Shown: piece by piece, positions 1-64,000 of the stretch | How positions within the stretch are numbered: the stretch's first letter is position 1 | Layout: every line of letters begins with the position of its first letter | Origin: an uncultured Spartobacteria bacterium | GTDB lineage: Bacteria; Verrucomicrobiota; Verrucomicrobiia; Chthoniobacterales; Chthoniobacteraceae | Reading direction: 5' to 3' | Assembly: GCA_903919125.1 (NCBI GenBank) | Contig: CAIXGS010000004.1 | Span: 62,001-126,000 of the forward strand | Length of the DNA: 64,000 nucleotides | Position numbers and translations under genes: made by a program | Notes under the pieces: model-generated | Database searches by the model: none | What the model was told of the DNA's origin: nothing | The model's input: the letters and a program-made list of their open reading frames with translations, nothing else

Positions 1-2628
1 TCCTGCCTCCTGCTGACTGCGCTGCCCCCCGTTGCAACTGCTGCAACTGCTGCAACGGAGGCCAAAGCGAAAAGCGAGAACGTCACCTCTGAGGTTGAGG
101 ACTTGATCTTGGGGTTCAGGGGGAAATCGAAATACCAAATCGTGGTTCCCGATCCGGTGCTAAACGCAGCGGCGGCGGTCTCGGTGAAACGGGCAGCGGA
201 GCTTTTGCAAGCGGCATTCAGCGCAAATGGAATCAAGCTGGAGGTGACGAAGGAGTCGGAAGTAGACGTGGCACGGCCCGGATTTTACCTTGGTGCGACA
301 AAGCTTGCCGCAGCAAACGGAGTAGATGCGAGAGGGCTTACCGGATGGCAATACGTCCATAAAGCCGTTGGCACTCATATCATTATATTGGGTAATGACG
401 AGGCTGATACGCTGGTGGGCAAACGTAACTCAGCCAAGGAGTCTCCACTGCCCTATGAAGGCACGTTGTTCGGTACGGCTGAGTTTTTGTATCGGTTTGT
501 GGGCGCTCGATTTCTTTCCCCCGACGAAACCGGGACAACATTCCTCCCTCGCTCCATCATTCACGTACCACCGGATCTCAATACGCAGGGAAGCCCGCAC
601 TTTGAGGAACACGACATCCGGAACTCCACCGAGCTTTTCTACACAGCAAATCATTGCCGTCGATTCACTCGCATCTGGTCGAACTACGGACATCAACATC
701 CGAGGGCGGTGCCGATGGGCGAGTATGGAACGACGCATCCCGAGTACTTCATGCTCAGCGGAGCCGTGCGCCAGCCCAAGGTAAATTCCGAAGAGGGCCA
801 GCTTTGCCTCTCGAATCCAGAGGTGCATGAACTCATTTACGAGCATCTGCTGGCGCGCTGCGACGAGGGCTTTGATGTGATTGAACTTGGTCAGGCCGAT
901 GGCTTCCGACCCTGCCAGTGCCAGGAATGCGCCGTTCTTTATGGCATCAAAGTGACGACGACTCCCGCTGATGGCATCGCCTTCCACAATGACCGCGCGT
1001 GGGGCGAGAAGCTCTGGATCATGCATCGCGACATGGCGCTGCGACTCATGAAGGACCGGCCCGGCAAGAAGCTCATGATGACCTCCTACGGCCCGACGGT
1101 TCGTCCGCCGCAGACGTTCACCGAGTTCCCCGAGAACACCGTCATCGAGATGATGGACTCTAGCGCGGCCTCCTTCGAAGCGTGGAAGCAGATCAAAGTC
1201 CCCGGCGGCTACTCGGCCTATCTCTATAACTGGGGCAACTTCCATCTCGTCGGTCTGACACCGCTAAACACCATCAGCAAGATCGCGGAACAAAACCGAC
1301 TGCTGGTCGCGAACAACGTCCACATGGTGCAAGTCAATGGCAGCCCAATGAGCGGCCAGTGGGGACTCGAAGGACCGAACATCTATGCCTATGTGCGGCT
1401 CGGCATTGATCCCTTTTCGAAGACCGCCGACGAGCTGTTCAACGAATACTTGCAGGCTTCGTTCCGCGAGTGCGAGCACTCGATGCGGCGCTTTTTCCTG
1501 AACCTCCAGAAGCGTGCTGAACTCTGGGCTGCCATCCGCGAGTTTGCCTATCAATCCGGGCGCGACCCGATCTTTGCCTTGGGTACGCTCTACCCGCCAG
1601 ACATCGTGAACTCGTTGGAGGAAGATTTGAGCGTCGCAGAAAAGGCTGCCGTTCTCCCTGAGGTGAAGCGGCGGCTGGACATCGTGCGCTATGAGCTTGA
1701 TTTCCTGAAACACCTCGCGCTGGTGATCCATGCCTACCGCAATTATCAGGCGATGAATGATGCGCATTCGCTCAACCAACTACTCGATGCCGTGGACGCG
1801 CGAAACGCCTTTGTCGCGAAGGTCATCAATGGCGACGACAAGTATCCCAAGAAGAAGAATCCGTCCTACCTCCATTTCGACGAGCCTAGGCTCAAATACG
1901 CTGGGCGTTATCTGGACCGCGCTCCGTTTAACTGGGACATCGCGAAGATGCGGGCCAATCCCGCGCAACTCTCGCAACAAAACAAGTCGCTGGAGATCGC
2001 GAAAATGTCCGCGCCATTGACGCTGGACTCGCCGCTTTGGAAGAGCGCCGAGGAGCATACGCTCGGCCCCGTGGAAGCCTCAGCGCCGGCTCTGCAAGCA
2101 CAGACGACCTTCCGCGTGCTGTGCGACGAAAGTCATCTCTATGTGCGCGTCAGCGGTGAGCAGCCTGCAGCCAGGATGAAGTTCGTGGCGCGTGGACGCG
2201 ATGCCGAGCTATGGCTCCAGGAAAGCATGATCGTGAATGTGTCGCCCTTCGCAGATCGCAGCCGCTACTTCTACTTTGCCTATGAACCTGAGCCGACCTC
2301 CTTCAATGACGCCGAGCACGGATTCATCACAGACTTCCTGCATCCCCGCTACGGCTGGAATGACGAGAGCTGGAACGGCAACTGGACCTTCGAGACCAAG
2401 CTCCTGCCCGAAAAGAACCGCTGGGAATCCATGGCGGTGATTCCCTTTGAAACCCTCCGCACGGCAGCGCCAAAGAAGGGCGACATGTGGTATCTCAATG
2501 TCGGTCGCGTTCACTACATCGAGAGTTCGGACAAAAAGGACCAACGGGAAAACTCCGTGTGGACTGGAAAGCTCAACCCTTCTCGCATTCCCGGCGATGC
2601 CTCCTTCGGCAAGGCAACTTTCAAATAA
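1..2628 (+). CDS. DUF4838 secreted glycan-active protein with CBM9-like C-terminus (5' end cut by window)
   Basis: The reading frame is open to base 1 and begins with a hydrophobic, Ala/Thr-rich stretch that looks like the end of a signal peptide, so the true start lies left of the window. A TTG at 103 could start a shorter version, but that would remove the signal. The N-terminal part resembles the GH67-like N domain, and the central part is DUF4838 with its Cys-rich signature (CQCQEC at about 912-930). The last 200 or so residues resemble a CBM9/DOMON-like sugar-binding sandwich. Family members are predicted exported glycan-active proteins, and their reaction is not established here. It is the first of three DUF4838 genes in one gene string, and a TPR gene starts 10 bp downstream. 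Confidence 0.85.
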   Translation, partial: SCLLLTALPPVATAATAATEAKAKSENVTSEVEDLILGFRGKSKYQIVVPDPVLNAAAAVSVKRAAELLQAAFSANGIKLEVTKESEVDVARPGFYLGATKLAAANGVDARGLTGWQYVHKAVGTHIIILGNDEADTLVGKRNSAKESPLPYEGTLFGTAEFLYRFVGARFLSPDETGTTFLPRSIIHVPPDLNTQGSPHFEEHDIRNSTELFYTANHCRRFTRIWSNYGHQHPRAVPMGEYGTTHPEYFMLSGAVRQPKVNSEEGQLCLSNPEVHELIYEHLLARCDEGFDVIELGQADGFRPCQCQECAVLYGIKVTTTPADGIAFHNDRAWGEKLWIMHRDMALRLMKDRPGKKLMMTSYGPTVRPPQTFTEFPENTVIEMMDSSAASFEAWKQIKVPGGYSAYLYNWGNFHLVGLTPLNTISKIAEQNRLLVANNVHMVQVNGSPMSGQWGLEGPNIYAYVRLGIDPFSKTADELFNEYLQASFRECEHSMRRFFLNLQKRAELWAAIREFAYQSGRDPIFALGTLYPPDIVNSLEEDLSVAEKAAVLPEVKRRLDIVRYELDFLKHLALVIHAYRNYQAMNDAHSLNQLLDAVDARNAFVAKVINGDDKYPKKKNPSYLHFDEPRLKYAGRYLDRAPFNWDIAKMRANPAQLSQQNKSLEIAKMSAPLTLDSPLWKSAEEHTLGPVEASAPALQAQTTFRVLCDESHLYVRVSGEQPAARMKFVARGRDAELWLQESMIVNVSPFADRSRYFYFAYEPEPTSFNDAEHGFITDFLHPRYGWNDESWNGNWTFETKLLPEKNRWESMAVIPFETLRTAAPKKGDMWYLNVGRVHYIESSDKKDQRENSVWTGKLNPSRIPGDASFGKATFK

Positions 2629-2638
2629 CCGCTCCCAG

Positions 2639-3517
2639 ATGAAACGCATCGCCACCATCGCCATCATCGTGTTCCTCGTCCACCTCGGAGCAGCATCGGC
2701 ACTCGATTATACGCAATTGAACGCTGTGAAGCTGATGCGCTCCGAGAAGCGCTTCGATGATGCCATTCACAAACTCGAAGCCATGGCTGCTCAAACCGCC
2801 GACGCTGACGAAAACTTCCACTACCTCGACTTGGCCATCGAGATCGCCTCCGGTTCCTTGAAGAATGCGGAACGCGCTCTCGCACTCGCTGATAAAGTGA
2901 AGGACCCCGCACGGCGAGACTATGCCAACCTCCGCGTGTTATCAGAGTTCAAACGCTATGACGAAGCCCTCGCGCGAGTGCGTGACAAAAAAATCGACGA
3001 ATGGCCTGTGCGGTGTCGCGGCAGCGCCCATGGGATCCTCGCGGATATCTACCGACTCCGCGGCGATGACGGAGCCGCGCAAGAGCACCGGTTGAAAGCG
3101 ATCGCCTCGCCAGGAGCGGAGATCGTCGTGCGCGGGAATGCCGCAACGGATGCAGCGCAGCTCTACCTCAAGCAAGGCGACACCCGCAAAGCAGAGGATA
3201 TGTTTCGCCAGGCGCTCGCCATCTCCCCTGCCAACTACGCCTGGCGCAACTCGAGCGTCATCGCCCTGTCGCGCCTACTCATTAAGAATCAACACCCAAA
3301 GGAAGCCGTGAAGCTGTTTGAAGACATGGATTTCTCCAAGGTCGAGAACACCAACGCCAGAGGCCAGCTCCTCGAGGCCTCCGCCCGCGCCCTCCTCGCC
3401 GCCGGCAAGAAAATCAAAGCCATTGAGGCCTTCGACGCGCTGCTCCAAAGCGGCATCCCCGACGCCTGGAATGATCGCATCAACAAGGAGCTCGATCAGA
3501 TGGCCGAGGAATTTTAG
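2639..3517 (+). CDS. Secreted TPR-repeat protein
   Basis: This 292-residue protein starts at the ATG at 2639, which opens a clear signal peptide (MKRIATIAIIVFLVHLGAAS). A longer upstream frame exists but lies inside the previous gene. The mature part is all-helical with repeated tetratricopeptide-like pairs, for example a segment with GDTRKAEDMFRQALAISPAN followed by helices rich in A and L, so a protein-protein scaffold role is likely. It begins 10 bp after the first DUF4838 gene and ends 2 bp before the next gene, so it is co-transcribed. A similar TPR region is fused to the third DUF4838 protein at 11948-15151. This suggests the TPR module works together with DUF4838 enzymes. The binding partner is inferred, not seen. 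Confidence 0.8.
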   Translation: MKRIATIAIIVFLVHLGAASALDYTQLNAVKLMRSEKRFDDAIHKLEAMAAQTADADENFHYLDLAIEIASGSLKNAERALALADKVKDPARRDYANLRVLSEFKRYDEALARVRDKKIDEWPVRCRGSAHGILADIYRLRGDDGAAQEHRLKAIASPGAEIVVRGNAATDAAQLYLKQGDTRKAEDMFRQALAISPANYAWRNSSVIALSRLLIKNQHPKEAVKLFEDMDFSKVENTNARGQLLEASARALLAAGKKIKAIEAFDALLQSGIPDAWNDRINKELDQMAEEF

Positions 3518-3519
3518 CG

Positions 3520-4857
3520 ATGAAACACTACATCACACTTCTGACCGCCCTGCTGCTCGCCCCGCTGGCAGCGCTGCACGCGGCCGAGCCGCCGCACATC
3601 CTCATCCGCGAGGCGTTGCAGTTTGAGAACATCGGCGACAGCGGGCGGGTGCCGGGGACGATTCGGCTTCTGTATCAGCATCTGCCGGAGGCGACGGTAA
3701 CGCTTTGGCCGTGGCATCTGCATGAGCGCGAGCGGGCGATGCTGACTCGGGCTTTTCCGAAGTTGCGCATCGCTGAGGGCGAGGTGGATGATGCGGGCAC
3801 GGCCTCCACGCCCGCGCTGGCGGAGGCTTGGAAAAGCGCGGACATTTTCATCACCCCGGCGCGTCATGCGAAGACGTTCGAGGTTTGGACGAAATCCGGC
3901 AGGCCGTATGGCTTCTTTGGCTCGTCGTTCGATCCTGTATCGAACCGCAAGGACCGACCGCAGGGCGATACGTTGGATGAGTTGCAAAAGGTCATCGCCG
4001 TGCTGCCAGCGGATCATTTCGATGGCTTGTTCAAGCATCGTGAGGTGTATGACGGCGCGGCTTTCCTCTTCGCCCGCGATACCTATTCGCTCCTGTATTT
4101 GCAGAGGCAAAAGCTGCACACACCCGTTCTGGAGTTTGCCCTGGATGGTACGTTTGGCATCGCCGTGCGCGATGAAAAGCGGGCGCAGAGCTGGCTGCGG
4201 CGCATCGGCGTGGAGGAGGGGAAATTTATCTGCGTGCTGCCGCGTCTGCGCTATACGCCCTACTACCATGTGAAGAATTTGCCGCGCGAAGAGGGCGACT
4301 ACGAGATCGACGCCATCAATGTACGGCACGCGGCCCGCGATCACGCGCCGCTGCGCGACCTCATCACGCTCTGGGTGCGCGAGACGGGGCTAAAGGTCAT
4401 TCTTTGTCCCGAGATGACTTATGAGATCGCCGTGGCGAAGGAGCATCTCTTTGATCCGCTCCCTGACGATGTGAAGCCGCGCGTCATCTGGCGCGACACT
4501 TTCTGGCTCGCTGACGAAGCCTGCTCGCTCTATGCGCGCGCCGTCGCCGTCGTCAGCGCGGAATGCCACTCGCCCATCATCGCGCTCTCGCAAGGCACGC
4601 CCGCCTTCTACGTGCGCAATCCGGCCGACACCGTGAAAGGCCAGATGTTCCGCGACCTCGGCCTGGGCGACTGGGTCTTCGAAAGCAGCACAACCACGGG
4701 TCAGCAACTCTGGGACAAACTCAAACCCATCCACGAAAATCGCGCTGTGGGCCGTGCGAAAGTGGATGCCGCGATGCAGCAGGCGGCAGGCATTCAGAAA
4801 CGCATGGTCCAGGCCATCGCGGATGCGGTGGCGAAACATCGTTCCCAGCAGAAATAG
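3520..4857 (+). CDS. Polysaccharide pyruvyl transferase-fold protein with signal peptide
   Basis: The protein has 445 residues. The ATG at 3520 follows the previous stop by 2 bp and opens a strong signal peptide (MKHYITLLTALLLAPLAALHA). The rest matches the polysaccharide pyruvyl transferase family by overall pattern: an N-terminal ENIGDSG nucleotide-fold entry, a central GSSFDP segment, and a C-terminal SAECHSPIIALSQGTPAFYV block typical of GT-B-like folds. Known members transfer pyruvate from phosphoenolpyruvate to sugars in the cytoplasm. An exported copy is therefore odd and may have another activity or a glycan-binding role. Its place between DUF4838 genes ties it to the same glycan locus. 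The family is fairly certain; the function is not. Confidence 0.75.
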   Translation: MKHYITLLTALLLAPLAALHAAEPPHILIREALQFENIGDSGRVPGTIRLLYQHLPEATVTLWPWHLHERERAMLTRAFPKLRIAEGEVDDAGTASTPALAEAWKSADIFITPARHAKTFEVWTKSGRPYGFFGSSFDPVSNRKDRPQGDTLDELQKVIAVLPADHFDGLFKHREVYDGAAFLFARDTYSLLYLQRQKLHTPVLEFALDGTFGIAVRDEKRAQSWLRRIGVEEGKFICVLPRLRYTPYYHVKNLPREEGDYEIDAINVRHAARDHAPLRDLITLWVRETGLKVILCPEMTYEIAVAKEHLFDPLPDDVKPRVIWRDTFWLADEACSLYARAVAVVSAECHSPIIALSQGTPAFYVRNPADTVKGQMFRDLGLGDWVFESSTTTGQQLWDKLKPIHENRAVGRAKVDAAMQQAAGIQKRMVQAIADAVAKHRSQQK

Positions 4858-4859
4858 CC

Positions 4860-6788
4860 ATGAAGCTCGTCCTTCTCCTTTTCCTCACACTCGCTCATTT
4901 CGGCACGGCATTCGCCGACATCACCCTCGTGCGCGAGGGCAAGGCGCAGGTCGTGATCGTCGTGCCGGAGGGGCTTTCCAAGCAGGTGCAGAGACCGGCG
5001 GCGCAGTTGACGGGCGGGACGATGAGCGTGCCGCTGGCGGCGGTGGAACTGGCAGATTATTTGCAGAAGGTCAGCGGGGTGAGGCCGCTGATCGCCACGG
5101 AGACGCAGAAGGGTGCGGCGGCGGCCTCGCGCATTTACATCGGGCGCTGCAAGGCGAACGCGGACATCGCGGTGCAGGCGGAGGAGTTTGTCATTCGCAC
5201 GAAGGGCAGTGATTTGCACATCTGCGGCGGCGATGAAGGTCCCGGCGGCTTGATTTGCCAAGCCACGCTCTTCGGCATGTATGATTTCATCGAGCGCGAA
5301 CTCGGTGTGCGCTGGCTTTTTCCAGGTGAGCATGGCGAGGTGGTGCCGAAGCGGTCCACGATCACCATTCCCGATCTCGACCGCCGCGAGCAGCCGCGCA
5401 TCGAGAAGCGCAAGGTGCGCAATCAAGCCGTGACGCGTGAGGATACCTTCGCGCCGGTGCTGAAGCAGTGGGGGGTCGCCGTTGACGCTTGGAAGTCCGC
5501 GCAAGGCCCCGAGGCGATGGGCGCGTGGTTTCGCCGCATGAGGCTTGGCGCACGCATCGAGATCGAGGGCGGTCATGCTTACGCGGGCTGGTGGGAGAAA
5601 TACGGGAAGGAACATCCCGAGTGGTTCGCGCTCCAGCCCGACGGCACGCGCACGCAGCAGCCGGAACGCGAACGCTTGTGCAAATCCAACCCCGCGCTCT
5701 GGAATGAAATCGCGCGGGTGCGCATCGCCGAGTTCAAGGCTGATCCGAGCAAGCGCATGGCCTCGCTCGCGCCGAATGACGGAGGCGCCAACAAGTGGTG
5801 CATGTGCGCCGCCTGCCGTGCGCTGGATCCCGCCGATGCACCGAAGCTCCGGAACGACCGCAGCCTCATCGATCCCGCCACGAGGCTGCCCTTTGCCGAA
5901 TATCCCGCGCTCACGGACCGCGTGTTCACATTCTTCAATGAGATCGCCAAACGCGTGCGACGTGAGATGCCTGACCGCGATCTCGTCGCCTACGCCTACT
6001 CCGTGTATCGCACTCCGCCGGTGAAGCTCGGGCCGCTGGAGCCAAACCTCATCATCGGCTACGTCGGACTCGATCCCGCCGACATCGAAGCGTGGTCCCG
6101 CATCGCACCGCGACTCTACCTTCGTCCGAACGACCTCGGCCCCGCCATCGACCTCGGCCTGCCGCGCAACAACGCCGTGCAACTCGCAAGCGCCGTGAAG
6201 TTCGCCGTCGAACACAAAGCCATCGGTTTCGACTTCGACAACTGCCACGGCAACTGGAGCGCCCACGGGCTCGACTACTACGTGCTCTGCAAAGCCCTGT
6301 GGAATCCCACGCTCGATGTCCGCGCCACCATCGCCGACTACTGCCGCGCCGCCTACGGTCCTGCCGCCGCTCCGATGCAGCGCTATCATGAGCGCCTCGA
6401 AAAAATCAGCGACCAAGTCCGCGCCGACCCGCAACTCGCTCCCAAGTCCCCGCACGCAGCAAGGCTGCGCCGCTACTACAGCGATGAGGCGCTCACCGCG
6501 CTGGAGTCCGAAATCCTCGCGGCAAAAAATGCGGTGAATCGCAGTGACGCCGCCCACATGCACGCCTCAGCCCGCATCGAAATGGCCGCCGAGAGCGTCA
6601 AATACGCCCGCCTAATTACTGCGTTGCTAAAAGTCGCCCAAGACAAGAAATCCCCCGCCTACCTCGACAGCCTCACAGCTGTGGAATCCTTCCTGAAAAC
6701 CAAAATCCTCACCCCCGAACTCGCCCCACTCCACAGCCTCCGCTACCTGCGCATGGCCTTGTCGTATGCGGAGCGCGAGGTTGAGTAA
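4860..6788 (+). CDS. DUF4838 secreted glycan-active protein
   Basis: This 642-residue protein starts at the ATG at 4860, 2 bp after the previous stop, with a signal peptide (MKLVLLLFLTLAHFGTAFA). An alpha-glucuronidase-like N-terminal domain (a segment with VELADYLQKVSGVRPLI, then a strand-rich region) precedes the DUF4838 core, which has the conserved Cys cluster CMCAAC at about 5799-5817. No CBM9 or TPR tail follows, so it is the shortest of the three paralogues. The protein is probably periplasmic or exported and acts on the same glycan as its neighbours. The family's chemistry is unproven, so a hydrolase role is inferred from the fold and the context of esterases and a sialidase. Confidence 0.85.
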   Translation: MKLVLLLFLTLAHFGTAFADITLVREGKAQVVIVVPEGLSKQVQRPAAQLTGGTMSVPLAAVELADYLQKVSGVRPLIATETQKGAAAASRIYIGRCKANADIAVQAEEFVIRTKGSDLHICGGDEGPGGLICQATLFGMYDFIERELGVRWLFPGEHGEVVPKRSTITIPDLDRREQPRIEKRKVRNQAVTREDTFAPVLKQWGVAVDAWKSAQGPEAMGAWFRRMRLGARIEIEGGHAYAGWWEKYGKEHPEWFALQPDGTRTQQPERERLCKSNPALWNEIARVRIAEFKADPSKRMASLAPNDGGANKWCMCAACRALDPADAPKLRNDRSLIDPATRLPFAEYPALTDRVFTFFNEIAKRVRREMPDRDLVAYAYSVYRTPPVKLGPLEPNLIIGYVGLDPADIEAWSRIAPRLYLRPNDLGPAIDLGLPRNNAVQLASAVKFAVEHKAIGFDFDNCHGNWSAHGLDYYVLCKALWNPTLDVRATIADYCRAAYGPAAAPMQRYHERLEKISDQVRADPQLAPKSPHAARLRRYYSDEALTALESEILAAKNAVNRSDAAHMHASARIEMAAESVKYARLITALLKVAQDKKSPAYLDSLTAVESFLKTKILTPELAPLHSLRYLRMALSYAEREVE

Positions 6789-6842
6789 CACGACCCGGAA
6801 ACACGCCATCACCCGCCACCAACGCAAACACCAACACCCACC

Positions 6843-7757
6843 ATGAAACTCAGTTCCCTCCCCCGCTACGCCATCGCGCTCCTGTCGCTGTCCCTCCTAA
6901 TTCCCGCCATCGCCCAAGCCGAGGGCGAAGACGGCAAGCTGCGCATCATCGTCTTTGGAGCGCATCCTGATGATGCTCAATACACTTCCGGCGGCACGGC
7001 GGCTAAGTGGACCAAGCTCGGCCATCACGTGAAACTCGTGTCAGTGACCAATGGCGACGTCGGCCATTGGCAATCGGCGGGTGGACCGCTCGCGCAGCGA
7101 CGGCTCGCCGAGGTAAAAAAGGCGGATGCCCTCATCGGCGCGGAGACGCAGGTGCTCGACATCCACGATGGTGAACTGATGCCTTCGCTGGAGAATCGGC
7201 AGAAGATCATCCGCATCATCCGCGAGTGGAAGGCGGACATCGTCATCGCGCATCGTCCGTGGGACTATCATCCCGACCACCGGTATGTCGGGGTGCTCAT
7301 CCAGGACGCGGCCTTCATGGTCACCGTGCCATTCGTGTGCAGCGATGTGCCGCCCCTGAACAAAAACCCGCTCTTTCTCTATTCAAGCGATGGCTTCCAG
7401 AAGCCCTATCCATTCAAGGCAGATATAATGGTCTCGGTGGATGATGTCTTCGAGCAAAAGGTCACCGCCATTCACGAGATGCCTTCGCAGCATTACGAAG
7501 GTGGAACCAATGGTGGCGAAGCCTATGCAGCAAAAGTCCCGCCGGCCACTGATGAAGCAGGCCGCAAAGCATGGCTGCGCGAGCGCTGGGTCAGGCGTCA
7601 GGGCGGCGAGGCGAACCGGTTCCGTGATGGCCTCATCAAGTGGTATGGCCCCGAGAAAGGCGCTGCCGTGAAGTTCGCCGAGGCCTTTGAAATCTGCGAA
7701 TACGGGCGCCAGCCAAAGCCGGAGGAGATCAAAGTGCTGTTCCCGTTCTTCCCCTAA
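6843..7757 (+). CDS. Secreted PIG-L (LmbE) family deacetylase
   Basis: This is a 304-residue protein with an N-terminal signal peptide. The PIG-L zinc-binding motif HPDD lies at residues 41-44 and the second metal motif HPDH at residues 143-146, both in the expected order for N-acetylglucosaminyl deacetylases. Family members remove acetyl groups from N-acetylated amino sugars or related compounds; the substrate here is unknown. Intact metal ligands suggest an active enzyme. The gene is 54 bp downstream of a DUF4838 gene and 19 bp upstream of the SGNH-sialidase fusion, so it belongs to the same transcription unit. A de-N-acetylase beside two O-acylesterases points to a heavily acetylated target glycan. 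Confidence 0.88.
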   Translation: MKLSSLPRYAIALLSLSLLIPAIAQAEGEDGKLRIIVFGAHPDDAQYTSGGTAAKWTKLGHHVKLVSVTNGDVGHWQSAGGPLAQRRLAEVKKADALIGAETQVLDIHDGELMPSLENRQKIIRIIREWKADIVIAHRPWDYHPDHRYVGVLIQDAAFMVTVPFVCSDVPPLNKNPLFLYSSDGFQKPYPFKADIMVSVDDVFEQKVTAIHEMPSQHYEGGTNGGEAYAAKVPPATDEAGRKAWLRERWVRRQGGEANRFRDGLIKWYGPEKGAAVKFAEAFEICEYGRQPKPEEIKVLFPFFP

Positions 7758-7776
7758 TTGCTCAATTCAAACGCAC

Positions 7777-9582
7777 ATGATTATGAGACGCACACTCTTC
7801 ACAGCACTGCTGCTGTGCCCCCTCACCTTGCTTCACGCCACGGATGTGCCAGCGACTGAACCTGTCACTATCGTTGCCTTCGGTGACTCGACCACTGCGG
7901 TGCGGGGTTCGACGAAGATTTATGCGTCGGTGCTGCAGGAGGAATTGCGCAATGTCCGAGTCCTCAATGCGGGAGTGAGCGGGAACACGACGGAGATGGG
8001 TCGCAAGCGTTTCGAGGAGGACGTGCTGAAGCATCAGCCGCAGATTGCGATCATCCAGTTTGGCATTAACGACGCTGCGGTGGATGTGTGGAAGACTCCG
8101 CAAGCGACAGAGCCGAGGGTTTCGCTGGAGCGCTATGAAGTGAACTTGCGCCATTTCGTTCAGACTTTGAAATCCAAGAACACCCGCGTGGTGCTAATGA
8201 CCTCCAATCCGCTGCGCTGGACGCCGAAGCTGAAGGAGATGTATGGCAAGCCTCCTTACCAGCCCGAGAATGTGGATGGATTCAACGTCCCGCTCGCGCC
8301 GTATTGTGAAGCCGCCCGCCGAGTCGCGCGAGAGGAAGGTACGGAGTTGTTGGATGTACAGCAGGCGTTCGTCGAACAGGCACAGAAACGGGGCGTGACG
8401 GTGGACTCGCTGCTCTTTGATGGCATGCACCCGAACGACGGTGGTCATCGCATCGAGGCCGACCTCTTGCGCGAGCGCATCCTCGCGCTGGCGAAGACTC
8501 ACGGCCTCGCCATCACCGAGGGCCCGCTTTGGAAAGCCAGTGGTGAGTTCGTGAAGATCCACCCGCTTTGCACCGACATCACGCATGATTCGCCGAACCC
8601 GACCGTGCTCGGTTGCGGACTCGCGCGCATGAAAGACGGCGCGGTGATGGCCGTGTATTCCACGCCGACCGGTTATTACAGCAAGCCCGGCACGACGTGG
8701 ATCGCGGGCCGCGTGACGACGGACGGCGGCAAAACGTGGTCGCCCGAGAGCGTGATTGCGCGGCATCCGGACTGTCAGCCCTCGCATCCCTCCGTACTCA
8801 CCGCGCGCGATGGCGTGATCCATGCGTTCTACCTCGGCTTCAAGAAGTGGAAATGGCAGGGCGTGAATCCCACCGACGAAGCGCAGAGCGACCTGTGGAC
8901 CACGCGCAGCAGCGATAACGGCGCGACGTGGAGCGAGCCGCAGATGATTTTCAAAGGCTACACCGGCGCGAGCAACGGAGCCATCGAGACGCGCAACGGC
9001 CATCTCATCGTGCCGTATTCGCACTATATAAACGACCCCGGCCGACTTGTTAGCCAAACGTCTGTGTCCACCGATGGCGGCAAGACGTGGAGCCTCAGCA
9101 ATGACATCGACATCGGCGGCGCGGGAGACCACGAAGGCGCGCTGGAGCCCTGCGTGATCGAACTAAAGGACGGCCGCGTTTGGATGCTCATCCGCACAAC
9201 GCACAAAGCTTTCTGGGAATCCTTTTCCACCGACGGCGGCAAGACGTGGTCCGCTGCCAAGGCAACCACCATCGACGCCACTTCCGCGCCCGGACACCTC
9301 ACCCGACTCACCGACGGCCGCATCGCGCTGGTGTGGAATCGGGCGATCAAGGGACGCACCGAACTGCACCTCGCCCTGTCTGCCGATGAAGGCAAAACCT
9401 GGACACCGTCCCTCAACGTGGCGCAAGGCACACCCGGAGGAGCCACTTACCCCTTCGTGATCGAGATCGATCCCGGCGAACTCTGGATCGGCTACCACAA
9501 CGTGCCCAAAGGCTGGAACTTCCCACGTGCGGGCCACCTGAGGATTCCACTGTCGGCACTCAATGACACGGCCAAACGATGA
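7777..9582 (+). CDS. Two-domain SGNH esterase - exo-alpha-sialidase fusion
   Basis: The protein has 601 residues from the ATG at 7777 (a second ATG at 7783 is possible), both opening a signal peptide. Residues 30-235 form an SGNH/GDSL esterase: GDSTT with nucleophile Ser38, GIND at 96-99, and the DxxH pair Asp215/His218. From about residue 245 the sequence is a six-bladed sialidase-type propeller with at least five Asp-boxes (TTDGGKTW, SSDNGATW, STDGGKTW twice, SADEGKTW). The arrangement suggests that one polypeptide removes O-acyl groups and cleaves or binds the uncovered terminal sugar. Asp-boxes also occur in non-sialidase propellers, so sialic acid is not proven. A longer in-frame start at 7687 overlaps the deacetylase gene and lacks a signal peptide. 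Confidence 0.87.
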   Translation: MIMRRTLFTALLLCPLTLLHATDVPATEPVTIVAFGDSTTAVRGSTKIYASVLQEELRNVRVLNAGVSGNTTEMGRKRFEEDVLKHQPQIAIIQFGINDAAVDVWKTPQATEPRVSLERYEVNLRHFVQTLKSKNTRVVLMTSNPLRWTPKLKEMYGKPPYQPENVDGFNVPLAPYCEAARRVAREEGTELLDVQQAFVEQAQKRGVTVDSLLFDGMHPNDGGHRIEADLLRERILALAKTHGLAITEGPLWKASGEFVKIHPLCTDITHDSPNPTVLGCGLARMKDGAVMAVYSTPTGYYSKPGTTWIAGRVTTDGGKTWSPESVIARHPDCQPSHPSVLTARDGVIHAFYLGFKKWKWQGVNPTDEAQSDLWTTRSSDNGATWSEPQMIFKGYTGASNGAIETRNGHLIVPYSHYINDPGRLVSQTSVSTDGGKTWSLSNDIDIGGAGDHEGALEPCVIELKDGRVWMLIRTTHKAFWESFSTDGGKTWSAAKATTIDATSAPGHLTRLTDGRIALVWNRAIKGRTELHLALSADEGKTWTPSLNVAQGTPGGATYPFVIEIDPGELWIGYHNVPKGWNFPRAGHLRIPLSALNDTAKR

Positions 9583-9612
9583 TTTCCTAAAACCAGATAA
9601 CACGACCATCCG

Positions 9613-11817
9613 ATGAATCGCACAATCCTCACACTCGTAGCCCTGTTGCTCGCGCCCCTAGTTGGTGCGCATGGCGCGGAACTCTCTCTAACCTCGCCGC
9701 TCGATTATCAAGTCGTGCAGAGGAACAGTCCGAGTAAAGGGTTGCTGCGCATTACGGGTGATTTGTCGGAGGAGGTGACAGGAGCGGATGTGACGATCGA
9801 AGCGAAGCTCGTGGGAGAGAAACTGGAGAGCGGCTGGCTTCGCGCTGGGGGTTCGATTTCTGGTAAAAAGCTCTCCGGCACGGTGGAGGCTCCGTCGGGT
9901 GGTTGGTGGGGGCTGGAAGTGCGGGTGTCGCAAGGTGGCAATGAAGTTGCGCACGGCAGCGTGGCGCATGTGGGAATCGGCGAGGTGTTTGTGGTTGCGG
10001 GGCAGTCGAACTCGGCAAATCATGGTGAGGAGAAGCAGACGACGACGACGCGGCGAGTGGCGTCGTTCGACAGCAAGGCGTGGCGCATCGCGGATGATCC
10101 ACAGCCGGGGGCGAGCGGTGGTGGCGGCAGTTTCGTTCCGCCGTTCGCGGATGCGGTGGTGGCGAAGGAAAACGTGCCTGTGGGAATCATCTCGTGTGGG
10201 ATCGGTGCGACGAGTGTGCGCGAGTGGTTGCCGAAAGGCGCGACGTTTCCCAATCCACCGACGCTCGTGAGTCGCGTGGAGCAGCTTCCAAACGGCGAGT
10301 GGGCCAGCAAAGGCGCAGCGTATGAGGCGTTCATCGCGCGAATGAAGTCCTTGGGGCCGCAGGGCTTCCGCGCCGTGCTCTGGCATCAGGGCGAGAGCGA
10401 TGCGAATCAAAAGGACGTTACTCGCACCTTGTCGGGGAATCTCTACCGCGAATTTTTGGAGAAGATCATCCGCGACTCGCGCCGCGACATCGGCTGGAGC
10501 GCACCGTGGTTTGTGGCGCAGGCGAGTTATCACGTCCCCGGCGATGAAGGCAGCGACGACATCCGCGCCGCGCAAGCCTCGCTTTGGAAAGATGGCATCG
10601 CGCTCGAAGGTCCCGACTCCGATGCGTTGAAAGGCAAACTCCGGGAGCGCGATGGCAAAGGCGTTCACTTCAGCGGCGACGGTTTGCGCGCTCATGGAGC
10701 GAAGTGGGCCGAGGAGGTGCTCCCTTGGCTCGCCAAACAATGGACAGAGCCGCGCCAGGCAAACGACGGCACGGAGTGGACCGATTTTGCGCAGCTTCCC
10801 CAGACCCACAGCCTAGGATGGGTGAGCGCGAATGTACAAACGAAGGACACGAAGAGCTGGAACGGCGTGCTAGACGAGGCGAAGTGGGGCTCGCCTGATC
10901 CGCAGCAGGTGCTGAGTCGCAACTGGGACTGGAAAGTGAGCGAGGCGCAGTGGCACGAGGCGGTGAAACAGAAAGGTGAAGGCAAGCGCGAGGAGGTGCG
11001 TTTTGATCTCTGGCTGCCGAAGGACCTCCAAACCGCTCGCGGCATCGTCGTCATGTCCGGCCACGGCAGCGGTGAAGCCCTCTTTAAGCACGCTGAACTG
11101 CGAAAGCTCGCGCAGGAATTGCAGCTCGCGTTGTTTAAGTTCACCGGCAATCCGATGCAGCGCGGCTTCTGGCCTCAAAGCCTGCTTTTCGAGCGCTTGC
11201 GCCAGTTGGGCGAGAAAAGCGGCCATCTCGAGCTGCAGCACGCGCCGCTCTTTCTCTACGGTCACTCGAACGGCACCGGCTTCTCCGCCATTTTCACGTC
11301 GTATGTGCCGGATCGCGTTTGGGGCTGGGTTTCGATGCGTCCAGGCATCACGTTTCAAGTTTATCAGCCCGGAGCCGCGCAAGTCCCCGGCCTCGTCATC
11401 TTCGGCGAGGACGACCCCTTCCTAGCGCGGCCCTCCAAGGAAGAGAATCTCGCCGTGGTGCCCGCACTGCGAAAAAACCATCGCGCCCTCTGGAACATCG
11501 CCGTCGAGCCCAAGACCGGACACGGCCCAGGCGAGAAGACCTGGCCGCTCGTCTTCAGTTTTCTACGTCACACCTTCACCGCCCGCGTTCCCATCGATGC
11601 CGACGCGAAAAACGGCCCCGTGAAGCTGCAACCGCTCACCCTCGAAAGCGGTCACCTCGGCCAAAACTGGCAAACTCAGCCCGGAGGCTATCAAATGCTC
11701 CCCACCGCACCCTTCGTCGATTTCACCGGCGATAAATCCACCGCCTCGTGGCTCCTAAACGCGACCTACGCCGCGGACTGGCAGCAGTTTCAAAGCACGG
11801 GCGAGATCAAAAAGTAG
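9613..11817 (+). CDS. Sialate O-acetylesterase-like (SASA) protein fused to alpha/beta hydrolase
   Basis: This 734-residue protein has a signal peptide similar to others in the window (LLLAPLVGAHGAE). Residues 125-370 carry the SASA carbohydrate esterase pattern: GQSNS at 130-134, a WHQGESDAN block near 258, and a late His in DGLRAHGAKW. From about residue 470 there is a separate alpha/beta hydrolase: an oxyanion segment SGHGSG, the nucleophile elbow GHSNG, an acidic residue in FGEDDPF, and a His in KTGHGP. Two different esterase catalytic sets in one chain are unusual. The protein probably strips acetyl or other acyl esters from sugars, complementing the SGNH-sialidase encoded 30 bp upstream. 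Confidence 0.82.
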   Translation: MNRTILTLVALLLAPLVGAHGAELSLTSPLDYQVVQRNSPSKGLLRITGDLSEEVTGADVTIEAKLVGEKLESGWLRAGGSISGKKLSGTVEAPSGGWWGLEVRVSQGGNEVAHGSVAHVGIGEVFVVAGQSNSANHGEEKQTTTTRRVASFDSKAWRIADDPQPGASGGGGSFVPPFADAVVAKENVPVGIISCGIGATSVREWLPKGATFPNPPTLVSRVEQLPNGEWASKGAAYEAFIARMKSLGPQGFRAVLWHQGESDANQKDVTRTLSGNLYREFLEKIIRDSRRDIGWSAPWFVAQASYHVPGDEGSDDIRAAQASLWKDGIALEGPDSDALKGKLRERDGKGVHFSGDGLRAHGAKWAEEVLPWLAKQWTEPRQANDGTEWTDFAQLPQTHSLGWVSANVQTKDTKSWNGVLDEAKWGSPDPQQVLSRNWDWKVSEAQWHEAVKQKGEGKREEVRFDLWLPKDLQTARGIVVMSGHGSGEALFKHAELRKLAQELQLALFKFTGNPMQRGFWPQSLLFERLRQLGEKSGHLELQHAPLFLYGHSNGTGFSAIFTSYVPDRVWGWVSMRPGITFQVYQPGAAQVPGLVIFGEDDPFLARPSKEENLAVVPALRKNHRALWNIAVEPKTGHGPGEKTWPLVFSFLRHTFTARVPIDADAKNGPVKLQPLTLESGHLGQNWQTQPGGYQMLPTAPFVDFTGDKSTASWLLNATYAADWQQFQSTGEIKK

Positions 11818-11826
11818 AAGATACGC

Positions 11827-11928
11827 ATGAACCGCCGTCCCCTCATCGCCAGCACCGCAGGCACGCTCGGTGGTGCTTTTCTTCCACAACTCGACAGAAC
11901 ACCCCGCCTCAGCACCGACACCTTTTAA
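11827..11928 (+). pseudogene. Short Tat-signal-like ORF, probable gene remnant
   Basis: A 33-codon frame starts with ATG 9 bp after the SASA gene and reads MNRRPLIASTAGTLGGAFLP, a typical beginning of a twin-arginine secreted protein, then stops at 11926-11928. The next gene begins 19 bp later. It is probably the surviving 5' end of a deleted Tat substrate; many proteins in this phylum start with MNRRxFL. A translated leader peptide is possible but has no support. Confidence 0.35.
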
Positions 11929-11947
11929 TCCCACCTGCAATTACGCC

Positions 11948-14900
11948 ATGAAACTCCTCAACATTCTGACTGCGCTCCTGCTCACTTCACCCGCAGCGCT
12001 CCACGCCGCCGACACCTTTCTCGTCGAAAACGGCCACGCTCGTGCGGAGATCGTCATCGCAGAAAAGCCGCTGCGCACGGTGAGGCTTGCAGCGCAGGAG
12101 TTGCAGGATGGGATTCAGAAAATCAGCAGCGCGCGATTGCCTATCGTCACGCAGCCGACCTCGGGAGCGGTGCATGTGTTCGTGGGGCAGAGCGAGCACA
12201 CGGAGCGGCTCAAAGTCACGGCGGAGGGTTTGCAGCATGGCGCGTTTCGTATGGTTTCGGGTACGGATTGGCTGGCGCTCATTGGCGAGGACACGGAGTT
12301 CACGCCGATTGAGCCATGGGCGAAAAACAATGCGGAAATCGTCAGCGGCAAGACTCAAGGTGAGTGGGAAAAAATAACCGGCGCGCTTTGGGGGGCGCCC
12401 AACATCCTGATGTATAAAAGTCGCTTTTCCCTGCCGGGCGAAACCGGTAGGCCAACGGCTCAAGCTGCGGAGAAGCCTGTGCCGCTGCAGATGTGGGACC
12501 ACGATGAGCGCGGCTCGTTTAACGCCGTGACTGGATTTCTGCACCGCCTCGGCGCGCGTTGGTATTTGCCAGGTGAATTGGGCGAAGTGCTGCCGGATTT
12601 GAAAACGATCCCGCTGCAGAAACTGGACGAAACGGTGCGACCCGATTTTGCTCAGCGCCGCTTCAACTATCACGGCGGGGTGCACGGTCGCGACACGTCC
12701 ATGTGGTTTATGCGGCTGGGCGTGCGCGATCCGTACGACATTCAGGATGCCCACGGGCTCGATACCATGACGAGGCGCGACAAGGTCTTCGCGGCGCATC
12801 CCGAGTGGTTTGCGATGTATGGGGGCAAACGACGGTTCAACATCAGGGAGGTCAACCAACTGTGCTATTCGAACGAAGAACTGTTCGAGGAAACGGTGCG
12901 CTATGTCCGCGCCCAGTTCGATCACTATAAGATGAGCATGGTCTCGGTGATGCCGCCCGATGGTTACACGGCGATTTGCCAGTGCCCGTTGTGCGCAGGC
13001 AAAGACTCGCCTGAGCGTGAGCGGCGCGGCCTCGCCTCCGACCATGTCTGGGGCTTCGTCAATCGCGTAGCCAAGGAGGTCGGCAAGACGCACCCGAACG
13101 GCAAGGTGCTCACGTGCGCCTACGGCATCTATGCGCTGCCGCCGCTGAAGATCGACAAGTTGGAGCCGAATATTGTCGTGTCCATCGTCGGCGCGCGATT
13201 GCCGAGGAACAACAAGCCGGAGCAGCAGGAAGAGTATCGCAAGCTGCGCGAGGCCTGGGTGGCGAAGACGGCAAACCCAATCATCAACTTCGAGAACTAT
13301 CCCTTCACTGATCGCGGTTGGTATCTGCCCGCCTTCACGCCGCACGCAATGGGCGAGAGCATCAACTCGATCAAGGGAATCTCTTCGGGTGAAGACATCT
13401 GGCTCAGCGCGCGTCAGGATTTCGACAAGGTCGCCATCGGCTTCAATCACTTCCTAGTCTATTTCACAGCGCGGATGTATTGGGGCGGGAAAGACGCGGA
13501 TGTGGACGCGATGTTCCGCGAATATTGCCGGCTCTTCTACGGTCCCGCCGAGCAGGAGATGCGGGCATTCTTTGAATACGGCGAAGCCAACTGGCAGGAG
13601 ATGGAGAAGGACAAAGCGAAAGCGGACCGTGCGCTGGAACTATTCGCGGCCGCGAAGACGAAGGCCGACGCCGCGAGTGTTTATGGCAGACGCATCGCGC
13701 TGATTGACGACTTTTTAAAGGGCCTGCGCAACAAGAGCCAGCAACTCGGGAAAGTGCGCGGCCCAGTGCCCATGCTGCGGCTTGTGGGTAACGCGCCGGG
13801 CAAGATCGTGATTGATGGCAAGCTCGACGAGGAAGCGTGGACGAACGCCTTCCCTTCCGCCACCGTCCGACTGCGTGAACTTCAAACGGGTCGCCAGCCG
13901 ACTTTCGGCACGACCGTGAAGTCCACGTGGCGTGGCAATGATCTGTATTTTGCCATTCGCTGCGAGGAGCATCGCGGCGAAAAGCTTAACATCGGCACGA
14001 CAAAGAAAGACGACAACGCCCTCTGGTATGGCGACGCGATCGAGGTGCTCATCGAAACCGAATCGCATTCGTATTACCAGATCGCAATCAGCCCGAGCGG
14101 AGCCGTCGTCGACTCGGACCGTGGGACAGCGAGGGATAAGTGGTTCAGTTGGGATTCGAACGCCGAAGTGGCCACTCACATCGCCGACGACCACTGGATC
14201 GTCGAGATGCGTCTACCGATCACGCAGGATGAAAACGATCCCCTGCATCAAGTCATCGGTAGCAAGCCAAACAAGAGCCTGCCCTGGCACATCAACATCT
14301 GCCGCCAACGCATCCGCGAGGATGGGGCCGAGTACTCAGCGTTCTCCCCAACCGGCACGAGCGGGTTCCACGACGTGATGAAGTTCGCGAACTTCTACGA
14401 TGGCAACCATATCGAATTTGATCACGGACCACCAGATGACGACTTCTTAGAAGCCACGCGCATCGCAGCCGACTTCGCCCGCACCGGCAAACGCGAGGAC
14501 GCTCTCGCAGCCTACACGTCCGCAGCGGAAGGAAAACTCACGGATCAGCAAAAGTCCCACGCCCTTGAACAAGCTGCTGCCAACGCGCGCGGCCTGCGCA
14601 AGTTCGACGTCACCGAGCAAATTGCCGCGCGCATTCCCATCGAAGCAGTGAAAAAAACCGTCCAAATGCAGGCCCTGCTCGATCAAGGCAAGGCACCGCA
14701 AGTCATCGAGCAGTTCGGCAGCGAGGACATCGCAAAGTGGCCCTTTTGGAAACGCGGCGATGGCTATCTCTACAGAGGCCGCGCCTACGCCTTCACCAAG
14801 GCCAGCAAACAAGCGGAAGCCGACCTCACAGTTGCGCTCGAGTTCACCAGCGACCCGCGCATCCGCGACGCCATCTTGCTTCTCAGCGCTCAGAACCGCG

Positions 14901-15151
14901 AAAACAATTTTAAGGACGACGAAAAAGCGCTCGAAACTTACAGCGCCATCGTCGAAGGAAGATCACGGATCGGTGGCGCGGACGAGTATGCCGCGCTGCA
15001 AGGCATCGCCCGAATCTTCACTCGGCGCGGCAAGTTTGACGAAGCCGTTAAGACGCTCGAACGCGCTGACATTAAGAACCTGCAAGGTGTGTGGAAAGAG
15101 AACATACAGAAGTCTCTCGACGCCGTGAACGAGGCACGCAAAGCGCGATGA
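11948..15151 (+). CDS. DUF4838 - CBM9-like - TPR secreted protein
   Basis: The protein has 1067 residues from the ATG at 11948, which opens the signal peptide MKLLNILTALLLTSPAALHA. A longer frame from 11870 overlaps the Tat remnant and lacks a signal. The order is: GH67-like N domain, DUF4838 core with the Cys signature CQCPLC (about 12977-12994), a CBM9/DOMON-like module beginning near 13800 (IDGKLDEEAW), and from about 14440 to the end a run of TPR-like helices. It is the largest of the three paralogues. It combines in one chain the modules that occur separately at 1-2628 and 2639-3517, which supports those two acting together. It is the last gene of the + strand run; no clear terminator was seen after it. 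Confidence 0.86.
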   Translation: MKLLNILTALLLTSPAALHAADTFLVENGHARAEIVIAEKPLRTVRLAAQELQDGIQKISSARLPIVTQPTSGAVHVFVGQSEHTERLKVTAEGLQHGAFRMVSGTDWLALIGEDTEFTPIEPWAKNNAEIVSGKTQGEWEKITGALWGAPNILMYKSRFSLPGETGRPTAQAAEKPVPLQMWDHDERGSFNAVTGFLHRLGARWYLPGELGEVLPDLKTIPLQKLDETVRPDFAQRRFNYHGGVHGRDTSMWFMRLGVRDPYDIQDAHGLDTMTRRDKVFAAHPEWFAMYGGKRRFNIREVNQLCYSNEELFEETVRYVRAQFDHYKMSMVSVMPPDGYTAICQCPLCAGKDSPERERRGLASDHVWGFVNRVAKEVGKTHPNGKVLTCAYGIYALPPLKIDKLEPNIVVSIVGARLPRNNKPEQQEEYRKLREAWVAKTANPIINFENYPFTDRGWYLPAFTPHAMGESINSIKGISSGEDIWLSARQDFDKVAIGFNHFLVYFTARMYWGGKDADVDAMFREYCRLFYGPAEQEMRAFFEYGEANWQEMEKDKAKADRALELFAAAKTKADAASVYGRRIALIDDFLKGLRNKSQQLGKVRGPVPMLRLVGNAPGKIVIDGKLDEEAWTNAFPSATVRLRELQTGRQPTFGTTVKSTWRGNDLYFAIRCEEHRGEKLNIGTTKKDDNALWYGDAIEVLIETESHSYYQIAISPSGAVVDSDRGTARDKWFSWDSNAEVATHIADDHWIVEMRLPITQDENDPLHQVIGSKPNKSLPWHINICRQRIREDGAEYSAFSPTGTSGFHDVMKFANFYDGNHIEFDHGPPDDDFLEATRIAADFARTGKREDALAAYTSAAEGKLTDQQKSHALEQAAANARGLRKFDVTEQIAARIPIEAVKKTVQMQALLDQGKAPQVIEQFGSEDIAKWPFWKRGDGYLYRGRAYAFTKASKQAEADLTVALEFTSDPRIRDAILLLSAQNRENNFKDDEKALETYSAIVEGRSRIGGADEYAALQGIARIFTRRGKFDEAVKTLERADIKNLQGVWKENIQKSLDAVNEARKAR

Positions 15152-15475
15152 CCCCTTTCACGAAGAAAGCCGGAACTTCCCGCGCCGCCGTGAATCGAGT
15201 CCTGACTGTTATACTTCTTCCTCGTGCAAAAGCCGGACGCACGTTTTCGATGTGAGTCGGCCAGAAGCCGGATACGACCCCAGCTCCTGACAGCTCCAAC
15301 ATCCTCTCCGCTATTTTGAAAGATACCAAAACGGGCACGGATCACATTCTGGAATACGCAGACACTAGGACTGGCCTCGGCACAGTCTGATAAGGGTTTG
15401 TGGACTACGTCCGCAAGTCAGTCCCATTAACGCCACGCGCCCATTTACGTAAAGGAAGGGAGGACACGCCCCGAG
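15152..15475. other. Intergenic region between convergent genes
   Basis: No complete gene is visible. On the + strand a short open stretch ending at about 15389 reads DHILEYADTRTGLGTV then stop. It could be the tail of a lost gene, but its family was not recognised. No convincing terminator hairpin with a T-run was found. Confidence 0.3.
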
Positions 15476-16573
15476 CTAACTTGTGAGACGTTCTAATTTG
15501 ATCGGGTACGTCTGAAACGCATTCCATTGGCAGACAATCAAATCGCCATTCTCAAGAACACACACATCGTGCGCGTGTTCGAAAACATCCTCGCTGCGAA
15601 GTAACGGCTTTAGTTTTCCAGCGTCATACTCCGGCGCGAGCGCGCCCGGGGCCGCGATCACTTCATCCTTGGAGCCAATCACAACCACAAAACCCGCGGA
15701 CATCGGAAGGAATTTGCCCGCCGCATCCCTCGACCAGCACGACCCAGCGTAAACCTCCTCACCCCAGACTACAGGTCTGCACACGTAGGCACCAGGCGTC
15801 GCAATCGTTCCCAAATACCCCCCCTCCAGCGTGAAGCGGTGGAAGCAATTGTCACCGCGCGAGGTGACTAGCAATGTGGCCTTTTCCATACCGCTGCGCG
15901 TGTCGAGCGCAATACCGTGCGGACTATTCAGACGCTCGGAAGCCGGCACCCCCTCTTTACCTCCAAAACGGGAGACGAACTTCCCATTCCGATCATATCG
16001 GAGCACAAAATTTGATCCATAACCGTCAGCGATGTAGATATCTCCGTTTGGACCTATGGCAACCTCAGTGGGGTTGAACGGCATCTGAGCCTCGTAGGCA
16101 CCCACGGACATCGGGTGGCTGATCGAGAAAATCTCACGCCCGCTCAGATCGATTTTTGTCACCCGTCCCGTCTGCCGATATGCGCCAGTACCGGACTTCC
16201 AAAGGCCCGAGTCGGTAACGAATAAAAACTCCTCCCCGTTCTCATCCACCCTAGTGAGTCCGTGTCCCCCCGGCCATACCGTGCCCCAAGACTCAAGGAT
16301 GGTACCGTCGTTGCGGAAGACTAGCATTTGGTTGTGCGAATGGTCGCCAATCATGAAGAGACGGCCGTCACGGACCTGCACCATTTCGTGGCAGTTGAGG
16401 ATGGGATGATTTCTGCCCTGCCCTTTTGGGACCCATTCCTTTTGAACCCGATACTTATGCTTCCCTTGGCCGATGATGACATCGGTCTTCGCCGGAAGGG
16501 CAGGTAGTTTTTGGGTCCAAAGACCGAGCGCGGCAGAGGAAAGACCAGTGAGAAAATGACGGCGAGTTGTCAC
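15476..16573 (-). CDS. Tat-exported NHL/six-bladed beta-propeller protein
   Basis: This 365-residue protein starts at a GTG at 16573 and opens with a twin-arginine signal (TTRRHFLTGLSSAALGLW), so a folded protein is exported through Tat. The mature part has repeated propeller strands of NHL type, such as GPNGDIYIADGYGSNFVLRY and GKFVSRFGGKEG, as in predicted ligand-binding or lyase-like propellers of this phylum. No catalytic motif was recognised, so a binding or structural role is as likely as an enzymatic one. The gene stands alone between a convergent neighbour and a stretch of gene remnants. A T-rich segment lies just upstream of the start and may hold the promoter. Confidence 0.72.
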   Translation of the reverse strand: MTTRRHFLTGLSSAALGLWTQKLPALPAKTDVIIGQGKHKYRVQKEWVPKGQGRNHPILNCHEMVQVRDGRLFMIGDHSHNQMLVFRNDGTILESWGTVWPGGHGLTRVDENGEEFLFVTDSGLWKSGTGAYRQTGRVTKIDLSGREIFSISHPMSVGAYEAQMPFNPTEVAIGPNGDIYIADGYGSNFVLRYDRNGKFVSRFGGKEGVPASERLNSPHGIALDTRSGMEKATLLVTSRGDNCFHRFTLEGGYLGTIATPGAYVCRPVVWGEEVYAGSCWSRDAAGKFLPMSAGFVVVIGSKDEVIAAPGALAPEYDAGKLKPLLRSEDVFEHAHDVCVLENGDLIVCQWNAFQTYPIKLERLTS

Positions 16574-16720
16574 AATAAAAAGGGTGTAATTTTAGGCGAG
16601 GTTTGGAGCAAGTTTTTAACGAGTGGGTCTCATTAGGAACCCACAGGCATAAGATGCGTCAAGAATAGCGCTTGTGCTAAATAAGTTGCGCGGGGTACGC
16701 GCTGCGGAGTGTTCCCAGTT

Positions 16721-16841
16721 TCAGAGACGGGGTACAAGAAACTCTTCAAGGACACGCCCTTCGGTCCCGAGGGATTCCATTTCAAATAGGCGACTGATGG
16801 TTGGGGCAACATCGAAACTGCCGACGCGAGACACGAGGGAC
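16721..16841 (-). pseudogene. C-terminal fragment of an alkaline phosphatase-type gene
   Basis: Read on the minus strand, the sequence encodes SRVGSFDVAPTISRLFEMES followed by a GRVLEEFL segment and a stop at 16721-16723. This resembles the C-terminal end of alkaline phosphatase/phosphodiesterase-superfamily proteins (DVAPTIxxLL...GRxLEE). The fragment is cut off upstream exactly at a copy of the dispersed GTGTCTGTCCC motif. The rest of the gene is missing, so it is a relic. Confidence 0.45.
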
Positions 16842-16848
16842 AGACACT
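16836..16848 (-). repeat. Dispersed GTGTCTGTCCC motif copy
   Basis: The minus strand reads AGTGTCTGTCCCT. It is one of about 19 copies of this core in the window, here placed at the breakpoint of the phosphatase gene remnant. Confidence 0.6.
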
Positions 16849-16889
16849 CGCGAACTCCTGCGGTTCACTCGCGCCAAGTAGAGCGAAGA

Positions 16890-17153
16890 TTAGCGACGAG
16901 TTCCAATGATTTGATCGTATTCACTATGGTGACCGATCCAGAACCACACCATATCAGCACCGTCTTCTACAGCGATCGCTCTGTAATGAATGCCAACCCT
17001 TGCAGACCAAAATCTACCTACTTTTTTGAAATGAATTGAAGGGTGCCTCGAATCGCCTTTGAGTATTTCGAAGTTCTCATCTGCAAGTTTTTGAATTTCC
17101 GTGGGAAGTTCTGAGTAAAACCTCCAAAACTTTGAACTGGCGTGATGAATCAC
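16890..17153 (-). CDS. RelE/ParE-like toxin
   Basis: This 87-residue protein starts at a GTG that overlaps the stop of the upstream small gene by 4 bp (GTGA). The sequence has the RelE/ParE shape: an N-terminal helix with ELPTEIQKLADENFEIL, then strands HFKKVGRFWSARVGIHYRAI and a final WFWIGHHSEYDQII. Such toxins usually cleave mRNA on the ribosome or poison gyrase; which applies here cannot be said. The tight overlap with a 66-residue partner fits a type II toxin-antitoxin pair. This appears complete. Confidence 0.75.
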   Translation of the reverse strand: MIHHASSKFWRFYSELPTEIQKLADENFEILKGDSRHPSIHFKKVGRFWSARVGIHYRAIAVEDGADMVWFWIGHHSEYDQIIGTRR

Positions 17154-17350
17154 AGTTTCGAGCAGCCGCCCGCTTTGAATTCGTTCAGGGCTTCGTCGGC
17201 GAGCGAATCTAATCTTCCAGCAACTGCGTCTTGTTTAAATTGCTGATCCCAAGCCGAGGCGTCAAATTGCTCAAACCAGTTACGTAGAATCGCAAGTTCA
17301 TGGCGCGAAAGCCCCTGTATGGCAGACTCGATTTCTTCGACGGTGCTCAT
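17150..17350 (-). CDS. Antitoxin partner of RelE-like toxin
   Basis: This 66-residue acidic protein has an N-terminal helix EEIESAIQGLSRHELAILRN and a C-terminal acidic helix, as in small antitoxins paired with RelE-type toxins. It lies immediately upstream of the toxin gene with a 4-bp stop/start overlap, so translation is probably coupled. No clear ribbon-helix-helix or Phd DNA-binding motif is visible, and autoregulation is only inferred from the usual behaviour of such pairs. Confidence 0.68.
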   Translation of the reverse strand: MSTVEEIESAIQGLSRHELAILRNWFEQFDASAWDQQFKQDAVAGRLDSLADEALNEFKAGGCSKL

Positions 17351-17425
17351 TTAAAGATTCTAAATCATCACGTCTCTACCGACAAGCCCTCCTGCTTCCA
17401 GATTTCGAATCCGCGACCAGAGAAG

Positions 17426-17440
17426 AAAGTGTCTGTCCCC
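17426..17440 (+). repeat. Dispersed AAAGTGTCTGTCCCC motif copy
   Basis: This is a full 15-bp core copy in the gap between the toxin-antitoxin pair and the AT-rich island. It is followed by a GC-rich run and then TTTTTT at 17511-17516. Confidence 0.6.
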
Positions 17441-17552
17441 TCGCCCCTACCCGTTACTCGTGGGCGCGATTTCTCCCGAGGCACGGCTTACCCGGCGCGC
17501 AGGGGTGGGTTTTTTAAAATCGACTCTTTGAGTTGATTTCCAGAGCAAAGAC

Positions 17553-18125
17553 TCAAGACAGTGTCGGTGACCTCAGGAACATAATAAGTTCCAAGGCTCT
17601 CATGTCGGAAACTGAGTAGCCTAATTTTTCATTTATCGAACGCTTGAATGATTCAATTCTTGGATCCTGCTTCAGGACGGTTATTCCTTCCAAATACGAA
17701 CGGTACGCTCTAATATCATTAAGACGATAATTATGGGGCTTTCGTTTATATAAAAATTTATAGACTTTGGAATCCCAAATAGCGAAACAATTCGGCGCGA
17801 CAAAGTGAAGAAATTTCGATGCTCCTACCAGTGAGTGGTTAATTATCTCTGCTAATAACAATATTTCTTCATTATCTAATGAACCAGTTTCCCTCGCTTT
17901 TTCTAATATATCACAGGCTCCCTGCACATTGATTCTGTCCGACCAAAAATCTATATCCAGAATCGTAGGCATCCATCCGTAAATCATGTGGGCACCACAA
18001 ATCAATTCTTCAACACCCAAACAAGCTCTACTTTCGAAATATTTGATAATATATGGATATGATCTTATGTAGGAGCTGTTGGTTGGAATCTGCGTCTCTA
18101 ATTCAAGGTCAAAAATACTTCTCAT
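17553..18125 (-). CDS. Hypothetical protein in AT-rich island
   Basis: This 190-residue protein has no signal peptide and is probably cytoplasmic. It is predicted mostly helical, with a distinctive central segment KFLHFVAPNCFAIWDSKVYK that recalls conserved helix-hairpin-helix or OGG-like fold families, but the match is too weak to name. Base composition is visibly AT-richer than in the flanking operons, and the codons differ, suggesting transfer from another source. Its neighbours are an Ig-like secreted protein and a TIR-like protein in the same orientation, separated by a 145-bp gap with an 11-bp inverted repeat. No function is proposed. Confidence 0.55.
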   Translation of the reverse strand: MRSIFDLELETQIPTNSSYIRSYPYIIKYFESRACLGVEELICGAHMIYGWMPTILDIDFWSDRINVQGACDILEKARETGSLDNEEILLLAEIINHSLVGASKFLHFVAPNCFAIWDSKVYKFLYKRKPHNYRLNDIRAYRSYLEGITVLKQDPRIESFKRSINEKLGYSVSDMRALELIMFLRSPTLS

Positions 18126-18159
18126 CAGCTCGCGCTATTTTTATAATAGATTTATATCC

Positions 18160-18243
18160 TGGTAGGCAATAAATCTAAGGGTGCCCACCGAGTCTGATTT
18201 TCAATGAAATACTGTTGTTTAGATCGCATTTCATTGCCTACCA
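18160..18243. repeat. 11-bp perfect inverted repeat pair
   Basis: TGGTAGGCAAT at 18160-18170 and its exact reverse complement ATTGCCTACCA at 18233-18243 enclose 62 bp. It could form a stem between two same-strand genes or mark the ends of a small inserted element. No T-run typical of a terminator follows it on either strand. Confidence 0.5.
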
Positions 18244-18270
18244 AGATAATTTATTCCTCAGATTACAGTG

Positions 18271-19863
18271 TTATTTTTTCCCAGAAATTGTTACGCGAAT
18301 GGTAGTGGAGCCTGCTGCGTTTGTTACTTTACAATCATAGTAGCTGCCAATGTCGTCGCTAAAAACAACGTCCATAAGTCCAGGCGTGCTGCCGCCAAAG
18401 CTATAGGTTGGTAAATTATGATCTCTCTCATAGTAAGCACCAAGCCAAGGGTGGCCAGTGCTGTACAGGCCACTAGGCGCAATAGGGTTCCCGCGGAACC
18501 CATTTGGCCTCAAGTACTCCTCACCGGAACTAATAAAGTACCCATTTTTTCTCTCAGTATTAAGCATCGGCTTTCCGTCTCTCGACCATGAAACGGTATG
18601 AGGAGTCTTACTACTTATGTTAGGTTTCAATGCTATGACAAAGTAACCAGCGCCATTGCCGATTACGCAGCCCGCTGCATCATAGCTTCTAGGTTTTGAA
18701 CTGTAATCGATGGGTTTTAGTGAGACTGGGAATACTGAGAATCCCTTAGCTTTCAGAACAGTAAAATCAAAATAAACTTCACCCGGTTTAGGGAGAGCAA
18801 TTGAGACGGACGGAAGCGTTCCCACTTTTAATACGGCATTTGCGCTGGTAACTGATCCCGCAGGATTAGAAACGGTTACACAATATGTGCCTTGATCTGT
18901 GAGTCGGGCACCTTGCACTGTAAAAGTCTTCTGTGTCGCACCTTCAATTTTTACGCTATTTCTCATCCACTGATAATTTATCAAAGTTTCATCCACAACA
19001 GATACAGCCATGCTAGCTTTTTCTCCTACTTCTACAGTTGGGGATCCCGGCTGCTGGTTGATAAAAGGAGGATAAACCTTCGGTGGGTTGACAGTCAGAG
19101 GAGAGGGAGTGCTAGACCAAGAACCCACAGCACTAGATACAGTAACGGAGTAATATCCAGCATCTATGGATTTCGCAGAAGAAATTAATAATTGGTTTCC
19201 AGTGGCACCGGGAATCATAACTCCGTCTTTCTTCCATTGGTATTGCGGATTTACAAGTTTACCGGCATCTGCCTTGAAGATCACTTGCGCCTTTTGATCA
19301 GCAGTGTAGGATTTGGGAGAGACAAGAACTTGTCTTTTTTCCACTTTCACAGTCCACATTCCCGTAGAAATTCCAACCTTCTTGAAGGCTGCGCATCCAT
19401 TCTCGCCCGCGCCGGCTGGCAGTGTGGCCGAGATCTGACACCTGTACGCGCCAGCATCCTCGACCTTCAGGTTCGGAATGCTGAATGGGACATAATTATA
19501 CTTGCTGCAGCTGCCTACAAGTAAATCGTTTTTGAAAAAACTATAGTTAAGTATATAGTCGCAATTCTTCCAATAACTGTAATATCTGGACCCTGACCAG
19601 CCAGCGAAAGAAACATCAATACCCGCGTAGGGATCTAATTTCAATGAATCTCCCTCCACAGCTGTGATAGTATTGTTTTGTTTCGGTCCATAGTACATGT
19701 CGAAATACTTTGGACCAATAAAGTTTGATGGATTCCCGTATTCATCGGTACCTCCATAGCTCTGAGGAGCCGGTGTGACAATGAATAATAAAATTGCTGC
19801 AAACCATGAGAATACATCACAATTGCAATATGCTGGCGTATTTGTTTTTTTTCGATTTATCAT
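18271..19863 (-). CDS. Secreted protein with immunoglobulin-like domains
   Basis: This 530-residue protein has an N-terminal hydrophobic export segment (residues 15-35). Three immunoglobulin-like domains are recognisable from their F-strand signatures: DAGAYRCQIS, DAGYYSVTVS and DQGTYCVTVS, with a Trp core residue in each (for example YQWKKDG and YQWMRN). A fourth, more divergent strand-rich domain forms the C-terminus. Such verrucomicrobial Ig proteins are usually surface or extracellular adhesins or scaffolds. The coding sequence is AT-rich compared with the main operons, like both neighbours, which supports joint acquisition. No sorting motif was seen at the C-terminus. Confidence 0.75.
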   Translation of the reverse strand: MINRKKTNTPAYCNCDVFSWFAAILLFIVTPAPQSYGGTDEYGNPSNFIGPKYFDMYYGPKQNNTITAVEGDSLKLDPYAGIDVSFAGWSGSRYYSYWKNCDYILNYSFFKNDLLVGSCSKYNYVPFSIPNLKVEDAGAYRCQISATLPAGAGENGCAAFKKVGISTGMWTVKVEKRQVLVSPKSYTADQKAQVIFKADAGKLVNPQYQWKKDGVMIPGATGNQLLISSAKSIDAGYYSVTVSSAVGSWSSTPSPLTVNPPKVYPPFINQQPGSPTVEVGEKASMAVSVVDETLINYQWMRNSVKIEGATQKTFTVQGARLTDQGTYCVTVSNPAGSVTSANAVLKVGTLPSVSIALPKPGEVYFDFTVLKAKGFSVFPVSLKPIDYSSKPRSYDAAGCVIGNGAGYFVIALKPNISSKTPHTVSWSRDGKPMLNTERKNGYFISSGEEYLRPNGFRGNPIAPSGLYSTGHPWLGAYYERDHNLPTYSFGGSTPGLMDVVFSDDIGSYYDCKVTNAAGSTTIRVTISGKK

Positions 19864-19914
19864 AAATTAGGTGTATTTATTATTTTTTACTACAAGGCTG
19901 TGGCGGTGATTATT

Positions 19915-20616
19915 TTAATCAATTTGATTTTCACTTTCGTCCTCATCTTCGAAAGATGCTTTTGACTGTCCTATCATATTCCGTTCTGACGCTATTTCTT
20001 TAAGCGTACTAACGAGTGCAGCTCGGAAACCGCGAAGGTCAGCAAGTTTTCCGAAGCTCTTATTGCTTTTCTCCTCCTTGGCGTCGATGAGCAGTTGATA
20101 TTTTGACAGCATCAAACCGGAAAGGTCGGATGCAATTTCCAGAGAATCTGAAAAAACATAGACTCTTTCTGAGTCCACGCCCTTAAGGGCAAAGGCACAG
20201 CCTAACTCGAAATAAACGTTCCGATTGCCCCCGGAGACGTCAAAGATCAGAACATCTGCTTCTTTGATTCGGCGCATGATAGAGCCGACTATTGTTGCCC
20301 CATGACGGGCTCGGAGCCGTTTTACGGAAATTCGTAATGGGATAACTCCCGGCTCTCGATCCTTCGCTAACTGCTCAAGAGTTTGAGCCGCTGCCTTGAC
20401 CTCATCGCGCAAAAAGCACCAGTGACTATTCAGTCCACTTTTTGTTTCCCCTGATTGGCCACGACCCCAATCGTAACCAATTAAGACTTGAATATACGGT
20501 GACTGACCAGTGTCAAACTGCTTGCTGCTTGCTGCTTGCTGCTTGCTGCTTGCTGCTTGCTGCTTGCTGCTTGCTGCTTGCTGCTTGCTGCTTGCTGCTT
20601 TGGATTCATCACTCAT
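19915..20616 (-). CDS. TIR-like / nucleotide-binding protein with heptamer-encoded N-terminus
   Basis: This 233-residue protein starts at the ATG at 20616. Residues 6-33 are nearly four copies of a 7-residue unit (SSKQQAA) encoded by about 12 copies of a 7-bp DNA unit. The globular part carries ADVLIFDVSGGNRNVYFELG, a pattern seen in TIR-like and nucleoside deoxyribosyltransferase-like folds, where the Glu is often catalytic. No ATG or GTG start is visible between the repeat and the domain, so translation must cross the repeat. Each gain or loss of one unit would shift the frame. The downstream partner, if any, is unclear, and a defence role is only an inference from the fold. Confidence 0.6.
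   Translation of the reverse strand: MSDESKAASSKQQAASSKQQAASSKQQAASSKQFDTGQSPYIQVLIGYDWGRGQSGETKSGLNSHWCFLRDEVKAAAQTLEQLAKDREPGVIPLRISVKRLRARHGATIVGSIMRRIKEADVLIFDVSGGNRNVYFELGCAFALKGVDSERVYVFSDSLEIASDLSGLMLSKYQLLIDAKEEKSNKSFGKLADLRGFRAALVSTLKEIASERNMIGQSKASFEDEDESENQID
20518..20600. repeat. Heptanucleotide tandem array (unit CTTGCTG, about 12 copies) inside a coding region
   Basis: The array is a nearly perfect head-to-tail run of a 7-bp unit located 14 bp inside the start codon of the TIR-like gene. Three units make 21 bp, giving the 7-residue protein repeat. Because 7 is not divisible by 3, slippage changes the reading frame. Confidence 0.92.
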
Positions 20617-21071
20617 TTTTGATAACTGATTTTTTTCAAATAAGTCAACTGGGTTTTCGAGAAATAGTCAGTTCACGATTCTTGCAGAAGTTTTACCGGA
20701 AACTATTTGTCGTTATAAGCTAATTGAAAGGCACTTCCGCTAAGTCTTTAGGAAGTCGAGAGTATCCCAAAGTCGACAGGATCACCTCAATTCCAAGGCT
20801 TTATGAGCACCTATCTCTATACTTTGCGGAACATGTTGTCATATATGTTGCGAGGATTGGCGGTGCTTCGCGTCCTTACATTTGGTGCGAGACGCGAGGG
20901 ACAGGCACTCGGGAACTCGGCATCGTTCCAGCGTAAGTCCGAATAATTCCTCTCTCGCGCACACAGTCAGCAATTTGGTGGTGTTGGACTACGGCAGGAG
21001 CGTCGAGTTTTTCTGGGACGAACTTTTACCTAATCAAATAAACTGCGACGGCTTAAATCAGTCTATCCACT
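20617..21071. other. Divergent intergenic region
   Basis: This is a 455-bp gap between the divergent TIR-like and DUF1080 genes and must hold both promoters. A GTGTCTGTCCC-type motif copy lies at 20896-20909 (minus strand, with GCCTGTCCC). The half near the TIR-like gene is AT-rich. No RNA gene or terminator was recognised. Confidence 0.45.
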
Positions 21072-21770
21072 ATGTTCTCATTGCTTCTCTCGTTAGGTCT
21101 TCTTGCTGCTGACATGCCAGTGACTTCTGCTTGGGTGCCTCACTCGCTGGATCGCCCCCGTCCTCCTGTAGTTCGAGCCGCTGATTCCGCTAGTATGCCA
21201 TCGGATGCGCATGCATTACTCGGCACAAATCTTTCCAACTGGCGACACGATCCAAGTAAGGACACTAAGGAATCCGCACCTGCGAAATGGCTCTATGAAG
21301 ACGGTGTGCTTACGTCCGTTGCCCGTACGGGAACTTTGCGCTGCGAGGAGGTGATCAAGGGAGATTTTCAGATGCACATCGAATGGGCGACGCCGGCCGA
21401 AGTCCGTGGCAATGGTCAGGGGCGCGGTAACAGCGGTGTTTTCATTACGGGTTTTCCGGAACTGCAGGTGCTGGATTCCTATGACAACGACACTTATCCT
21501 GATGGCTCGGCCAGCGCCTTTTACGGAAAATATCCGCCCTACGTGAACGCATCGCGCGGCCCAGGCGAATGGCAGAGCTATGATATCTTCGTTGAGCGCG
21601 CCCAGCTCATCGGCGGCAAGGCGGTCCGCAAGGCCCGCATCACGGTCGTCCATAACGGCGTGCTCACGCAGCATGCACGCGAATTCGAAGGCAACGTTCA
21701 GGAGGGCACGCTCGCACTGCAGGATCATCTGAACCAATGCGTTTCCGCAATATCTGGGTGCGCAACCTGA
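21072..21770 (+). CDS. DUF1080 (3-keto-disaccharide hydrolase-like) protein with 3' frameshift
   Basis: The protein has 232 residues as read, with a hydrophobic N-terminus. The jelly-roll core has DUF1080 hallmarks: the GRGNSGVFI segment, FPELQVLDSYDNDTYPDG, and a closing LQDHLN. The family normally ends LQDHxNPVRFRNIWVRxL. Here that tail, RFRNIWVRNLNTDEA, is encoded in another frame from 21740 to a stop at 21812-21814. One missing base near 21733-21736 explains this. The gene is therefore either truncated by about 25 residues, which removes the last strand, or it contains a sequencing error. Family members are secreted and linked to sugar 3-keto hydrolysis or carbohydrate binding. Confidence 0.75.
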   Translation: MFSLLLSLGLLAADMPVTSAWVPHSLDRPRPPVVRAADSASMPSDAHALLGTNLSNWRHDPSKDTKESAPAKWLYEDGVLTSVARTGTLRCEEVIKGDFQMHIEWATPAEVRGNGQGRGNSGVFITGFPELQVLDSYDNDTYPDGSASAFYGKYPPYVNASRGPGEWQSYDIFVERAQLIGGKAVRKARITVVHNGVLTQHAREFEGNVQEGTLALQDHLNQCVSAISGCAT

Positions 21771-21904
21771 ATACCGACGAAGCACGCAACACTCCTCCGC
21801 CAGCAAAAAATTGACTTTCAGTTCAAGTACCGGACCTTCTTGAAAACCTGCACGTCTGGTTTTAACGCTCATGGGTCCATGGTCCAGAGACCGCGCAGGA
21901 TCGA

Positions 21905-23326
21905 CTAAGTCAGGATGCCTTTTACCACGTTTCCTGAAACATCGGTGAGTCGGTAGTCGCGGCCTTGCTGGCGCCACGTCAGCTTTTCGTGGTTCAATCC
22001 GAATTGATGGAGAATCGTGGCATTGAGGTCGTGCATATGGACCGGATTTTCCGCAGCCCGAAATCCAAAGTCATCCGTTGCTCCGTAGGTCATGCCGCCT
22101 TTCACTCCGCCACCCGCGAGCCAAATGGAATAACCGTAGGGATTATGATCGCGCCCACTTTTCCCCTCGGTGGTCGGTGTACGCCCAAATTCACCGCCCC
22201 AAATAACTAACGTATCTTCGAGCATTCCGAGGCGACGCAGATCTTTGAGAAGGGCAGCGCAACCCCGATCCACCTCAGCCATCCGCCGGCCTTGCTGTTT
22301 GTCGTTGTCCCCGTGGGAATCCCAATCGTCCGCATCGCCGCCGTGATAGATTTGAATACAACGCACGCCCCGTTGCACCAGTCTTCGAGCAGTCAGGCAT
22401 TGTTCCCCAAAACCTTTTCCGTACATCTCGAGTGTGGCGGCATCCTCGGTGCTCAGGTTCACGGCTTCCGGTGCAGCGGATTGCATCCGAAACGCGAGTT
22501 CATAAGAGGCGATACGCGCGTCCAGTACGCTGTCGTTCCGGAGTTGGGCGTGATCGTGGTTGAGGCCCTGAACGTAATCCAAAACCGCGCGTTGGTTTCC
22601 TCCTGCTAATGCCGAAGGCGGAGTCAGGTACGGGATTGGGGCGGCACCAGTACTGATGCGGGTGCCCTGATAAACCGCAGGGAGAAATCCGTTCCCCCAA
22701 ACTCCGGGCCCCGGTTTAAGCGGCTTGGAGTGCATTACCACGAAGGATGGAAGATTGTCGGATTCGGAGCCTAGCCCATAAGACAGCCATGCCCCGAGAG
22801 AGGCGCGTCCCGGCAATTGGGCGCCCGTATTGGCAAGCCAGATCGCTGGGGTGTGATTGAAGATTTCGTGATGCATACTTCGAACCACGCACAACTCGTC
22901 CGCGCACTGCTGCAGATAGGGAAGAGAATCGCAGATCTCGATTCCACTTTGCCCGCATTTGCTGAACGTTTGAGCGCTCCCCATGAGCTTCTGCTTTTTG
23001 ACGTCAGTGAACTCCAATTTGATTTTGTGAAACTCTTCGGGCGGCGTCTGCCCGTCGAATTTGGTCAGCATCGGCTTGGGATCCAAGATGTCCATGTGGC
23101 TTGGCCCTCCGTGCATGAAGAGGTAGATTACGGCCTTTGCTTTGGCTGGAAAATGAGATGTCTTTATCGCTAGAGGACCGGCTCCAACGGTTTCGCCATT
23201 AGCAAACACACGACCTTCCCGTGCGAGGAGTCCCGCGAGCGCGACACTACCGAGTGTTCCGCCTGCGTGCGAAAGCCAGTCGCGGCGGTTTAGGAGCATT
23301 GAATGGGACTCAGTCGACATAAGCAA
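21905..23326 (-). CDS. DUF1501 Tat-exported protein
   Basis: This 473-residue protein has a twin-arginine region (LLNRRDWLSHAGGTLGSVAL) near the N-terminus. DUF1501 proteins belong to the sulfatase/alkaline phosphatase superfamily, and here the characteristic blocks are YLFMHGGPSHMDILDPKP, the central RRLVQRGVRCIQIYHGGD, and WGGEFGRTPTTEGKSGRDHN. Their reaction is unknown. The start overlaps the stop of the upstream DUF1549/1553 gene by 17 bp. This is the standard pair of the phylum, and the two proteins are assumed to work together. An alternative start at the ATG at 23320 would not change the signal. Confidence 0.9.
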   Translation of the reverse strand: MLMSTESHSMLLNRRDWLSHAGGTLGSVALAGLLAREGRVFANGETVGAGPLAIKTSHFPAKAKAVIYLFMHGGPSHMDILDPKPMLTKFDGQTPPEEFHKIKLEFTDVKKQKLMGSAQTFSKCGQSGIEICDSLPYLQQCADELCVVRSMHHEIFNHTPAIWLANTGAQLPGRASLGAWLSYGLGSESDNLPSFVVMHSKPLKPGPGVWGNGFLPAVYQGTRISTGAAPIPYLTPPSALAGGNQRAVLDYVQGLNHDHAQLRNDSVLDARIASYELAFRMQSAAPEAVNLSTEDAATLEMYGKGFGEQCLTARRLVQRGVRCIQIYHGGDADDWDSHGDNDKQQGRRMAEVDRGCAALLKDLRRLGMLEDTLVIWGGEFGRTPTTEGKSGRDHNPYGYSIWLAGGGVKGGMTYGATDDFGFRAAENPVHMHDLNATILHQFGLNHEKLTWRQQGRDYRLTDVSGNVVKGILT

Positions 23327-25493
23327 ATTCGTTGGAGTTAATCAGTGCGAGGCACCATTCCACCCAGGCTGCACCGGTTGGCGGAGGAATGAAGTGGGCT
23401 GCGTGAACACCAGGAGGAAGGGCTTGGGAATCGGGCGCGGTTTTGTTCCAAACAGACTCTCTCGCGTTGAGAAATGCGGTCGCTTTTTGGCTTTCCAACG
23501 GGCTGGGCGCACGACCGAACAACCAGTGCCAGGCGAGAACAATCGCTTGCGTCGCGTCGCCTTTGGATTCGGACCAGAGGCGTGCGGCAAGCTCTCGTGA
23601 AAAACGAAGCGAATCCCCGCTATTGAGCATCGTGAGCGCTTGCGACGCGACGACCGTGCTTTCTCGTGCCGAACAGCTATTTACGGTGTCGGGGCTATTG
23701 AAGGCATCGAAGAACGGAAGTTTGATCGAACGCCTAACGATGAGGTAAAGGCTGCGCCGCACGAGCTCGCTTTCGTCTTTTGTCGGGGACCAATTCTTAT
23801 TGCGTAAAGCGGCGAGCGCCCAGGGTTCGACGGGCGGCGTGATCGGTGGCCCGAAGGAGGTCAGGTTTAGTTTGCCTGACACAGAAAGCAGGGCGTCTCG
23901 CAGTTCCTCGGCTTGGAGACGGCGTCTGGGAAATGCTCCGAGTAGTCGCTGCTCAGGATCGGCGGCTTTCACCGCAGCCGAAGGGATGCTCGACTGACGG
24001 TAGGTGGCTGAATTGAGAATGAGATTTTCGATTTGTCGTAAATCCCAGCCACTGGAAATCAGTTCGGAAGCCAGCCAGTCGAGAAGTTCGGGGTGCGAAG
24101 GCGACTCCCCTTGTCGGCCGAAGTCTCCGGCTGTCCGTACCAATCCTTTGCCGAAGTACCATTGCCAGATTCGATTCGCCAGCACTCGAGCGGTAAGCGG
24201 GTTGTCGGAACGCGTGAGCCAATGTGCGAGTGCCGAACGGCCTTGTGTCGGATTTTCAACCGGACCGCCGCCCGGGAAAACCAAAGGAAGGGAAGGCGTC
24301 GCGTCGCGAAGGGGCATTTCAAGCTCTCCTCGACGTAGCACCCTAACGAGGTTTGGAGCCGTATTTCGCTGGAGTTCGATCGCAATAGGAGTCGTGTTTT
24401 CCTTGCTGTTCGTTTTGGAAACTACGCGTTTGCTGTCGGAGAAAAGCGCTTGGATTCCGTAGTAATCGTTCTGCGTGAGGGGATCGAATTTGTGGTCATG
24501 GCATCGGGTGCACCCCACGGTCAGCCCCAAAAAAGCCGAACCAGAAGTATCGACCAAATCGGTGAGCCGATCGTTTTCTTCTTCCTCGGGTCTTCTGATG
24601 CCCGCCGATTGAATTTTAATCGGCCCCACCGACAGGAACAAAACTCCTGCTTTTGCGTCGTCATTTTGAGGCCAGAGTTCGTCTCCCGCGATTTGCTCCT
24701 GAATAAAACGGTCGAGTGGTTTGTTGCTTGAAAAGGAACGGACCAACCAGTCGCGATACTGCCACGCGTGGGTAAAAGGGTTATCCAGCTCAAACCCAGC
24801 ACTGTCTGCATATCTCGCGACATCCATCCAATGCCGCGCCAGATGCTCCCCGTGTTGAACCGAGGACAGCCACGCCTTCCGTTCGACATCAAGATCGGGA
24901 GTGGATTGAGAGTCCGCAGTTGGCGGGAGCCCAGTGATGGCGAAAGACATTCGACGGCGCAACGTCTCGGGAGAGGCTTCCTGTGCGGGTTGCAGGCCCT
25001 CGCTTTCGAGACGTTCGAGAATGAAGGTGTCGATTGGATTGCGTGGCCACTGCAGGTTTTTTACGAGAGGAAGTGCTGGGCGTTGGATCGGTGTGAACGA
25101 CCAATGTTCCTCGTATTTCGCGCCTTCGGCGACCCACTGTGTGAGGAGTTCACGCTGTTTATTCGTGAGAGCCTTGTGCGACTTTGGCGGAGGCATCAGA
25201 TCTGTCCGGTCCGTCGTGTTGATTCGTTCAATCAATGCACTCTTTTCCGTTTGGCTCGGAACAATCGCGATATCCCCCGACTCCGCAGGTTTCGTGGCGT
25301 CCTCGCGCCGATCTAGGCGCAGCTTACCCCTGCGGTGTTCAGCATCGGGGCCGTGGCAGCCCAGACAATTGTCGGAAAGGATCGCGCGAATGTCGCGATT
25401 GAAACGAACGTCCGCCCTAGCGAAGGAGGGGGCCGTGAAAAATGTCACGAGCAGGGTCAACGCGCATGCTCCGAGTCCACAGTGAGTTGTCAT
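23310..25493 (-). CDS. PSCyt1-DUF1549-DUF1553 c-type cytochrome protein
   Basis: The protein has 727 residues from the ATG at 25493, chosen because it opens a signal peptide (MTTHCGLGACALTLLVTFFT). The longer frame from 25631 adds a charged 46-residue stretch. A haem c site CLGCH sits at residues 43-47 in a PSCyt1 domain, followed by the DUF1549 block (RNPIDTFILERLESEGL) with a second CTRCH, and DUF1553 (NPLTARVLANRIWQWYFGKG). The protein lacks the long central lectin-like insert common in 1000-residue relatives. It is probably periplasmic and redox-active, coupled to the DUF1501 partner encoded next. Confidence 0.9.
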   Translation of the reverse strand: MTTHCGLGACALTLLVTFFTAPSFARADVRFNRDIRAILSDNCLGCHGPDAEHRRGKLRLDRREDATKPAESGDIAIVPSQTEKSALIERINTTDRTDLMPPPKSHKALTNKQRELLTQWVAEGAKYEEHWSFTPIQRPALPLVKNLQWPRNPIDTFILERLESEGLQPAQEASPETLRRRMSFAITGLPPTADSQSTPDLDVERKAWLSSVQHGEHLARHWMDVARYADSAGFELDNPFTHAWQYRDWLVRSFSSNKPLDRFIQEQIAGDELWPQNDDAKAGVLFLSVGPIKIQSAGIRRPEEEENDRLTDLVDTSGSAFLGLTVGCTRCHDHKFDPLTQNDYYGIQALFSDSKRVVSKTNSKENTTPIAIELQRNTAPNLVRVLRRGELEMPLRDATPSLPLVFPGGGPVENPTQGRSALAHWLTRSDNPLTARVLANRIWQWYFGKGLVRTAGDFGRQGESPSHPELLDWLASELISSGWDLRQIENLILNSATYRQSSIPSAAVKAADPEQRLLGAFPRRRLQAEELRDALLSVSGKLNLTSFGPPITPPVEPWALAALRNKNWSPTKDESELVRRSLYLIVRRSIKLPFFDAFNSPDTVNSCSARESTVVASQALTMLNSGDSLRFSRELAARLWSESKGDATQAIVLAWHWLFGRAPSPLESQKATAFLNARESVWNKTAPDSQALPPGVHAAHFIPPPTGAAWVEWCLALINSNEFAYVD

Positions 25494-25922
25494 TCCCAGA
25501 GGTCGACCTCTCTTGTAGTATTTTTTAAGTAGTTCGACAATAGGGGTAAACACGTGGATTGAAGCTCTTTTATTGGAGGGTGAGCCACTTTGAGGAACGA
25601 GCGTTTTCATGGGGAGAGTTGGCTGATCCATACTCGAAAGTAGATAAGCCGTTCCTGAAAAGCGATGCTCAAGACTATCCTATCCACGCCCGAAACGACC
25701 ATTCAGGGTCCGCATAAACGAGAGCGGAGTACAGTGTCTGTCCCGATTGGTTCCTCCGATAAAAAGTGGAGAAAACCAGCAAGCCGACAACCTCGTGTCA
25801 TCTATCGCTGACATCAGCAACCCGCGTGCAATGGTTATCTCGTCGAGACAAACGCCCGCAAATCATCTAATTGGATGCTTGCTAAGCGTCACCGACTTTC
25901 ACTCACTTATCGTCTTAAGAAC
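25494..25922. other. Divergent intergenic region
   Basis: This is a 429-bp gap between the divergent cytochrome and nitrilase genes. It contains a GTGTCTGTCCCG motif copy at 25733-25744. An open frame on the minus strand up to 25631 could extend the cytochrome protein, but it has no signal-peptide character. No other feature was recognised. Confidence 0.4.
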
Positions 25923-27206
25923 ATGCTTCGCTCCAATCTACTCGCCGTCTCCCTGATGTTGTGGGGCTCATTTGCTCATGCCGCCGATCTGACTAGGTGG
26001 ACGGAGAAATCCCCGCGCGATGAGATACGTCCAAGCTTCTCGCAAGAGAACCAGTCACTCCTCATCACACACGACGCCCGAGATGGGCTCGATGGATGGT
26101 ATGAACAGACCTTTGCCGTCAAAGGCAGCGACTTCATGAAGTTCAGCGCAACGCGCAAGACGACTGGCGTCGATAACCCACGGCACAGCGGACTGGCCCG
26201 GATCGTCTGGACGGATGACAAAGGCAAAAGCGTGGCCTCGACGACACCCGGTGCCACCGCTGAACCCGAGCATCCGATTGACGGCCCTCTAGACGCGCAG
26301 GGCTGTTCTATCCTAACAGGCATTTATCAGGTTCCTCCCAAGGCTACCCAAGCGACGATTGAGTTGCACCTCCAGCACGCTCCGAAGGGACGCGTCGAAT
26401 GGAGTGAAATTGTTTTCGCGAATACCACCGAACCGGTGTCCCGGAAGGTCCGCCTCGCCACGGTCCAATACGTTCCTACAGGCAAGTCGCCCCAGCAGAA
26501 CTGCGAAGAATACGCTCCGTTCATCGCCGAAGCCATGAAACAGAAGGCCGACCTCATTGTGCTGGGGGAGACCGTCCCCTATGTGCGCACCAAGCTCAAG
26601 CCGGTAGAATGCGCCGAGCCGATCCCCGGTCCGACCACAGAATATTTCGGCGCCATCGCCAAACAGAACAACATCCACATCGCACTGAGTCTCTACGAGC
26701 GCGAAGGCCATCTCGTCTACAACACTGCCGTGCTGGTTGGTCCCGAAGGTAAGCTGCTTGGGAAATATCGCAAGGTCTGCCTCCCTCACGGCGAAGTCGA
26801 AAAAGGAGTGGCGCCCGGCAAGGACTATCCTGTGTTCGATACCGCCTTCGGCAAGGTTGGCCTGATGATCTGCTACGACGGGTTTTATCCCGAAGTCGCC
26901 CGTGCGCTTGTCTCCAACGGGGCCGAGGTCATCGCTTGGCCCGTGTGGGGGTGCGATCCGCTGCTCGCCCGCGCGCGCGCCTGCGAAAACCGCGTTTATA
27001 TCGTTAGTAGCACTTTCTCCGACCCCAAAAGTAACTGGATGATCTCAGGCGTGATCGACCCAGCCGGAAAGGTAGTCGCCCAAGCCATGGAAAACGGCGC
27101 CGTAGTGGTCTCAGAAGCCGATCTATCCAAACCCCTCGTCGGCCCCTGGAACCTCGGCGACTTTCACGACATGGTGCAGCGACATCGACCGGGCATCGCG
27201 AAGTAA
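25923..27206 (+). CDS. Secreted carbon-nitrogen hydrolase (nitrilase superfamily)
   Basis: The protein has 427 residues from the ATG at 25923, which opens a signal peptide ending in SFAHA. Residues 25-170 form an extra beta-sandwich-like domain. Residues 175-420 are a nitrilase-fold amidohydrolase with the full catalytic triad: Glu216 (VLGET), Lys284 (GKYRKVCLPHG) and Cys317 (MICYDGFYPE). The domain cleaves C-N bonds in amides or nitriles; with an exported location and a sugar-binding-like N-domain, an amide on a glycan or peptide is a plausible substrate, but this is inference. It stands alone, with a repeat-filled 721-bp gap downstream. Confidence 0.87.
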   Translation: MLRSNLLAVSLMLWGSFAHAADLTRWTEKSPRDEIRPSFSQENQSLLITHDARDGLDGWYEQTFAVKGSDFMKFSATRKTTGVDNPRHSGLARIVWTDDKGKSVASTTPGATAEPEHPIDGPLDAQGCSILTGIYQVPPKATQATIELHLQHAPKGRVEWSEIVFANTTEPVSRKVRLATVQYVPTGKSPQQNCEEYAPFIAEAMKQKADLIVLGETVPYVRTKLKPVECAEPIPGPTTEYFGAIAKQNNIHIALSLYEREGHLVYNTAVLVGPEGKLLGKYRKVCLPHGEVEKGVAPGKDYPVFDTAFGKVGLMICYDGFYPEVARALVSNGAEVIAWPVWGCDPLLARARACENRVYIVSSTFSDPKSNWMISGVIDPAGKVVAQAMENGAVVVSEADLSKPLVGPWNLGDFHDMVQRHRPGIAK

Positions 27207-27407
27207 GATCAGCCCTGAAGTGACGAAAGGCGACGGACAAGCAACTCGACCTTAGGCGTACTTGGAATCCAGCGGCTTCAAGAAAGCATCCAGTAGAAAC
27301 ATTCAAAGTGACTCCGGCGGCGAAACCGGAACAGGGCCCTATGGATCCTACACCGCCATGCGACTTTGCTGGGTGAGGGCAAATGAGGGGGACGGGGAGA
27401 GACGCAG

Positions 27408-27533
27408 GAGACAGACACGAATGGTACTGAGTTAAGGTCGTCTTTCGTGGGATTTTTACGCCAACCAAAAGGAGTGCCGGAGCGCGATCACTCGAAAAAG
27501 CTCTTTAACTCAGTGCCATTCGGGACAGACACC
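27408..27533 (+). repeat. MITE/REPIN-like element, copy A
   Basis: About 105 bp are bounded by inverted ends CGAATGGTACTGAGTTAAGG (27418-27437) and the near-complement ending at 27522 (18 of 20 match). GACAGACAC flanks it on both sides. The interior has no reading frame. Two more copies lie at 34029-34196 and 38643-38769. No transposase is nearby. Confidence 0.75.
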
Positions 27534-27536
27534 GCC

Positions 27537-27904
27537 AACCCTAGGTGAGTCGCCCAAAGTCGTCGTGGGGATGCTGCGGTTTGCCATGCCGGAGGCATGA
27601 AAGCCATTAACCGGTCGTTGAGGAGCGACGCGACGACACCACCGGTTTGTCAGGCTGAAAAAGCCCGCATCCAAGAGGGATGCTAGCGGCGGGGCATTAA
27701 GGGCAAAACAAGCCATCTTGTGTGGGAAACACGTTGTGCGGCGGCGCGAAATAACAATGACCTAGCAGCATGGAAGGGCTGGTATCCCTATGGGATGCGT
27801 GGCGGTTTTTGTATCGCACCCAGCGGTGTCGCTACGCTCAACCACCGCTAATGGCTTTGACGCCTCCGGCATCGGAACCAACCTGAAAGCGTGAGCGATG
27901 GCGC
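27537..27904. repeat. Hairpin-rich 370-bp dispersed repeat, copy 1
   Basis: It is about 90% identical, by visual comparison, to 33654-34023 in the same orientation. It contains several short self-complementary blocks (CATCCCTATGGGATG, TGCCGGAGGCA, GACGCCTCCGGCATC-like). Short frames in it are not conserved as proteins. It could be a structured RNA or a non-autonomous mobile element. It sits 4 bp from MITE copy A. Confidence 0.75.
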
Positions 27905-27927
27905 GATGCGGAGAATGAGAATGGTTT

Positions 27928-29091
27928 TCATGACTTGAGCGTGAGTTTTCCAAATCGTATTGAGCGGCGGTGGCGTTTCTCGTCGCCGCTGTCCCACACA
28001 GCGCGGAACTCGCCGGGCGCTGTTTCGATGAGCGTGGGATAGGAGTTGTGGATGCCAGCGTCGAAGAAGCTGTGCTCGTCGCTCCAGACTCCGCTCGCGG
28101 GCTTCACTTTATAGCGCAGCGCCATGCGACTCCATGCGGGGCCGTCATTGTAAACGTAGAGCTGAGTGCCGGTGCGCGACTGGCCGAACCATCCTTCCGA
28201 TACGGTGTTCCAAAGCTCTGGCTCCTCTTGGGCGATGCTCCACGTTTTGCCGCCGTCGATGCTTGTGCTGGACCACGCGCGGGGAGGAGTGAGCGCGCCG
28301 CCCTCCTTTCGTCCCTCGGCGGTCCGCATGACCATCTTGAGATGCTGCTGCTCGTTAATCACGGCGATCTGGCCTTCGTGTAGGAAGATTTTCCCCGGCT
28401 CTAGCTGCGGCACATAACCGCCTAGGCTCCAATCAAGCAGACTGGTGCTGCGCAGCACAAATTGCTCGCGCTGGCCGAGCGGATCGGCTCGCTTCGTGTT
28501 CCGATGTGCGGGCAGCAGATAAATCGGCTGGCCATTCTCGATAATGCGCTGGATTTCACCAAGAATCACGAGCGGGCCAGTGTAGTGCATAGCAAGTTCG
28601 ACTGGATTCCACGAGCGGCCACCGTCGCCACTGTAGGCCGCTGCGAGATGCGAGTCCTCGCTGTCGGCATAGTTCAATGGACACCGCATGGCAAAGCACC
28701 ACAGCACTTCCTGCCCCGGCGGATGGTAAAGCACCCCATTGCAGTAAGCGAACTGCAAGGCGCCATGCCGCTGTTCGTGATCAAAGATCGTGCTGGGGAT
28801 GCTCCACGAATCGCCGTCGTTGCTGGAAACGATGGCGTCGATGCTGCCCATGTCCCCCTTGCCGGCGATGCCTTTCTGATAAGCCACGACGAGGTGCTTC
28901 TCCTTCCACAAGGCGATGCTGGGTTGCCCAAACAAGGAAGCTCGCGGCTCTTGGTCGGCAGTGCGAACGACACGCACGTCACGGACATCACCAGTGTTTG
29001 GGGCGTTGGTGACTTGGTCTTTGGCGTGCAGAGCGGCCAGCGGTGCAAGCAGCAGGGAGGTGAGGAATGGTATGCTTGTTTTCGAGCTCAT
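27928..29091 (-). CDS. Secreted sialidase-family (BNR) protein
   Basis: This 387-residue protein has the same type of signal peptide as the region 1 proteins (TSLLLAPLAALHA). The mature part is a sialidase-type six-bladed propeller with Asp-boxes SNDGDSW, SGDGGRSW and SIDGGKTW and a C-terminal RSIRFGKLTL. Start and stop overlap the upstream aldolase gene (ATGA at 29088-29091), so it is translated as part of the kinase-aldolase-sialidase operon. Release of a sugar acid that the aldolase and kinase then use is a reasonable inference, but key sialidase Arg residues cannot be confirmed by eye. The repeat at 27537-27904 lies just beyond its 3' end. Confidence 0.82.
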   Translation of the reverse strand: MSSKTSIPFLTSLLLAPLAALHAKDQVTNAPNTGDVRDVRVVRTADQEPRASLFGQPSIALWKEKHLVVAYQKGIAGKGDMGSIDAIVSSNDGDSWSIPSTIFDHEQRHGALQFAYCNGVLYHPPGQEVLWCFAMRCPLNYADSEDSHLAAAYSGDGGRSWNPVELAMHYTGPLVILGEIQRIIENGQPIYLLPAHRNTKRADPLGQREQFVLRSTSLLDWSLGGYVPQLEPGKIFLHEGQIAVINEQQHLKMVMRTAEGRKEGGALTPPRAWSSTSIDGGKTWSIAQEEPELWNTVSEGWFGQSRTGTQLYVYNDGPAWSRMALRYKVKPASGVWSDEHSFFDAGIHNSYPTLIETAPGEFRAVWDSGDEKRHRRSIRFGKLTLKS

Positions 29092-30008
29092 AGGTTTTTC
29101 AGGAGTGGGTTGAGTTCATCGAGAATCTGACGAACTCGCTCGCGTTCAGGCTCGCGAAAACGTCGAAACGGCTCGGCCATGAAATCATCGCAGATGCCTG
29201 AGAGTACAAGCGCGCCCTTAATACCCTTAACGATGGCGGAGCTGTACTTACCGATGCGGTAGAGTGTCTCGCTCACACGCATTACGAGCCCTTGCAACTC
29301 GCGAACGCGTACCATGTCGGCGGATTTCGCTGCTTCGTAGAGCTTCACGTAGAGCTTCGGAAAAATGTTAGCACCGCCGTTCACTCCGCCGTGGGCACGC
29401 GCAAGCACGGCATCGGCGAGCATTTCCTCCGGGCCGACAAGCACAGACCAGTCCGGGCGATGTGGCAGCAATGCGAGGATGCGGTGCAGGTAGATCATGC
29501 TGCACGAACTGTCCTTCAAACCGATAATGCGGGGCTCATCCATTGCACGGCGCACGGTATCCGGTTCCATCGCTACTTTGGTCAGCGCAGGCATATTGTA
29601 TAAGAAGAGCGGCAACGGCAGAGCAGGCACAAGGTGGCTGAGGTATTCCTGCAACTCCGACTGGCTCCCGGGGAGATAATAAGGCGGCGCTACAACGAGC
29701 GAATCTGCGCCGGCATCGGCGGCCCAGCACGCGACTTTGAGGGATTCTTGGAATGCCGTGTCGGTAATCCCTACGAGTACGGGCACGCGGCGGTTCACTT
29801 GGTGGCAGGTACGCTCGATGAGTTCCTTGCGCAGTCGGTAGCTGAGGCTCGGGCCTTCGCCGGTGGTGCCGAGGATGAAAAGCCCCTGCACGCCGCCGTC
29901 GAGAATGTGCTCGATGAGCCGTTCGAGGCCGGGCACGTCGAGAGCATCGCGGTCGCGCAATGGCGTCACCATAGGCGGAACTATTCCGTGATATTTTGGG
30001 AGATTCAT
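29088..30008 (-). CDS. DHDPS/N-acetylneuraminate lyase family aldolase
   Basis: This 306-residue cytoplasmic protein has the length and motifs of the DapA/NanA family: GTTGE at 47-51, catalytic Tyr137 in YNMP, and Schiff-base Lys165 in IIGLKDSS. The family includes dihydrodipicolinate synthases, sialate lyases and 2-keto-3-deoxy sugar acid aldolases. Sequence alone does not fix the substrate. The operon context with an exported sialidase argues for a sugar acid aldolase rather than lysine synthesis. It starts 21 bp after the kinase stop and overlaps the sialidase start by 4 bp. Expression is probably controlled by the divergent AraC regulator. Confidence 0.87.
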   Translation of the reverse strand: MNLPKYHGIVPPMVTPLRDRDALDVPGLERLIEHILDGGVQGLFILGTTGEGPSLSYRLRKELIERTCHQVNRRVPVLVGITDTAFQESLKVACWAADAGADSLVVAPPYYLPGSQSELQEYLSHLVPALPLPLFLYNMPALTKVAMEPDTVRRAMDEPRIIGLKDSSCSMIYLHRILALLPHRPDWSVLVGPEEMLADAVLARAHGGVNGGANIFPKLYVKLYEAAKSADMVRVRELQGLVMRVSETLYRIGKYSSAIVKGIKGALVLSGICDDFMAEPFRRFREPERERVRQILDELNPLLKNL

Positions 30009-30029
30009 TATGAAATTTTACAGGCACGG

Positions 30030-31625
30030 TCAGGAGTTACGTTTGGCAGAGAGGAAGTCGCCAAGCCGCCGATACTCGGCGTAAAGCGCTTCGTAGGCGG
30101 CACGGTGGGAGCGATTCGGTTTGAAGACGGGGGCGGTGCCTGGCTTCGGCACGGCCATAGCACGGATGGCGTCGCGAGGCGCTTTGAACGCCCCTGCAGC
30201 GAGTGAACCGAGAATAGCGGCACCGAGCGCGGGACCTTGCTTGCTCGGATTCACGATAATGCTTTCACCAAGTACGTCGGCGTAGACCTGCACGACGAGC
30301 GGGTTGTGATGCGGCAGACCACCGGTGGCCACGAGCTTCTTCACCGGCACGCCGCCGTTGCGAAGCAACTCGACAATCCAGCGCACACCGAAGGCGGACG
30401 CCTCAAGCAGCGCACGGTAGAGATGCGCTGGGCGGTGATGCAGCGCGAGTCCGGTGAAAGCGCCCTTGAGCGCGCCGTCCATCAGCGGAGTGCGGCAGCC
30501 ATTGAACCAATCCACACACATCACACCTTCTGCGCCGGGGGGCAGTCCGGCGGCTTCGCGGGCAAGGTGGGTGAAATCAGACTGGCCCGTAAGTTTACGC
30601 AGCCAATCAAATGCATCGCCGACGGCGGCTTGACCCGTCTCATAGCCGTAGAAGCCGGGGAGAATTCCATCCTTCACCACGCCCGCAACGCCGGGAACGC
30701 TGCATTCCACTTCGCTGTTGAGCATGTGGCACGAGCTCGTGCCCATCACCATCACGAGCGTGCCGGGTTCCGCCGCGCCTGCGCCCGGAACGCCTGCGTG
30801 CGCATCAATAATAGCCGCGCTAACGGGCGTGCCTTCCGACAGCCCGAGCGTCTTCGCCATCGCGCTAGTAAGGCCGCCTGCAGAAACACCGGGCGCTAGC
30901 AAACGGCCGGGCATCTTGTCTCTCACCACGCGAGCGAACTTCGGATTCACCGCGCGCAGAAAATCTTCCGACGGATAGCCGTCCGTCGCGCTCCACATGC
31001 CCTTGTAGCCAGCCTGGCAAGTCGAGCGAGGAAGTCCCTCCGCCGTACCGCCAACAAGCTGCCAGACCAACCAATCTCCCGCTTCAAGCCAGACCTCAGC
31101 GGCCTCATAGGCGCTGGGGGCGAGTTCGAGAGTCTCGAGCATCTTCGGAAAAAACCACTCCAACCCGATGGTTCCCCCGTAGCGTTGGAGAAAACGTTCA
31201 CCGCGCTCCCGAGCGACGAAATTGATGCGGTCCGTTTGCACCTGCGCGCCGTGATGCTTCCAGAGTTTTGGCCAAGCAAGAGGTTCGGCGGCGAATTCCT
31301 CCAGCACGCACAACGGCGTACCGTCGCGCTTCGTCGGGAGCATCGTGCAGCTTGTAAAATCTACGCCGATACCCAGCACATCACTAGGGAGAGCCTTCGC
31401 CAGACGCAGAGCGGCCAGCGTCGCTTTCGCGGCGGAGTTGATCCAGTCGAGGGGATGCTGTAGCGCGTAATGCTGGGGTAACTTCTTCTTCGAGCCGGGC
31501 AGCGACTCAACGATTTGCCCGTGCGGATACTTTGCCACGGTTGACGCCAGTTCGCGTCCCCGCAGATCCACAAGCACCGCCCGCACACTCTCCGTTCCGA
31601 AATCGAGACCGAGGGATGCCTTCAT
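30030..31625 (-). CDS. araB: FGGY carbohydrate kinase, ribulokinase-like
   Basis: This 531-residue cytoplasmic kinase has the FGGY fold. The phosphate-binding start LGLDFGTESVRAVLVD and the block GIGVDFTSCTMLP are characteristic of ribulokinases, as is YGGTIGLEWFFPKMLETLE. The C-terminal domain has the ATP-binding KKLVATGGLPHHNPL segment. Ribulokinases phosphorylate L-ribulose and related ketopentoses. No isomerase or epimerase gene accompanies it here, so the true substrate may differ. It is the first gene of a three-gene operon and diverges from the AraC-type regulator across 121 bp. Confidence 0.85.
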   Translation of the reverse strand: MKASLGLDFGTESVRAVLVDLRGRELASTVAKYPHGQIVESLPGSKKKLPQHYALQHPLDWINSAAKATLAALRLAKALPSDVLGIGVDFTSCTMLPTKRDGTPLCVLEEFAAEPLAWPKLWKHHGAQVQTDRINFVARERGERFLQRYGGTIGLEWFFPKMLETLELAPSAYEAAEVWLEAGDWLVWQLVGGTAEGLPRSTCQAGYKGMWSATDGYPSEDFLRAVNPKFARVVRDKMPGRLLAPGVSAGGLTSAMAKTLGLSEGTPVSAAIIDAHAGVPGAGAAEPGTLVMVMGTSSCHMLNSEVECSVPGVAGVVKDGILPGFYGYETGQAAVGDAFDWLRKLTGQSDFTHLAREAAGLPPGAEGVMCVDWFNGCRTPLMDGALKGAFTGLALHHRPAHLYRALLEASAFGVRWIVELLRNGGVPVKKLVATGGLPHHNPLVVQVYADVLGESIIVNPSKQGPALGAAILGSLAAGAFKAPRDAIRAMAVPKPGTAPVFKPNRSHRAAYEALYAEYRRLGDFLSAKRNS

Positions 31626-31746
31626 TTGGTTTGATGATTTATGGGGTTTAATTGGGATTGTGAAGGATCGTGAATCAGGTTTTTAGAATGGTCCATTATT
31701 TTGATTTTGTCTTTCAATTGAATCCATTGGACGATATTACACATCT
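31626..31746. promoter_or_regulatory. Divergent promoter region with two short palindromes
   Basis: This 121-bp region separates the AraC regulator from the kinase operon. It contains two perfect odd-length palindromes, AATGGTCCATT at 31687-31697 and TCCATTGGA at 31723-31731, with centres 35 bp apart. They share the CCATT core and are good candidates for AraC-family operator half-sites. The segment between them is AT-rich. Confidence 0.5.
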
Positions 31747-32643
31747 ATGTCAGGAAAGCATCCGCGACACAGCGAACAGATCGCCGGACTGGAACTAGAC
31801 TTACCGCTGGTCAAAGCGCTTGGCGCGATCCGCGCCCGCTCCGTGCGTCGGCTCGTGTGGCATTCCCATGACGATTATGAGCTACTATTCATGCTTGAAG
31901 GTGCCAACAGCTATGAAATCCGTGGGCAGGACACCGTCACTTTGGCCGGCGGACATCTGCTGCTGATGCCCCCAGGTGCAGTTCATCGTGGCCGCGATGA
32001 CGTACGCATGCCGTCGGTTCTTTGCGGCATCCTTTTTCAGCCATGCGGGCACCAAGCTTGGGTGAACTCGATTTTCACACGCGAAGAATTGTACCGGATG
32101 GATCTGGAACTCCAAAAGCACCCTTTTGCCGTGCGCCCATTTAATCGCGAACTGATGCGAATCCTCACGCGGCTGATGCAATACGCCGAAGCCTTCAAAT
32201 TGGATCGCCGCGATTTCTTCGCCAAAGCCAATATTCGCGCCCTTGCGTGTCTCGCCATCATCGAATTCCTGCGCCAACTCGCCACCCCAGTCCGCGCCGA
32301 CGCCGCCACCATTGCATCCGAAGCACGCGACTATTTGGCGAAGCGATTTGCCGAGCCCATTCAAATGACCGACTTGGCGCGACACCTCGGTCTGAGCCGC
32401 GCAAGGATGTTTGAAGTTTTCAAAAAAGACACGGGCCTTACACCCAACGACTACCTTGTGCGCCAGCGCATCGAACATGCCAGAGAACAACTCTCCAAAA
32501 CTTCGCGCGCGATAACGAACATCGCCTTAGACGTCGGATTTTCTTCCAGCCAGTATTTCGCAAACGTTTTCCGGCGCTACACCGGCATGACGCCATTGGA
32601 ACACCGCAAGCGCACCATCGCAACCAGCGGTGCGAGCAAGTAG
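31747..32643 (+). CDS. AraC-family transcription regulator with cupin sensor domain
   Basis: The protein has 298 residues. Residues 30-110 form a cupin sugar-sensing domain (HSHDDYELLFMLEG then LLLMPPGAVHRG). Residues 200-298 contain two helix-turn-helix motifs of the AraC family, the second ending ALDVGFSSSQYFANVFRRYT. Such regulators sense a sugar and switch on catabolic genes. It is divergent from the kinase-aldolase-sialidase operon and shares its control region, so that operon is the likely target, along with its own gene. The protein is complete. Confidence 0.92.
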   Translation: MSGKHPRHSEQIAGLELDLPLVKALGAIRARSVRRLVWHSHDDYELLFMLEGANSYEIRGQDTVTLAGGHLLLMPPGAVHRGRDDVRMPSVLCGILFQPCGHQAWVNSIFTREELYRMDLELQKHPFAVRPFNRELMRILTRLMQYAEAFKLDRRDFFAKANIRALACLAIIEFLRQLATPVRADAATIASEARDYLAKRFAEPIQMTDLARHLGLSRARMFEVFKKDTGLTPNDYLVRQRIEHAREQLSKTSRAITNIALDVGFSSSQYFANVFRRYTGMTPLEHRKRTIATSGASK

Positions 32644-32699
32644 TACAATAAGGAGCGCGCCATCACACACGAGAAGTGTATGCCTCCTCAGTGAGGCTC

Positions 32700-33020
32700 C
32701 TATTTGATTTTCCAAATTTTCACGTCGTCAATCCACACCGTGCTCGGCGTAAGAAAGCTGAACCAACGTTTCATCGGATGCGCGAAGCCTTCGGAACGGT
32801 GATGCGCCAGAAGTTGGCCATCGAGGCTGAGTCGCATCTCGTCGCCTTCGGTGACAAGGACAAGTTCGTGCCAGGAGGTGTCGGCTTTCCAAAGAACGGT
32901 GAGTTGCTTCGACTTCAAAAGCGCGTCGAGATCTGCGGGCAGTTTCTCTTTCCGATCCAAATACTCCTGTCTGCGTCTACGAATCTCCAGATCCATCACG
33001 CCGGTTTTGCTCTCACTGAG
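32700..33020 (-). pseudogene. Duplicated 3' fragment of the jelly-roll gene at 34213-34998
   Basis: Bases 32699-33020 match 34212-34533 with about 5 differences in 322 bp (roughly 98%), including the stop codon. It encodes only the last 99 or so residues, without a signal peptide. The copy ends exactly where a variant of the dispersed motif (AGAGACACT in GGAGAGAGACACTCTCC) begins, so the rearrangement break lies at a repeat. It is probably not expressed. Confidence 0.88.
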
Positions 33021-33098
33021 AGACGCAGGAGAGAGACACTCTCCACCCCAGTTGGGCCAAACGAGTGTTGGCGCAACGAATACACGCTCCTCAACTTT

Positions 33099-33338
33099 TT
33101 AGAGAAAACTCAAAATATCTTCCTTTTCAACTCCTTTTGCCGTCGCGACTACTCGCAAAATCGAGTTCAGGGTTCCTACTCGAAGCGGACAATGGTCAGG
33201 AACAGAAATCCGATGTGGGCGCGGGTTATTGGTTTCAAGGATGACATGACTTCCTACCTGATTTACGTGCGCATACCCAAAGTGCTTGCACAGCACTTTG
33301 ATCAAATCCACACCGCTTAGATCTCGCGGCAGTTTCAT
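33099..33338 (-). CDS. hicA: HicA-type toxin
   Basis: This 79-residue protein follows the HicA pattern: LPRDLSGVDLIKVL at the start, the catalytic-type His in QVGSHVILE, and SVPDHCPLRVGTLNSILR. HicA is a double-stranded-RNA-binding-fold mRNA ribonuclease. The start overlaps the stop of the HicB-like gene by 4 bp (ATGA). In this pair the antitoxin comes first, the reverse of the commonest HicA-HicB order. It is complete. Confidence 0.88.
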   Translation of the reverse strand: MKLPRDLSGVDLIKVLCKHFGYAHVNQVGSHVILETNNPRPHRISVPDHCPLRVGTLNSILRVVATAKGVEKEDILSFL

Positions 33339-33541
33339 GTCCCCGCCAAAACTTCGTCGCGAACCAGATGTAACCTAATGAGCGATGGCTTTACCTGATC
33401 GAAGAAATACGCGCTTACGGCCTCTCTCACGTTTACCCGTAATTCATCCCATGTATCACCTTGGGTGAAAATATCTTCTGAAAGACACTCCGCTACAAAC
33501 CCTCCGTCAGCTTCCTGCGTAATGCTGAATACAATTTCCAT
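33335..33541 (-). CDS. hicB: HicB-type antitoxin
   Basis: This 68-residue protein has the partial RNase-H-like HicB fold (VFSITQEADGGFVAEC, then FTQGDTWDELRVNVREAV). It is short and lacks a clear C-terminal DNA-binding domain, so autoregulation may be weak or use another factor. It is co-translated with the HicA gene downstream. Confidence 0.82.
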   Translation of the reverse strand: MEIVFSITQEADGGFVAECLSEDIFTQGDTWDELRVNVREAVSAYFFDQVKPSLIRLHLVRDEVLAGT

Positions 33542-33627
33542 AGGTGAAGAATAACACGGGGAGCAATAGGGGTCGCCTCAGAAAACCGAAATTATAGCAC
33601 ATTCAGGCCCACTGCGGTGGAGTAAGG

Positions 33628-33643
33628 AAAGTGTCTGTCCCCC
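33628..33643 (+). repeat. Dispersed AAAGTGTCTGTCCCCC motif copy
   Basis: This core copy belongs to a longer shared block GTGGAGTAAGGAAAGTGTCT that recurs at 34067-34086. It ends just before the 370-bp repeat. Confidence 0.6.
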
Positions 33644-33653
33644 GCGTCTCTGT

Positions 33654-34023
33654 AACCCTAGGTGAGTCGCCCAAAGTCGTCGTGGGGATGCTGCGGTTTG
33701 CCATGCCGGAGGCATGAAAGCCATTAGCCGGAGGTTGAGGAGCGACGCGACGACACCACCGGTTTTTCAGGCCGTAACGGCCCGCATCCCAGAGGGATGC
33801 TAGCGGCGAGGCGTTGAGGGCAAAACAAGCCATCTTGTGTGGGAAACACGTTGTGCGTCGGCGCGATATCACAATGGCACAGCAGCATGGAAGGGCTGGC
33901 ATCCCTATGGGATGCGTGGCGTTTTTTGTATCGCAACCGGTGGTGTCGCTTCGCTCAACCGACCGGCTAATGGCTTTGATGCCTCCGGCATCGGAACCAA
34001 CCTGAAAGCGTGAGCGATAGCGC
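33654..34023. repeat. Hairpin-rich 370-bp dispersed repeat, copy 2
   Basis: This is the same orientation and extent as 27537-27904, with both ends conserved. The hairpin blocks CATCCCAGAGGGATG, CATCCCTATGGGATG and GATGCCTCCGGCATC keep their pairing although loops differ. As with copy 1, a MITE element lies immediately beside it, here on the other side. Confidence 0.75.
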
Positions 34024-34028
34024 CAGGG

Positions 34029-34196
34029 GGACAGGCAAGAATGTCACTTAGTTAAGGCGCTTTTTCGTGGAGTAAGGAAAGTGTCTGTCCCCTGCGCTCT
34101 TCCCTTTTTCGAGTGATCGCAGTACGGCACTCCTTTTGGTTGGCGTAAAAATCCCACGAAAGACGACCTTAACTAAGTGCCATTCGTGCCTGTCCC
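34029..34196 (-). repeat. MITE/REPIN-like element, copy B with inserted segment
   Basis: It is inverted relative to copies A and C. Its ends are AGAATGTCACTTAGTTAAGG and CCTTAACTAAGTGCCATTCG. About 40 bp containing a GTGTCTGTCCCC motif are inserted after TTTTTCG, which is duplicated on both sides. This looks like one repeat inserted in another. Confidence 0.75.
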
Positions 34197-34212
34197 TCCC
34201 CGCGCTTTACGC

Positions 34213-34998
34213 CTATTTGATTTTCCAAATTTTCACGTCGTCAATCCACACCGTGCTCGGCGTAAGAAAGCTTAACCAACGTTTCATCGGATGCGCGAAG
34301 CCTTCGGAACGGTGATGCGCCAGAAGTTGGCCATCGAGGCTGAGTCGCATCTCGTCGCCTTCGGTGACAAGGACAAGTTCGTGCCAGGAGGTGTCGGCTT
34401 TCCAAGGAACGGTGAGTTGCTTCGACTTCAAAAGCGCGTCGAGATCTGCGGGCAGTTTCTCTTTCCGATCCAAATACTCCTGTCTGCGTCTACGAATCTC
34501 CAGATTCATCACGCCGGTCTTGCTGTCACTGAGCGTGATGCTGCTGCGCGAAAGGGTGCCGTAGCCGAGATGGCCTGCATGGACGCCTTGCATCTCACGG
34601 TCCACAAAACCGAGCTGGAGAGACTCATCTTCGTTTAAGCCCGGGAACCGAAACCGTACCACGACTCCGCCATCTGCGAAGCCTGCGTCGTGGTGAATGT
34701 GTGCGGCGTGACCGGCCTCCTTCGTGGCGCTGGCGACCTTGAGGATACCGTCGTCGAGATCGGCTTGTTTTATCTGCGGCACGCGATCTGCCGTGGCGCT
34801 CTCCCAACCGTTGCCGATGGCCTTCATGTCGTTGCCGGTCTCCTCACGCTCGAAGGCGTCATGAAAGAGGAGCCGACCTTTCTCGCGAAGCCAACTGGCG
34901 TCGTTGCCCGGAGCAAAGACGGGTCGGGAATCAGCAGCAGCTAAATTAGCCAGCGGCGTTAGCAGCAGAGCGGCTAGGAGGGGGATGGGATTTTTCAT
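34213..34998 (-). CDS. Secreted concanavalin A-like (jelly-roll) protein
   Basis: This 261-residue protein has a signal peptide of the shared local type (LLAALLLTPLANLAAADS). The mature protein is strand-rich with a lectin/glucanase-like jelly-roll pattern: DGGVVVRFRFPG, SLQLGFVDRE, WHELVLVTEGDEMRLSLDG and a closing VWIDDVKIWKIK. Such domains bind or hydrolyse sugars, and no catalytic acid pair is obvious. Its 3' half is duplicated at 32700-33020. The gene at 35157-35765 is a divergent paralogue with the same C-terminal pattern. It is probably a carbohydrate-binding partner of the nearby glycan enzymes. Confidence 0.75.
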   Translation of the reverse strand: MKNPIPLLAALLLTPLANLAAADSRPVFAPGNDASWLREKGRLLFHDAFEREETGNDMKAIGNGWESATADRVPQIKQADLDDGILKVASATKEAGHAAHIHHDAGFADGGVVVRFRFPGLNEDESLQLGFVDREMQGVHAGHLGYGTLSRSSITLSDSKTGVMNLEIRRRRQEYLDRKEKLPADLDALLKSKQLTVPWKADTSWHELVLVTEGDEMRLSLDGQLLAHHRSEGFAHPMKRWLSFLTPSTVWIDDVKIWKIK

Positions 34999-35156
34999 TG
35001 TTGTTTAAAACGGCAAGAGGTCGAATTCGCACCATGCTCTCAAGCTCGCGCTCGCTGCTCGCGGTGCAGCCACGCAGCGCACTACAGCGGTTTGTGCGGA
35101 TTTAAAACGGCGCGAAGGATACTTGGAAAATGACTGCCAATTACCCCCTTCCCTCA

Positions 35157-35765
35157 TTATTTAAGAGATGTGACGCGGAGATCTTTTACCAAAAATTGGG
35201 CTCCGTCAAAACCACCGCCATTGAGATAAAATGGCCCCATCGGACGGCTAAAGCTTTCATCTGCAGCTGTGATACTGACCCCGTCGATAGTGACCGTTAC
35301 GTTAGGACCGTCATGAACGCAGGCGAGCTCATGCCATTCCGTGTCCAGCTTACTCAGTTGGCCTTCACTGAGGATAGCTCGCGGCAAATCATTAAACTTT
35401 GGACGGATAATGGCAAACTTCCCTGCATCGGGGTTAAACGTGAAATCAATAGCATGTGCACCTGAATCAGCGGGCCATGCCACGAACAGGAAGTTTTCTT
35501 TGGGCTGCGCAAACTTCATTTTCCACTCCACTTTTAGGCGGTCGAAGGGAATAAGTCCCTTAATTGTGGCTGTGTGTTTTTCCGTTGGAACCTGCTCTCC
35601 CAACATCGCCCCATCGGCGAATTTCCAGGAACCATGATGAAATTTGAGCTTCTCGTGTAATGGCTCGGATTTGCCGTCTTGAAAGAGAAGAACCTCTTGA
35701 GCCTGGATTTCATGAGAAAGAAAAAGCGCGGTAGCGCACAGAAGAGTTAAGCGAGGTTGCTTCAT
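35157..35765 (-). CDS. Secreted concanavalin A-like protein, paralogue
   Basis: The protein has 202 residues from the ATG at 35765, chosen because MKQPRLTLLCATALFLSHEI opens a signal peptide; a longer frame from 35810 adds only a non-signal extension. The jelly-roll core ends WHELACVHDGPNVTVTIDG and FLVKDLRVTSLK, aligning with the 261-residue neighbour's C-terminus. The two genes are in the same direction 158 bp apart and probably came from an old tandem duplication. Exact ligand or activity is unknown. Confidence 0.72.
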   Translation of the reverse strand: MKQPRLTLLCATALFLSHEIQAQEVLLFQDGKSEPLHEKLKFHHGSWKFADGAMLGEQVPTEKHTATIKGLIPFDRLKVEWKMKFAQPKENFLFVAWPADSGAHAIDFTFNPDAGKFAIIRPKFNDLPRAILSEGQLSKLDTEWHELACVHDGPNVTVTIDGVSITAADESFSRPMGPFYLNGGGFDGAQFLVKDLRVTSLK

Positions 35766-36022
35766 AAGAGAACTAAGTCTGACTGGAAGACAATCAATAG
35801 TCGCCCCCACGCATTAGAGGGAACCTAAGTGCCTCACTACTTTTCGTGTTTTATGAATGAGCCTCGATGGATTTGATTGGGAAATAGGCAACGGTTGTGC
35901 GAGTGCAACGGAACCCGCTGGCGGACTCGAAGATGGCTTACTTCATTGACACCCCAAAACTGAAGCAGGTGAATTAACCGTTGCCTCGCTTTCCGTCTAT
36001 TAACCAATACTCTACGCACTGC

Positions 36023-38479
36023 ATGAACCGCGCACTCCTCGCCTGCTCCACCCTCATCGCCCTCTCTCTCAACACGCGTTTAGCGCTCTCGGCTGACGCT
36101 CTGCAACCGAAGCAAATCGGCCTAGCCTCAGCGAAGGACATTTACCACAAGGGTTGGATCGACTTTAACAAGGATGGCAAGAAGGACGTCTTCGAAGACC
36201 CCTCTCAGCCTCAAGACAAGCGAATCGACGATCTGCTCTCAAAGATGAATGTCGAGGAGAAGACTTGTCAGCTCGCCACGCTGTACGGCTACAGGCGCGT
36301 ACTGAAGGACCCATTGCCAACGCCGAAGTGGAAGGACGAGATTTGGAAGGATGGCATCGCGAACATTGATGAAATGCACAACGGCGTGGGCAAATCTGGC
36401 GCTGCGGACAATCCGCACATCGCCACGCCCGAAGCAACGGTGCGCGCTCTGAACGAAGTGCAACGCTGGTTCATTGAGGAGACGCGCTTGGGCATTCCGG
36501 TCGAATACACAAATGAAGGGATTCGCGGCGCGAACTATCGGAAGACGGTAAACTTCCCGGCGAACATCTCGCTTGGTGCAACCTGGGATCGTGAACTCGT
36601 GAGTCGTATAGGCGATGTGGTGGCGCGCGAGTCGAAGGCGATTGGTTATCGCAACGTCTACGCGCCCTTGCTCGACCTCACTCGTGATCCGCGCTGGGGC
36701 CGTGTGGTAGAATGCTACGGCGAAGATCCGTATCTCGTAGCGGAGCTCGGTTTGCGCATGGCGGGCGCGATTCGTGCCGCCGGTTTGGTGAACACCTGCA
36801 AACACTTCGGAGTTTACAGCGAGCCCAAGGGCGGCCGCGATGGCAATGCGCGCACCGATCCTCACATCGCACCGCGCGAGATGGAGATGCTGCATTTGCG
36901 GCCGTGGGAGCGCATGGTGCGCGAAGGCGGACTGCTTGGCGTGATGAGCTCCTACAACGATTACGACGGCGTGCCGATCTCCGGAAGTTCTGACTTCCTC
37001 ATCGATCGCTTGCGCAAACAGTGGGGATTCAATGGCTACGTTGTCTCTGACAGCGAGGCCGTGGAATATCTCTTCACCAAGCATCACGTGGCATCCTCCG
37101 CAGACGATGCCGCCGCGATGTTCCTGCGTGAAGGAGGCAACGTGCGCACACACTTCAAGACGCCAGACACCTTTATCTTGCCCGTGCGCCGGGAGATTGC
37201 AGCGGGGCGGCTCTCGATGGATGTCATCGATGCTCGCGTGCGCGATGTGCTGCGGGTGAAGTTCATCGAAGGCTTGTTCGATTCGCCTTACATCAATCCT
37301 GAAACAGCAGGTAAAGAGATCGGAGCCCCCGAGTCGAAGCAAGTCGCGCTGCGCGCCGCGCGCGAGTCCATGGTGCTGCTGAAGAACGACAAGCAAACGC
37401 TTCCATTTAGCAAAAGCCTGAAACGCGTGCTTGTCTGCGGCCCGACGGCGAAGATGACGGAGACTTCGTACGACCGCTACGGATCGAATGGCGGCGAAGT
37501 CATTTCACCACTCGAAGGCATTCAGACCTTCCTTAAAAACACGGGCACCGAGGTCGTCTTTGTCCAAGGTTGCGAGGTGACCGACAAACGCTGGCCAGAG
37601 TCTGAACTGTTCCCCGAACCACCCTCGGGCGATGAAGCGGCGCAGATCGCCGCAGCCGTGGACAAGGCGAAGAACGTGGACGCCATCATCGTGTTCGTGG
37701 GTGATTCGGATGCGACCATCGGTGAATCGAAGAGCCGCACCAGTCTCGACTTGCCCGGCTACCAAAATGATCTTGTGCGCGAGTTGGTGAAAACGGGCAA
37801 GCCCATGGTCGCTGTGCTGCTCATTGGTAAACCCACATCGATCAACTACATCAACCGCCACGTGCCCGCCGTGCTCAACGCCGGCATCCCCGGCGAGTCC
37901 GGTGGCATCGCCATCGCCGAGACTTTGTTCGGAGACTACAACCCTGGCGGCCGTCTGCCTGCCACCTTCCCAAAGACGGTAGGCCAGTTGCCTTTCAATT
38001 TCCCTTTCAAGCCCGCCAGCCACGCCTCGCAATCAAAAACGATTGATCCAAACGGCTTCGGCAACAGCATGGCCGAGGGGGCGCTGTATCCCTTCGGCTT
38101 TGGTTTGAGCTACACCACGTTCGCGTACAGCGGCCTCAAGGTGACTCCCGCGCAGATCCCAGCGAACGGCGAAGTAACCGTCAGCTGTGACATCAAGAAC
38201 ACGGGCGACCGCGAGGGGGATGAGGTCGCCCAGCTCTATTTCCACCAAGAAACCAGCAGTGTCACGACCTATGAGCTCAATCTCTGCGGCTTCGAACGCG
38301 TGCATCTCAAGCCCGGTGAAACCAAAACCGTGAGCTACAAGCTGCCAACATCCGAGCTGGAGATTATCGGTCGCGCAGGCAAGCGAGTGGTCGAGTCAGG
38401 CACTTTCAAGGTGATGGTCGGCAGCTCATCGGCGGACCTTCGCTTAAATGGTAGCTTTGAAGTCGAGAAGACAAAGTAG
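36023..38479 (+). CDS. Secreted GH3 beta-glycosidase
   Basis: The protein has 818 residues from the ATG at 36023, which opens a signal peptide; the earlier frame start has none. The GH3 N-domain carries the motif CKHF near 259-262 and the nucleophile Asp343 in GYVVSDSEAV. A second GH3 domain and a fibronectin III-like tail follow (FGFGLSYTTFAYSGLKVTP then DEVAQLYF). An EF-hand-like loop, DFNKDGKKDVFED, near residue 47 may bind calcium. GH3 enzymes remove terminal beta-linked glucose or xylose. The gene is single, with a 257-bp upstream gap. Confidence 0.92.
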   Translation: MNRALLACSTLIALSLNTRLALSADALQPKQIGLASAKDIYHKGWIDFNKDGKKDVFEDPSQPQDKRIDDLLSKMNVEEKTCQLATLYGYRRVLKDPLPTPKWKDEIWKDGIANIDEMHNGVGKSGAADNPHIATPEATVRALNEVQRWFIEETRLGIPVEYTNEGIRGANYRKTVNFPANISLGATWDRELVSRIGDVVARESKAIGYRNVYAPLLDLTRDPRWGRVVECYGEDPYLVAELGLRMAGAIRAAGLVNTCKHFGVYSEPKGGRDGNARTDPHIAPREMEMLHLRPWERMVREGGLLGVMSSYNDYDGVPISGSSDFLIDRLRKQWGFNGYVVSDSEAVEYLFTKHHVASSADDAAAMFLREGGNVRTHFKTPDTFILPVRREIAAGRLSMDVIDARVRDVLRVKFIEGLFDSPYINPETAGKEIGAPESKQVALRAARESMVLLKNDKQTLPFSKSLKRVLVCGPTAKMTETSYDRYGSNGGEVISPLEGIQTFLKNTGTEVVFVQGCEVTDKRWPESELFPEPPSGDEAAQIAAAVDKAKNVDAIIVFVGDSDATIGESKSRTSLDLPGYQNDLVRELVKTGKPMVAVLLIGKPTSINYINRHVPAVLNAGIPGESGGIAIAETLFGDYNPGGRLPATFPKTVGQLPFNFPFKPASHASQSKTIDPNGFGNSMAEGALYPFGFGLSYTTFAYSGLKVTPAQIPANGEVTVSCDIKNTGDREGDEVAQLYFHQETSSVTTYELNLCGFERVHLKPGETKTVSYKLPTSELEIIGRAGKRVVESGTFKVMVGSSSADLRLNGSFEVEKTK

Positions 38480-38642
38480 GTGAGCGCAATTCGGCTTCGG
38501 CTCTCGCCACATGCATTTCGGGCCGCGCATCCCGAGCCTGACATCCTTAGTTTGTCTGAAACCGGATAGTTCTTGTAAACTGGGGCTAAACACGCCTGTG
38601 TACTCGGGCCGATTGAGCGGCCAGCGCGCGGTTTGCGGAGGC

Positions 38643-38769
38643 AAGTGTCTGTCCCGAATGGCACTGAGTTAAGGGCGTCTTTCGTGGGATTTTTACTTCA
38701 ACAAGGAGGAGTGCCGTACCGCGATCACCCGAAAAAGCGTCTTAACTAATTGCCATTCGGGTCTGTCCC
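38643..38769 (+). repeat. MITE/REPIN-like element, copy C
   Basis: The ends are CGAATGGCACTGAGTTAAGG (38655-38674) and the complement ending at 38759. GTGTCTGTCCC precedes it and GTCTGTCCC follows. It has the same orientation as copy A, with no reading frame inside. Confidence 0.75.
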
Positions 38770-38944
38770 TCTTCCCATCGCCCTGACTACCAGAATCGCC
38801 GCGGTCACTTAGGTCCCTGAGTTTCCTTTTAACGCCCCCCGCGTCCAGGCTGGAAAAATTGTACTAAGGGGCAAAGCGTGAATTCTTATCCTTTTCCAAT
38901 ATAATTCCTGCTAACGAGTCGCCAACATCGGCGGTCTTGTACGC
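38770..38944. other. Upstream region of the sigma factor gene
   Basis: This region presumably holds the promoter of the ECF operon. A TATAAT-like segment lies near 38900-38905 (CAATATAATTCC). The adjoining 38480-38642 segment has no recognised feature beyond scattered short frames. No operator could be assigned. Confidence 0.35.
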
Positions 38945-39484
38945 ATGGCAGATTCCCCGCCCCCCTCCGACCACCTCCTTCAGGTGCAGCGACTCTTCGT
39001 CCAGCACCAGCAGGTTGTTTTGTATTATATCCTTATCATTGAGCCGAACCTCGGCGACGCACAGGATATCGTCCAGGACACCTTCCTCGCCGTTAGCCAC
39101 AAGGCAGAGACGTACGCGCTCGGTACAAATTTTCCAGCCTGGGCCTGTACCGTGGCCCGCTACCAGGCCCTCCAGTTTCAACGCTCCCGCCAGCGCCGGA
39201 CGGAGCGGCTTGATGAGGATGTAATGGACTTGCTTTACGGTGGGGAAATTGTTGAACACGAGGCTCTCCTATACCGCACCCGCGCTCTGAAACACTGCAT
39301 GACCAGCCTTGCACCAAAAGCCTTGGAGCTCATACGCCAGCGCTACTATCTGGGGCAGATGCCAGAAGAAATCGCACCAGCAATCGGATGGACGCCCAAT
39401 TCCGTGCGCGTTGCCCTGAGCCGGGCCCGCCAAATCCTACGCACTTGCGTTGCCCGCTCGCTAGGGAGCGCCGAACTTTCATGA
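38945..39484 (+). CDS. ECF-type RNA polymerase sigma factor
   Basis: The protein has 179 residues. Region 2 (DAQDIVQDTFLAVSHKAETY) and region 4 (MPEEIAPAIGWTPNSVRVAL) of sigma-70 ECF factors are clear, with a short linker. It has no extra sensor domain, so control probably comes from the membrane-anchored protein encoded next, whose ATG overlaps its TGA by 4 bp. This organisation, sigma then anti-sigma-like gene then a PSCyt-class cytochrome, is known in planctomycetes and verrucomicrobia and suggests that the sigma controls the cassette itself. Confidence 0.92.
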   Translation: MADSPPPSDHLLQVQRLFVQHQQVVLYYILIIEPNLGDAQDIVQDTFLAVSHKAETYALGTNFPAWACTVARYQALQFQRSRQRRTERLDEDVMDLLYGGEIVEHEALLYRTRALKHCMTSLAPKALELIRQRYYLGQMPEEIAPAIGWTPNSVRVALSRARQILRTCVARSLGSAELS

Positions 39485-40434
39485 AACACGACCCTTTGGA
39501 GGCGCTCTTTGAAGCGTGGTCAGAATCGCGCCTTAAATCATCGGAGGCCGCCGAACTTAGCGCCCTCCTGCGTGCTGACGCCAAGACGCGCGCTCGTTTT
39601 CAAGAAGCCGCAGCGTTCCACGGCCAGCTGCACGCCGCCATCAACGCACTCAGTCTTGAGCAAGCCTTGTCGCCTGTCAGGACCGCAACCTTCCCCCCCC
39701 GCTCCCGGGCACTCGGAATGGCCGCGGCTCTCCTTTTTGTTGGGCTCACAGCAATGTCTCTGGGATGGCTGCTCGCATCTCCAGAGGAGATCCCTCGGAT
39801 GCGCCACATTGGCATCCAAGACGGTCAATTCGAGCAACGCCGCGGCGCGACTCCGACCGGATTCCCAAGGGCGAGTTTCACTTGGGGTGGTGATCCAAGT
39901 GAATTCACGACCACCCCCGACAGCGCGCACCCGCACGCCCTCCGCTTCCAAGCGGCTGCCGGCGAACCAAATGTGCCAAACAGCCCGCAACAATCCTGCG
40001 ATATCTTTCAGATTATAGACCTGAAATCCTGCCAAGCCGAACTCCTCAGCTCACGCGAGGCGTTCGTTGAGCTCACTGCCAGCTTCCTTGACGCGCGCAC
40101 ACAGCAGGGAGCCCCGATTCGCTTCATGTGCAAGGTCTACGTCTTTGAGGGTGCACCGACCGATGTCGCTGAGTCTTGGCCCTCAGCGGCGGATCAAACC
40201 ATCGGGAGTGGCGCCCAATTTTACGTCAGTAAACCACGGGCAAACTCCGATTGGAAAACCGTCAGCACCCGGTGCGTGCTGCCACCCTCTGCGGGCTTTC
40301 TCGTTGTACAGATCAGCGCCGGAAGTGCCGAGCGCTTCGATCGGCACTCCCCGCGACTCGGCGAGCAATTTGCAACCGACATCCGCCTCATGCTTCACAC
40401 CCGTCCGTCCCATGCGAAAACTACCGCCCGCTAA
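39481..40434 (+). CDS. Membrane anti-sigma-like (FecR-type) protein
   Basis: The protein has 317 residues from the ATG at 39481, coupled to the sigma stop. Residues 1-70 are cytoplasmic and helical (EAWSESRLKSSEAAELSALL), followed by one transmembrane helix (AAALLFVGLTAMSLGWLLA) and a periplasmic part with a strand-rich lectin-like fold. This layout fits an anti-sigma factor whose periplasmic domain senses a ligand, possibly a glycan. The cytochrome gene starts within its last 23 bp. Confidence 0.8.
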   Translation: MKHDPLEALFEAWSESRLKSSEAAELSALLRADAKTRARFQEAAAFHGQLHAAINALSLEQALSPVRTATFPPRSRALGMAAALLFVGLTAMSLGWLLASPEEIPRMRHIGIQDGQFEQRRGATPTGFPRASFTWGGDPSEFTTTPDSAHPHALRFQAAAGEPNVPNSPQQSCDIFQIIDLKSCQAELLSSREAFVELTASFLDARTQQGAPIRFMCKVYVFEGAPTDVAESWPSAADQTIGSGAQFYVSKPRANSDWKTVSTRCVLPPSAGFLVVQISAGSAERFDRHSPRLGEQFATDIRLMLHTRPSHAKTTAR

Positions 40435-43099
40435 GTTTTTTGCGGTTTTCATGGTCTTCTTTTCCTTGAAGTGCGTCGTTCTGGCGGCGGCACAACCGCG
40501 TGCCTTTTTGGAAAAGCATTGTTCCGAGTGCCACGACGAGGACACCAAAAAAGGCGGCTTTAATCTGACGGAACTCGGTTCCGAACAGCAGGAATTGGAG
40601 CGTTGGATCCGCATTCACGACGTCGTTGCCGGCGGGGAGATGCCACCCCCCAAGAAAAAAGTCCGCCCGCAAGTTGAAGAGCAAGCGCTCTTCCTCTCTG
40701 AACTGGATGCACGCCTGAACGAAGCCGCCTCGAACGCCCGGCCAATCCGCACCCAGCTGCGGCGGCTCACCCGAAAAGAGTTCCAGAATTCCCTGCAGGA
40801 CCTCCTTGCTTTGCCCCGGCTCGAAATCACCCACCTTCTTCCAGCAGACGGGCGAGTGGCTGGATACGACAAAATAGCGGGTGGTCTTGACCTCTCGCCC
40901 GGCCATCTCGCGGCCTACCAAGAGGCCATTGAGAAGGCTCTGGATGCGGCCATCGCCACTCGGAGCACGCCTCCACCCGTCTACCAAAAACGGATCTATC
41001 CCGCGGGGCTCTTCAAGTTTGGCCCCAATCTTGCGCACGGTCAGTATGTACTCCTCAAAGACAAGGCGCCGGACCCCATCTTGCCGGTGCGAGGGGGGGA
41101 GGAAGATAAGCAAGGCCATGTAGGATTCGAAGGCGCGGACCTTCCAGAACGCAACCAGCTGGTCAAGGAACTCAAAGTCAGCCAGAACCAGAGCGCAGTT
41201 GGCCTGCTCAATCCTAATCTTGGGGGTTACGAGGCAGGCATGAACGTCTCAGCGATCTACCCCGGTATGTACCGCTTGAAGTTATCCATCTGGGGGTTCC
41301 AATGGAAGGACGCTCACCCCAATCCTTGTGCCACACCCCAAGCCGCCGTACTACGCGCCCATGAAGAAGGTAAACAGCAGGAGGGCGGTCGCGTGCTGTC
41401 AACATTCACCGCCCCGTCGATGCAATCCAAAGAAGGCGAAATCCTCACTTGGCTTGACGCCCACGAGTCCATCGTTTTCGACCCAGTGTCTCTCCCTTGG
41501 AACGGACTGCGTATCGGCCAGATTGCGGGCCGGGCACAGAAACACGTTGGGCCGGGAGTGGCGCTCGATTGGTTTGAGATCGAAGGCCCGCTGAACCCGC
41601 AATGGCCCCCCTCCAGTCACCAGCGCGTCTTTGCAGACCTGCCCATTAAGCCCTTTTCAGCGGGAACCGGTGTTATCCCACCCCGGCGCGAAAAAATCCG
41701 GAGTGTCGGCGGCTATCTTCCCAATTACACAACAGACCTTCCTCCCAAAGACCGCACCCCTCCTCTGGAGACGGTTTATTCTGACAACCCCGTCAAGGAT
41801 GCTAGCCGTTTACTTGCCAGTTTCCTCCCGCGCGCCTTCCGCCGGGATGTCATGGAGGCGGAGCTCGAACCGTATCTGGAATTGCTCCAGAAACGGCTTC
41901 GGGAAGGCGATTGTTTTGAGGACGCCATGCGCCGAGTTTATGGTGCGGCGCTCACCTCGCCGGAATTTCTTTTTCTCGCAGGCGATGCAAAAGACGAGAC
42001 AACGTTTTTTGCTAGCAATCAAAACTTCGCCCTCGCTTCCCGTCTCTCTTACTGGCTCTGGAACGGGCCGCCAGACGAAGCTCTCCTTGCCGAGGCGCGC
42101 TCTCGCTTGCTCTGTAAACCCGAAGTACTCAGATCCCAGATCGACCGTCTTCTTGCGGACCCTCGCAGTCAGGCATTCTACGAAGATTTCGCCCGCCAAT
42201 GGCTTGAGCTCAGCCGCCTAGACGAGACGACACCGGACCCTTTGCTTTACCCCGAGTACCGCTTTCTGCTCCACGAGGGTTTGGCCGCAGAGACCCCTGC
42301 GTTTCTGCGTGAATTGGTCACGAACGACCTGCCAGTCCGCGCGCTACTCAAGCCCGGATTCGCCATGCTCACCCAGCGTCTCGCCGAGCATTATGGGATT
42401 CCAGGGGTGGAAGGAGTGGAACTCCGCAAGGTGGCGGTGCCGCCCGAGAGCCTCCGGGGCGGGCTGCTCGGCCAGGCAGCCATCCTCAAGCTCACGGCAA
42501 ACGGCACCACCACCTCACCGGTTAAACGCGGCGTGTGGGTGTCTGACCGTCTGCTCAACGATCCCGCGCCCCCGCCGCCCCCCGGCATTTCGGCGATTGA
42601 CCCCGACACTCGCGGCGCCACAACGGTGCGTGAACAGCTGGATCGACACCGCAGCGATCCCAGTTGCGCGGCGTGTCATGCAAAAATCGACGCGCCAGGC
42701 TTCGCCCTCGAAGCATTTGATCCGGTGGGTGGTCTACGCGAACGCTACCGCTCCAACGGCAAAGGAGAGGTGCCGCCCGAGAAAGGAACCACGGCCTGGC
42801 GAGTTCAGTACAAGCTCGGTCCGCAGGTTGATCCGAGTGGAAAGCTGCGCGACGGACGCCCCTTCGGTAGCACCGCAGAGTTTGTTTCATTGCTCGCACA
42901 CGATGAGGAGAAACTTGCCCGCGCGTTTGTCGCCCACCTTTCGCGCTACGCCACCGGTACAGAGGTGAACTACTCCGATCGTTCGAAAATCCAAAGCATC
43001 GTCGACAGCACAAAAACGACTGGTTACGGCCTTCGCTCGATGATTCACGCTCTGGCTCAAAGCCCATTATTTAACCCCCTAAACCCTGCTTTGAAATGA
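40412..43099 (+). CDS. DUF1587-1595-1592-1588-1585 c-type cytochrome protein
   Basis: The protein has 895 residues from the ATG at 40412, which opens a signal peptide and overlaps the previous gene by 23 bp. The haem site CSECH is at residues 37-41 of a PSCyt1-like domain. Then come DUF1587 (RRLTRKEFQNSLQDLL), DUF1595 (FLPRAFRRDVMEAELE), DUF1592 (LASRLSYWLWNGPPDEAL), DUF1588 (RHRSDPSCAACHAKIDAPGF, a second CxxCH) and DUF1585 (TGYGLRSMIHALAQSPLF). This is the full standard order. It acts in the periplasm, and its electron partners are unknown. The DUF1552 gene follows with a 4-bp overlap. Confidence 0.92.
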   Translation: MRKLPPAKFFAVFMVFFSLKCVVLAAAQPRAFLEKHCSECHDEDTKKGGFNLTELGSEQQELERWIRIHDVVAGGEMPPPKKKVRPQVEEQALFLSELDARLNEAASNARPIRTQLRRLTRKEFQNSLQDLLALPRLEITHLLPADGRVAGYDKIAGGLDLSPGHLAAYQEAIEKALDAAIATRSTPPPVYQKRIYPAGLFKFGPNLAHGQYVLLKDKAPDPILPVRGGEEDKQGHVGFEGADLPERNQLVKELKVSQNQSAVGLLNPNLGGYEAGMNVSAIYPGMYRLKLSIWGFQWKDAHPNPCATPQAAVLRAHEEGKQQEGGRVLSTFTAPSMQSKEGEILTWLDAHESIVFDPVSLPWNGLRIGQIAGRAQKHVGPGVALDWFEIEGPLNPQWPPSSHQRVFADLPIKPFSAGTGVIPPRREKIRSVGGYLPNYTTDLPPKDRTPPLETVYSDNPVKDASRLLASFLPRAFRRDVMEAELEPYLELLQKRLREGDCFEDAMRRVYGAALTSPEFLFLAGDAKDETTFFASNQNFALASRLSYWLWNGPPDEALLAEARSRLLCKPEVLRSQIDRLLADPRSQAFYEDFARQWLELSRLDETTPDPLLYPEYRFLLHEGLAAETPAFLRELVTNDLPVRALLKPGFAMLTQRLAEHYGIPGVEGVELRKVAVPPESLRGGLLGQAAILKLTANGTTTSPVKRGVWVSDRLLNDPAPPPPPGISAIDPDTRGATTVREQLDRHRSDPSCAACHAKIDAPGFALEAFDPVGGLRERYRSNGKGEVPPEKGTTAWRVQYKLGPQVDPSGKLRDGRPFGSTAEFVSLLAHDEEKLARAFVAHLSRYATGTEVNYSDRSKIQSIVDSTKTTGYGLRSMIHALAQSPLFNPLNPALK

Positions 43100-44331
43100 A
43101 CCGTCGTGATTTTCTTTTGACCGCTGGAGCCTGCATCGCTCTTCCCTTCCACGGACGGGCCTCCGAAAAGCAACCACCCCGCCGGTTGCTCGCCATTCAC
43201 GTGCCACTCGGTATGATGCCAGACTTTTTCTTTCCCAAGAAAGGCGAACGCTCCAGCCCGTACTTGGACGCTCTTGCGCCGCACCGCAGCCAGTTCACCA
43301 CCTTTGCAGGGCTGTCCCATCCGGGCGTCGACGGCAACCATCATGCGGGCCAGTGTTTTTTGTCAGGCGCGCGCCACCCTGGCCAGCCCACTTTCCGCAA
43401 CACCGTTTCGCTCGACCAGCTGGCGGCGGAAAACATCGGGGCCGATACACGCTATCCGTCGCTTGCGCTGTCGGTGCGCAAAAGCGAGCAATACATCGAC
43501 TCCGTCGCGGTGTCCCGCTCAGGGGTCATTTTGCCGGCAGAAAGCAGCGCCGAAACTATGTACAGGCGTCTATTTGTAGCCGGCACACCGGGCGAAAAGG
43601 CCGCGACGATGCGGCGCATCGAGTCTGGCGGCAGCGTGCTCGACCTTCTTCTTGATAAATCCAAACGCTTGGCGAAGAGCTATGACTCCACGGACCGAAG
43701 CCGCCTTGATCAGTACTTCCAAAGCATCCGAGAACTCGAGGGCCGCCTTCAACGCAGCATTGAATGGGAGAACCGCCCCAAGCCAGAGGTTGACTATCCG
43801 CAACCAAAGGATATCGCCGATGCAAACGAGGTCATAGCGCGCTCTCGCCTGATGTTCGACTTGATCCGTCTCGCCCTACAGACCGATAGCACGCGCGTAG
43901 TGACCCTTACACTCAGCACGTTCTCAGTCGTGCCGCACCTGCCCGGGGTCAAAAGCGAGACCCACAGTCTCACGCATCACGGCAACGAGCCCGAGAAGAT
44001 CGCTGAACTTCACAAAATCGAGCTGGCTCAGATGACCCTATTTGGAGAGGTGCTCAGTGCTCTACAAGCGGTCCAAGAATCGGGAGGTACGCTGCTGGAA
44101 AACACTCAAGTCCTCTATGGCAGCTGCCTTGGTAACGCCAATTCGCACAGCAATCACAACCTCCCCCTGATCCTCGCTGGTGGCGGGTTCCGCCACGGAC
44201 AACACCTTGTATTCGACCCTTTAAACAACACCCCTCTGGCCAACTTGTACGTCAGCATGCTCCAGCGACTTGGCGTCGAGACGGACAAGTTTGCGACAAG
44301 CACGGGTTCACTAAAGGGACTCGCGACCTGA
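43096..44331 (+). CDS. DUF1552 Tat-exported protein
   Basis: This 411-residue protein has a twin-arginine signal (MNRRDFLLTAGACIALPF). DUF1552 proteins are alkaline phosphatase-superfamily relatives that nearly always accompany the DUF1592-class cytochromes. Here the conserved blocks are GLSHPGVDGNHHAGQCFLSG, SGGSVLDLLLDKSKRL and YGSCLGNANSHSNHNLPLIL. The start overlaps the cytochrome stop (ATGA), so the two are translated together. Their joint reaction is unknown. It ends 67 bp before the next secreted gene. Confidence 0.92.
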   Translation: MNRRDFLLTAGACIALPFHGRASEKQPPRRLLAIHVPLGMMPDFFFPKKGERSSPYLDALAPHRSQFTTFAGLSHPGVDGNHHAGQCFLSGARHPGQPTFRNTVSLDQLAAENIGADTRYPSLALSVRKSEQYIDSVAVSRSGVILPAESSAETMYRRLFVAGTPGEKAATMRRIESGGSVLDLLLDKSKRLAKSYDSTDRSRLDQYFQSIRELEGRLQRSIEWENRPKPEVDYPQPKDIADANEVIARSRLMFDLIRLALQTDSTRVVTLTLSTFSVVPHLPGVKSETHSLTHHGNEPEKIAELHKIELAQMTLFGEVLSALQAVQESGGTLLENTQVLYGSCLGNANSHSNHNLPLILAGGGFRHGQHLVFDPLNNTPLANLYVSMLQRLGVETDKFATSTGSLKGLAT

Positions 44332-44398
44332 TCGGCGGCGGCATTTTGTTAAACCCCATCAGACCTCAGTCTAATTTTCTTAAAGTTCCCCCTCATTC

Positions 44399-46846
44399 AT
44401 GAAAGCCTCCTTTCTACTGCTCCCCCTCTTTTTTCCTTTCTCTTTTTCCCACGCCGAGCCACCGCCGCGATCCGTCTCCGGGATTTACCCGAGCCTCGCC
44501 ATGTTTAACCAAGAGGGCGAGTGCGGCACTGGCGCAGTCGTACCCTGGGCCGGACGTCTCTGGGTCATCACCTACGGACCGCACCGCCCCTTCGGCTCCT
44601 CCGATAAACTCTACGAAATCACCCCAGAACTCACCCAAATCATCCGTCCCGAGAGCATCGGCGGCACCCCCGCCAACCGGATGATCCACAAGGAATCCAA
44701 CCAACTCGCCATCGGTCCTTACCTCATCGACTCCACAGGCAATGTGCGCGTCATTCCTTGGCAAAAAATGCCGGGTCGCCTCACCGGTTCCGCCCGACAT
44801 CTCACCGATCCCGCGAACAAGCTCTACTACGCCACCATGGAGGAAGCCCTATACGAGGTGGATATACATTCTCTCCAAGTTCGCGGCCTCATTAAAGATG
44901 GCAACCCCGTTCCCAAAAGCGTCTCCACCGCCGAAGACCATCCGGCCCCCGTCTCCTCCACCCTCCCCGGCTATCACGGGAAAGGTCTCTACTCCGGCCA
45001 AGGCAGAGTCGTGTATGCCAACAACGGCGAAAATTCTCCACTCGCTCGGATGGATCCAACCATCCCCAGCGGCGCCCTCGGGGAATGGAAGGGCGAAGGC
45101 GAATGGAGCCTCGTCCGCCGCAACCAGTTCACCGAGGTCACTGGTCCGGGAGGCATCTTCGGTTCTTCTTCCCCCGAAACGGACCCCATCTGGAGCGTGG
45201 GCTGGGACTCCAAATCGCTTCTCCTCATGCTTTTGGAAAAAGGCGAGTGGCAGACCTTCCGGCTTCCGAAATCCAGTAACTCCTACGACGGCGCCCATGG
45301 GTGGAACACCGAGTGGCCCAGAATCCGAGACATCGGCGAAACAAACCTGCTGATGACGATGCACGGCGCGTTCTGGGATTTCCCGAAAACGTTCGACTCT
45401 ACCCACTCTGGGGGGATCACGCCGCGCTCCAACTACCTCAAAGTCATCGGCGATTTCGCACGCTGGAATGACCGCATCGTATTCGGCTGCGACGACACCG
45501 CCAAAAGCGAGTTCCTGAACAAACGTAAACTCAAGGGCGATCTCGCTGCCCCGGGCCAGTCCCAGTCGAATTTGTGGTTTGTTGCACCCGATCAACTCGA
45601 CCGTCTCGGCCCCGTGGTGGGCCGCGGCAACGTCTGGGTCGACGAATCCATTCCAGCCAACCAGCCCTCCGACCCCTATCTCTTTAATGGCTACGCCCAT
45701 CGTTGCCTCTTTTTGTCCCACCAATCCCCGAACCCCGTTCGCTTCAGCCTCGAGGTTGATCGCGACGGTTCTAACCATTGGAGCCCGCTCAAAATCGTGG
45801 AAGTACCAGCCTCCGGCGCTCTCACCCTTCCCTTTGACCCGAAGGAATCCGCCGCTTGGATCCGCGTGCGCCCAGAGTCGGAGGCCAAATCCGTTAGCGC
45901 CTCCTTTGTGTACCGGAACTCAGATACGCGCCCGCAAACCAACGCCCCCCAGTTCGCTCCCATCGCACAGGACGGCGGTTCCTGCGACTTCGGCGGCTTG
46001 CTACTGACCACGGGCAAAGACACGCACAACCTGCGTGTTTTGACCAAGAATAAAGCTGGCAAACCCTCGTGCTACGACCTCGACGGGAATCTCCAATTCC
46101 AACCAGTTGCCGATCCCGGCGTGTTGGATGAAATTTCCAAAGCCACCGCCATACCTGAGGGCGTGATCTCCACCGATGCAGCCTCAGTTGTGTACGAGGA
46201 CGGAAAAAAACGTTGGCGCCTTCCGAAGGGGAACGCCGAGATGGAAAAACCCAGTCCCTATGGAAAGGAACGGATTTGCCGCGAGGTGTCTACAGAGCGA
46301 GACCTATTTAACATGCACGGCACTTTTTATGAGCTGCCGGCCGAAAACGCGGGCGGCTTCTCCAAAATTCGTCCTGTGGCCACTCACAATCTGCGCATCC
46401 ACGATTACGCCTCCTACCGCGGAATGCTCGTACTCAGCGGACTCAAAGCCGACGCGAAAGCCGACTCCCACGTCGTACGCTCCGAAGACGGTGTATGCGC
46501 CCTCTGGCTGGGAGCCATTGACGACCTTTGGGCTCTAGGCAAACCTCGCGGCCACGGCGGTCCCTGGCACGACACGGAAATTCAAGCCAACACCCCGAGC
46601 GACGCCTACCTAATCCACGGCTACGATCGCAAAAGCCTGACCCTCTCTCATCGCGCCGCTAGCCCGGTCAGATTCCTCGTGGAAGTTGACCCAACGGGCG
46701 ACGGCACATGGCTTCCCTACCAGGAGTTCACAGTAAAAGCGGGAGAGACCCATCAGCATGCCTTCCCTGAATCTTTCTCCGCGGCATGGGTACGGTTGGT
46801 GAGCGATAGCGCGACCAAGGCCAGTGCGGAGTTTCTGTACGAGTAG
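44399..46846 (+). CDS. Large secreted protein with duplicated C-terminal domain, unknown function
   Basis: This 815-residue protein has a signal peptide (MKASFLLLPLFFPFSFSHA). Two similar blocks are visible, one ending near residue 505 and one at the C-terminus: DESIPANQPSDPYLFNGY and DTEIQANTPSDAYLIHGY, each followed by LSHxxxxPVRFxxEVD, an AAWxR segment and FVYR or FLYE. The stretches before them look like beta-propeller strands. The protein therefore arose by internal duplication of a propeller-plus-sandwich unit. No catalytic motif was recognised. It probably belongs to the sigma-cytochrome cassette or follows it. Confidence 0.7.
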   Translation: MKASFLLLPLFFPFSFSHAEPPPRSVSGIYPSLAMFNQEGECGTGAVVPWAGRLWVITYGPHRPFGSSDKLYEITPELTQIIRPESIGGTPANRMIHKESNQLAIGPYLIDSTGNVRVIPWQKMPGRLTGSARHLTDPANKLYYATMEEALYEVDIHSLQVRGLIKDGNPVPKSVSTAEDHPAPVSSTLPGYHGKGLYSGQGRVVYANNGENSPLARMDPTIPSGALGEWKGEGEWSLVRRNQFTEVTGPGGIFGSSSPETDPIWSVGWDSKSLLLMLLEKGEWQTFRLPKSSNSYDGAHGWNTEWPRIRDIGETNLLMTMHGAFWDFPKTFDSTHSGGITPRSNYLKVIGDFARWNDRIVFGCDDTAKSEFLNKRKLKGDLAAPGQSQSNLWFVAPDQLDRLGPVVGRGNVWVDESIPANQPSDPYLFNGYAHRCLFLSHQSPNPVRFSLEVDRDGSNHWSPLKIVEVPASGALTLPFDPKESAAWIRVRPESEAKSVSASFVYRNSDTRPQTNAPQFAPIAQDGGSCDFGGLLLTTGKDTHNLRVLTKNKAGKPSCYDLDGNLQFQPVADPGVLDEISKATAIPEGVISTDAASVVYEDGKKRWRLPKGNAEMEKPSPYGKERICREVSTERDLFNMHGTFYELPAENAGGFSKIRPVATHNLRIHDYASYRGMLVLSGLKADAKADSHVVRSEDGVCALWLGAIDDLWALGKPRGHGGPWHDTEIQANTPSDAYLIHGYDRKSLTLSHRAASPVRFLVEVDPTGDGTWLPYQEFTVKAGETHQHAFPESFSAAWVRLVSDSATKASAEFLYE

Positions 46847-46878
46847 CGAGGTCAGGAAGCGCGGGGGAGGGCAGGGGA

Positions 46879-46896
46879 GGGACAGACACTTTTCCC
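46879..46896 (-). repeat. Dispersed AAAAGTGTCTGTCCC motif copy
   Basis: The minus strand reads GGGAAAAGTGTCTGTCCC. It is a stand-alone copy in the 185-bp gap after the 815-residue protein gene, within a G-rich run. Confidence 0.6.
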
Positions 46897-47031
46897 CGCC
46901 ACTTGCGGTTTCTGGTAAGCGAAGAGGGGCAGCGGGTGGAAGCGCCAAATTAAACAGTGTAGGGAGCCAACACCCAGAAGTGGCTGAGATGTTTTACTTG
47001 CACCCTCGTTGGAAATGAAAAAGGTGAGCAG

Positions 47032-48171
47032 GTGCGAATCCTCGTTCCACTTCTTCTTGGAATTTCTCAGCTTTCTTCAATTGGTTTTTCGGAGGTGGAC
47101 GAACCGCTGCTCGTTGGTGCCATCCGTTGGGATGCCTGGTATGGCGATGGGAAGGTTGTTCGGGCTGTGGAGGCTTCGCTTGGACAGCCGAAATATCATT
47201 TTCGTCTACCATGGTTTGCGCAGTTGATGGGAGACGATAAGGTCAGGATTAACGGCGACTCTCAGGCCATTGTGGAGCAAGAGATTTCGTACGCAGCACA
47301 GTCTGGGCTGAATTACTGGGCCTTTATCGACTACTGGAATGACGTGCCCTCCATGCAAATCGCTCTTACGCGTTTTAAGTCGGCACAAGATAAAAAAGGA
47401 ATTCGCTACTGCCTGATAGAAGAGGGCGGGCGGCTCGATGAAAGGGGGATCACGGCTTGGAGTAGGCTTGTGGAAAATTTTCAGCATCCCGATTACCAGA
47501 CAGTGCTCGGCGGCCGGCCATTGTTGTTTGTGTACATCAAACCGACAAAGTTCGAAAAAAGCGACTGGGACGAACTAAGGCGTCAGACCACCGCCGCTGG
47601 ACTGAACAATCCTTACCTCGTGCTGATGGGGTGGAATCTTAAGGAAACCGCCAAAGACATGGAGGAACTTGGATTTGACGCTGTTTCAGCCTACGCGAGA
47701 GGCGGATCTTACAGTTGGGATCAACCGAACTATGATCGGCAATGCCAGTTGCTTCGGGAAGGCCTTTGGCAGAGGTGGCGTGAATTACAAGTTCCCTGTA
47801 TCACTCTCGCCAGTGCCGGTTGGGATACGCGGCCGCGCATGGAGCGTCCGCCGTTCTGGATTAACGATATAAACATCCAGCCATTGCCCGATCCGACGCC
47901 CTTTGCTGAACAAAAGCCGCTGATAGATTCCGTAACAGCCACTCCTGTGGAACTGGCGGCGCACATCCGTGAGGCCGTCGTTTGGACCAAGGAAAACCGC
48001 GACATTAATATCACCAACTCCGTGCTCATTTACGCATGGAACGAGCACGACGAGGGCGGATGGTTGCAGCCCACGCTTGGTGTGGACCGGCTCCCGAATG
48101 AAGAGCGCATCCGAGCGCTGAGAAGCGTTTTGCACCCAAATTCCAAGGAGAGCACCCTCTCAAAACCTTGA
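47032..48171 (+). CDS. GH99-like/WbsX-type secreted protein
   Basis: The protein has 379 residues from the GTG at 47032, which opens a short hydrophobic signal (RILVPLLLGISQLSS). It has the TIM-barrel pattern of GH99-like proteins: GAIRWDAWYGDG, GLNYWAFIDYWN, and a late acidic motif YAWNEHDEGGWLQPT. GH99 enzymes act on alpha-mannose or related glycans, while WbsX relatives occur in surface polysaccharide loci. Which activity applies here cannot be told. A terminator-like hairpin lies 143 bp downstream. Confidence 0.72.
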   Translation: MRILVPLLLGISQLSSIGFSEVDEPLLVGAIRWDAWYGDGKVVRAVEASLGQPKYHFRLPWFAQLMGDDKVRINGDSQAIVEQEISYAAQSGLNYWAFIDYWNDVPSMQIALTRFKSAQDKKGIRYCLIEEGGRLDERGITAWSRLVENFQHPDYQTVLGGRPLLFVYIKPTKFEKSDWDELRRQTTAAGLNNPYLVLMGWNLKETAKDMEELGFDAVSAYARGGSYSWDQPNYDRQCQLLREGLWQRWRELQVPCITLASAGWDTRPRMERPPFWINDINIQPLPDPTPFAEQKPLIDSVTATPVELAAHIREAVVWTKENRDINITNSVLIYAWNEHDEGGWLQPTLGVDRLPNEERIRALRSVLHPNSKESTLSKP

Positions 48172-48222
48172 GCCGAGCCGATAAAAAATTTCTTTTTGCG
48201 TACGTGTGAGGAAAAGCGGCGG

Positions 48223-48237
48223 AAAGTGTCTGTCCCC
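48223..48237 (+). repeat. Dispersed AAAGTGTCTGTCCCC motif copy
   Basis: This is a full core copy in the 195-bp gap between the GH99-like gene and the NYN gene. Confidence 0.6.
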
Positions 48238-48313
48238 TCCGCACCTACTCTCGCGAAAACCATGATTTCCTGTTGACTGCATGAGCGTCTGAAGAGATAG
48301 TAGAGTACTTACT

Positions 48314-48354
48314 CCCCGTCCGACACGCCGCAAGGCCCGGGCGGGGTTATTTTT
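48314..48354 (+). terminator. Rho-independent terminator or attenuator before the NYN gene
   Basis: A stem CCCCGTCCG / CGGGCGGGG (9 pairs, one G-T) is followed by TTATTTTT. It can end transcription of the GH99-like gene. Because the NYN start codon is only 12 nt beyond the T-run, it may instead act as an attenuator in that gene's leader. Confidence 0.65.
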
Positions 48355-48366
48355 GAGCGGAAAATC

Positions 48367-48999
48367 GTGCTCGTTGACCCCACTGAAAAGCGAGCCATTG
48401 CGTTTGTGGACGGCCAGAATCTCTTCCGCTGCGCGAAAACAGCATTTGGCTACACCTATCCAAATTATGACGTTCAGGCTCTGTCCGAAGCTGTTTGTGC
48501 AAAACAAGGGTGGAAACTAATCGAAACCCGCTTCTATACGGGAGTTCCTGATCCAGCCGACGATTCCAGGTGGAATCATTTCTGGACTAAAAAACTCCTT
48601 CAAATGAGTCGTCAGGGCGTCCACACGTACTCCCGCTTGCTTCGCTATCGCAACCAGACTTTCCGTCTCCCTGATGGCTCTGAACATGCCACTCTTGTCG
48701 GTCAGGAAAAAGGCGTGGACGTCCGGCTTGCTCTCGACATCGTGGGTTCCGCCTACCAGAGAGCAGCAGACGTGTTTCTTGTATTCAGCCAAGACCAAGA
48801 TTTATCTGAGGTTGCTGATGAGCTCCGGATGATATCCGCAGGTCAGAGTAAGTGGATCAAGATGGTGTCCGCATTTCCATCAAGCCCAACCTCCACAAAT
48901 CGGCGAGGAATCAACGGCACGGACTGGATTCGGATTGATAGGGCCATGTACGACGCATGCCTGGATTCACGGGATTACAGGCCCAAGACGCAAACGTAA
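48367..48999 (+). CDS. NYN-domain (PIN-like) ribonuclease-type protein
   Basis: The protein has 210 residues from the GTG at 48367, the only start that keeps the N-terminal motif; GAGCGG 6 nt upstream is a weak ribosome site. The NYN fold is clear: AIAFVDGQNLF with the first metal Asp, KGVDVRLALDIVG in the middle, and VFLVFSQDQDLSEVADEL with the third acidic cluster. NYN proteins are metal-dependent RNases, some acting in toxin-antitoxin or RNA processing. No partner gene is adjacent. The hairpin just upstream may limit its expression. Confidence 0.82.
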   Translation: MLVDPTEKRAIAFVDGQNLFRCAKTAFGYTYPNYDVQALSEAVCAKQGWKLIETRFYTGVPDPADDSRWNHFWTKKLLQMSRQGVHTYSRLLRYRNQTFRLPDGSEHATLVGQEKGVDVRLALDIVGSAYQRAADVFLVFSQDQDLSEVADELRMISAGQSKWIKMVSAFPSSPTSTNRRGINGTDWIRIDRAMYDACLDSRDYRPKTQT

Positions 49000-49036
49000 G
49001 AATTGCGGCTAAAGACCGGAGCTGGCAGTGACCGCA

Positions 49037-49052
49037 GGGGACAGACAACTTT
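49037..49052 (-). repeat. Dispersed AGTTGTCTGTCCCC motif copy
   Basis: This is a slightly degenerate copy (GTT for GTG) between the NYN and AbiEii-like modules. Confidence 0.55.
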
Positions 49053-49114
49053 CGTTCACAGGCGGAGCAAAAGATGAGGTTGCGAACCGAAAGCGCCGAC
49101 GTTAGGGTAGTTCC

Positions 49115-49297
49115 GTGTCGAGTACCGAACTTTTCGAGCCGTTGAAAAAACGCGTGGGAGGGAGTCTCTCCAGGCTTTCGCCTTTGCGTCGGCTTGAGAT
49201 GCTCCGGCGCAATGCCCTCATGCTGCGGGGCGGCAAGTGGACGCCTCCTAAGGAAGATGGAACCCTCATTCGAAAAATTGTTGGGATTGCTCGCTAA
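49115..49297 (+). CDS. Small partner of AbiEii-like nucleotidyltransferase
   Basis: This 60-residue basic protein starts at a GTG, with predicted helices PLKKRVGGSLSRLSPLRRLE and a short C-terminal segment GTLIRKIVGIAR. It overlaps the nucleotidyltransferase start by 41 bp, as small antitoxin-like genes often do. No DNA-binding motif is obvious. A role as the antitoxin or regulator of the downstream gene is inferred from the arrangement only. Confidence 0.55.
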   Translation: MSSTELFEPLKKRVGGSLSRLSPLRRLEMLRRNALMLRGGKWTPPKEDGTLIRKIVGIAR

Positions 49298-49730
49298 GAG
49301 CGGAGTTCGGTTCGTGGTTGTCGGCGGTGTTGCCGTGACGCTACATGGCTATGTCCGCTTGACTGAAGCCGTCGATTTGCTGGTTTCCGCTGAAGCAGGT
49401 AATTTAGAGTGTTTGTTGGCCGCGCTGAAGCACTTTGGCGAAGGATATGCTTCGGAGCTTCAACCATCAGATTTTGACGATTCGGAGGGAGCCATTCGCA
49501 TTGTTGAAGAGACTGAAAGTTGCCATGTCGACTTGTTTACGTGCATGTCGGGAAGACGTTACGAAGACGTTGTCGGGGACGCTGAGATCTTCACGCTTAA
49601 CGGGCTGGAGGTTCGATACGCTTCGAAGGACGCTCTGATCGCGTGGAAGGAAAAATCGGTACGCGATAAAGATCGTCTCGACGCCTTGGCGCTGAGGAGG
49701 CTTCAAGCGAACCCTTGCGCCTTTGATTGA
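49257..49730 (+). CDS. AbiEii/MNT-like nucleotidyltransferase with altered active site
   Basis: The protein has 157 residues from the ATG at 49257, with AAGGA just upstream. It has the nucleotidyltransferase motif GVAVTLHGYVRLTEAVDLLV. In active relatives the last part usually reads T-x-D-x-D; here it is T-E-A-V-D, so the first metal-binding Asp is Ala (codon GCC, one base from GAC). Activity may be lost or the residue supplied elsewhere. The C-terminal part (YASKDALIAWKEKSVRDKDR) matches the helical region of toxin-type members. A third acidic residue is present in CHVDLFT. Confidence 0.72.
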   Translation: MEPSFEKLLGLLAKSGVRFVVVGGVAVTLHGYVRLTEAVDLLVSAEAGNLECLLAALKHFGEGYASELQPSDFDDSEGAIRIVEETESCHVDLFTCMSGRRYEDVVGDAEIFTLNGLEVRYASKDALIAWKEKSVRDKDRLDALALRRLQANPCAFD

Positions 49731-49776
49731 GGCGTTTGGGAGAATCCAGCGTGGTTGCAGGGAAGGGAAACAGGAA

Positions 49777-49809
49777 ATAGGGGTCAGTGTTTATTTTCTT
49801 TCAGCCATA
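49777..49809 (+). repeat. Dispersed AATAGGGGTCAGTGTT motif, copy 1
   Basis: AATAGGGGTCAGTGTTTATT continues as TTCTTTCAGCCATA. A nearly identical block is at 56926-56959, and a partial inverted one is at 56021-56043. This is a second dispersed motif family, separate from GTGTCTGTCCC. Confidence 0.65.
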
Positions 49810-49831
49810 CCAATTGCGTGTTGCGTGGTCC

Positions 49832-51757
49832 CTAAAAATCCCAGCGCTGGGTCTTGCCCCCTTCAGGCTTGATCTCAATCCAGTCAAAACTTGCGGCTTC
49901 CGTCGGATGCGGAAGGTAGATGCGTAGAATTCCTGCCCCGTCGCTGCTGGGAAGGTCCACGGTGATGTCCTCCCAGTCTCCTCCCTTCGCGTTGTAAACG
50001 AACCTCTGCAAGTCCTTCGTTTTCGCGTCGGCTTTCGGCACAAGCTCGATACGGCCTTCTCCACCGCTCGCACTTTTCATTCTGAAGCTGATCTTTGCTG
50101 GGCCTGTCAATCCCGCCCCGACTCCCAGAAAGGGTGCTGGGCCAGTCCCGTTGGCGTTCAAAATTCCGTCCGTGATGGCTGCCGAGCAATTGCGGTTTTT
50201 CCAGCCTGCGAGCGGTTCATTCTTGGTCACCGCAATTTTACCGTAATTCGGATTCAGGCCGGGAATGACAGCCTCTGTGTCTTTGAGAAAATCGCTGATG
50301 AGGCCGTTGAGTTCGTTCACGAGTTCGGGCTTTTCTTGGGCGAGGTTGTGCGTTTCGCCAAGATCACTTGCCAAGTTGTAGAGTTCCAACCGGTCTGAGC
50401 CATCCCCGTTGCGAGCATAGAACCGAATCAATTTCCAATCCCCCCTTCGAACGTAAGTGCCGGGATAGAGCCCATCCATGTGCGAGGATTGATTCTCGCT
50501 GCCATGGGGAAAATGGCAGAAAAGGCGCTCTCTCGGCGACGCCCCACCTAGCAGGGCCTGAGATTGATCGTATCCGTCAAGTTTGAGTCCGGCGCGTGGT
50601 TTTAATCCGGTCAGGCTTAGGAGTGAAGGATAGAAGTCTGTGGATTGGAAAAGGATGTCGCTGGTGGCATCCGCTTTCACTTTGTCAGGCCAAACAAGAA
50701 TAAAGGGTTCCCGTGTTCCACCCTCGTAAAGAGATGCCTTACCACTGCGTAGAGGCAGGTTGCTTGTGGCGGGAATCTCTTCAAAACCTTTCGGGATTGT
50801 TGCCTTTGGTGGGTAAGCATAGCCCCCGTTATCCGAGAAAAAGACAATGATCGTGTTGTTGGCAATACCTGCATCGTCAATGGCCCGCAGGATACGACCA
50901 ACGCCGTCATCGAGACTTTTCACCATCGCTGCATAGAGCGGATTGTGCTGGGGATTCTTTGAATCAGCTTTCGCTTGAAAATGGTCGATGTAGTCCTGTC
51001 TCGCATTCCACGGGGAGTGCACGGAATACGCCCAGTAGTTCAGATAGAAGGGTTGATCTTTGTGGGACTGAATGTACTTGGCCGCTTCATTGGACATGCG
51101 GTCTTCGATATGCATTCCCACTTCATCTGTAATGGTGGGGTCTTTGATAAACTTCCATGGCGCAAGGTAGCCACCGCCCGGCCCGGCGGCGTTTGGAGCA
51201 TGTGGGAAGTCAGAATCAAATCCCTGATCCATGGGCTCGTAGTGGTCATTGGGATTTTTAGCGAGGTTGTGACCGAGGTGCCATTTGCCAAAGTGCGCCG
51301 TTGAGTAACCTTCTTCTTTAAGTGCTTCCGCCAAAGTGAAGTATTCGGGTTTGAGTCGGGAGATACTTCTGGCCTGTTGCACCCTTACTGAGGGGCCTTC
51401 TTGGGTGACTTGTTTTTCCAAATAGATCTCGTTGATATGGCACACTGGGGCCGTGATTCCAGTGCGGGCCGGGTACTGGCCGACCAGAATGCTAGAGCGT
51501 GTAGGCGAACAGAGCGGGCTCGCGGCGTAGGCCTGCGTGAACCGAGTGCCGCGCTTGGCGAGACGATCAATGTTTGGTGTCTCGTAGAAGGTGCTGCCGA
51601 AACAGGCCAGGTCATGCGCCCCTAGGTCATCCGCAAGAATGAAGACAATGTTTGGTCGACGAAGCTTTGGTGCATCCGCACTCTGGAGCGTTGTGATGGG
51701 TAAGAGCAAAGTCAGCAGTGGCGAAAGAAAACGCATGAGTCGTGATGGGTGCATCAT
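49832..51757 (-). CDS. Secreted sulfatase with C-terminal sandwich domain
   Basis: The protein has 641 residues, starting at the ATG at 51757 (ATGs at 51754 and 51736 are alternatives, the last giving the neatest signal peptide MRFLSPLLTLLLPITTLQSA). It is a type I sulfatase with NIVFILADDLGAHDLA and the formylglycine motif CSPTR at about residue 83, where Cys is the residue modified. After about residue 500 there is a strand-rich tail resembling a carbohydrate-binding sandwich. It hydrolyses sulfate esters, probably on a polysaccharide. No dedicated anaerobic activator is nearby. The frame extends to 51829, but that part lies in a dispersed repeat. Confidence 0.9.
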   Translation of the reverse strand: MMHPSRLMRFLSPLLTLLLPITTLQSADAPKLRRPNIVFILADDLGAHDLACFGSTFYETPNIDRLAKRGTRFTQAYAASPLCSPTRSSILVGQYPARTGITAPVCHINEIYLEKQVTQEGPSVRVQQARSISRLKPEYFTLAEALKEEGYSTAHFGKWHLGHNLAKNPNDHYEPMDQGFDSDFPHAPNAAGPGGGYLAPWKFIKDPTITDEVGMHIEDRMSNEAAKYIQSHKDQPFYLNYWAYSVHSPWNARQDYIDHFQAKADSKNPQHNPLYAAMVKSLDDGVGRILRAIDDAGIANNTIIVFFSDNGGYAYPPKATIPKGFEEIPATSNLPLRSGKASLYEGGTREPFILVWPDKVKADATSDILFQSTDFYPSLLSLTGLKPRAGLKLDGYDQSQALLGGASPRERLFCHFPHGSENQSSHMDGLYPGTYVRRGDWKLIRFYARNGDGSDRLELYNLASDLGETHNLAQEKPELVNELNGLISDFLKDTEAVIPGLNPNYGKIAVTKNEPLAGWKNRNCSAAITDGILNANGTGPAPFLGVGAGLTGPAKISFRMKSASGGEGRIELVPKADAKTKDLQRFVYNAKGGDWEDITVDLPSSDGAGILRIYLPHPTEAASFDWIEIKPEGGKTQRWDF

Positions 51758-51762
51758 AAGCG

Positions 51763-51861
51763 GGTAGATGACATGAGGTTGTCGACTTGCGAGAGACTCC
51801 GCGACTTTAAAAGTGATGACAATCTCCACTCCATCCCAATCAACCGTATCCTACGACTCCA
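51763..51861. repeat. 95-bp dispersed repeat, copy 1
   Basis: It is similar (by eye about 70%) to 56833-56928: both contain GGTAGATG, GAGGTTGTCGACTTG and CCATCCCA blocks in the same order. It lies just upstream of the sulfatase. On the minus strand both copies encode a similar short beginning (M-V/I-V-I-x-F-K). Confidence 0.55.
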
Positions 51862-51896
51862 TTAAAACTCGGCTTTTACCCGCCGGCAGGATTCCT

Positions 51897-52150
51897 TCAG
51901 CCTAGACGCGGGGGCCGCTCGACGGGATCACGATGAACGGACTTTTCATCAGCACCCGGCTCCGCACCGAGTACTTGCGCTTGGCCGTGGAATGAACGCC
52001 CGATGGCGTCACAACGCAAGTTTCGAAGCCGAATTTTCCTTTTCGCGAGGCGGGCTAAAGGCACATCGTGTGCTCCGATCGCTTCGCAGGTGTAGAAGGG
52101 ATCGTGCACGGCGATAAGCTGAGAAAAATCGTAGGGATATTAAACGAACC
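51897..52150 (-). pseudogene. Unidentified gene remnant
   Basis: The minus strand is open for about 85 codons, reading FNIPTIFSQLIAVHDPFYTC and then GAHDVPLARLAKRKIRLRN with protein-like composition, ending at 51897. There is no plausible start, and it overlaps the leader of the beta-helix gene. It is probably the 3' remnant of an unrecognised gene, but a chance frame is possible. Confidence 0.3.
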
Positions 52151-52160
52151 AATTCCTGAA

Positions 52161-54110
52161 ATGCATTTTATCAGAATTCTTCTTCCAGTTCTGCTGGCGG
52201 CTCTGCTCGGGCTTTCAGTCGCCAATGCCCATGATGCCCTCTCGCCGCATCAGCGTGGGATTCTTGAATCCAAATCATCAGCGCCAGTGGACGCGACCTT
52301 TAGCTTCGATGCTCCCGCTGGACCGCAGTTCACGGACGAAGAAAAGGAAGCGCAGCGTGAACGTGGCAAGGGCGTGATGCCGATGGTTAAAAACGCTTTT
52401 GATACAGGTGCCGCACAGGTGCGGATTCCGCCGGGTGATTATCGTTTCGGTCAAGAACACTATAAAGGTGCCAAGGTCATCTATCCGCTCGGCTTTGAGA
52501 ACATGCAGCGCGACGCAGAGCATCCTTTCATTATCGACGCGACGGGCGCGACGTTTTGGTTCGACCTAGATGACAAGCAAATGCCGCCGGGGCATCGTTG
52601 CGTGGGCTTTCAGAACTGCCGTAACATCGTGCTCCGTGGCGCGATCATTGACCGCGGCACGCGCGGCTGCATCGAAGGTCGCATCACTTGCATCGACCGC
52701 GCAGCCAATCGTTTTGAAATCCAGCTCTCACCCGGCATCGTCGTGCCCGCGACTTACAAGGGCGGAGAGGAGCAGCGTCTCTTTCCTTTCAAGAGTGATG
52801 GTCGCTTCTGCGTGCCGCTCTATGATTTGCAGGCGGGCATCCGCAAGCTTCGTTACAAGGACATTACGCCTTCCGCTGAGGGGCGTTATTGGATCAACAT
52901 GCAGGACCCCGACCTGATGGAGCGCATCCACGACGAGAACTGGGAGCGTGCTTATGGCGAACTCGGCGTGGTGCGTGTGGGCGATGGGCTGTCCTGTCTT
53001 TACACAACCGCCGGAGCCATCGCGCTAGAAGACTCGGCAAACATCACGTTGCATGGTGTGAGCGTCTATGTCGCCAAAGGTGGCCCAAGCGAAAGCGGCG
53101 GCGATGGCGCGCATCTTTGGAAGGACTGTTACTTCGGTCCGCGCCCCGGCACCAACCAGTGGAAGGGCGCGGATGGCTACCTGTGCCGCTCCACGCGTTA
53201 CGGATCGACGCTTGATAATGTCACCATTCGACACACCGGGGATGACCTGCAAAATTTCCACGGCATCTGGGGCAAAGTGAAAGCCGTGTCCGGTTATCAA
53301 GTCACGCTGGAGACAAATCCCTCATTGCGTCCCACGCTCAATAACGCCCGCCCCGGCGACGGCTTGCGCTTCATCCATCGCAAGACGGGTGTGCTTCTCG
53401 GCGAAGCGAAATTAATCGCTCTTAAAGACTTCCAGCTCACCCTCGATCAGGACGCCACGCCCTTTTCCGAAGCGCAGGCTGAGTGGCTCGATCACGAATG
53501 CGCAGGATGGGTGGTGCAGAACTGCCATTGGGAGGACAACTTTCAGCGCCTGCTCATCATGTCCGGCCCGGGGATCGTGCGCGGTTGCACCTTCACCCGC
53601 ATGGGCAGCAATATCTCGCTCAATACCGGCATGGGCCTGGTGGGCGGCATTCCGAGCGACATCACCATCGCCGACAACACCTTTACCGACGTGAACCCAC
53701 GCCCCCACGGCGCAACCATCGACGCCCGCGCCCACAACGCCCAAGGTCAGGACGGCGTCCCACCTATCGAGCGCCTCATTATCACCGGCAACACCTTCAC
53801 TCGCAGCGGCGGCCCGGCGATGAACCTCATCGGCATCAAAGACTCACGTATTGAGGGTAACCGCATCGACTCACCCATCCGAGCCACCGCCATTGCGCGT
53901 TCCTCCGATCAAACCGAGCGCCACGCCATCATGCTCCGTCACAGCACGGGCGTGGAGTTGAAGGCCAATATGCTTAGTGATCCCGAAAGACACGCGCGGC
54001 CGGATACTGTCAGCAAAAGCGAGTTGCTCGGCTTGGAGGCAGCGGAAAGCATCACGCTGGATGGGAAGCGGCTGCAGGATGCGCCTGCGAAAATCTTGAA
54101 AACCAAATGA
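52161..54110 (+). CDS. Secreted right-handed parallel beta-helix protein
   Basis: The protein has 649 residues from the ATG at 52161, which opens a signal peptide (ILLPVLLAALLGLSVANA). The central 450 residues have the stacked short-strand pattern of pectin lyase-like beta-helices: NCRNIVLRGAIIDRG, NITLHGVSVYVAKGG, NVTIRHTGDDLQNF, IEGNRIDSP. Such folds are found in polysaccharide lyases, hydrolases and epimerases of acidic glycans. No lyase catalytic motif was identified. It diverges from the sulfatase across 403 bp, suggesting joint action on a sulfated or acidic polysaccharide. Confidence 0.82.
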   Translation: MHFIRILLPVLLAALLGLSVANAHDALSPHQRGILESKSSAPVDATFSFDAPAGPQFTDEEKEAQRERGKGVMPMVKNAFDTGAAQVRIPPGDYRFGQEHYKGAKVIYPLGFENMQRDAEHPFIIDATGATFWFDLDDKQMPPGHRCVGFQNCRNIVLRGAIIDRGTRGCIEGRITCIDRAANRFEIQLSPGIVVPATYKGGEEQRLFPFKSDGRFCVPLYDLQAGIRKLRYKDITPSAEGRYWINMQDPDLMERIHDENWERAYGELGVVRVGDGLSCLYTTAGAIALEDSANITLHGVSVYVAKGGPSESGGDGAHLWKDCYFGPRPGTNQWKGADGYLCRSTRYGSTLDNVTIRHTGDDLQNFHGIWGKVKAVSGYQVTLETNPSLRPTLNNARPGDGLRFIHRKTGVLLGEAKLIALKDFQLTLDQDATPFSEAQAEWLDHECAGWVVQNCHWEDNFQRLLIMSGPGIVRGCTFTRMGSNISLNTGMGLVGGIPSDITIADNTFTDVNPRPHGATIDARAHNAQGQDGVPPIERLIITGNTFTRSGGPAMNLIGIKDSRIEGNRIDSPIRATAIARSSDQTERHAIMLRHSTGVELKANMLSDPERHARPDTVSKSELLGLEAAESITLDGKRLQDAPAKILKTK

Positions 54111-54416
54111 GGCACATCGTTTCTCGCTGGCGTTCGCTTGGGTGATGCGTTGACTGAAATTGTCTGTCCCCCGGGTCCCAACAATCGAAATAGCCTCTGA
54201 ATGGATCTTAACGAAAACTATGGTCACAATTTTCGCAGTCCCTCTGCTTGCATTGTTGGTCGCATTCTCAGTGGCCTTGGCATCACGCAATGGGCTAAGG
54301 ATAAAAAGTTAACCAAGGAAGCTTAGCGGTGAAAGTGCCGTATTTTGAGCCTTCAGCCACTTGTTGGCTTTTTTGAATAGGCCGCAGGATGACTATCTAA
54401 AATAAATGAATTTCTA
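54111..54416. other. Intergenic region with motif copy and possible micro-ORF
   Basis: A degenerate GTGTCTGTCCC copy (ATTGTCTGTCCCCC) lies at 54157-54172. A 30-codon frame at 54220-54312 (+) encodes a hydrophobic peptide, VTIFAVPLLALLVAFSVALA, which could be a small membrane protein, but it has no good ribosome site and is unsupported. Confidence 0.3.
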
Positions 54417-54752
54417 TCATTCTATTATTTCGTTTAGTCCTTCGATTATCTGATTAAGCTCTTCCGGTGAAGTGCTTCCAATTTTTGTGCTTAAGCGTAA
54501 TGTTGAAAGTGTACGAATCTGACTAATTTTGGCCCAAGAGCGTTTTGGTAGAGTCGGGGAATTGAGCTCTAAAGTTAGAGGAAAGCCTGCCTTCGGTTCT
54601 TGGCTTGTGAGAGCGATGGCAATGACTGTTCCCGAGCGTTGATTGAAAACATCACGACTGAGGATGAGGACGGGGCGTCGTCCAGATTGTTCTTGGCCTT
54701 GAGTTGGATCCAGTTCCGCCCAATAGATATCTCCTCTTAATATTCTGGCCAT
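54417..54752 (-). CDS. mazF: MazF/PemK-type toxin
   Basis: This 111-residue protein has the MazF fold signature: RGDIYWAELDPTQGQEQSGR at the start with RRPVLILSRDVFN, then AIALTSQ and a closing WAKISQIRTLS. It is an mRNA interferase that cuts at short specific sites. It overlaps the upstream antitoxin gene by 16 bp. All core residues appear present. It is the most 3' of a cluster of three modules on the minus strand between 54.4 and 56.8 kb. Confidence 0.93.
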   Translation of the reverse strand: MARILRGDIYWAELDPTQGQEQSGRRPVLILSRDVFNQRSGTVIAIALTSQEPKAGFPLTLELNSPTLPKRSWAKISQIRTLSTLRLSTKIGSTSPEELNQIIEGLNEIIE

Positions 54753-54979
54753 TCGGAAAGTTCGTTTTTGAGGCCTTCGTCAGCCAGTTGTTGTTCTTGG
54801 ATCGGGTCGAGTTTCGCGCACTCTTGGGCGAGACGGGTGTGCTCAAGGCGTATAATTTTCTCTTTGACTGCAATTTGAATGGCTTCGCTTCTGGATCGGA
54901 AGATGCGACTGGCAACCAGAGCGTCGAGCTTTTGGAGGAGAGACTGATCGAGGGAAATGGCGACTTTGGCGGCATTCAT
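54737..54979 (-). CDS. Ribbon-helix-helix antitoxin (MazF partner)
   Basis: The protein has 80 residues. The N-terminal KVAISLDQSLLQKLDALVAS and SRSEAIQIAVKEK segments form a CopG/MetJ-type ribbon-helix-helix DNA-binding domain, and the acidic C-terminus probably wraps the toxin. It is likely to repress its own promoter together with MazF, as other such pairs do. Confidence 0.85.
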   Translation of the reverse strand: MNAAKVAISLDQSLLQKLDALVASRIFRSRSEAIQIAVKEKIIRLEHTRLAQECAKLDPIQEQQLADEGLKNELSEWPEY

Positions 54980-55136
54980 ACTAAAGTCATACCAGTGACG
55001 CCTCCAATTGTCGAGGCGCGTTTCTACAGTGAGGTGAAAGGCTTAAGGCTTTTGTTATAATTTTACAAAAACCCTAGTGAAGTGGGTTGAGATTTCCAGA
55101 AAACAGGCCAACTGGAAATAGACCTAAGCGGGCTCA

Positions 55137-55523
55137 TTACCAAACCACGGAAATGCCAGGATAGGTCGGGATAATCGCATCTTTGGTAATAATTCGGCAC
55201 CTTCTTTCGAGTGCTTCGGCGACCAGGATGCGATCAAAGGGATCGTTGTGGATATCGGGAAGAGCAACGGCCGCTAAAGTGCAACCGCGAGTTATGGGTA
55301 ATTCCTGTATGCCGTGGCGTGCCAGAGCCTTGCCTATGAACACGTCTGGCGGGACTGGGAGCAAAAGTCGTCCGCGTTTGTAAAGTAGAGCGATCTCCCA
55401 AGCCGAAACCGCTGAGATCAGTAGGCTGCTATGAAATTTTTGAATAACGTCAAATGCAGGCTTAGAAAGCTTCTCTGGGTCTGAGGCCATCCAAACCAAG
55501 GTGTGAGTGTCCAAAAGAATCAT
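55137..55523 (-). CDS. vapC: VapC-type PIN ribonuclease toxin
   Basis: This 128-residue PIN domain protein has all four acidic positions: Asp in LLDTHTLVW, Glu in AVSAWEIALL, the Asp pair in DPFDRILVAEAL, and the late Asp in IITKDAII. It cleaves RNA, often tRNA or rRNA, in relatives. The start overlaps the Phd-type antitoxin stop by 4 bp. It is complete and predicted active. Confidence 0.93.
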   Translation of the reverse strand: MILLDTHTLVWMASDPEKLSKPAFDVIQKFHSSLLISAVSAWEIALLYKRGRLLLPVPPDVFIGKALARHGIQELPITRGCTLAAVALPDIHNDPFDRILVAEALERRCRIITKDAIIPTYPGISVVW

Positions 55524-55759
55524 CTCAGCACCTCCGGCCAGTCCTCTGCGGGGAGAGGTGCGGTGGGATCGCTCAAAAACTGAGCGCCGATAAGATCTGG
55601 GTCGGGTTGGAGGGTTGTATTTAGGCCTTTTTCGTGAGGCACAATATCAGCAACAGGCTTCCCGTTGCGACAAAGCACAATGCGTTCACCTTGATTCTCA
55701 ACAGACGCGACAAGGCGGGAAAGCTGAGATTTCGCCTCGTAAATGTTGATCGCAATCAT
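55520..55759 (-). CDS. Phd/YefM-type antitoxin
   Basis: The protein has 79 residues. The N-terminal INIYEAKSQLSRLVASVENQ and IVLCRNGKPVADIVP match the Phd/YefM DNA-binding dimer fold. The C-terminal acidic part would cover the VapC active site. It probably represses its own operon. Transcription is in the same direction as the RHH-MazF pair. Confidence 0.9.
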   Translation of the reverse strand: MIAINIYEAKSQLSRLVASVENQGERIVLCRNGKPVADIVPHEKGLNTTLQPDPDLIGAQFLSDPTAPLPAEDWPEVLR

Positions 55760-55847
55760 GTGAGAAATGTATTTGCAATCTGGGTCTGGTCAAGTCTGGT
55801 CTGCTTGGTCTCGCCTTCCTAAAGTTTACAGCGTGACCAAAAAGTTT

Positions 55848-55997
55848 CAGGGCCTGAGCCGTAAGCCTTTTTGGTCAATCGCTTAGTACCCCAAACCTCC
55901 AGAACCCAGAACCCAGAACCCAGAACCCAGAACCCCCAGAACCCCCGGAACCAAGAACCAAGAACCAAGAACCAAGAACCAAAAAGTGTCTGTCCCC
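55848..55997. repeat. Heptamer array 1 with conserved flank and GTGTCTGTCCC motif
   Basis: A 55-bp flank (55848-55902), containing CAATCGCTTAGTACCCCAAA, is followed by tandem 7-bp units AGAACCC (about 5) and AACCAAG (about 4-5), and then AAAAAGTGTCTGTCCCCC. The flank recurs at 57043-57098 beside the second array. Confidence 0.8.
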
Positions 55998-56071
55998 CGC
56001 AGTTTCCGCAGTTTCTGAGAAAATGAGAGAAAATGAACACTGCCTCTAATTTGCTAGTTTGATCCCTGACT

Positions 56072-56455
56072 TTATTCGAGGCCAAAGGATGCACGGACTT
56101 GATCGCGAACAGCACACATATCTAGCAGCGCCTGTTCCATATCCTCACGGTTTGCGCTGTCCCCAGGATAGCGCATGTTGATTGCGTAGCTGCTCAGGTT
56201 CTCAGCGGCTCGGATCAAATCAATCCATTCAGGATACGTCGGCGTTAATTGATGGAGCAGACTGCTGAGATCGTGTGTCTTCGGGAAGTGGATCCCATCT
56301 TCACAAAGATGGGATTTTAGCCACTTTTCGCCTGCCTGTTGACAATGAAAACAAATCACATTGAAAGGAGTGAGCTTTAGTGAGGACGCCAGTTCGATGG
56401 CTACGAGATGGTCCTCCTCCGCTTTCGCTATCCACTCAGTTGTGAGTCGTTTCAT
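56072..56455 (-). CDS. HEPN-domain protein (toxin-type)
   Basis: The protein has 127 residues from the ATG at 56455. It is a helical HEPN domain (EWIAKAEEDHLVAIELAS, then FHCQQAGEKWLKSHL and KTHDLSSLL), as in PF05168 members paired with nucleotidyltransferases. The classic R-x4-6-H RNase motif is not obvious, so whether it cuts RNA is unclear. It overlaps its partner by 20 bp. Confidence 0.85.
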   Translation of the reverse strand: MKRLTTEWIAKAEEDHLVAIELASSLKLTPFNVICFHCQQAGEKWLKSHLCEDGIHFPKTHDLSSLLHQLTPTYPEWIDLIRAAENLSSYAINMRYPGDSANREDMEQALLDMCAVRDQVRASFGLE

Positions 56456-56765
56456 AGAGGACGCGACCTTTGGAAAAAACGTCCTGAAGAAAGCAATCTC
56501 CCTCCTCCAATCTCCATGCAATGTCCTCGGGATCACGCACCAAAAGATCAAGAGGGAAGGATTTAGGGATCGCTGAGCGAATTGCCAGCGCCCTCTCCCG
56601 ATTCCGTACACCGGAGTCATCCTTGGTCATAACCACCATCAAATCGACATCCGAGTCTTCGGTGGGATTTCCATATGCGTAGGAACCAAACAGAACGATC
56701 TTAAGCGGCCTGAACTCTCGGGCCACGTCTGCCGCGTAAGTTTCGATTTGCCGCTGAGTGATCAT
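56436..56765 (-). CDS. MNT-type minimal nucleotidyltransferase
   Basis: The protein has 109 residues from the ATG at 56765; a longer frame to 56909 enters a dispersed repeat. The active site is intact: GSYAYGNPTEDSDVDLMVV gives GS-x10-D-x-D, and a later Asp is in FPLDLLV. In HEPN-MNT systems the MNT protein acts as antitoxin, in some cases by adding AMP groups to the HEPN toxin. The gene order, MNT then HEPN with overlap, is standard. Confidence 0.87.
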   Translation of the reverse strand: MITQRQIETYAADVAREFRPLKIVLFGSYAYGNPTEDSDVDLMVVMTKDDSGVRNRERALAIRSAIPKSFPLDLLVRDPEDIAWRLEEGDCFLQDVFSKGRVLYETTHN

Positions 56766-56832
56766 TGGGAGAACGATAGTACTTTTTGCGTTTTGCAGCA
56801 ACCTCTTGCTACCGCCATTAACGCTGGGGAGT

Positions 56833-56928
56833 CGGTAGATGCACGAGGTTGTCGACTTGTGCGGGATCCCGATCTTAAAAGCGATTACAACCACCATTCC
56901 ATCCCACATAACCCTACAAAACTAAAAT
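56833..56928. repeat. 95-bp dispersed repeat, copy 2
   Basis: It aligns with 51763-51861. Here it lies 67 bp upstream of the MNT start and could carry the promoter of that pair. It is followed directly by the AATAGGGGTCAGTGTT motif. Confidence 0.55.
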
Positions 56929-56959
56929 AGGGGTCAGTGTTCATTTTCTTTCAGTCATA
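56926..56959 (+). repeat. Dispersed AATAGGGGTCAGTGTT motif, copy 2
   Basis: AATAGGGGTCAGTGTTCATT continues as TTCTTTCAGTCATA. It differs from the copy at 49777-49809 at only two positions. Confidence 0.65.
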
Positions 56960-57018
56960 GGTTGCAGATGGCAATTGCGTTTGCTGAAGTTCCGACATTT
57001 TACGGAGTTCCGCGACGG

Positions 57019-57223
57019 AAAGTGTCTGTGCCCCGCGTTTTACAGGGCCTTAACCGTCGGCTTTTTGGCCAATCGCTCAGCACCCCAAACCTCCAGCACC
57101 CCAAGCACCAAGCACCAAGCACCAAGCACCAAGCACCAAGCACCAAGCACCAAGCACCAAGCACCAAGCACCAAGCACCAAGCACCAAGCACTAAGCACT
57201 AAGCACTAAGCACTAAGCACTAA
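57019..57223. repeat. Heptamer array 2 with conserved flank and motif copy
   Basis: AAAGTGTCTGTGCCCCGCG (57019-57037) is followed by the same 55-bp flank as array 1 (57043-57098), then about 13 units of CACCAAG and 4-5 units of CACTAAG. The last units overlap the 3' end of the membrane protein gene at 57206. Confidence 0.88.
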
Positions 57224-57601
57224 AAATCGGACTGCCGCCATTGCGAACGCAAAGACGAAACCGTAGGAGAATCTGTCGATGGCAATGACTGGTTTCCCGA
57301 GGCGCGTGCGAAGCATTCCAATGAGTGCCATCGCGGCACCTGAGACCACGGGCGTGAGTATCAGATTGGCAACGCGGAGGGTCTTTGAGTGAAGGAACGG
57401 GTGCGGAAAAAAGAGCAGGCTGACGCTTCCAACGGCGAGTCCGAGACATACGTAGCCAAACGCCAACAGCCAGGGAGACCGCGGTACCGCTGGGGGCGTT
57501 CTTTCAAAGAGGTGCAGTCCAGCTCCCGCCAGTGCTTGGAACGCAATCTGAAGAATTACTTCGCCTAAGATTTCGAGAATTAATGAAAAGAATACCGTCA
57601 T
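57206..57601 (-). CDS. Small hypothetical membrane protein ending in a heptamer array
   Basis: This is a 131-residue protein from the ATG at 57601 (a TTG at 57652 would add 17 residues). It has about four hydrophobic segments, for example VFFSLILEILGEVILQIAFQ and WLLAFGYVCLGLAVGSVSLL, so it is an integral membrane protein. The last residues, VLSA and the TAG stop, are encoded by CACTAAG units of the heptamer array. The original C-terminus was probably replaced by the array. No function is proposed. Confidence 0.6.
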   Translation of the reverse strand: MTVFFSLILEILGEVILQIAFQALAGAGLHLFERTPPAVPRSPWLLAFGYVCLGLAVGSVSLLFFPHPFLHSKTLRVANLILTPVVSGAAMALIGMLRTRLGKPVIAIDRFSYGFVFAFAMAAVRFLVLSA

Positions 57602-57764
57602 AGGGGCGCTAGCGACATGCCCTTTGTAAACATCTCCCTCGCTTGGTATCAAACCAATTTACCTGAGGCCGCTCATTCCAACTGGGCAAGTCTCCGCAAG
57701 ACTGGCATGCGCAGGGGTAGGCGAGGGGACTAGCCGGGCGCGCGCGGCATATTCGAGAAGGCGT

Positions 57765-59147
57765 TCAGTTTGCCCTGCGAGTGCTTAGGGTGCGGATTTC
57801 TTTTCCTTCTGGCGTCCACTCGTGGACGGCGCCGGACCAGTCACCGACGAGGGGATTTTGAGTGCTGGCGAAGGCGACGCGGAAGGCGGCGGTGTCACAC
57901 TTTTTGAATAGGGAAATCTGTTTGCCAGTCTCATCCCAGAGGCGGGCGGTTGCGTCGTGGCCGCCGGTAAGGAGGCTGCCTTCACGACTGTAGGCGATGC
58001 TCAGAACGCCGCCTGCGTGCGCGGGCCATTTGGCGACGAGACGGGCTGTAGCGGGGTCGTAGAGCAAAACTTGACCATCCCCACAGGCGGCGGCAAGCGA
58101 GCGGGCGTCGCTTCGCCAAGCGAGTTGATTCACGGCGTCGGTCGATCCGGCGAGGAGGCGCGGATTTTTACCGTTGGCGGCTTCGCTGATAAAGATGCCG
58201 CCGGCGCGATCGGAGCTTGCGAGTAGTTTGCCATCGGGAGAAAAGTCGAGGCTTGTGATGAAGTCGGCGTGCTTTTTCATCGACCACACAAGTGCCCCAT
58301 CGGCCACGCGATAGACGCGAACGAGCTTCTCCGGTCCAGCGGTAGCGACGAGACTTTGGTCGGGACTAAGGTCGGCGGCGAGGACGACATCGAAATCGTC
58401 TCCAACGGTGGTAAGAAGTTTCCCAGTCTTAAGTTCGATGAGTTGCACTTTGCCGGACGCGGTGGGACGTCCGCCGCCGATGAGGAGCACCTGACCATTG
58501 CGGCTGAAACGCAGCACGCGCACTTCACCTTCGGCAAATGGCAGCGCACCGATGCGGTGGCCGTCAGCGAGATCGTGGAGCACTGTTTCGTTATGTCCGC
58601 CGACCGCGATGACGGGTGCCCACGGATTTGCGGCGAGGGCCATCACAGGCAGGGCGCGCACGAGTTCCGGCCTGTTCGCGAGCGGCGGCAGACTGCGGAT
58701 GAAATCAGGCGCGGTCTTTGGCGCTTCGAGCGTAGCGGCATCGACGGTCAGCTGCACCACGGCGCGGGCTTCGCGGGCTTTGCCGGTGACATTGGGTTTG
58801 AGTCCGCCTTCAATCCACGACTTAAAAGCCGCGAGGATGTGGGGCGGCAATTTGTCCTGCTCCGGCGGCATCGCTTCTTCCCCACCGATGTGAGAGATGG
58901 CGCGGAATAGTGGGCTGTTTTCCGCGAGTCCAGCAACGACGGATGGCCCCGCCGAGCCGCCTTTCTCGAGAGTCTCTATCGTGGTCACATCGAGCCCGCC
59001 ACGGGTCTTGCCAGGCCGGTGGCAATTGGCGCAATGCTCGCGCAGGAGCGGCAGGATGTGGTCTTCAAAATTGCGCGGCTCCTCGGCCTGCACGGGTGCT
59101 GCGCTGAGCGTGGTGAGGATCGCGATACATATAAGAAACGCTTTCAT
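57765..59147 (-). CDS. PSCyt1 - WD40 propeller c-type cytochrome protein
   Basis: The protein has 460 residues from the ATG at 59147, which opens a signal peptide (MKAFLICIAILTTLSAAPVQ). A PSCyt1 domain with the haem site CANCH comes first, followed by a WD40-type propeller (LDFSPDGKLLASSDRAGGIF, LAWRSDARSLAAACGDGQVL, IAYSREGSLLTGGHDATARL). The pair of modules is common in planctomycetes and verrucomicrobia beside DUF1549/1553 genes. The role is probably periplasmic electron transfer linked to polymer breakdown, but this is not proven. It lies 105 bp downstream of the DUF1549/1553 gene. Confidence 0.88.
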   Translation of the reverse strand: MKAFLICIAILTTLSAAPVQAEEPRNFEDHILPLLREHCANCHRPGKTRGGLDVTTIETLEKGGSAGPSVVAGLAENSPLFRAISHIGGEEAMPPEQDKLPPHILAAFKSWIEGGLKPNVTGKAREARAVVQLTVDAATLEAPKTAPDFIRSLPPLANRPELVRALPVMALAANPWAPVIAVGGHNETVLHDLADGHRIGALPFAEGEVRVLRFSRNGQVLLIGGGRPTASGKVQLIELKTGKLLTTVGDDFDVVLAADLSPDQSLVATAGPEKLVRVYRVADGALVWSMKKHADFITSLDFSPDGKLLASSDRAGGIFISEAANGKNPRLLAGSTDAVNQLAWRSDARSLAAACGDGQVLLYDPATARLVAKWPAHAGGVLSIAYSREGSLLTGGHDATARLWDETGKQISLFKKCDTAAFRVAFASTQNPLVGDWSGAVHEWTPEGKEIRTLSTRRAN

Positions 59148-59252
59148 GACCTTAACGAATCCAGTTGCTTCAAAGTCAGCCGGGATAAACGCCGACACTT
59201 TTGGAATTGAGGCTTGGCAGGATGTAATGCGAGGGGCGAGGTGCATCCGCAA

Positions 59253-61685
59253 TTAGTGGTTGAAGATGAATTCATTCGAGTTCAGGACGGCCCAAAAGAT
59301 GTCCTGCAGCGCTATCTTAGGACCTCCAGCGTGCTTCTGGATCGTGTCAGCGAACGCGGCGGTTTCGCTCTCGGAAGGCAGCCGGGAGAGGCTGGTCAGG
59401 TAAAGGTTGCGGATGACTTGCTGCGGGTCTTTTTGCTGCGCGGTCCAAGCTGGAAGGTTTTTGCCTCGCTCGATGCAGTGGGTGATGCTGCTGCCGTTGA
59501 TGAGGTTGAGCGCTTGCGAAAGGGTCGGTTGTGATTTGACCTCGCAGGTGCAGGGCGTTTCGCGTTTCGAGCGCCCAAAGGTTGAGAGGAAGGTGGTGGT
59601 GATGCCGCCATCGCCGATTTGTACGGCGCGGGTGCCGGGGCGCTCGAAATAGAAGCCGTCGTCGTAGTAACCGGTGGCCTGCGTGAGGCAGTCCCAGAGA
59701 ACCTCGGCGAGGATGCGGCGTGGATACGAATGGGAGAAGTTGCGGGTGTCGGCGCGATTGTTTTCGTTTTCCACCGACGAATGCTGGTAAGTGCGCGAGA
59801 GCAGGATGTCGCGGATGAAGGTGCGAGGTTTGAAGTCCACGGCGATGAGGCGGGCGGCGAGGGCGTCGAGCAGTTCAGGGTTTGACGGCGGGTTCGAGAC
59901 GCGGGCGTCATCCACGGGGTCTATAATGCCGACGCCGAAAAAGTGCTGCCAATAGATGTTAGCGAGGTTGCGGGCGACGAGGCGGTTGTCCGGCGCGGTG
60001 AGCCAGTCCGCGAGGATGGTGCGGCGTTCGCGGTCGGTGGTGGTGGCGAGCGCACCGCCGAGGAATTTGGGCGCGACTTGCTTCTGTGTGACAGGGTGGC
60101 TGGTCTCGCCGGTGGGCGCTTCATAAACGAGCACGTCCATCATGTCCTCGCAGCTCTTTTTCTGCGTGCGTGCGAAGAAGGCGACCATGCCATAGTAGTC
60201 GTTCTGGGTCCAGCGGTCGAAGGGATGGTTATGGCACTGGGCACACTGGATGCGGGCGCCGAGGAAAAGCTGGGCCATATTTTCCATGAGCAGCTTTGGG
60301 TCGCGCTCGCGGTAGAAATTAGTCTCGGGGTCTTCAATCCATGTGCCTTTCGCAGCCACGAGGCGATGAATGACTTCGTTCATCGGTGTCTCGTTTTCGA
60401 TTTGCCGATGCAGCCACGCGGTGTAGCGCACGGTGGCTTTTTGATGCGAAGCGGAGGCTGACACGATGCTCCGGGCTTGAAGGCGCTCGCCCCATTTCAT
60501 CGTCCAAAGGTCGGTGAATTCGGGGCGCGCGAGCAGGGTATCGACGAGGCGGGCGCGTTTGTCGTGGCGCGCATCGTTTTGGAACTGCTCGTATTCCGCT
60601 AAGGTTGGCAGCAGGCCGATGGTGTCGATAAAAACGCGGCGTACGAAGTCGTCGTCACTGCACACTTCGGCGGGTGTCATGCGCAGCTTCGAGAGGCGGG
60701 CATAGACGGCGTCGTCGATGAAATTCCAACCCTGCGCAAGAGCGGCGGGCGGTTGCTGGCCGGGCACGACATCCACACGCACGCCGCTGATGAAGGCGGG
60801 AAGGCGCACGGAGATGAAGACCTCGCCGCGCCTATGACTGGTGACGACTCCTTCGCGTGTGACACTCGCAATGGAGTCGTCGGAACTTTCAAGAATGCTC
60901 AGGTGCGTAACATCCCGCTGTGAGTCATCGGTGAATGCTCCCATCACGACGAGACGATGGCTCTGGCCAGCAGCATCCAGCGTTAGATCGGAGGGATACA
61001 CACTCACGCTGCTCATATGCGCTTCATCGGCTGGGCTTTTTGGTGCGCCGGCGGCTATCCAGTCCCGCAGAAGGTCGAAGTTCGGATCAGCGGGAGTGAG
61101 CTTTTTGCCACCGCCATGCGGCACTGTACCCGCGCTTTTTTTCAGTAACAGACTGTCTTCCGGCAATGCGACATTGACGCGGCGATTCACAAATTCGCGA
61201 GTGAGTCGAAAGTGGTCGGCATCGGGGTCATAACCAAAGAGAGAGAGGCGGAAGCCATCCTTCCCACGCGTCGCACCGTGGCAACCGCCCGCGCTGCAAC
61301 CATAGCGCATGAGGACGGGCACGACTTCGTTTTGAAACGACGGCGCTGCAGTCTCCGCACCGCGCGCAATCTTCACATCCGCGGTGGCAGAGAGTCCCGC
61401 ATGGTTCACTACGAGTCGCGTGCTGCCTGACGCCAAGGGTGCGAGCGTGCCCGACTGCCAGCGGGCGAGGTTAGCATTTTCCAGTATCACGTTCGCCTCG
61501 CTCGTAACATCGCTGGTCACGCCGCGCGCATCGGTGAGCGTGACAACCACGCGTTGGCTGGCAGTTAGTGGATGAATGTCGATGCGCTCGGGAAAAATGC
61601 GCAGTACGTCTGCACCCGCAACATGGCTCAGGGCAAATAAGCAAATTAGGACGATCGAACGAATGATTCGCGAGTGGGCTGTCAT
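59253..61685 (-). CDS. Ig-like - DUF1549 - DUF1553 protein
   Basis: The protein has 810 residues from the ATG at 61685; the longer frame to 61865 lies inside the next gene. After a signal peptide there is a bacterial Ig-like domain, a haem-type segment CSAGGCHG near residue 175, a second Ig-like stretch, and then DUF1549 (DDFVRRVFIDTIGLLPTLAE, with CAQCHNHPFD) and DUF1553 (NRLVARNLANIYWQHFFGVG). It differs from the copy at 23310-25493 by these added Ig domains. It is the central gene of a four-gene minus-strand operon, 14 bp from the PPC-domain gene. Confidence 0.9.
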   Translation of the reverse strand: MTAHSRIIRSIVLICLFALSHVAGADVLRIFPERIDIHPLTASQRVVVTLTDARGVTSDVTSEANVILENANLARWQSGTLAPLASGSTRLVVNHAGLSATADVKIARGAETAAPSFQNEVVPVLMRYGCSAGGCHGATRGKDGFRLSLFGYDPDADHFRLTREFVNRRVNVALPEDSLLLKKSAGTVPHGGGKKLTPADPNFDLLRDWIAAGAPKSPADEAHMSSVSVYPSDLTLDAAGQSHRLVVMGAFTDDSQRDVTHLSILESSDDSIASVTREGVVTSHRRGEVFISVRLPAFISGVRVDVVPGQQPPAALAQGWNFIDDAVYARLSKLRMTPAEVCSDDDFVRRVFIDTIGLLPTLAEYEQFQNDARHDKRARLVDTLLARPEFTDLWTMKWGERLQARSIVSASASHQKATVRYTAWLHRQIENETPMNEVIHRLVAAKGTWIEDPETNFYRERDPKLLMENMAQLFLGARIQCAQCHNHPFDRWTQNDYYGMVAFFARTQKKSCEDMMDVLVYEAPTGETSHPVTQKQVAPKFLGGALATTTDRERRTILADWLTAPDNRLVARNLANIYWQHFFGVGIIDPVDDARVSNPPSNPELLDALAARLIAVDFKPRTFIRDILLSRTYQHSSVENENNRADTRNFSHSYPRRILAEVLWDCLTQATGYYDDGFYFERPGTRAVQIGDGGITTTFLSTFGRSKRETPCTCEVKSQPTLSQALNLINGSSITHCIERGKNLPAWTAQQKDPQQVIRNLYLTSLSRLPSESETAAFADTIQKHAGGPKIALQDIFWAVLNSNEFIFNH

Positions 61686-61699
61686 GATGGGTGAAGACG

Positions 61700-63886
61700 T
61701 CAGGGCTTTGCGGCGGGCAGCACGCGCAGGTAAGTGAGTGGAGCGCAGGTCCAGTGGTGGCCTTTCACGACTACGTACTGGTAGTAAGGCCAGCCTTCTT
61801 TGCGCAGATGAGCGGCGTCCGAGTCGCACACAACAACCGCAAGAGGCCATTCGCCCGGCGGACAAGTGGCCGGAATTTCAAGCTCGAGGGAAGCCTCGCT
61901 GGAGTCGGCGGGGATTTCGACTCTGCCGTGCACGACGCCAGGAGGCAGGGCCGGAAACATTGCCGTCAGAGGCTGCGGTGGTTCGCCGGGACTGCGTGCG
62001 ACAGTGAGTGTCAGTGCAACTTTTTTTCCGGCTTCCACGCCCTCGGATATTGGTGCGACGTTGATGGTGTACGGCAGTTTCTCCACTACCGCAACGGGCA
62101 CAGAGGAGAATCTTTCTGTATGCCAAGCGGTGTAGGCGGGATGACTGTAAACCATGCCAAGGCGCTGCTCGAAAGGAACCTCCGTGCCGTTGCTGCCTGG
62201 AGCCTTGCCCGTGGGTTTGGCAAATGTGCCTGAGAGTTCTGCATCGCTCCCGGCGCTGAGTACTACGGGATAATAACCGCTCGCAAGAGGTAGCTTCGCC
62301 GCGTCCGCCTTCACTCCAGGAGGGAGCCCCGTGATTTGAATGTCCAAAGGTTCGGGCGGTATCGTCGCATCCCCCTGTTTCTCGAGCAAAAGCAACCCAT
62401 GGCCTCCGCGCGGAACGCTGATGCTGTGACCTGTTTTGAAAAGCGGCAGGAGCGTCATCACTTCTACCGAAGCCGTCGTCAAGTTGACCTGTGGAACCGC
62501 TTCGTCTACCACGAGTCGATATCCGAAGTTGCTCCCGCCTTCACCGCGTGTATCGGCGACTCGCACGCTAACTTCCTCGTCCGTGCCTTTCACGATCAGT
62601 GTGGAATCCATGTCGTATTTCGAGCGGTCATCACTCTCCAGAAGCGTGGTGTTTTTGTCGGCGGGATATAGCGTGAGTTTCGGGTCCATTGGCGAACGCA
62701 GACGCCGGGCGAAGACATCCACGCGCCATGATTTACCTTTCGGCAAAGGGAAGCGGTACCAGTCTTCCATCTCCGCTTTTTCGATGCGTCCCTCCACTGC
62801 GAAGGGCGGTTGCGGCAGTGCCTGCGCCGTCTCGCGCGTGCGATGCTCTCCGACTTCGCGGACGCTGGGCTGCGGGCTCGCCATGATAAAAAGAGGCCCA
62901 GTGCCGAGGCTCTTGCCATCGGTAGGCAGCACGATGTCGGGCTTGTCGAAAATCCAGCCTGAATAAGAAATTCGGCTCAACGGAGCATAATGAAAGGTCT
63001 CTAGCGCGGGCAGCGTCACTTTTTGTTGGATGATGCCGCGCACATCGCCCTGGATTTCCAAATCGATGGTTTGCCCAGTAGTGCCGCCGAGCGGAAAGAC
63101 GCTTGTCGCTTGCGGGAAATCGCCGACGTGCATTACATAGAGGCACTCGCTCCCCATGCCATACCGTGCATCGTTTTGGTGGGAACCGTTGAGCGAATCG
63201 CGCAATGCGATCGTGTAACGCCCGGCCTGCGGTGCCACGAAGCTGCACACCGGGTCATGGTAGTACAGCTGCGACGTATCCTTCTCGTGCAACAGACTCC
63301 CATCCGGCGCCCATACTTGGAGCACAGCATCCAGGTCCGTGGGAGAGATGCGATACGCCAACACCTCCAAACTACACCGCTGCCCTTGCTCGAGATCGAC
63401 TGCATACCAGTCCGTCTCCGCGCCGATAATGTGACCCCACACCGTTTGCTCTAGTGGAATGAGTTGCGCCGTTTCACGCTTCGCCGTCGCCTCGGTCTCC
63501 GCAATAATAGGGAGTCGGTTGACATGCAGGGTGCGTGGATTGGAAACGCCGGTGTGAGTGCGCACGTGCAGCGCTACATTTCCCACAGGCAAATCCGCCG
63601 CGAACTCGAGCTCCACGCGCACTTCGTCCTTTTCAGGCGTCTTGTCGTTGCCGGAGAGAATTTTTTTGTCACCAATGCGCAGGACGCGCACGCGAGCGTC
63701 GCGGCACATCACTTCCTCAATGTCGCTCAATCGCACGCCGCGGAGCACGACCTCCTGGCGAGTGCCCGCCTGTGCACATGGCGGCTCGACCCCGAGTAAA
63801 ATAGGAGAGCCCGTCTCCGCCCCGAATGAGGACACGACGAAACTGAACCCAACGAGGGTGAGAAATGGAAGGAGGTAACGCTTCAA
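61700..63886 (-). CDS. Secreted PPC-domain protein
   Basis: The protein has 728 residues from the TTG at 63886, which opens a signal peptide (KRYLLPFLTLVGFSFVVSSF). At least two pre-peptidase C-terminal-type domains are visible (a segment with WYAVDLEQGQRCSLEVLAY and one with WYRFPLPKGKSWRVDVFARR), plus strand-rich regions. Such proteins accompany DUF1549/1553 and DUF1501 genes in the phylum and probably bind partners or polymer at the surface. No protease catalytic domain is present. Confidence 0.82.
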   Translation of the reverse strand: MKRYLLPFLTLVGFSFVVSSFGAETGSPILLGVEPPCAQAGTRQEVVLRGVRLSDIEEVMCRDARVRVLRIGDKKILSGNDKTPEKDEVRVELEFAADLPVGNVALHVRTHTGVSNPRTLHVNRLPIIAETEATAKRETAQLIPLEQTVWGHIIGAETDWYAVDLEQGQRCSLEVLAYRISPTDLDAVLQVWAPDGSLLHEKDTSQLYYHDPVCSFVAPQAGRYTIALRDSLNGSHQNDARYGMGSECLYVMHVGDFPQATSVFPLGGTTGQTIDLEIQGDVRGIIQQKVTLPALETFHYAPLSRISYSGWIFDKPDIVLPTDGKSLGTGPLFIMASPQPSVREVGEHRTRETAQALPQPPFAVEGRIEKAEMEDWYRFPLPKGKSWRVDVFARRLRSPMDPKLTLYPADKNTTLLESDDRSKYDMDSTLIVKGTDEEVSVRVADTRGEGGSNFGYRLVVDEAVPQVNLTTASVEVMTLLPLFKTGHSISVPRGGHGLLLLEKQGDATIPPEPLDIQITGLPPGVKADAAKLPLASGYYPVVLSAGSDAELSGTFAKPTGKAPGSNGTEVPFEQRLGMVYSHPAYTAWHTERFSSVPVAVVEKLPYTINVAPISEGVEAGKKVALTLTVARSPGEPPQPLTAMFPALPPGVVHGRVEIPADSSEASLELEIPATCPPGEWPLAVVVCDSDAAHLRKEGWPYYQYVVVKGHHWTCAPLTYLRVLPAAKP

Positions 63887-63908
63887 GCAAACGCGAGGAG
63901 GTTCGGAG

Positions 63909-64000
63909 TTACGCTAGAATGTCCTGCACCACCTTGCCGCCACTGATGGCAATCGGCCGCGTGCCCATCGCCATCAGCCTTTTCTCTGGCGGGATACCCA
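63909..64000 (-). CDS. 3' end of a probable DUF1501 gene (cut by window)
   Basis: The minus strand is open from the window edge and reads GIPPEKRLMAMGTRPIAISG then GKVVQDILA before a TAA stop at 63909-63911. The ending resembles DUF1501 C-termini, and a DUF1501 gene is expected beside DUF1549/1553 and PPC genes. Only 29 residues are visible, so the call rests mostly on context. It is 22 bp upstream of the PPC gene, in the same direction. Confidence 0.5.
   Translation of the reverse strand, partial: GIPPEKRLMAMGTRPIAISGGKVVQDILA

Follow-up and report, generated by a model that had tools for sequence, protein, structure and literature searches.

The window, by which we mean the whole 64,000-nucleotide stretch of DNA analysed here, carries on its minus strand a gene for a TIR-like protein of 233 aa, whose 5' coding region contains a perfect tandem repeat of a 7-bp unit. 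The features of the locus are as follows:

19915-20616, minus strand: TIR-like ORF, with a 5-codon leader, heptamer-encoded AASSKQQ repeats, a TIR/NDT-like core and an acidic tail
20614-20616, minus strand: ATG1, in the assembled phase the sole in-frame ATG, GTG or TTG upstream of the core
20607-20612, minus strand: GTG-ATG pair that lies before the tract, in frame +1, at +4 and +7 nt from ATG1
20518-20600, minus strand: perfect tract (CAAGCAG)x11.9, encoding AASSKQQ heptapeptide repeats
19915-20514, minus strand: TIR/nucleoside deoxyribosyltransferase (NDT)-like core with conserved RLRARHG and NxNVxFELG motifs
20206-20208, minus strand: codon of Glu137 in the ELG motif, invariant in six aligned family members
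18271-19863, minus strand: Ig-domain gene (530 aa, predicted secreted), 51 nt past the TIR-like stop codon, a candidate operon partner

On the sense strand, TRF reports the repeat as (CAAGCAG)x11.9 (listed as CTGCTTG) with 100% matches, starting 13 nt past the ATG, in agreement with an earlier note on this DNA that had described about 12 copies of a 7-bp unit just inside the start codon. The tract is 83 bp long; in 30 randomised versions of the window generated with a first-order Markov model, no period-7 tract exceeded 18 bp, and the longest period-7 tract anywhere in the real window measures 92 bp. The unit contains no stop codon in any of its three frames, so all frames read through the tract as AASSKQQ repeats, a segment (residues 6-37) whose pLDDT stays below 50 in the full-length model. 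As in simple sequence repeat (SSR) contingency loci, the translated 5' region holds a tandem repeat whose unit is not a multiple of three.

In the window gene, as in its second copy described below, the stretch separating the tract from the first core strand contains no in-frame ATG, GTG or TTG, and translation of the core must therefore pass through the tract. A start downstream of the array, which according to the earlier note would have spoken against its reading, was scanned for and is rejected. SD-like motifs precede only 3 of the 28 long ATG-started ORFs in the window, so the lack of one before ATG1 is normal and says little; a consensus scan of the gene's strand found no sigma-70 promoter ahead of it. 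When the unit number was varied in a simulation, the ATG1 product was full length at 0 and at +/-3 units and otherwise ended after 29-49 aa, whereas at +1 or -2 units the GTG-ATG pair opened an ORF of 226-234 aa including the whole core. Three units do restore the protein, as had been proposed, but the companion statement that a change of one unit switches it off is half right: it holds for the loss of one unit or the gain of two, and fails for the gain of one, where the second start opens the core. Changes in unit number are thus predicted to give two ON phases and one OFF phase, the second ON phase depending on the GTG-ATG pair being used in cells, as we infer it may be. An ON phase in the assembly would be expected by chance with a frequency of between one third and two thirds.

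The core resembles TIR and deoxyribosyltransferase proteins in fold and motif, as the earlier note had it, but does not reach the curated profile thresholds. PF05014 (nucleoside 2-deoxyribosyltransferase) matches the window core with 22.2 bits (E 1.6e-4), below its gathering cut-off of 28.8, and PF10137 (CAP12-PCTIR TIR) with 22.1 bits (E 1.6e-4), below its cut-off of 24.7. PF10137 matches all six family members weakly (best E 1.1e-5), as PADLOC TIR effectors match four of them; CARF membership was set aside, the PADLOC CARF3 match (E 5.9e-5) being confined to one member, with none in the other five. The structure prediction that the note had proposed (AlphaFold2, two-sequence alignment) yields a moderate model, with pTM 0.66 and mean pLDDT 63.6. 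Foldseek gives no structure match at E <= 0.001, its top entry being an NDT at E 9.2e-3, and the EF-Tu, decarboxylase and receptor entries in its list were taken as noise of the moderate model. VIA-align, by contrast, places this pTM 0.66 model jointly closest to DNPH1 (Z 10.1, rmsd 2.9, 120 residues) and to the SfSTING TIR 7un8_C (Z 10.1, rmsd 2.8, 114 residues), and across solved NDT and DNPH1 structures gives Z 9.5-10.1 over 112-127 residues, values to be read together with the modest Foldseek scores. The profile alignment places Glu137 at the glutamate of the ELG motif in solved NDTs (E88 in the mutants 8pqq/8pqs) and at that of the FEFG motif in Cap12; within the limits of the model, the core accordingly has both the PF10137 fold, from the 7un8_C match, and the position of its catalytic glutamate.

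Profile and model evidence together make the core a divergent member of the NDT/TIR fold (Cap12-like) that scores under the Pfam cut-offs. It shares with the TIR domains of Cap12/PCTIR (PF10137) and with NDT/DNPH1 (PF05014) the position of the glutamate and, by VIA-align on the moderate model, probably the fold class, and differs from both in scoring below the curated cut-offs, in consisting of one domain with no STING, cyclase or other sensor attached, and in having its own RLRARHG motif. Since the ELG glutamate is invariant, the core most likely cuts a nucleotide, NAD for example, at an N-glycosidic bond; that this putative activity and effector role derive from a pTM 0.66 model and sub-threshold profiles counts against the reading preferred below.

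No terminator-like site was found on the relevant strand between the TIR-like gene and the Ig-domain gene that follows it, the product of which is probably secreted, judging from its N-terminus. In three other genomes (G013, G024 and G390), the TIR-like gene is directly followed by a gene with an FGE-sulfatase domain, the G013 partner also having nine Ig stretches, with a spacing that ranges from a 4-nt overlap to a 5-nt gap:

L093, 8120-14823: TIR-like/FGE-sulfatase pair
L094, 5373-7102: TIR-like/FGE-sulfatase pair
L100, 7298-9181: TIR-like/FGE-sulfatase pair

The pairing of the TIR-like gene with a gene for a surface or secreted protein thus seems to recur across genomes. In two further genomes a small gene follows the TIR-like gene (L097, 5964-6290; L095, 1263-1721); these small genes have no Pfam match and resemble each other by eye around TLTY. 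Among the neighbours scanned, a subset of the surrounding ORFs, there was no recognised defence family, such as the cyclase or cyclic-nucleotide sensor that a CBASS or Pycsar system would place beside its effector. Elsewhere in the window (16890-17350), two adjacent ORFs of 87 and 66 aa resemble, judged by eye, a toxin-antitoxin pair of the RelE/HigB type, with no PADLOC match.

The genome to which the window belongs (4.34 Mb in 87 contigs) has one further copy of the TIR-like gene, 58% identical, at C48:13-669. Contig C48 starts inside a perfect (CCAGCAG)x13.1 tract at the position homologous to that of the window tract, and the 3' flanks of the two tracts align (SDAAQSSYIQ against FDTGQSPYIQ). 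Its core shifts reading frame along its length, and a TAA precedes the position of the acidic tail; these frame breaks, the early stop and the position at a contig end point to a pseudogene or to contig-end or assembly errors, while the window copy is intact across the whole core. Aligned across 143 codons, the two copies share 71% of their nucleotides, and 52% at third positions, with dS about 1 and dN/dS about 0.2, which indicates that both were under constraint for most of their history. The units of the two tracts differ by one base (CAAGCAG vs CCAGCAG), and both tracts are perfect. At such divergence, a tract without renewal would be expected to be full of substitutions; slippage has therefore made one tract or both uniform again after the copies diverged. 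The sequences thus attest to turnover of the tract, which is not the same as present-day switching, and an independently homogenised tract at the homologous site makes phase variability of the gene likelier.

The TIR-like gene is patchily distributed. Full-length relatives occur in 7 of 213 genomes of the order (that of the window, G013, G024, G094, G120, G151 and G585), the gene is absent from all 11 other genomes of the genus (G001-G011, one genome per species), and searches of phages, plasmids and viral contigs found none, while a scan of genome contigs turned up only a copy already known, from a Spartobacteria MAG; in one of these genus genomes, G005, the best relatives of the flanking genes sit on separate contigs. 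The N-terminal tails of the relatives differ in length. The five closest relatives from other genomes lack an N-terminal tract, and neither G585 nor two more distant loci have a period-7 tract near the start.

Heptamer tracts as such are not peculiar to this gene. In the genome of the window, surveyed through a 381-kb sample plus pattern searches, tracts belonging to a related unit family, HMAGMAS, lie at about 16 places; the same family was found in 31 of 117 genomes of the order. Within the sample, the exact tandem repeats long enough for the length filter had a period of either 7 (9 rows) or 15 (3 rows). The other tracts are mainly intergenic or ahead of genes, and several stop 5-20 nt short of a same-strand start codon, a proximity judged from distances and orientation since the random control was unfair, random positions inside ORFs being counted. 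In this genome, heptamer tracts form an interspersed class of repeats, the greater part of which lies outside genes. The units CAAGCAG and CCAGCAG appear in the tract list only at the two gene copies, and among the tracts seen these two, in one gene family, are the only ones that must be translated.

Some further observations concern these other tracts. The window holds two more, at 55899-55982 and 57101-57223, each with a similar sequence ahead of it (GGGCCT..., then TTTTTGG.CAATCGCT.AG.ACCCCAAACCTCCAG), and both look like the terminus of a short interspersed element. Tracts lying 5-15 nt before a same-strand start, possible translational leaders, occur both in the genome of the window and in a relative of the same genus, G003. 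The pre-start heptamer tracts are:

L066, 3235-3262
L068, 3140-3216
L071, 3000-3069
L072, 4611-4631
L087, 6894-6921
L089, 2919-2953
L092, 2111-2145

Contig C34 (L069, 1-154) starts within a CCAACAA-type tract of about 150 bp that is followed by a 419-aa ORF. Among relatives in the order, the heptamer pattern matches 175 times in G059 and 49 times in G097, with few matches to a reversed control; G034 and G101 match the reversed control pattern only, which suggests other families of repeat units there.

Our preferred reading, to which we give a probability of roughly 0.6, is that the tract is a slipped-strand contingency locus acting on a TIR/NDT-fold gene by a neuO-like mechanism. Polymerase slippage on the tract would alter the number of units, and each change would shift the frame of the core relative to the upstream starts, because 7 equals 1 modulo 3. 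ATG1 would feed one phase, the GTG-ATG pair 4-7 nt further on could feed another, and the remaining phase would yield a short peptide, so that in living cells a clonal population would comprise expressing and non-expressing members, the two ON phases being perhaps unequal in strength. The repeat peptide would serve as a length-tolerant tail before a cytosolic NDT/TIR-fold domain. The likely benefit would be random silencing of a costly or self-toxic effector, and the OFF phase may also lower the downstream Ig-domain surface gene through polarity. In its fullest form, which we offer only tentatively, this would be a two-ON/one-OFF heptamer switch of a TIR-fold immune-type effector in a verrucomicrobium, not a known pathogen, with random armed and unarmed fractions of cells and two gene copies that carry different units and switch independently.

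Because heptamer tracts are interspersed through this genome, the main rival is an incidental origin, in which neutral or 5'-leader proliferation of heptamers hit a tolerant ancestral N-terminal tail, was inherited by both copies and was kept perfect by slippage, the switching itself being unselected. The roughly 16 tracts of the HMAGMAS family, the majority outside recognisable genes, the variable length of the relatives' N-terminal tails and the rank of heptamers as the most abundant long-unit repeat class in many bacteria (PMC4679880) all fit this account, which we nevertheless regard as less likely, given that the translation-obligate tract is confined to this gene pair and present in both of its copies. 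Moreover, a neutral tract that slips would still switch the frame, and the mechanism would operate without selection.

Two other accounts have less in their favour. The gene could be dead or mis-started, its start having been lost or replaced by a non-canonical codon past the tract, which would then belong to the 5' leader, like the repeats ahead of other genes here; the tracts that stop shortly before same-strand start codons and the frame breaks of the C48 copy are compatible with this, but the absence from both copies of any canonical in-frame start between tract and core, together with the intact core and constrained evolution of the window copy, makes it improbable. Very improbable, in our view, is that the tract tunes length rather than switches, three-unit steps altering the length of the repeat peptide and hence activity, as reported for NeuO. 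Slips of one unit should happen much more often than steps of three, which counts against such tuning, as does the low model confidence of the repeat segment. In its favour, the repeat peptide is translated in frame and probably tolerates changes in length, and longer repeats are reported to confer higher NeuO activity (as cited in PMC13001214).

The closest parallel to the contingency locus proposed here is neuO of E. coli K1, carried by the CUS-3 prophage, which has 5'-AAGACTC-3' heptanucleotide repeats in its 5' coding region and is ON when the repeat number is divisible by three (PMC13001214). Both genes have a heptanucleotide tract in the 5' coding region whose slippage would switch the frame, but the parallel is one of mechanism only: (i) neuO has the unit AAGACTC and encodes a capsule O-acetyltransferase, whereas the unit here is CAAGCAG and the protein, on a verrucomicrobial chromosome, is of another kind, with Pfam matches that are NDT/TIR/CARF-like, not acetyltransferase; (ii) here two ON phases are predicted, owing to the additional start in frame +1; and (iii) variation is proven for neuO and proposed for the present gene. 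The SSR loci of Haemophilus influenzae include AACAACC heptanucleotide tracts before or within the ORF (PMC2651432) and likewise have, as candidate phase switches, tracts just inside or before an ORF; unlike the present case, they are mostly tetranucleotide, affect surface and LPS genes of a host-adapted species and vary in tract length between strains (PMC2651432). Interspersed heptamers are also known from other phyla, TAACTGA in Beggiatoaceae and Cyanobacteria and GGGAATC in Xanthomonas and Nostoc (PMC4679880, PMC4692102), and resemble those of this genome in forming many related tracts, often near gene ends; those repeats are mostly non-coding, in contrast to the tract described here, which is translated within the gene in both copies.

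A limited search of the open literature found no case of a TIR protein combined with phase variation, nor of tandem-repeat switching in a verrucomicrobium, and the earlier note's remark that a phase-variable immune-type or signalling effector would be new there survives to that extent. SSR phase variation is familiar chiefly from host-adapted species, in their surface and DNA-modification genes. A switch in a TIR/NDT-fold effector, if true, would extend it to intracellular effectors and would suggest bet-hedging of costly or self-toxic defences, and the duplicated gene, with its separately homogenised tracts, makes it possible to test directly whether tracts of this kind are maintained.

Follow-up and report, generated by a model that had tools for sequence, protein, structure and literature searches.

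A ribulokinase-family kinase, a DHDPS-superfamily aldolase and a sialidase-fold propeller in one operon: a possible ulosonate catabolic route in a Verrucomicrobia-like bacterium

What sugar could be served by an operon that joins a kinase of the ribulokinase family to an aldolase of the dihydrodipicolinate synthase (DHDPS) type and a sialidase-like propeller protein? The question is raised by a locus on contig C4 of the genome of a Verrucomicrobia-like bacterium (4.34 Mb, 87 contigs, 95% complete), within a 64,000-nucleotide stretch of DNA that is referred to here as the window. An earlier note on this DNA had named four genes and suggested either a new sugar-acid route or a changed kinase specificity. 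All four genes were located as follows, and family scans agree with their names, taken as names of families:

30030-31625, minus strand: FGGY kinase of the ribulokinase (AraB) family, in a separate clade (Pfam/NCBIfam-type family scans, 3QDK match, tree, residues); proposed to convert D-ribulose to D-ribulose-5-phosphate
29088-30008, minus strand: class I aldolase of the DHDPS/NAL superfamily (family scans, 4XKY match, residues, tree); proposed to cleave an ulosonate (Kdo) to pyruvate and D-arabinose
27928-29091, minus strand: putatively exported six-bladed propeller with a predicted sialidase fold (BNR_2, AlphaFold model, residues); proposed to release the ulosonate from a glycan
31626-31746, between the kinase and the regulator: AT-rich divergent promoter region of 121 nt
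31747-32643, plus strand: divergent AraC-family regulator (HTH_18 and AraC_binding domains; in other genomes, similar regulators precede the aldolase in divergent orientation)

The three minus-strand genes are a compact operon in the order kinase, aldolase and propeller, with 21 nt between kinase and aldolase and a 4-nt overlap (ATGA) of the propeller start with the aldolase stop. When the gene neighbourhoods of relatives were read by tblastn, the pairing of aldolase and kinase was seen again in Pirellula, Chthoniobacter and another Verrucomicrobia MAG, and because it recurs in this way the operon is more than a product of chance. The spacing and the repeated pairing bear out the claim of an operon, divergent from an AraC-type regulator. 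A search of the 121-nt region returned neither a sigma-70-type promoter nor a clear operator-like repeat. The operon itself carries no transporter gene; in relatives, the aldolase adjoins either an SSS symporter or a galactonate-transporter-type MFS protein. Over 245 residues the regulator and E. coli AraC are only 27% identical; over its full length it is 39-45% identical to the divergent regulators found 101-139 nt upstream of the aldolase at four loci (L011, L012, L025 and L154), and like regulators also precede sialidase-like genes at L006 and L029. Its association is with the aldolase rather than with arabinose.

The usual partners of such enzymes, namely the isomerase and epimerase of arabinose use and the epimerase of sialate use, are missing. 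A search for AraA (PF02610) gave no match in this 95%-complete genome, the same search exceeding its cut-off for 72 of the class's 286 genomes as well as for E. coli. NanE was likewise not found, with a control search positive in E. coli and others. As for AraD, none of the three Aldolase_II matches in the genome corresponds to it: the first is mtnB, inside a methionine-salvage cluster; the second is RhaD/FucA-like (rhamnulose/fuculose aldolase) and adjoins a FucI-like isomerase; and the third, a reading frame of 730 residues that adjoins another FGGY kinase, is marked by its neighbour and length as a RhaD-type fusion. Inspection of these genes led to AraD and FucA being dropped as the fate of the kinase product. 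With AraA, AraD and NanE all missing from the assembly, both the standard arabinose route and the nan route are therefore incomplete there.

FGGY ribulokinases act on ketoses. The kinase of the window scores 634 bits against the ribulokinase model PRK04123 (cut-off 428) and 553 bits against TIGR01234, slightly under the cut-off of 583, and matches the solved ribulokinase 3QDK with an E value of 4e-141. In a tree of 42 kinases it falls in a nine-member clade (support 100/100) that also takes in Pirellula, Chthoniobacter, two more Verrucomicrobia loci and two genomes of the class; E. coli AraB, on a long branch, and 13 kinases from AraA-bearing genomes lie in a separate clade of 22 rows. Three of the L-ribulose contacts of 3QDK, Lys208, Asp274 and Glu329, are conserved in the window kinase and its relatives. 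A further pentulose contact, Ala96 (PMC4880283), is Ser in all nine clade members (Ser92 in the window) and Gly in 13 of 13 kinases from AraA-bearing genomes; SePSK, a D-ribulokinase, has a Ser among its D-ribulose ligands (PMC4880283). The kinase thus has the FGGY fold and L-ribulose contacts of AraB, and it stands outside the AraA-linked clade in a genome that has neither AraA nor AraD, which sets it apart from an araBAD-type AraB. The picture that the earlier note had set against its own proposal, with both enzymes in standard clades and their partners encoded elsewhere, is therefore not the one observed, NanE being absent as well. From its neighbours and the promiscuity of AraB, we infer that the window kinase may act as a D-ribulokinase. 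No new kinase specificity is required for this, because ordinary E. coli AraB also phosphorylates D-ribulose (PMC12307932).

The aldolase scores 177 bits against Pfam DHDPS and passes the cut-off of no NCBIfam equivalog. Its relatives were found at 61 loci in Verrucomicrobiota, Planctomycetota, Lentisphaerota, Bacteroidota and others, the nearest being Verrucomicrobia MAGs (closest L004, at 86%). The Schiff-base Lys165 and catalytic Tyr137 (NanA numbering) are present in all 69 aligned sequences, as would be expected of a class I enzyme of the DHDPS/NAL superfamily. The Arg by which DapA binds the semialdehyde carboxylate (YNxPxR) is Leu in the window, and no Arg occurs among the listed residues of the relatives; DapA was accordingly rejected as an identity for the protein. 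Since the Lys and Tyr are invariant and the DapA Arg is replaced, the enzyme is likely to be a lyase rather than DapA, and most likely a sugar-acid aldolase rather than an enzyme of lysine biosynthesis. The family signature is GPE(E/A) and GGAN, where NanA has GYDE and STYN, and a tree places the family apart from E. coli NanA, DapA and YagE (support 94/84, with long outgroup branches). With it goes the nearest solved protein, 4XKY of Bacteroides thetaiotaomicron (E 3e-107), which belongs to the same family by its GPEE and GGAN motifs. It is named dihydrodipicolinate synthase, yet its aligned stretch reads YNMPTHT, and the name is doubtful because this stands in place of the DapA Arg.

A third enzyme is brought in by the relatives. 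A FucI-like gene of about 540 codons adjoins the kinase at L028, L033, L048, L050, L052, L063, G306 and G307, and no class II aldolase or epimerase was found beside the kinase-isomerase pairs examined. Relatives of the aldolase adjoin a FucI-like isomerase as well (L028, L031, L033, L048, L050, L052 and L053, and G152 and G071 with loci L144 and L145). For example, the order in Blastopirellula (L053) is symporter, aldolase, isomerase and an FGGY pentulose kinase of another subfamily (TIGR01315), and at L063, in Akkermansiaceae, the kinase and isomerase come immediately after what an internal deletion has left of the aldolase. Among 38 aldolase-bearing genomes, the isomerase is present in 8 of 9 with the kinase clade and in 5 of 29 without it (Fisher p 2e-4, a guide only, as the genomes are related). 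FucI-type isomerases handle the L-fuco/D-arabino configuration. NCBIfam gives the FucI-like family no name; Fucose_iso_C scores 30.7 bits for the L048 protein and 25.0 for the copy in the window's genome (cut-off 29.3), and the invariant motifs FNEVDE, LHDVRW and ANH align with E. coli FucI. A comparison by hhalign of the family profile with single E. coli sequences, giving probabilities of 3.7 for FucI and 0.3 for AraA, served for motif positions only, and the AlphaFold model is poor (pLDDT 54), its first matches being arabinose and fucose isomerases with weak support. The isomerase lies out of the window's reach, on another contig. This single FucI-like gene of the genome, on C41, stands beside the class II aldolase of the fuc/rha type and groups with the copies from fuc loci, not with the aldolase-linked type, and by this location and grouping it may serve L-fucose only.

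The last gene of the operon was called an exported sialidase, a name that fits it as a fold rather than as an activity. The propeller scores 54 bits against BNR_2 and its N-terminus, read from the sequence, resembles a signal peptide. NCBIfam gives it no name and phmmer against the PDB sequences returned no match; its AlphaFold model (pLDDT 84) matches solved GH33 sialidases at Z 34-37, including S. pneumoniae sialidase NanA (Z 36.8, rmsd 3.0, 338 residues), as a six-bladed sialidase fold would. Eight homologues all keep Asp80, Glu239, Arg256, Arg322 and Tyr351, with spacings like those of the M. viridifaciens sialidase. Of these, Asp80, Glu239 and Tyr351 are the putative catalytic residues, assigned from the sequence rather than from superposed coordinates. 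The first Arg of the carboxylate-binding triad (YRIP motif) is Gly or Trp in the homologues, leaving the triad incomplete. Because the putative catalytic residues are kept and the YRIP Arg is replaced, the propeller probably works as a hydrolase whose specificity has changed. A lead only is offered by BT1020, a sialidase-family hydrolase of ketodeoxy sugars that acts on RG-II. Neither aldolase nor kinase adjoins the orthologues of the propeller in G232 (89%) and G011 (71%), and it is therefore regarded as an accessory gene. Other families of sialidase fold occur within 10 kb of the aldolase at no fewer than 17 loci, so that the aldolase still keeps company with such proteins.

Taken as a whole, the operon is real, and it is plausible that it serves a variant route of ulosonate catabolism. 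Its substrate would be an eight-carbon 2-keto-3-deoxy sugar acid, of which Kdo (3-deoxy-D-manno-octulosonate), drawn from LPS, plant RG-II pectin or green-algal walls, is the likeliest, a reading to which we give slightly less than an even chance. Among C8 ulosonates Kdo is the common one, occurring in LPS, RG-II and algae (PMC6200933), and NanA-type lyases both cleave it (PMC13220900) and make it from D-arabinose and pyruvate (PMC4016182). In the proposed route, the exported propeller would free the ulosonate, a transporter, perhaps of the kinds adjoining the aldolase in relatives, would import it, and the aldolase would cleave it to pyruvate and D-arabinose. The FucI-like isomerase, acting here from its other locus, would convert D-arabinose to D-ribulose, which the AraB-like kinase would phosphorylate to D-ribulose-5-phosphate for entry into the pentose phosphate pathway with no need of an epimerase; the AraC-type regulator may sense an intermediate. 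Kdo is the best candidate because a single chain can be built from a pyruvate-releasing lyase, an isomerase of the FucI type and a pentulokinase, with no epimerase. The lower half of this chain has a known counterpart: E. coli strains use D-arabinose via a D-ribulokinase encoded within the fucose locus (PMC12307932), and the system of E. coli B and Klebsiella, to which the same paper refers, likewise combines a FucI-type isomerase with an FGGY D-ribulokinase (DarK) and reaches D-ribulose-5-phosphate without an epimerase. The system here differs in that an aldolase of the operon is the proposed source of the pentose, the kinase belongs to the AraB family and the isomerase lies elsewhere. The new sugar-acid route of the earlier note is partly supported. 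It gains from the absent partners, the separate kinase clade and an aldolase that is not DapA; it loses in that the isomerase is encoded elsewhere and groups with fuc-locus copies, the aldolase family often occurs apart from kinase and isomerase, the presence of aldolase and FucI-like gene shows no significant link across the 286 genomes (p 0.09), the operon has no transporter, and the propeller is accessory and short of one triad Arg.

A Kdo aldolase activity (EC 4.1.2.23) was described in the 1960s, and the reaction proposed here, Kdo to pyruvate and D-arabinose, is equal to it. The activity is not known to have a dedicated gene or operon, and the papers searched for a Kdo aldolase gene or a Kdo catabolic operon yielded none. 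It is tempting to go further and suggest a dedicated Kdo scavenging operon, in which a propeller with a two-arginine pocket would free Kdo from LPS, RG-II or algal walls, a misnamed DHDPS-family enzyme would be the Kdo aldolase and a ribulokinase from a FucI-linked clade would end the route; in this full form the proposal is unlikely. If true, it would supply genes, spread over Planctomycetota, Verrucomicrobiota, Lentisphaerota and Bacteroidota, for what is known only as an activity. Gram-negative bacteria, plants and many algae all make Kdo; its consumption by environmental bacteria is hardly described, and the operon offers candidate genes for it. The names “dihydrodipicolinate synthase” and “ribulokinase” may also mislead annotation in PVC bacteria and Bacteroides. 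The pentulokinase clade found here is tied to a FucI-like isomerase rather than to araBAD.

Aldolase and kinase may instead act on different sugars, the aldolase releasing pyruvate from some other 2-keto-3-deoxy acid, with an aldehyde as co-product for which no pentulokinase is required, and the kinase salvaging D-arabinose or D-ribulose set free from the same polymer. We hold this to be somewhat unlikely. The FucI-like gene is absent from 25 of the 38 aldolase-bearing genomes, both kinase and isomerase are missing from the L004 genome under the thresholds applied, and it follows that the aldolase family also works without them. The kinase-isomerase pair occurs without a nearby aldolase in L195 and L196, and the neighbourhoods vary in content, taking in FGE-sulfatase-like, DUF6298 and FG-GAP proteins. 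Against this, members of the kinase clade and of the aldolase family stand side by side in lineages that the aldolase tree keeps apart (the window, L028, L033 and Pirellula), which is hard to explain without a common pathway.

Catabolism of a sialate (Neu5Ac or KDN) by lyase and sialidase, with the kinase recruited for ManNAc or mannose, is improbable. The nan system (NanA-NanE-NanK plus sialidase) also joins a lyase that releases pyruvate, from the DHDPS superfamily, to a hydrolase of sialidase fold; the propeller has that fold, the aldolase has NAL-like residues, and both Verrucomicrobia and Planctomycetes are known to possess sialate lyases (PMC2693436). Here, however, NanE is absent under a positive control, the kinase is a pentulokinase, of a family that acts on ketoses, rather than a ManNAc kinase, and one triad Arg of the propeller is gone. 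The aldolase reaches 101 and 125 bits against the NCBIfam NanA models (cut-offs 382 and 281), and the NanA sugar-binding motif is absent from it, with GPEE for GYDE and GGAN for STYN.

A variant L-arabinose route, with the FucI-like protein as arabinose isomerase, AraB as kinase and a class II aldolase as epimerase, is quite improbable. It could draw on a nearby GH3 xylosidase/arabinosidase-like gene, on L143, where a FucI-like gene adjoins AraB and a class II aldolase, and on the AraB-family kinase. The genome has no AraA or AraD, however, the kinase lies in its own clade outside the AraA-linked one, the kinase-isomerase pairs stand without an epimerase, and the aldolase would be left unexplained. 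The araBAD-araC system itself shares with this locus an AraB-family kinase divergent from an AraC-family regulator; the regulator here is distant from AraC and tied to the aldolase. Finally, chance neighbours or misassembly of the MAG, suggested by its 87 contigs and by a sibling's propeller orthologue in another context, are highly improbable in view of the 4-nt overlap and 21-nt spacing on one strand, the same pairing in other genera, and the similar regulators beside the aldolase.

The L-fucose-isomerase-like (FucI-like) enzyme encoded beside the kinase or aldolase at several related loci is not simply a replacement for AraA, since at one locus (L142:6579-12156, genome G162) its gene forms the fourth member of a run with a complete araD-araA-araB set. 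The FucI-like gene of Chthoniobacter flavus (L028:12657-14249) carries three in-frame TGA stops in the sequence record, and these may reflect either a pseudogene or sequence errors. At another locus, from an Akkermansiaceae MAG (L063:9990-10230), an internal deletion has left the aldolase gene with only ~35 residues at each end, still in frame, and intact AraB-like and FucI-like genes follow directly downstream. Either the pathway here has lost its initial step or the assembly is faulty.

A member of the window kinase's clade also occurs in other surroundings. In genome G223 (L098:4716-13627), its neighbours encode a pair of sialidase-like proteins, a ribokinase, and products resembling a sulfatase and a fructose-6-phosphate aldolase/transaldolase; this genome additionally possesses a normal, AraA-linked AraB.

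PDB 4XKY from Bacteroides thetaiotaomicron, although labelled as a dihydrodipicolinate synthase, clusters with the window's aldolase family and reads YNMPTHT at the DapA arginine site. A different conserved aldolase cluster is found in Limisphaerales-type genomes (L015, L016, L018, L019, L021, L024, L026, L027, and L064), comprising an MFS transporter, the aldolase, an MGH1-like glycosidase, a DUF6298 protein, and an uncharacterised secreted family of ~560 residues.

Elsewhere in the window, outside the operon and 3.3 kb beyond the AraC-type regulator, lies a GH3 enzyme gene (35981-38479) whose top NCBIfam match, beta-xylosidase/alpha-L-arabinosidase, scores far under the cut-off. Two DUF4838 proteins (103-2628 and 4563-6788) are separated by 2 kb, and the protein encoded at 19915-20616 has weak, sub-cut-off matches to Nuc_deoxyrib_tr and the CAP12/Pycsar TIR domain.
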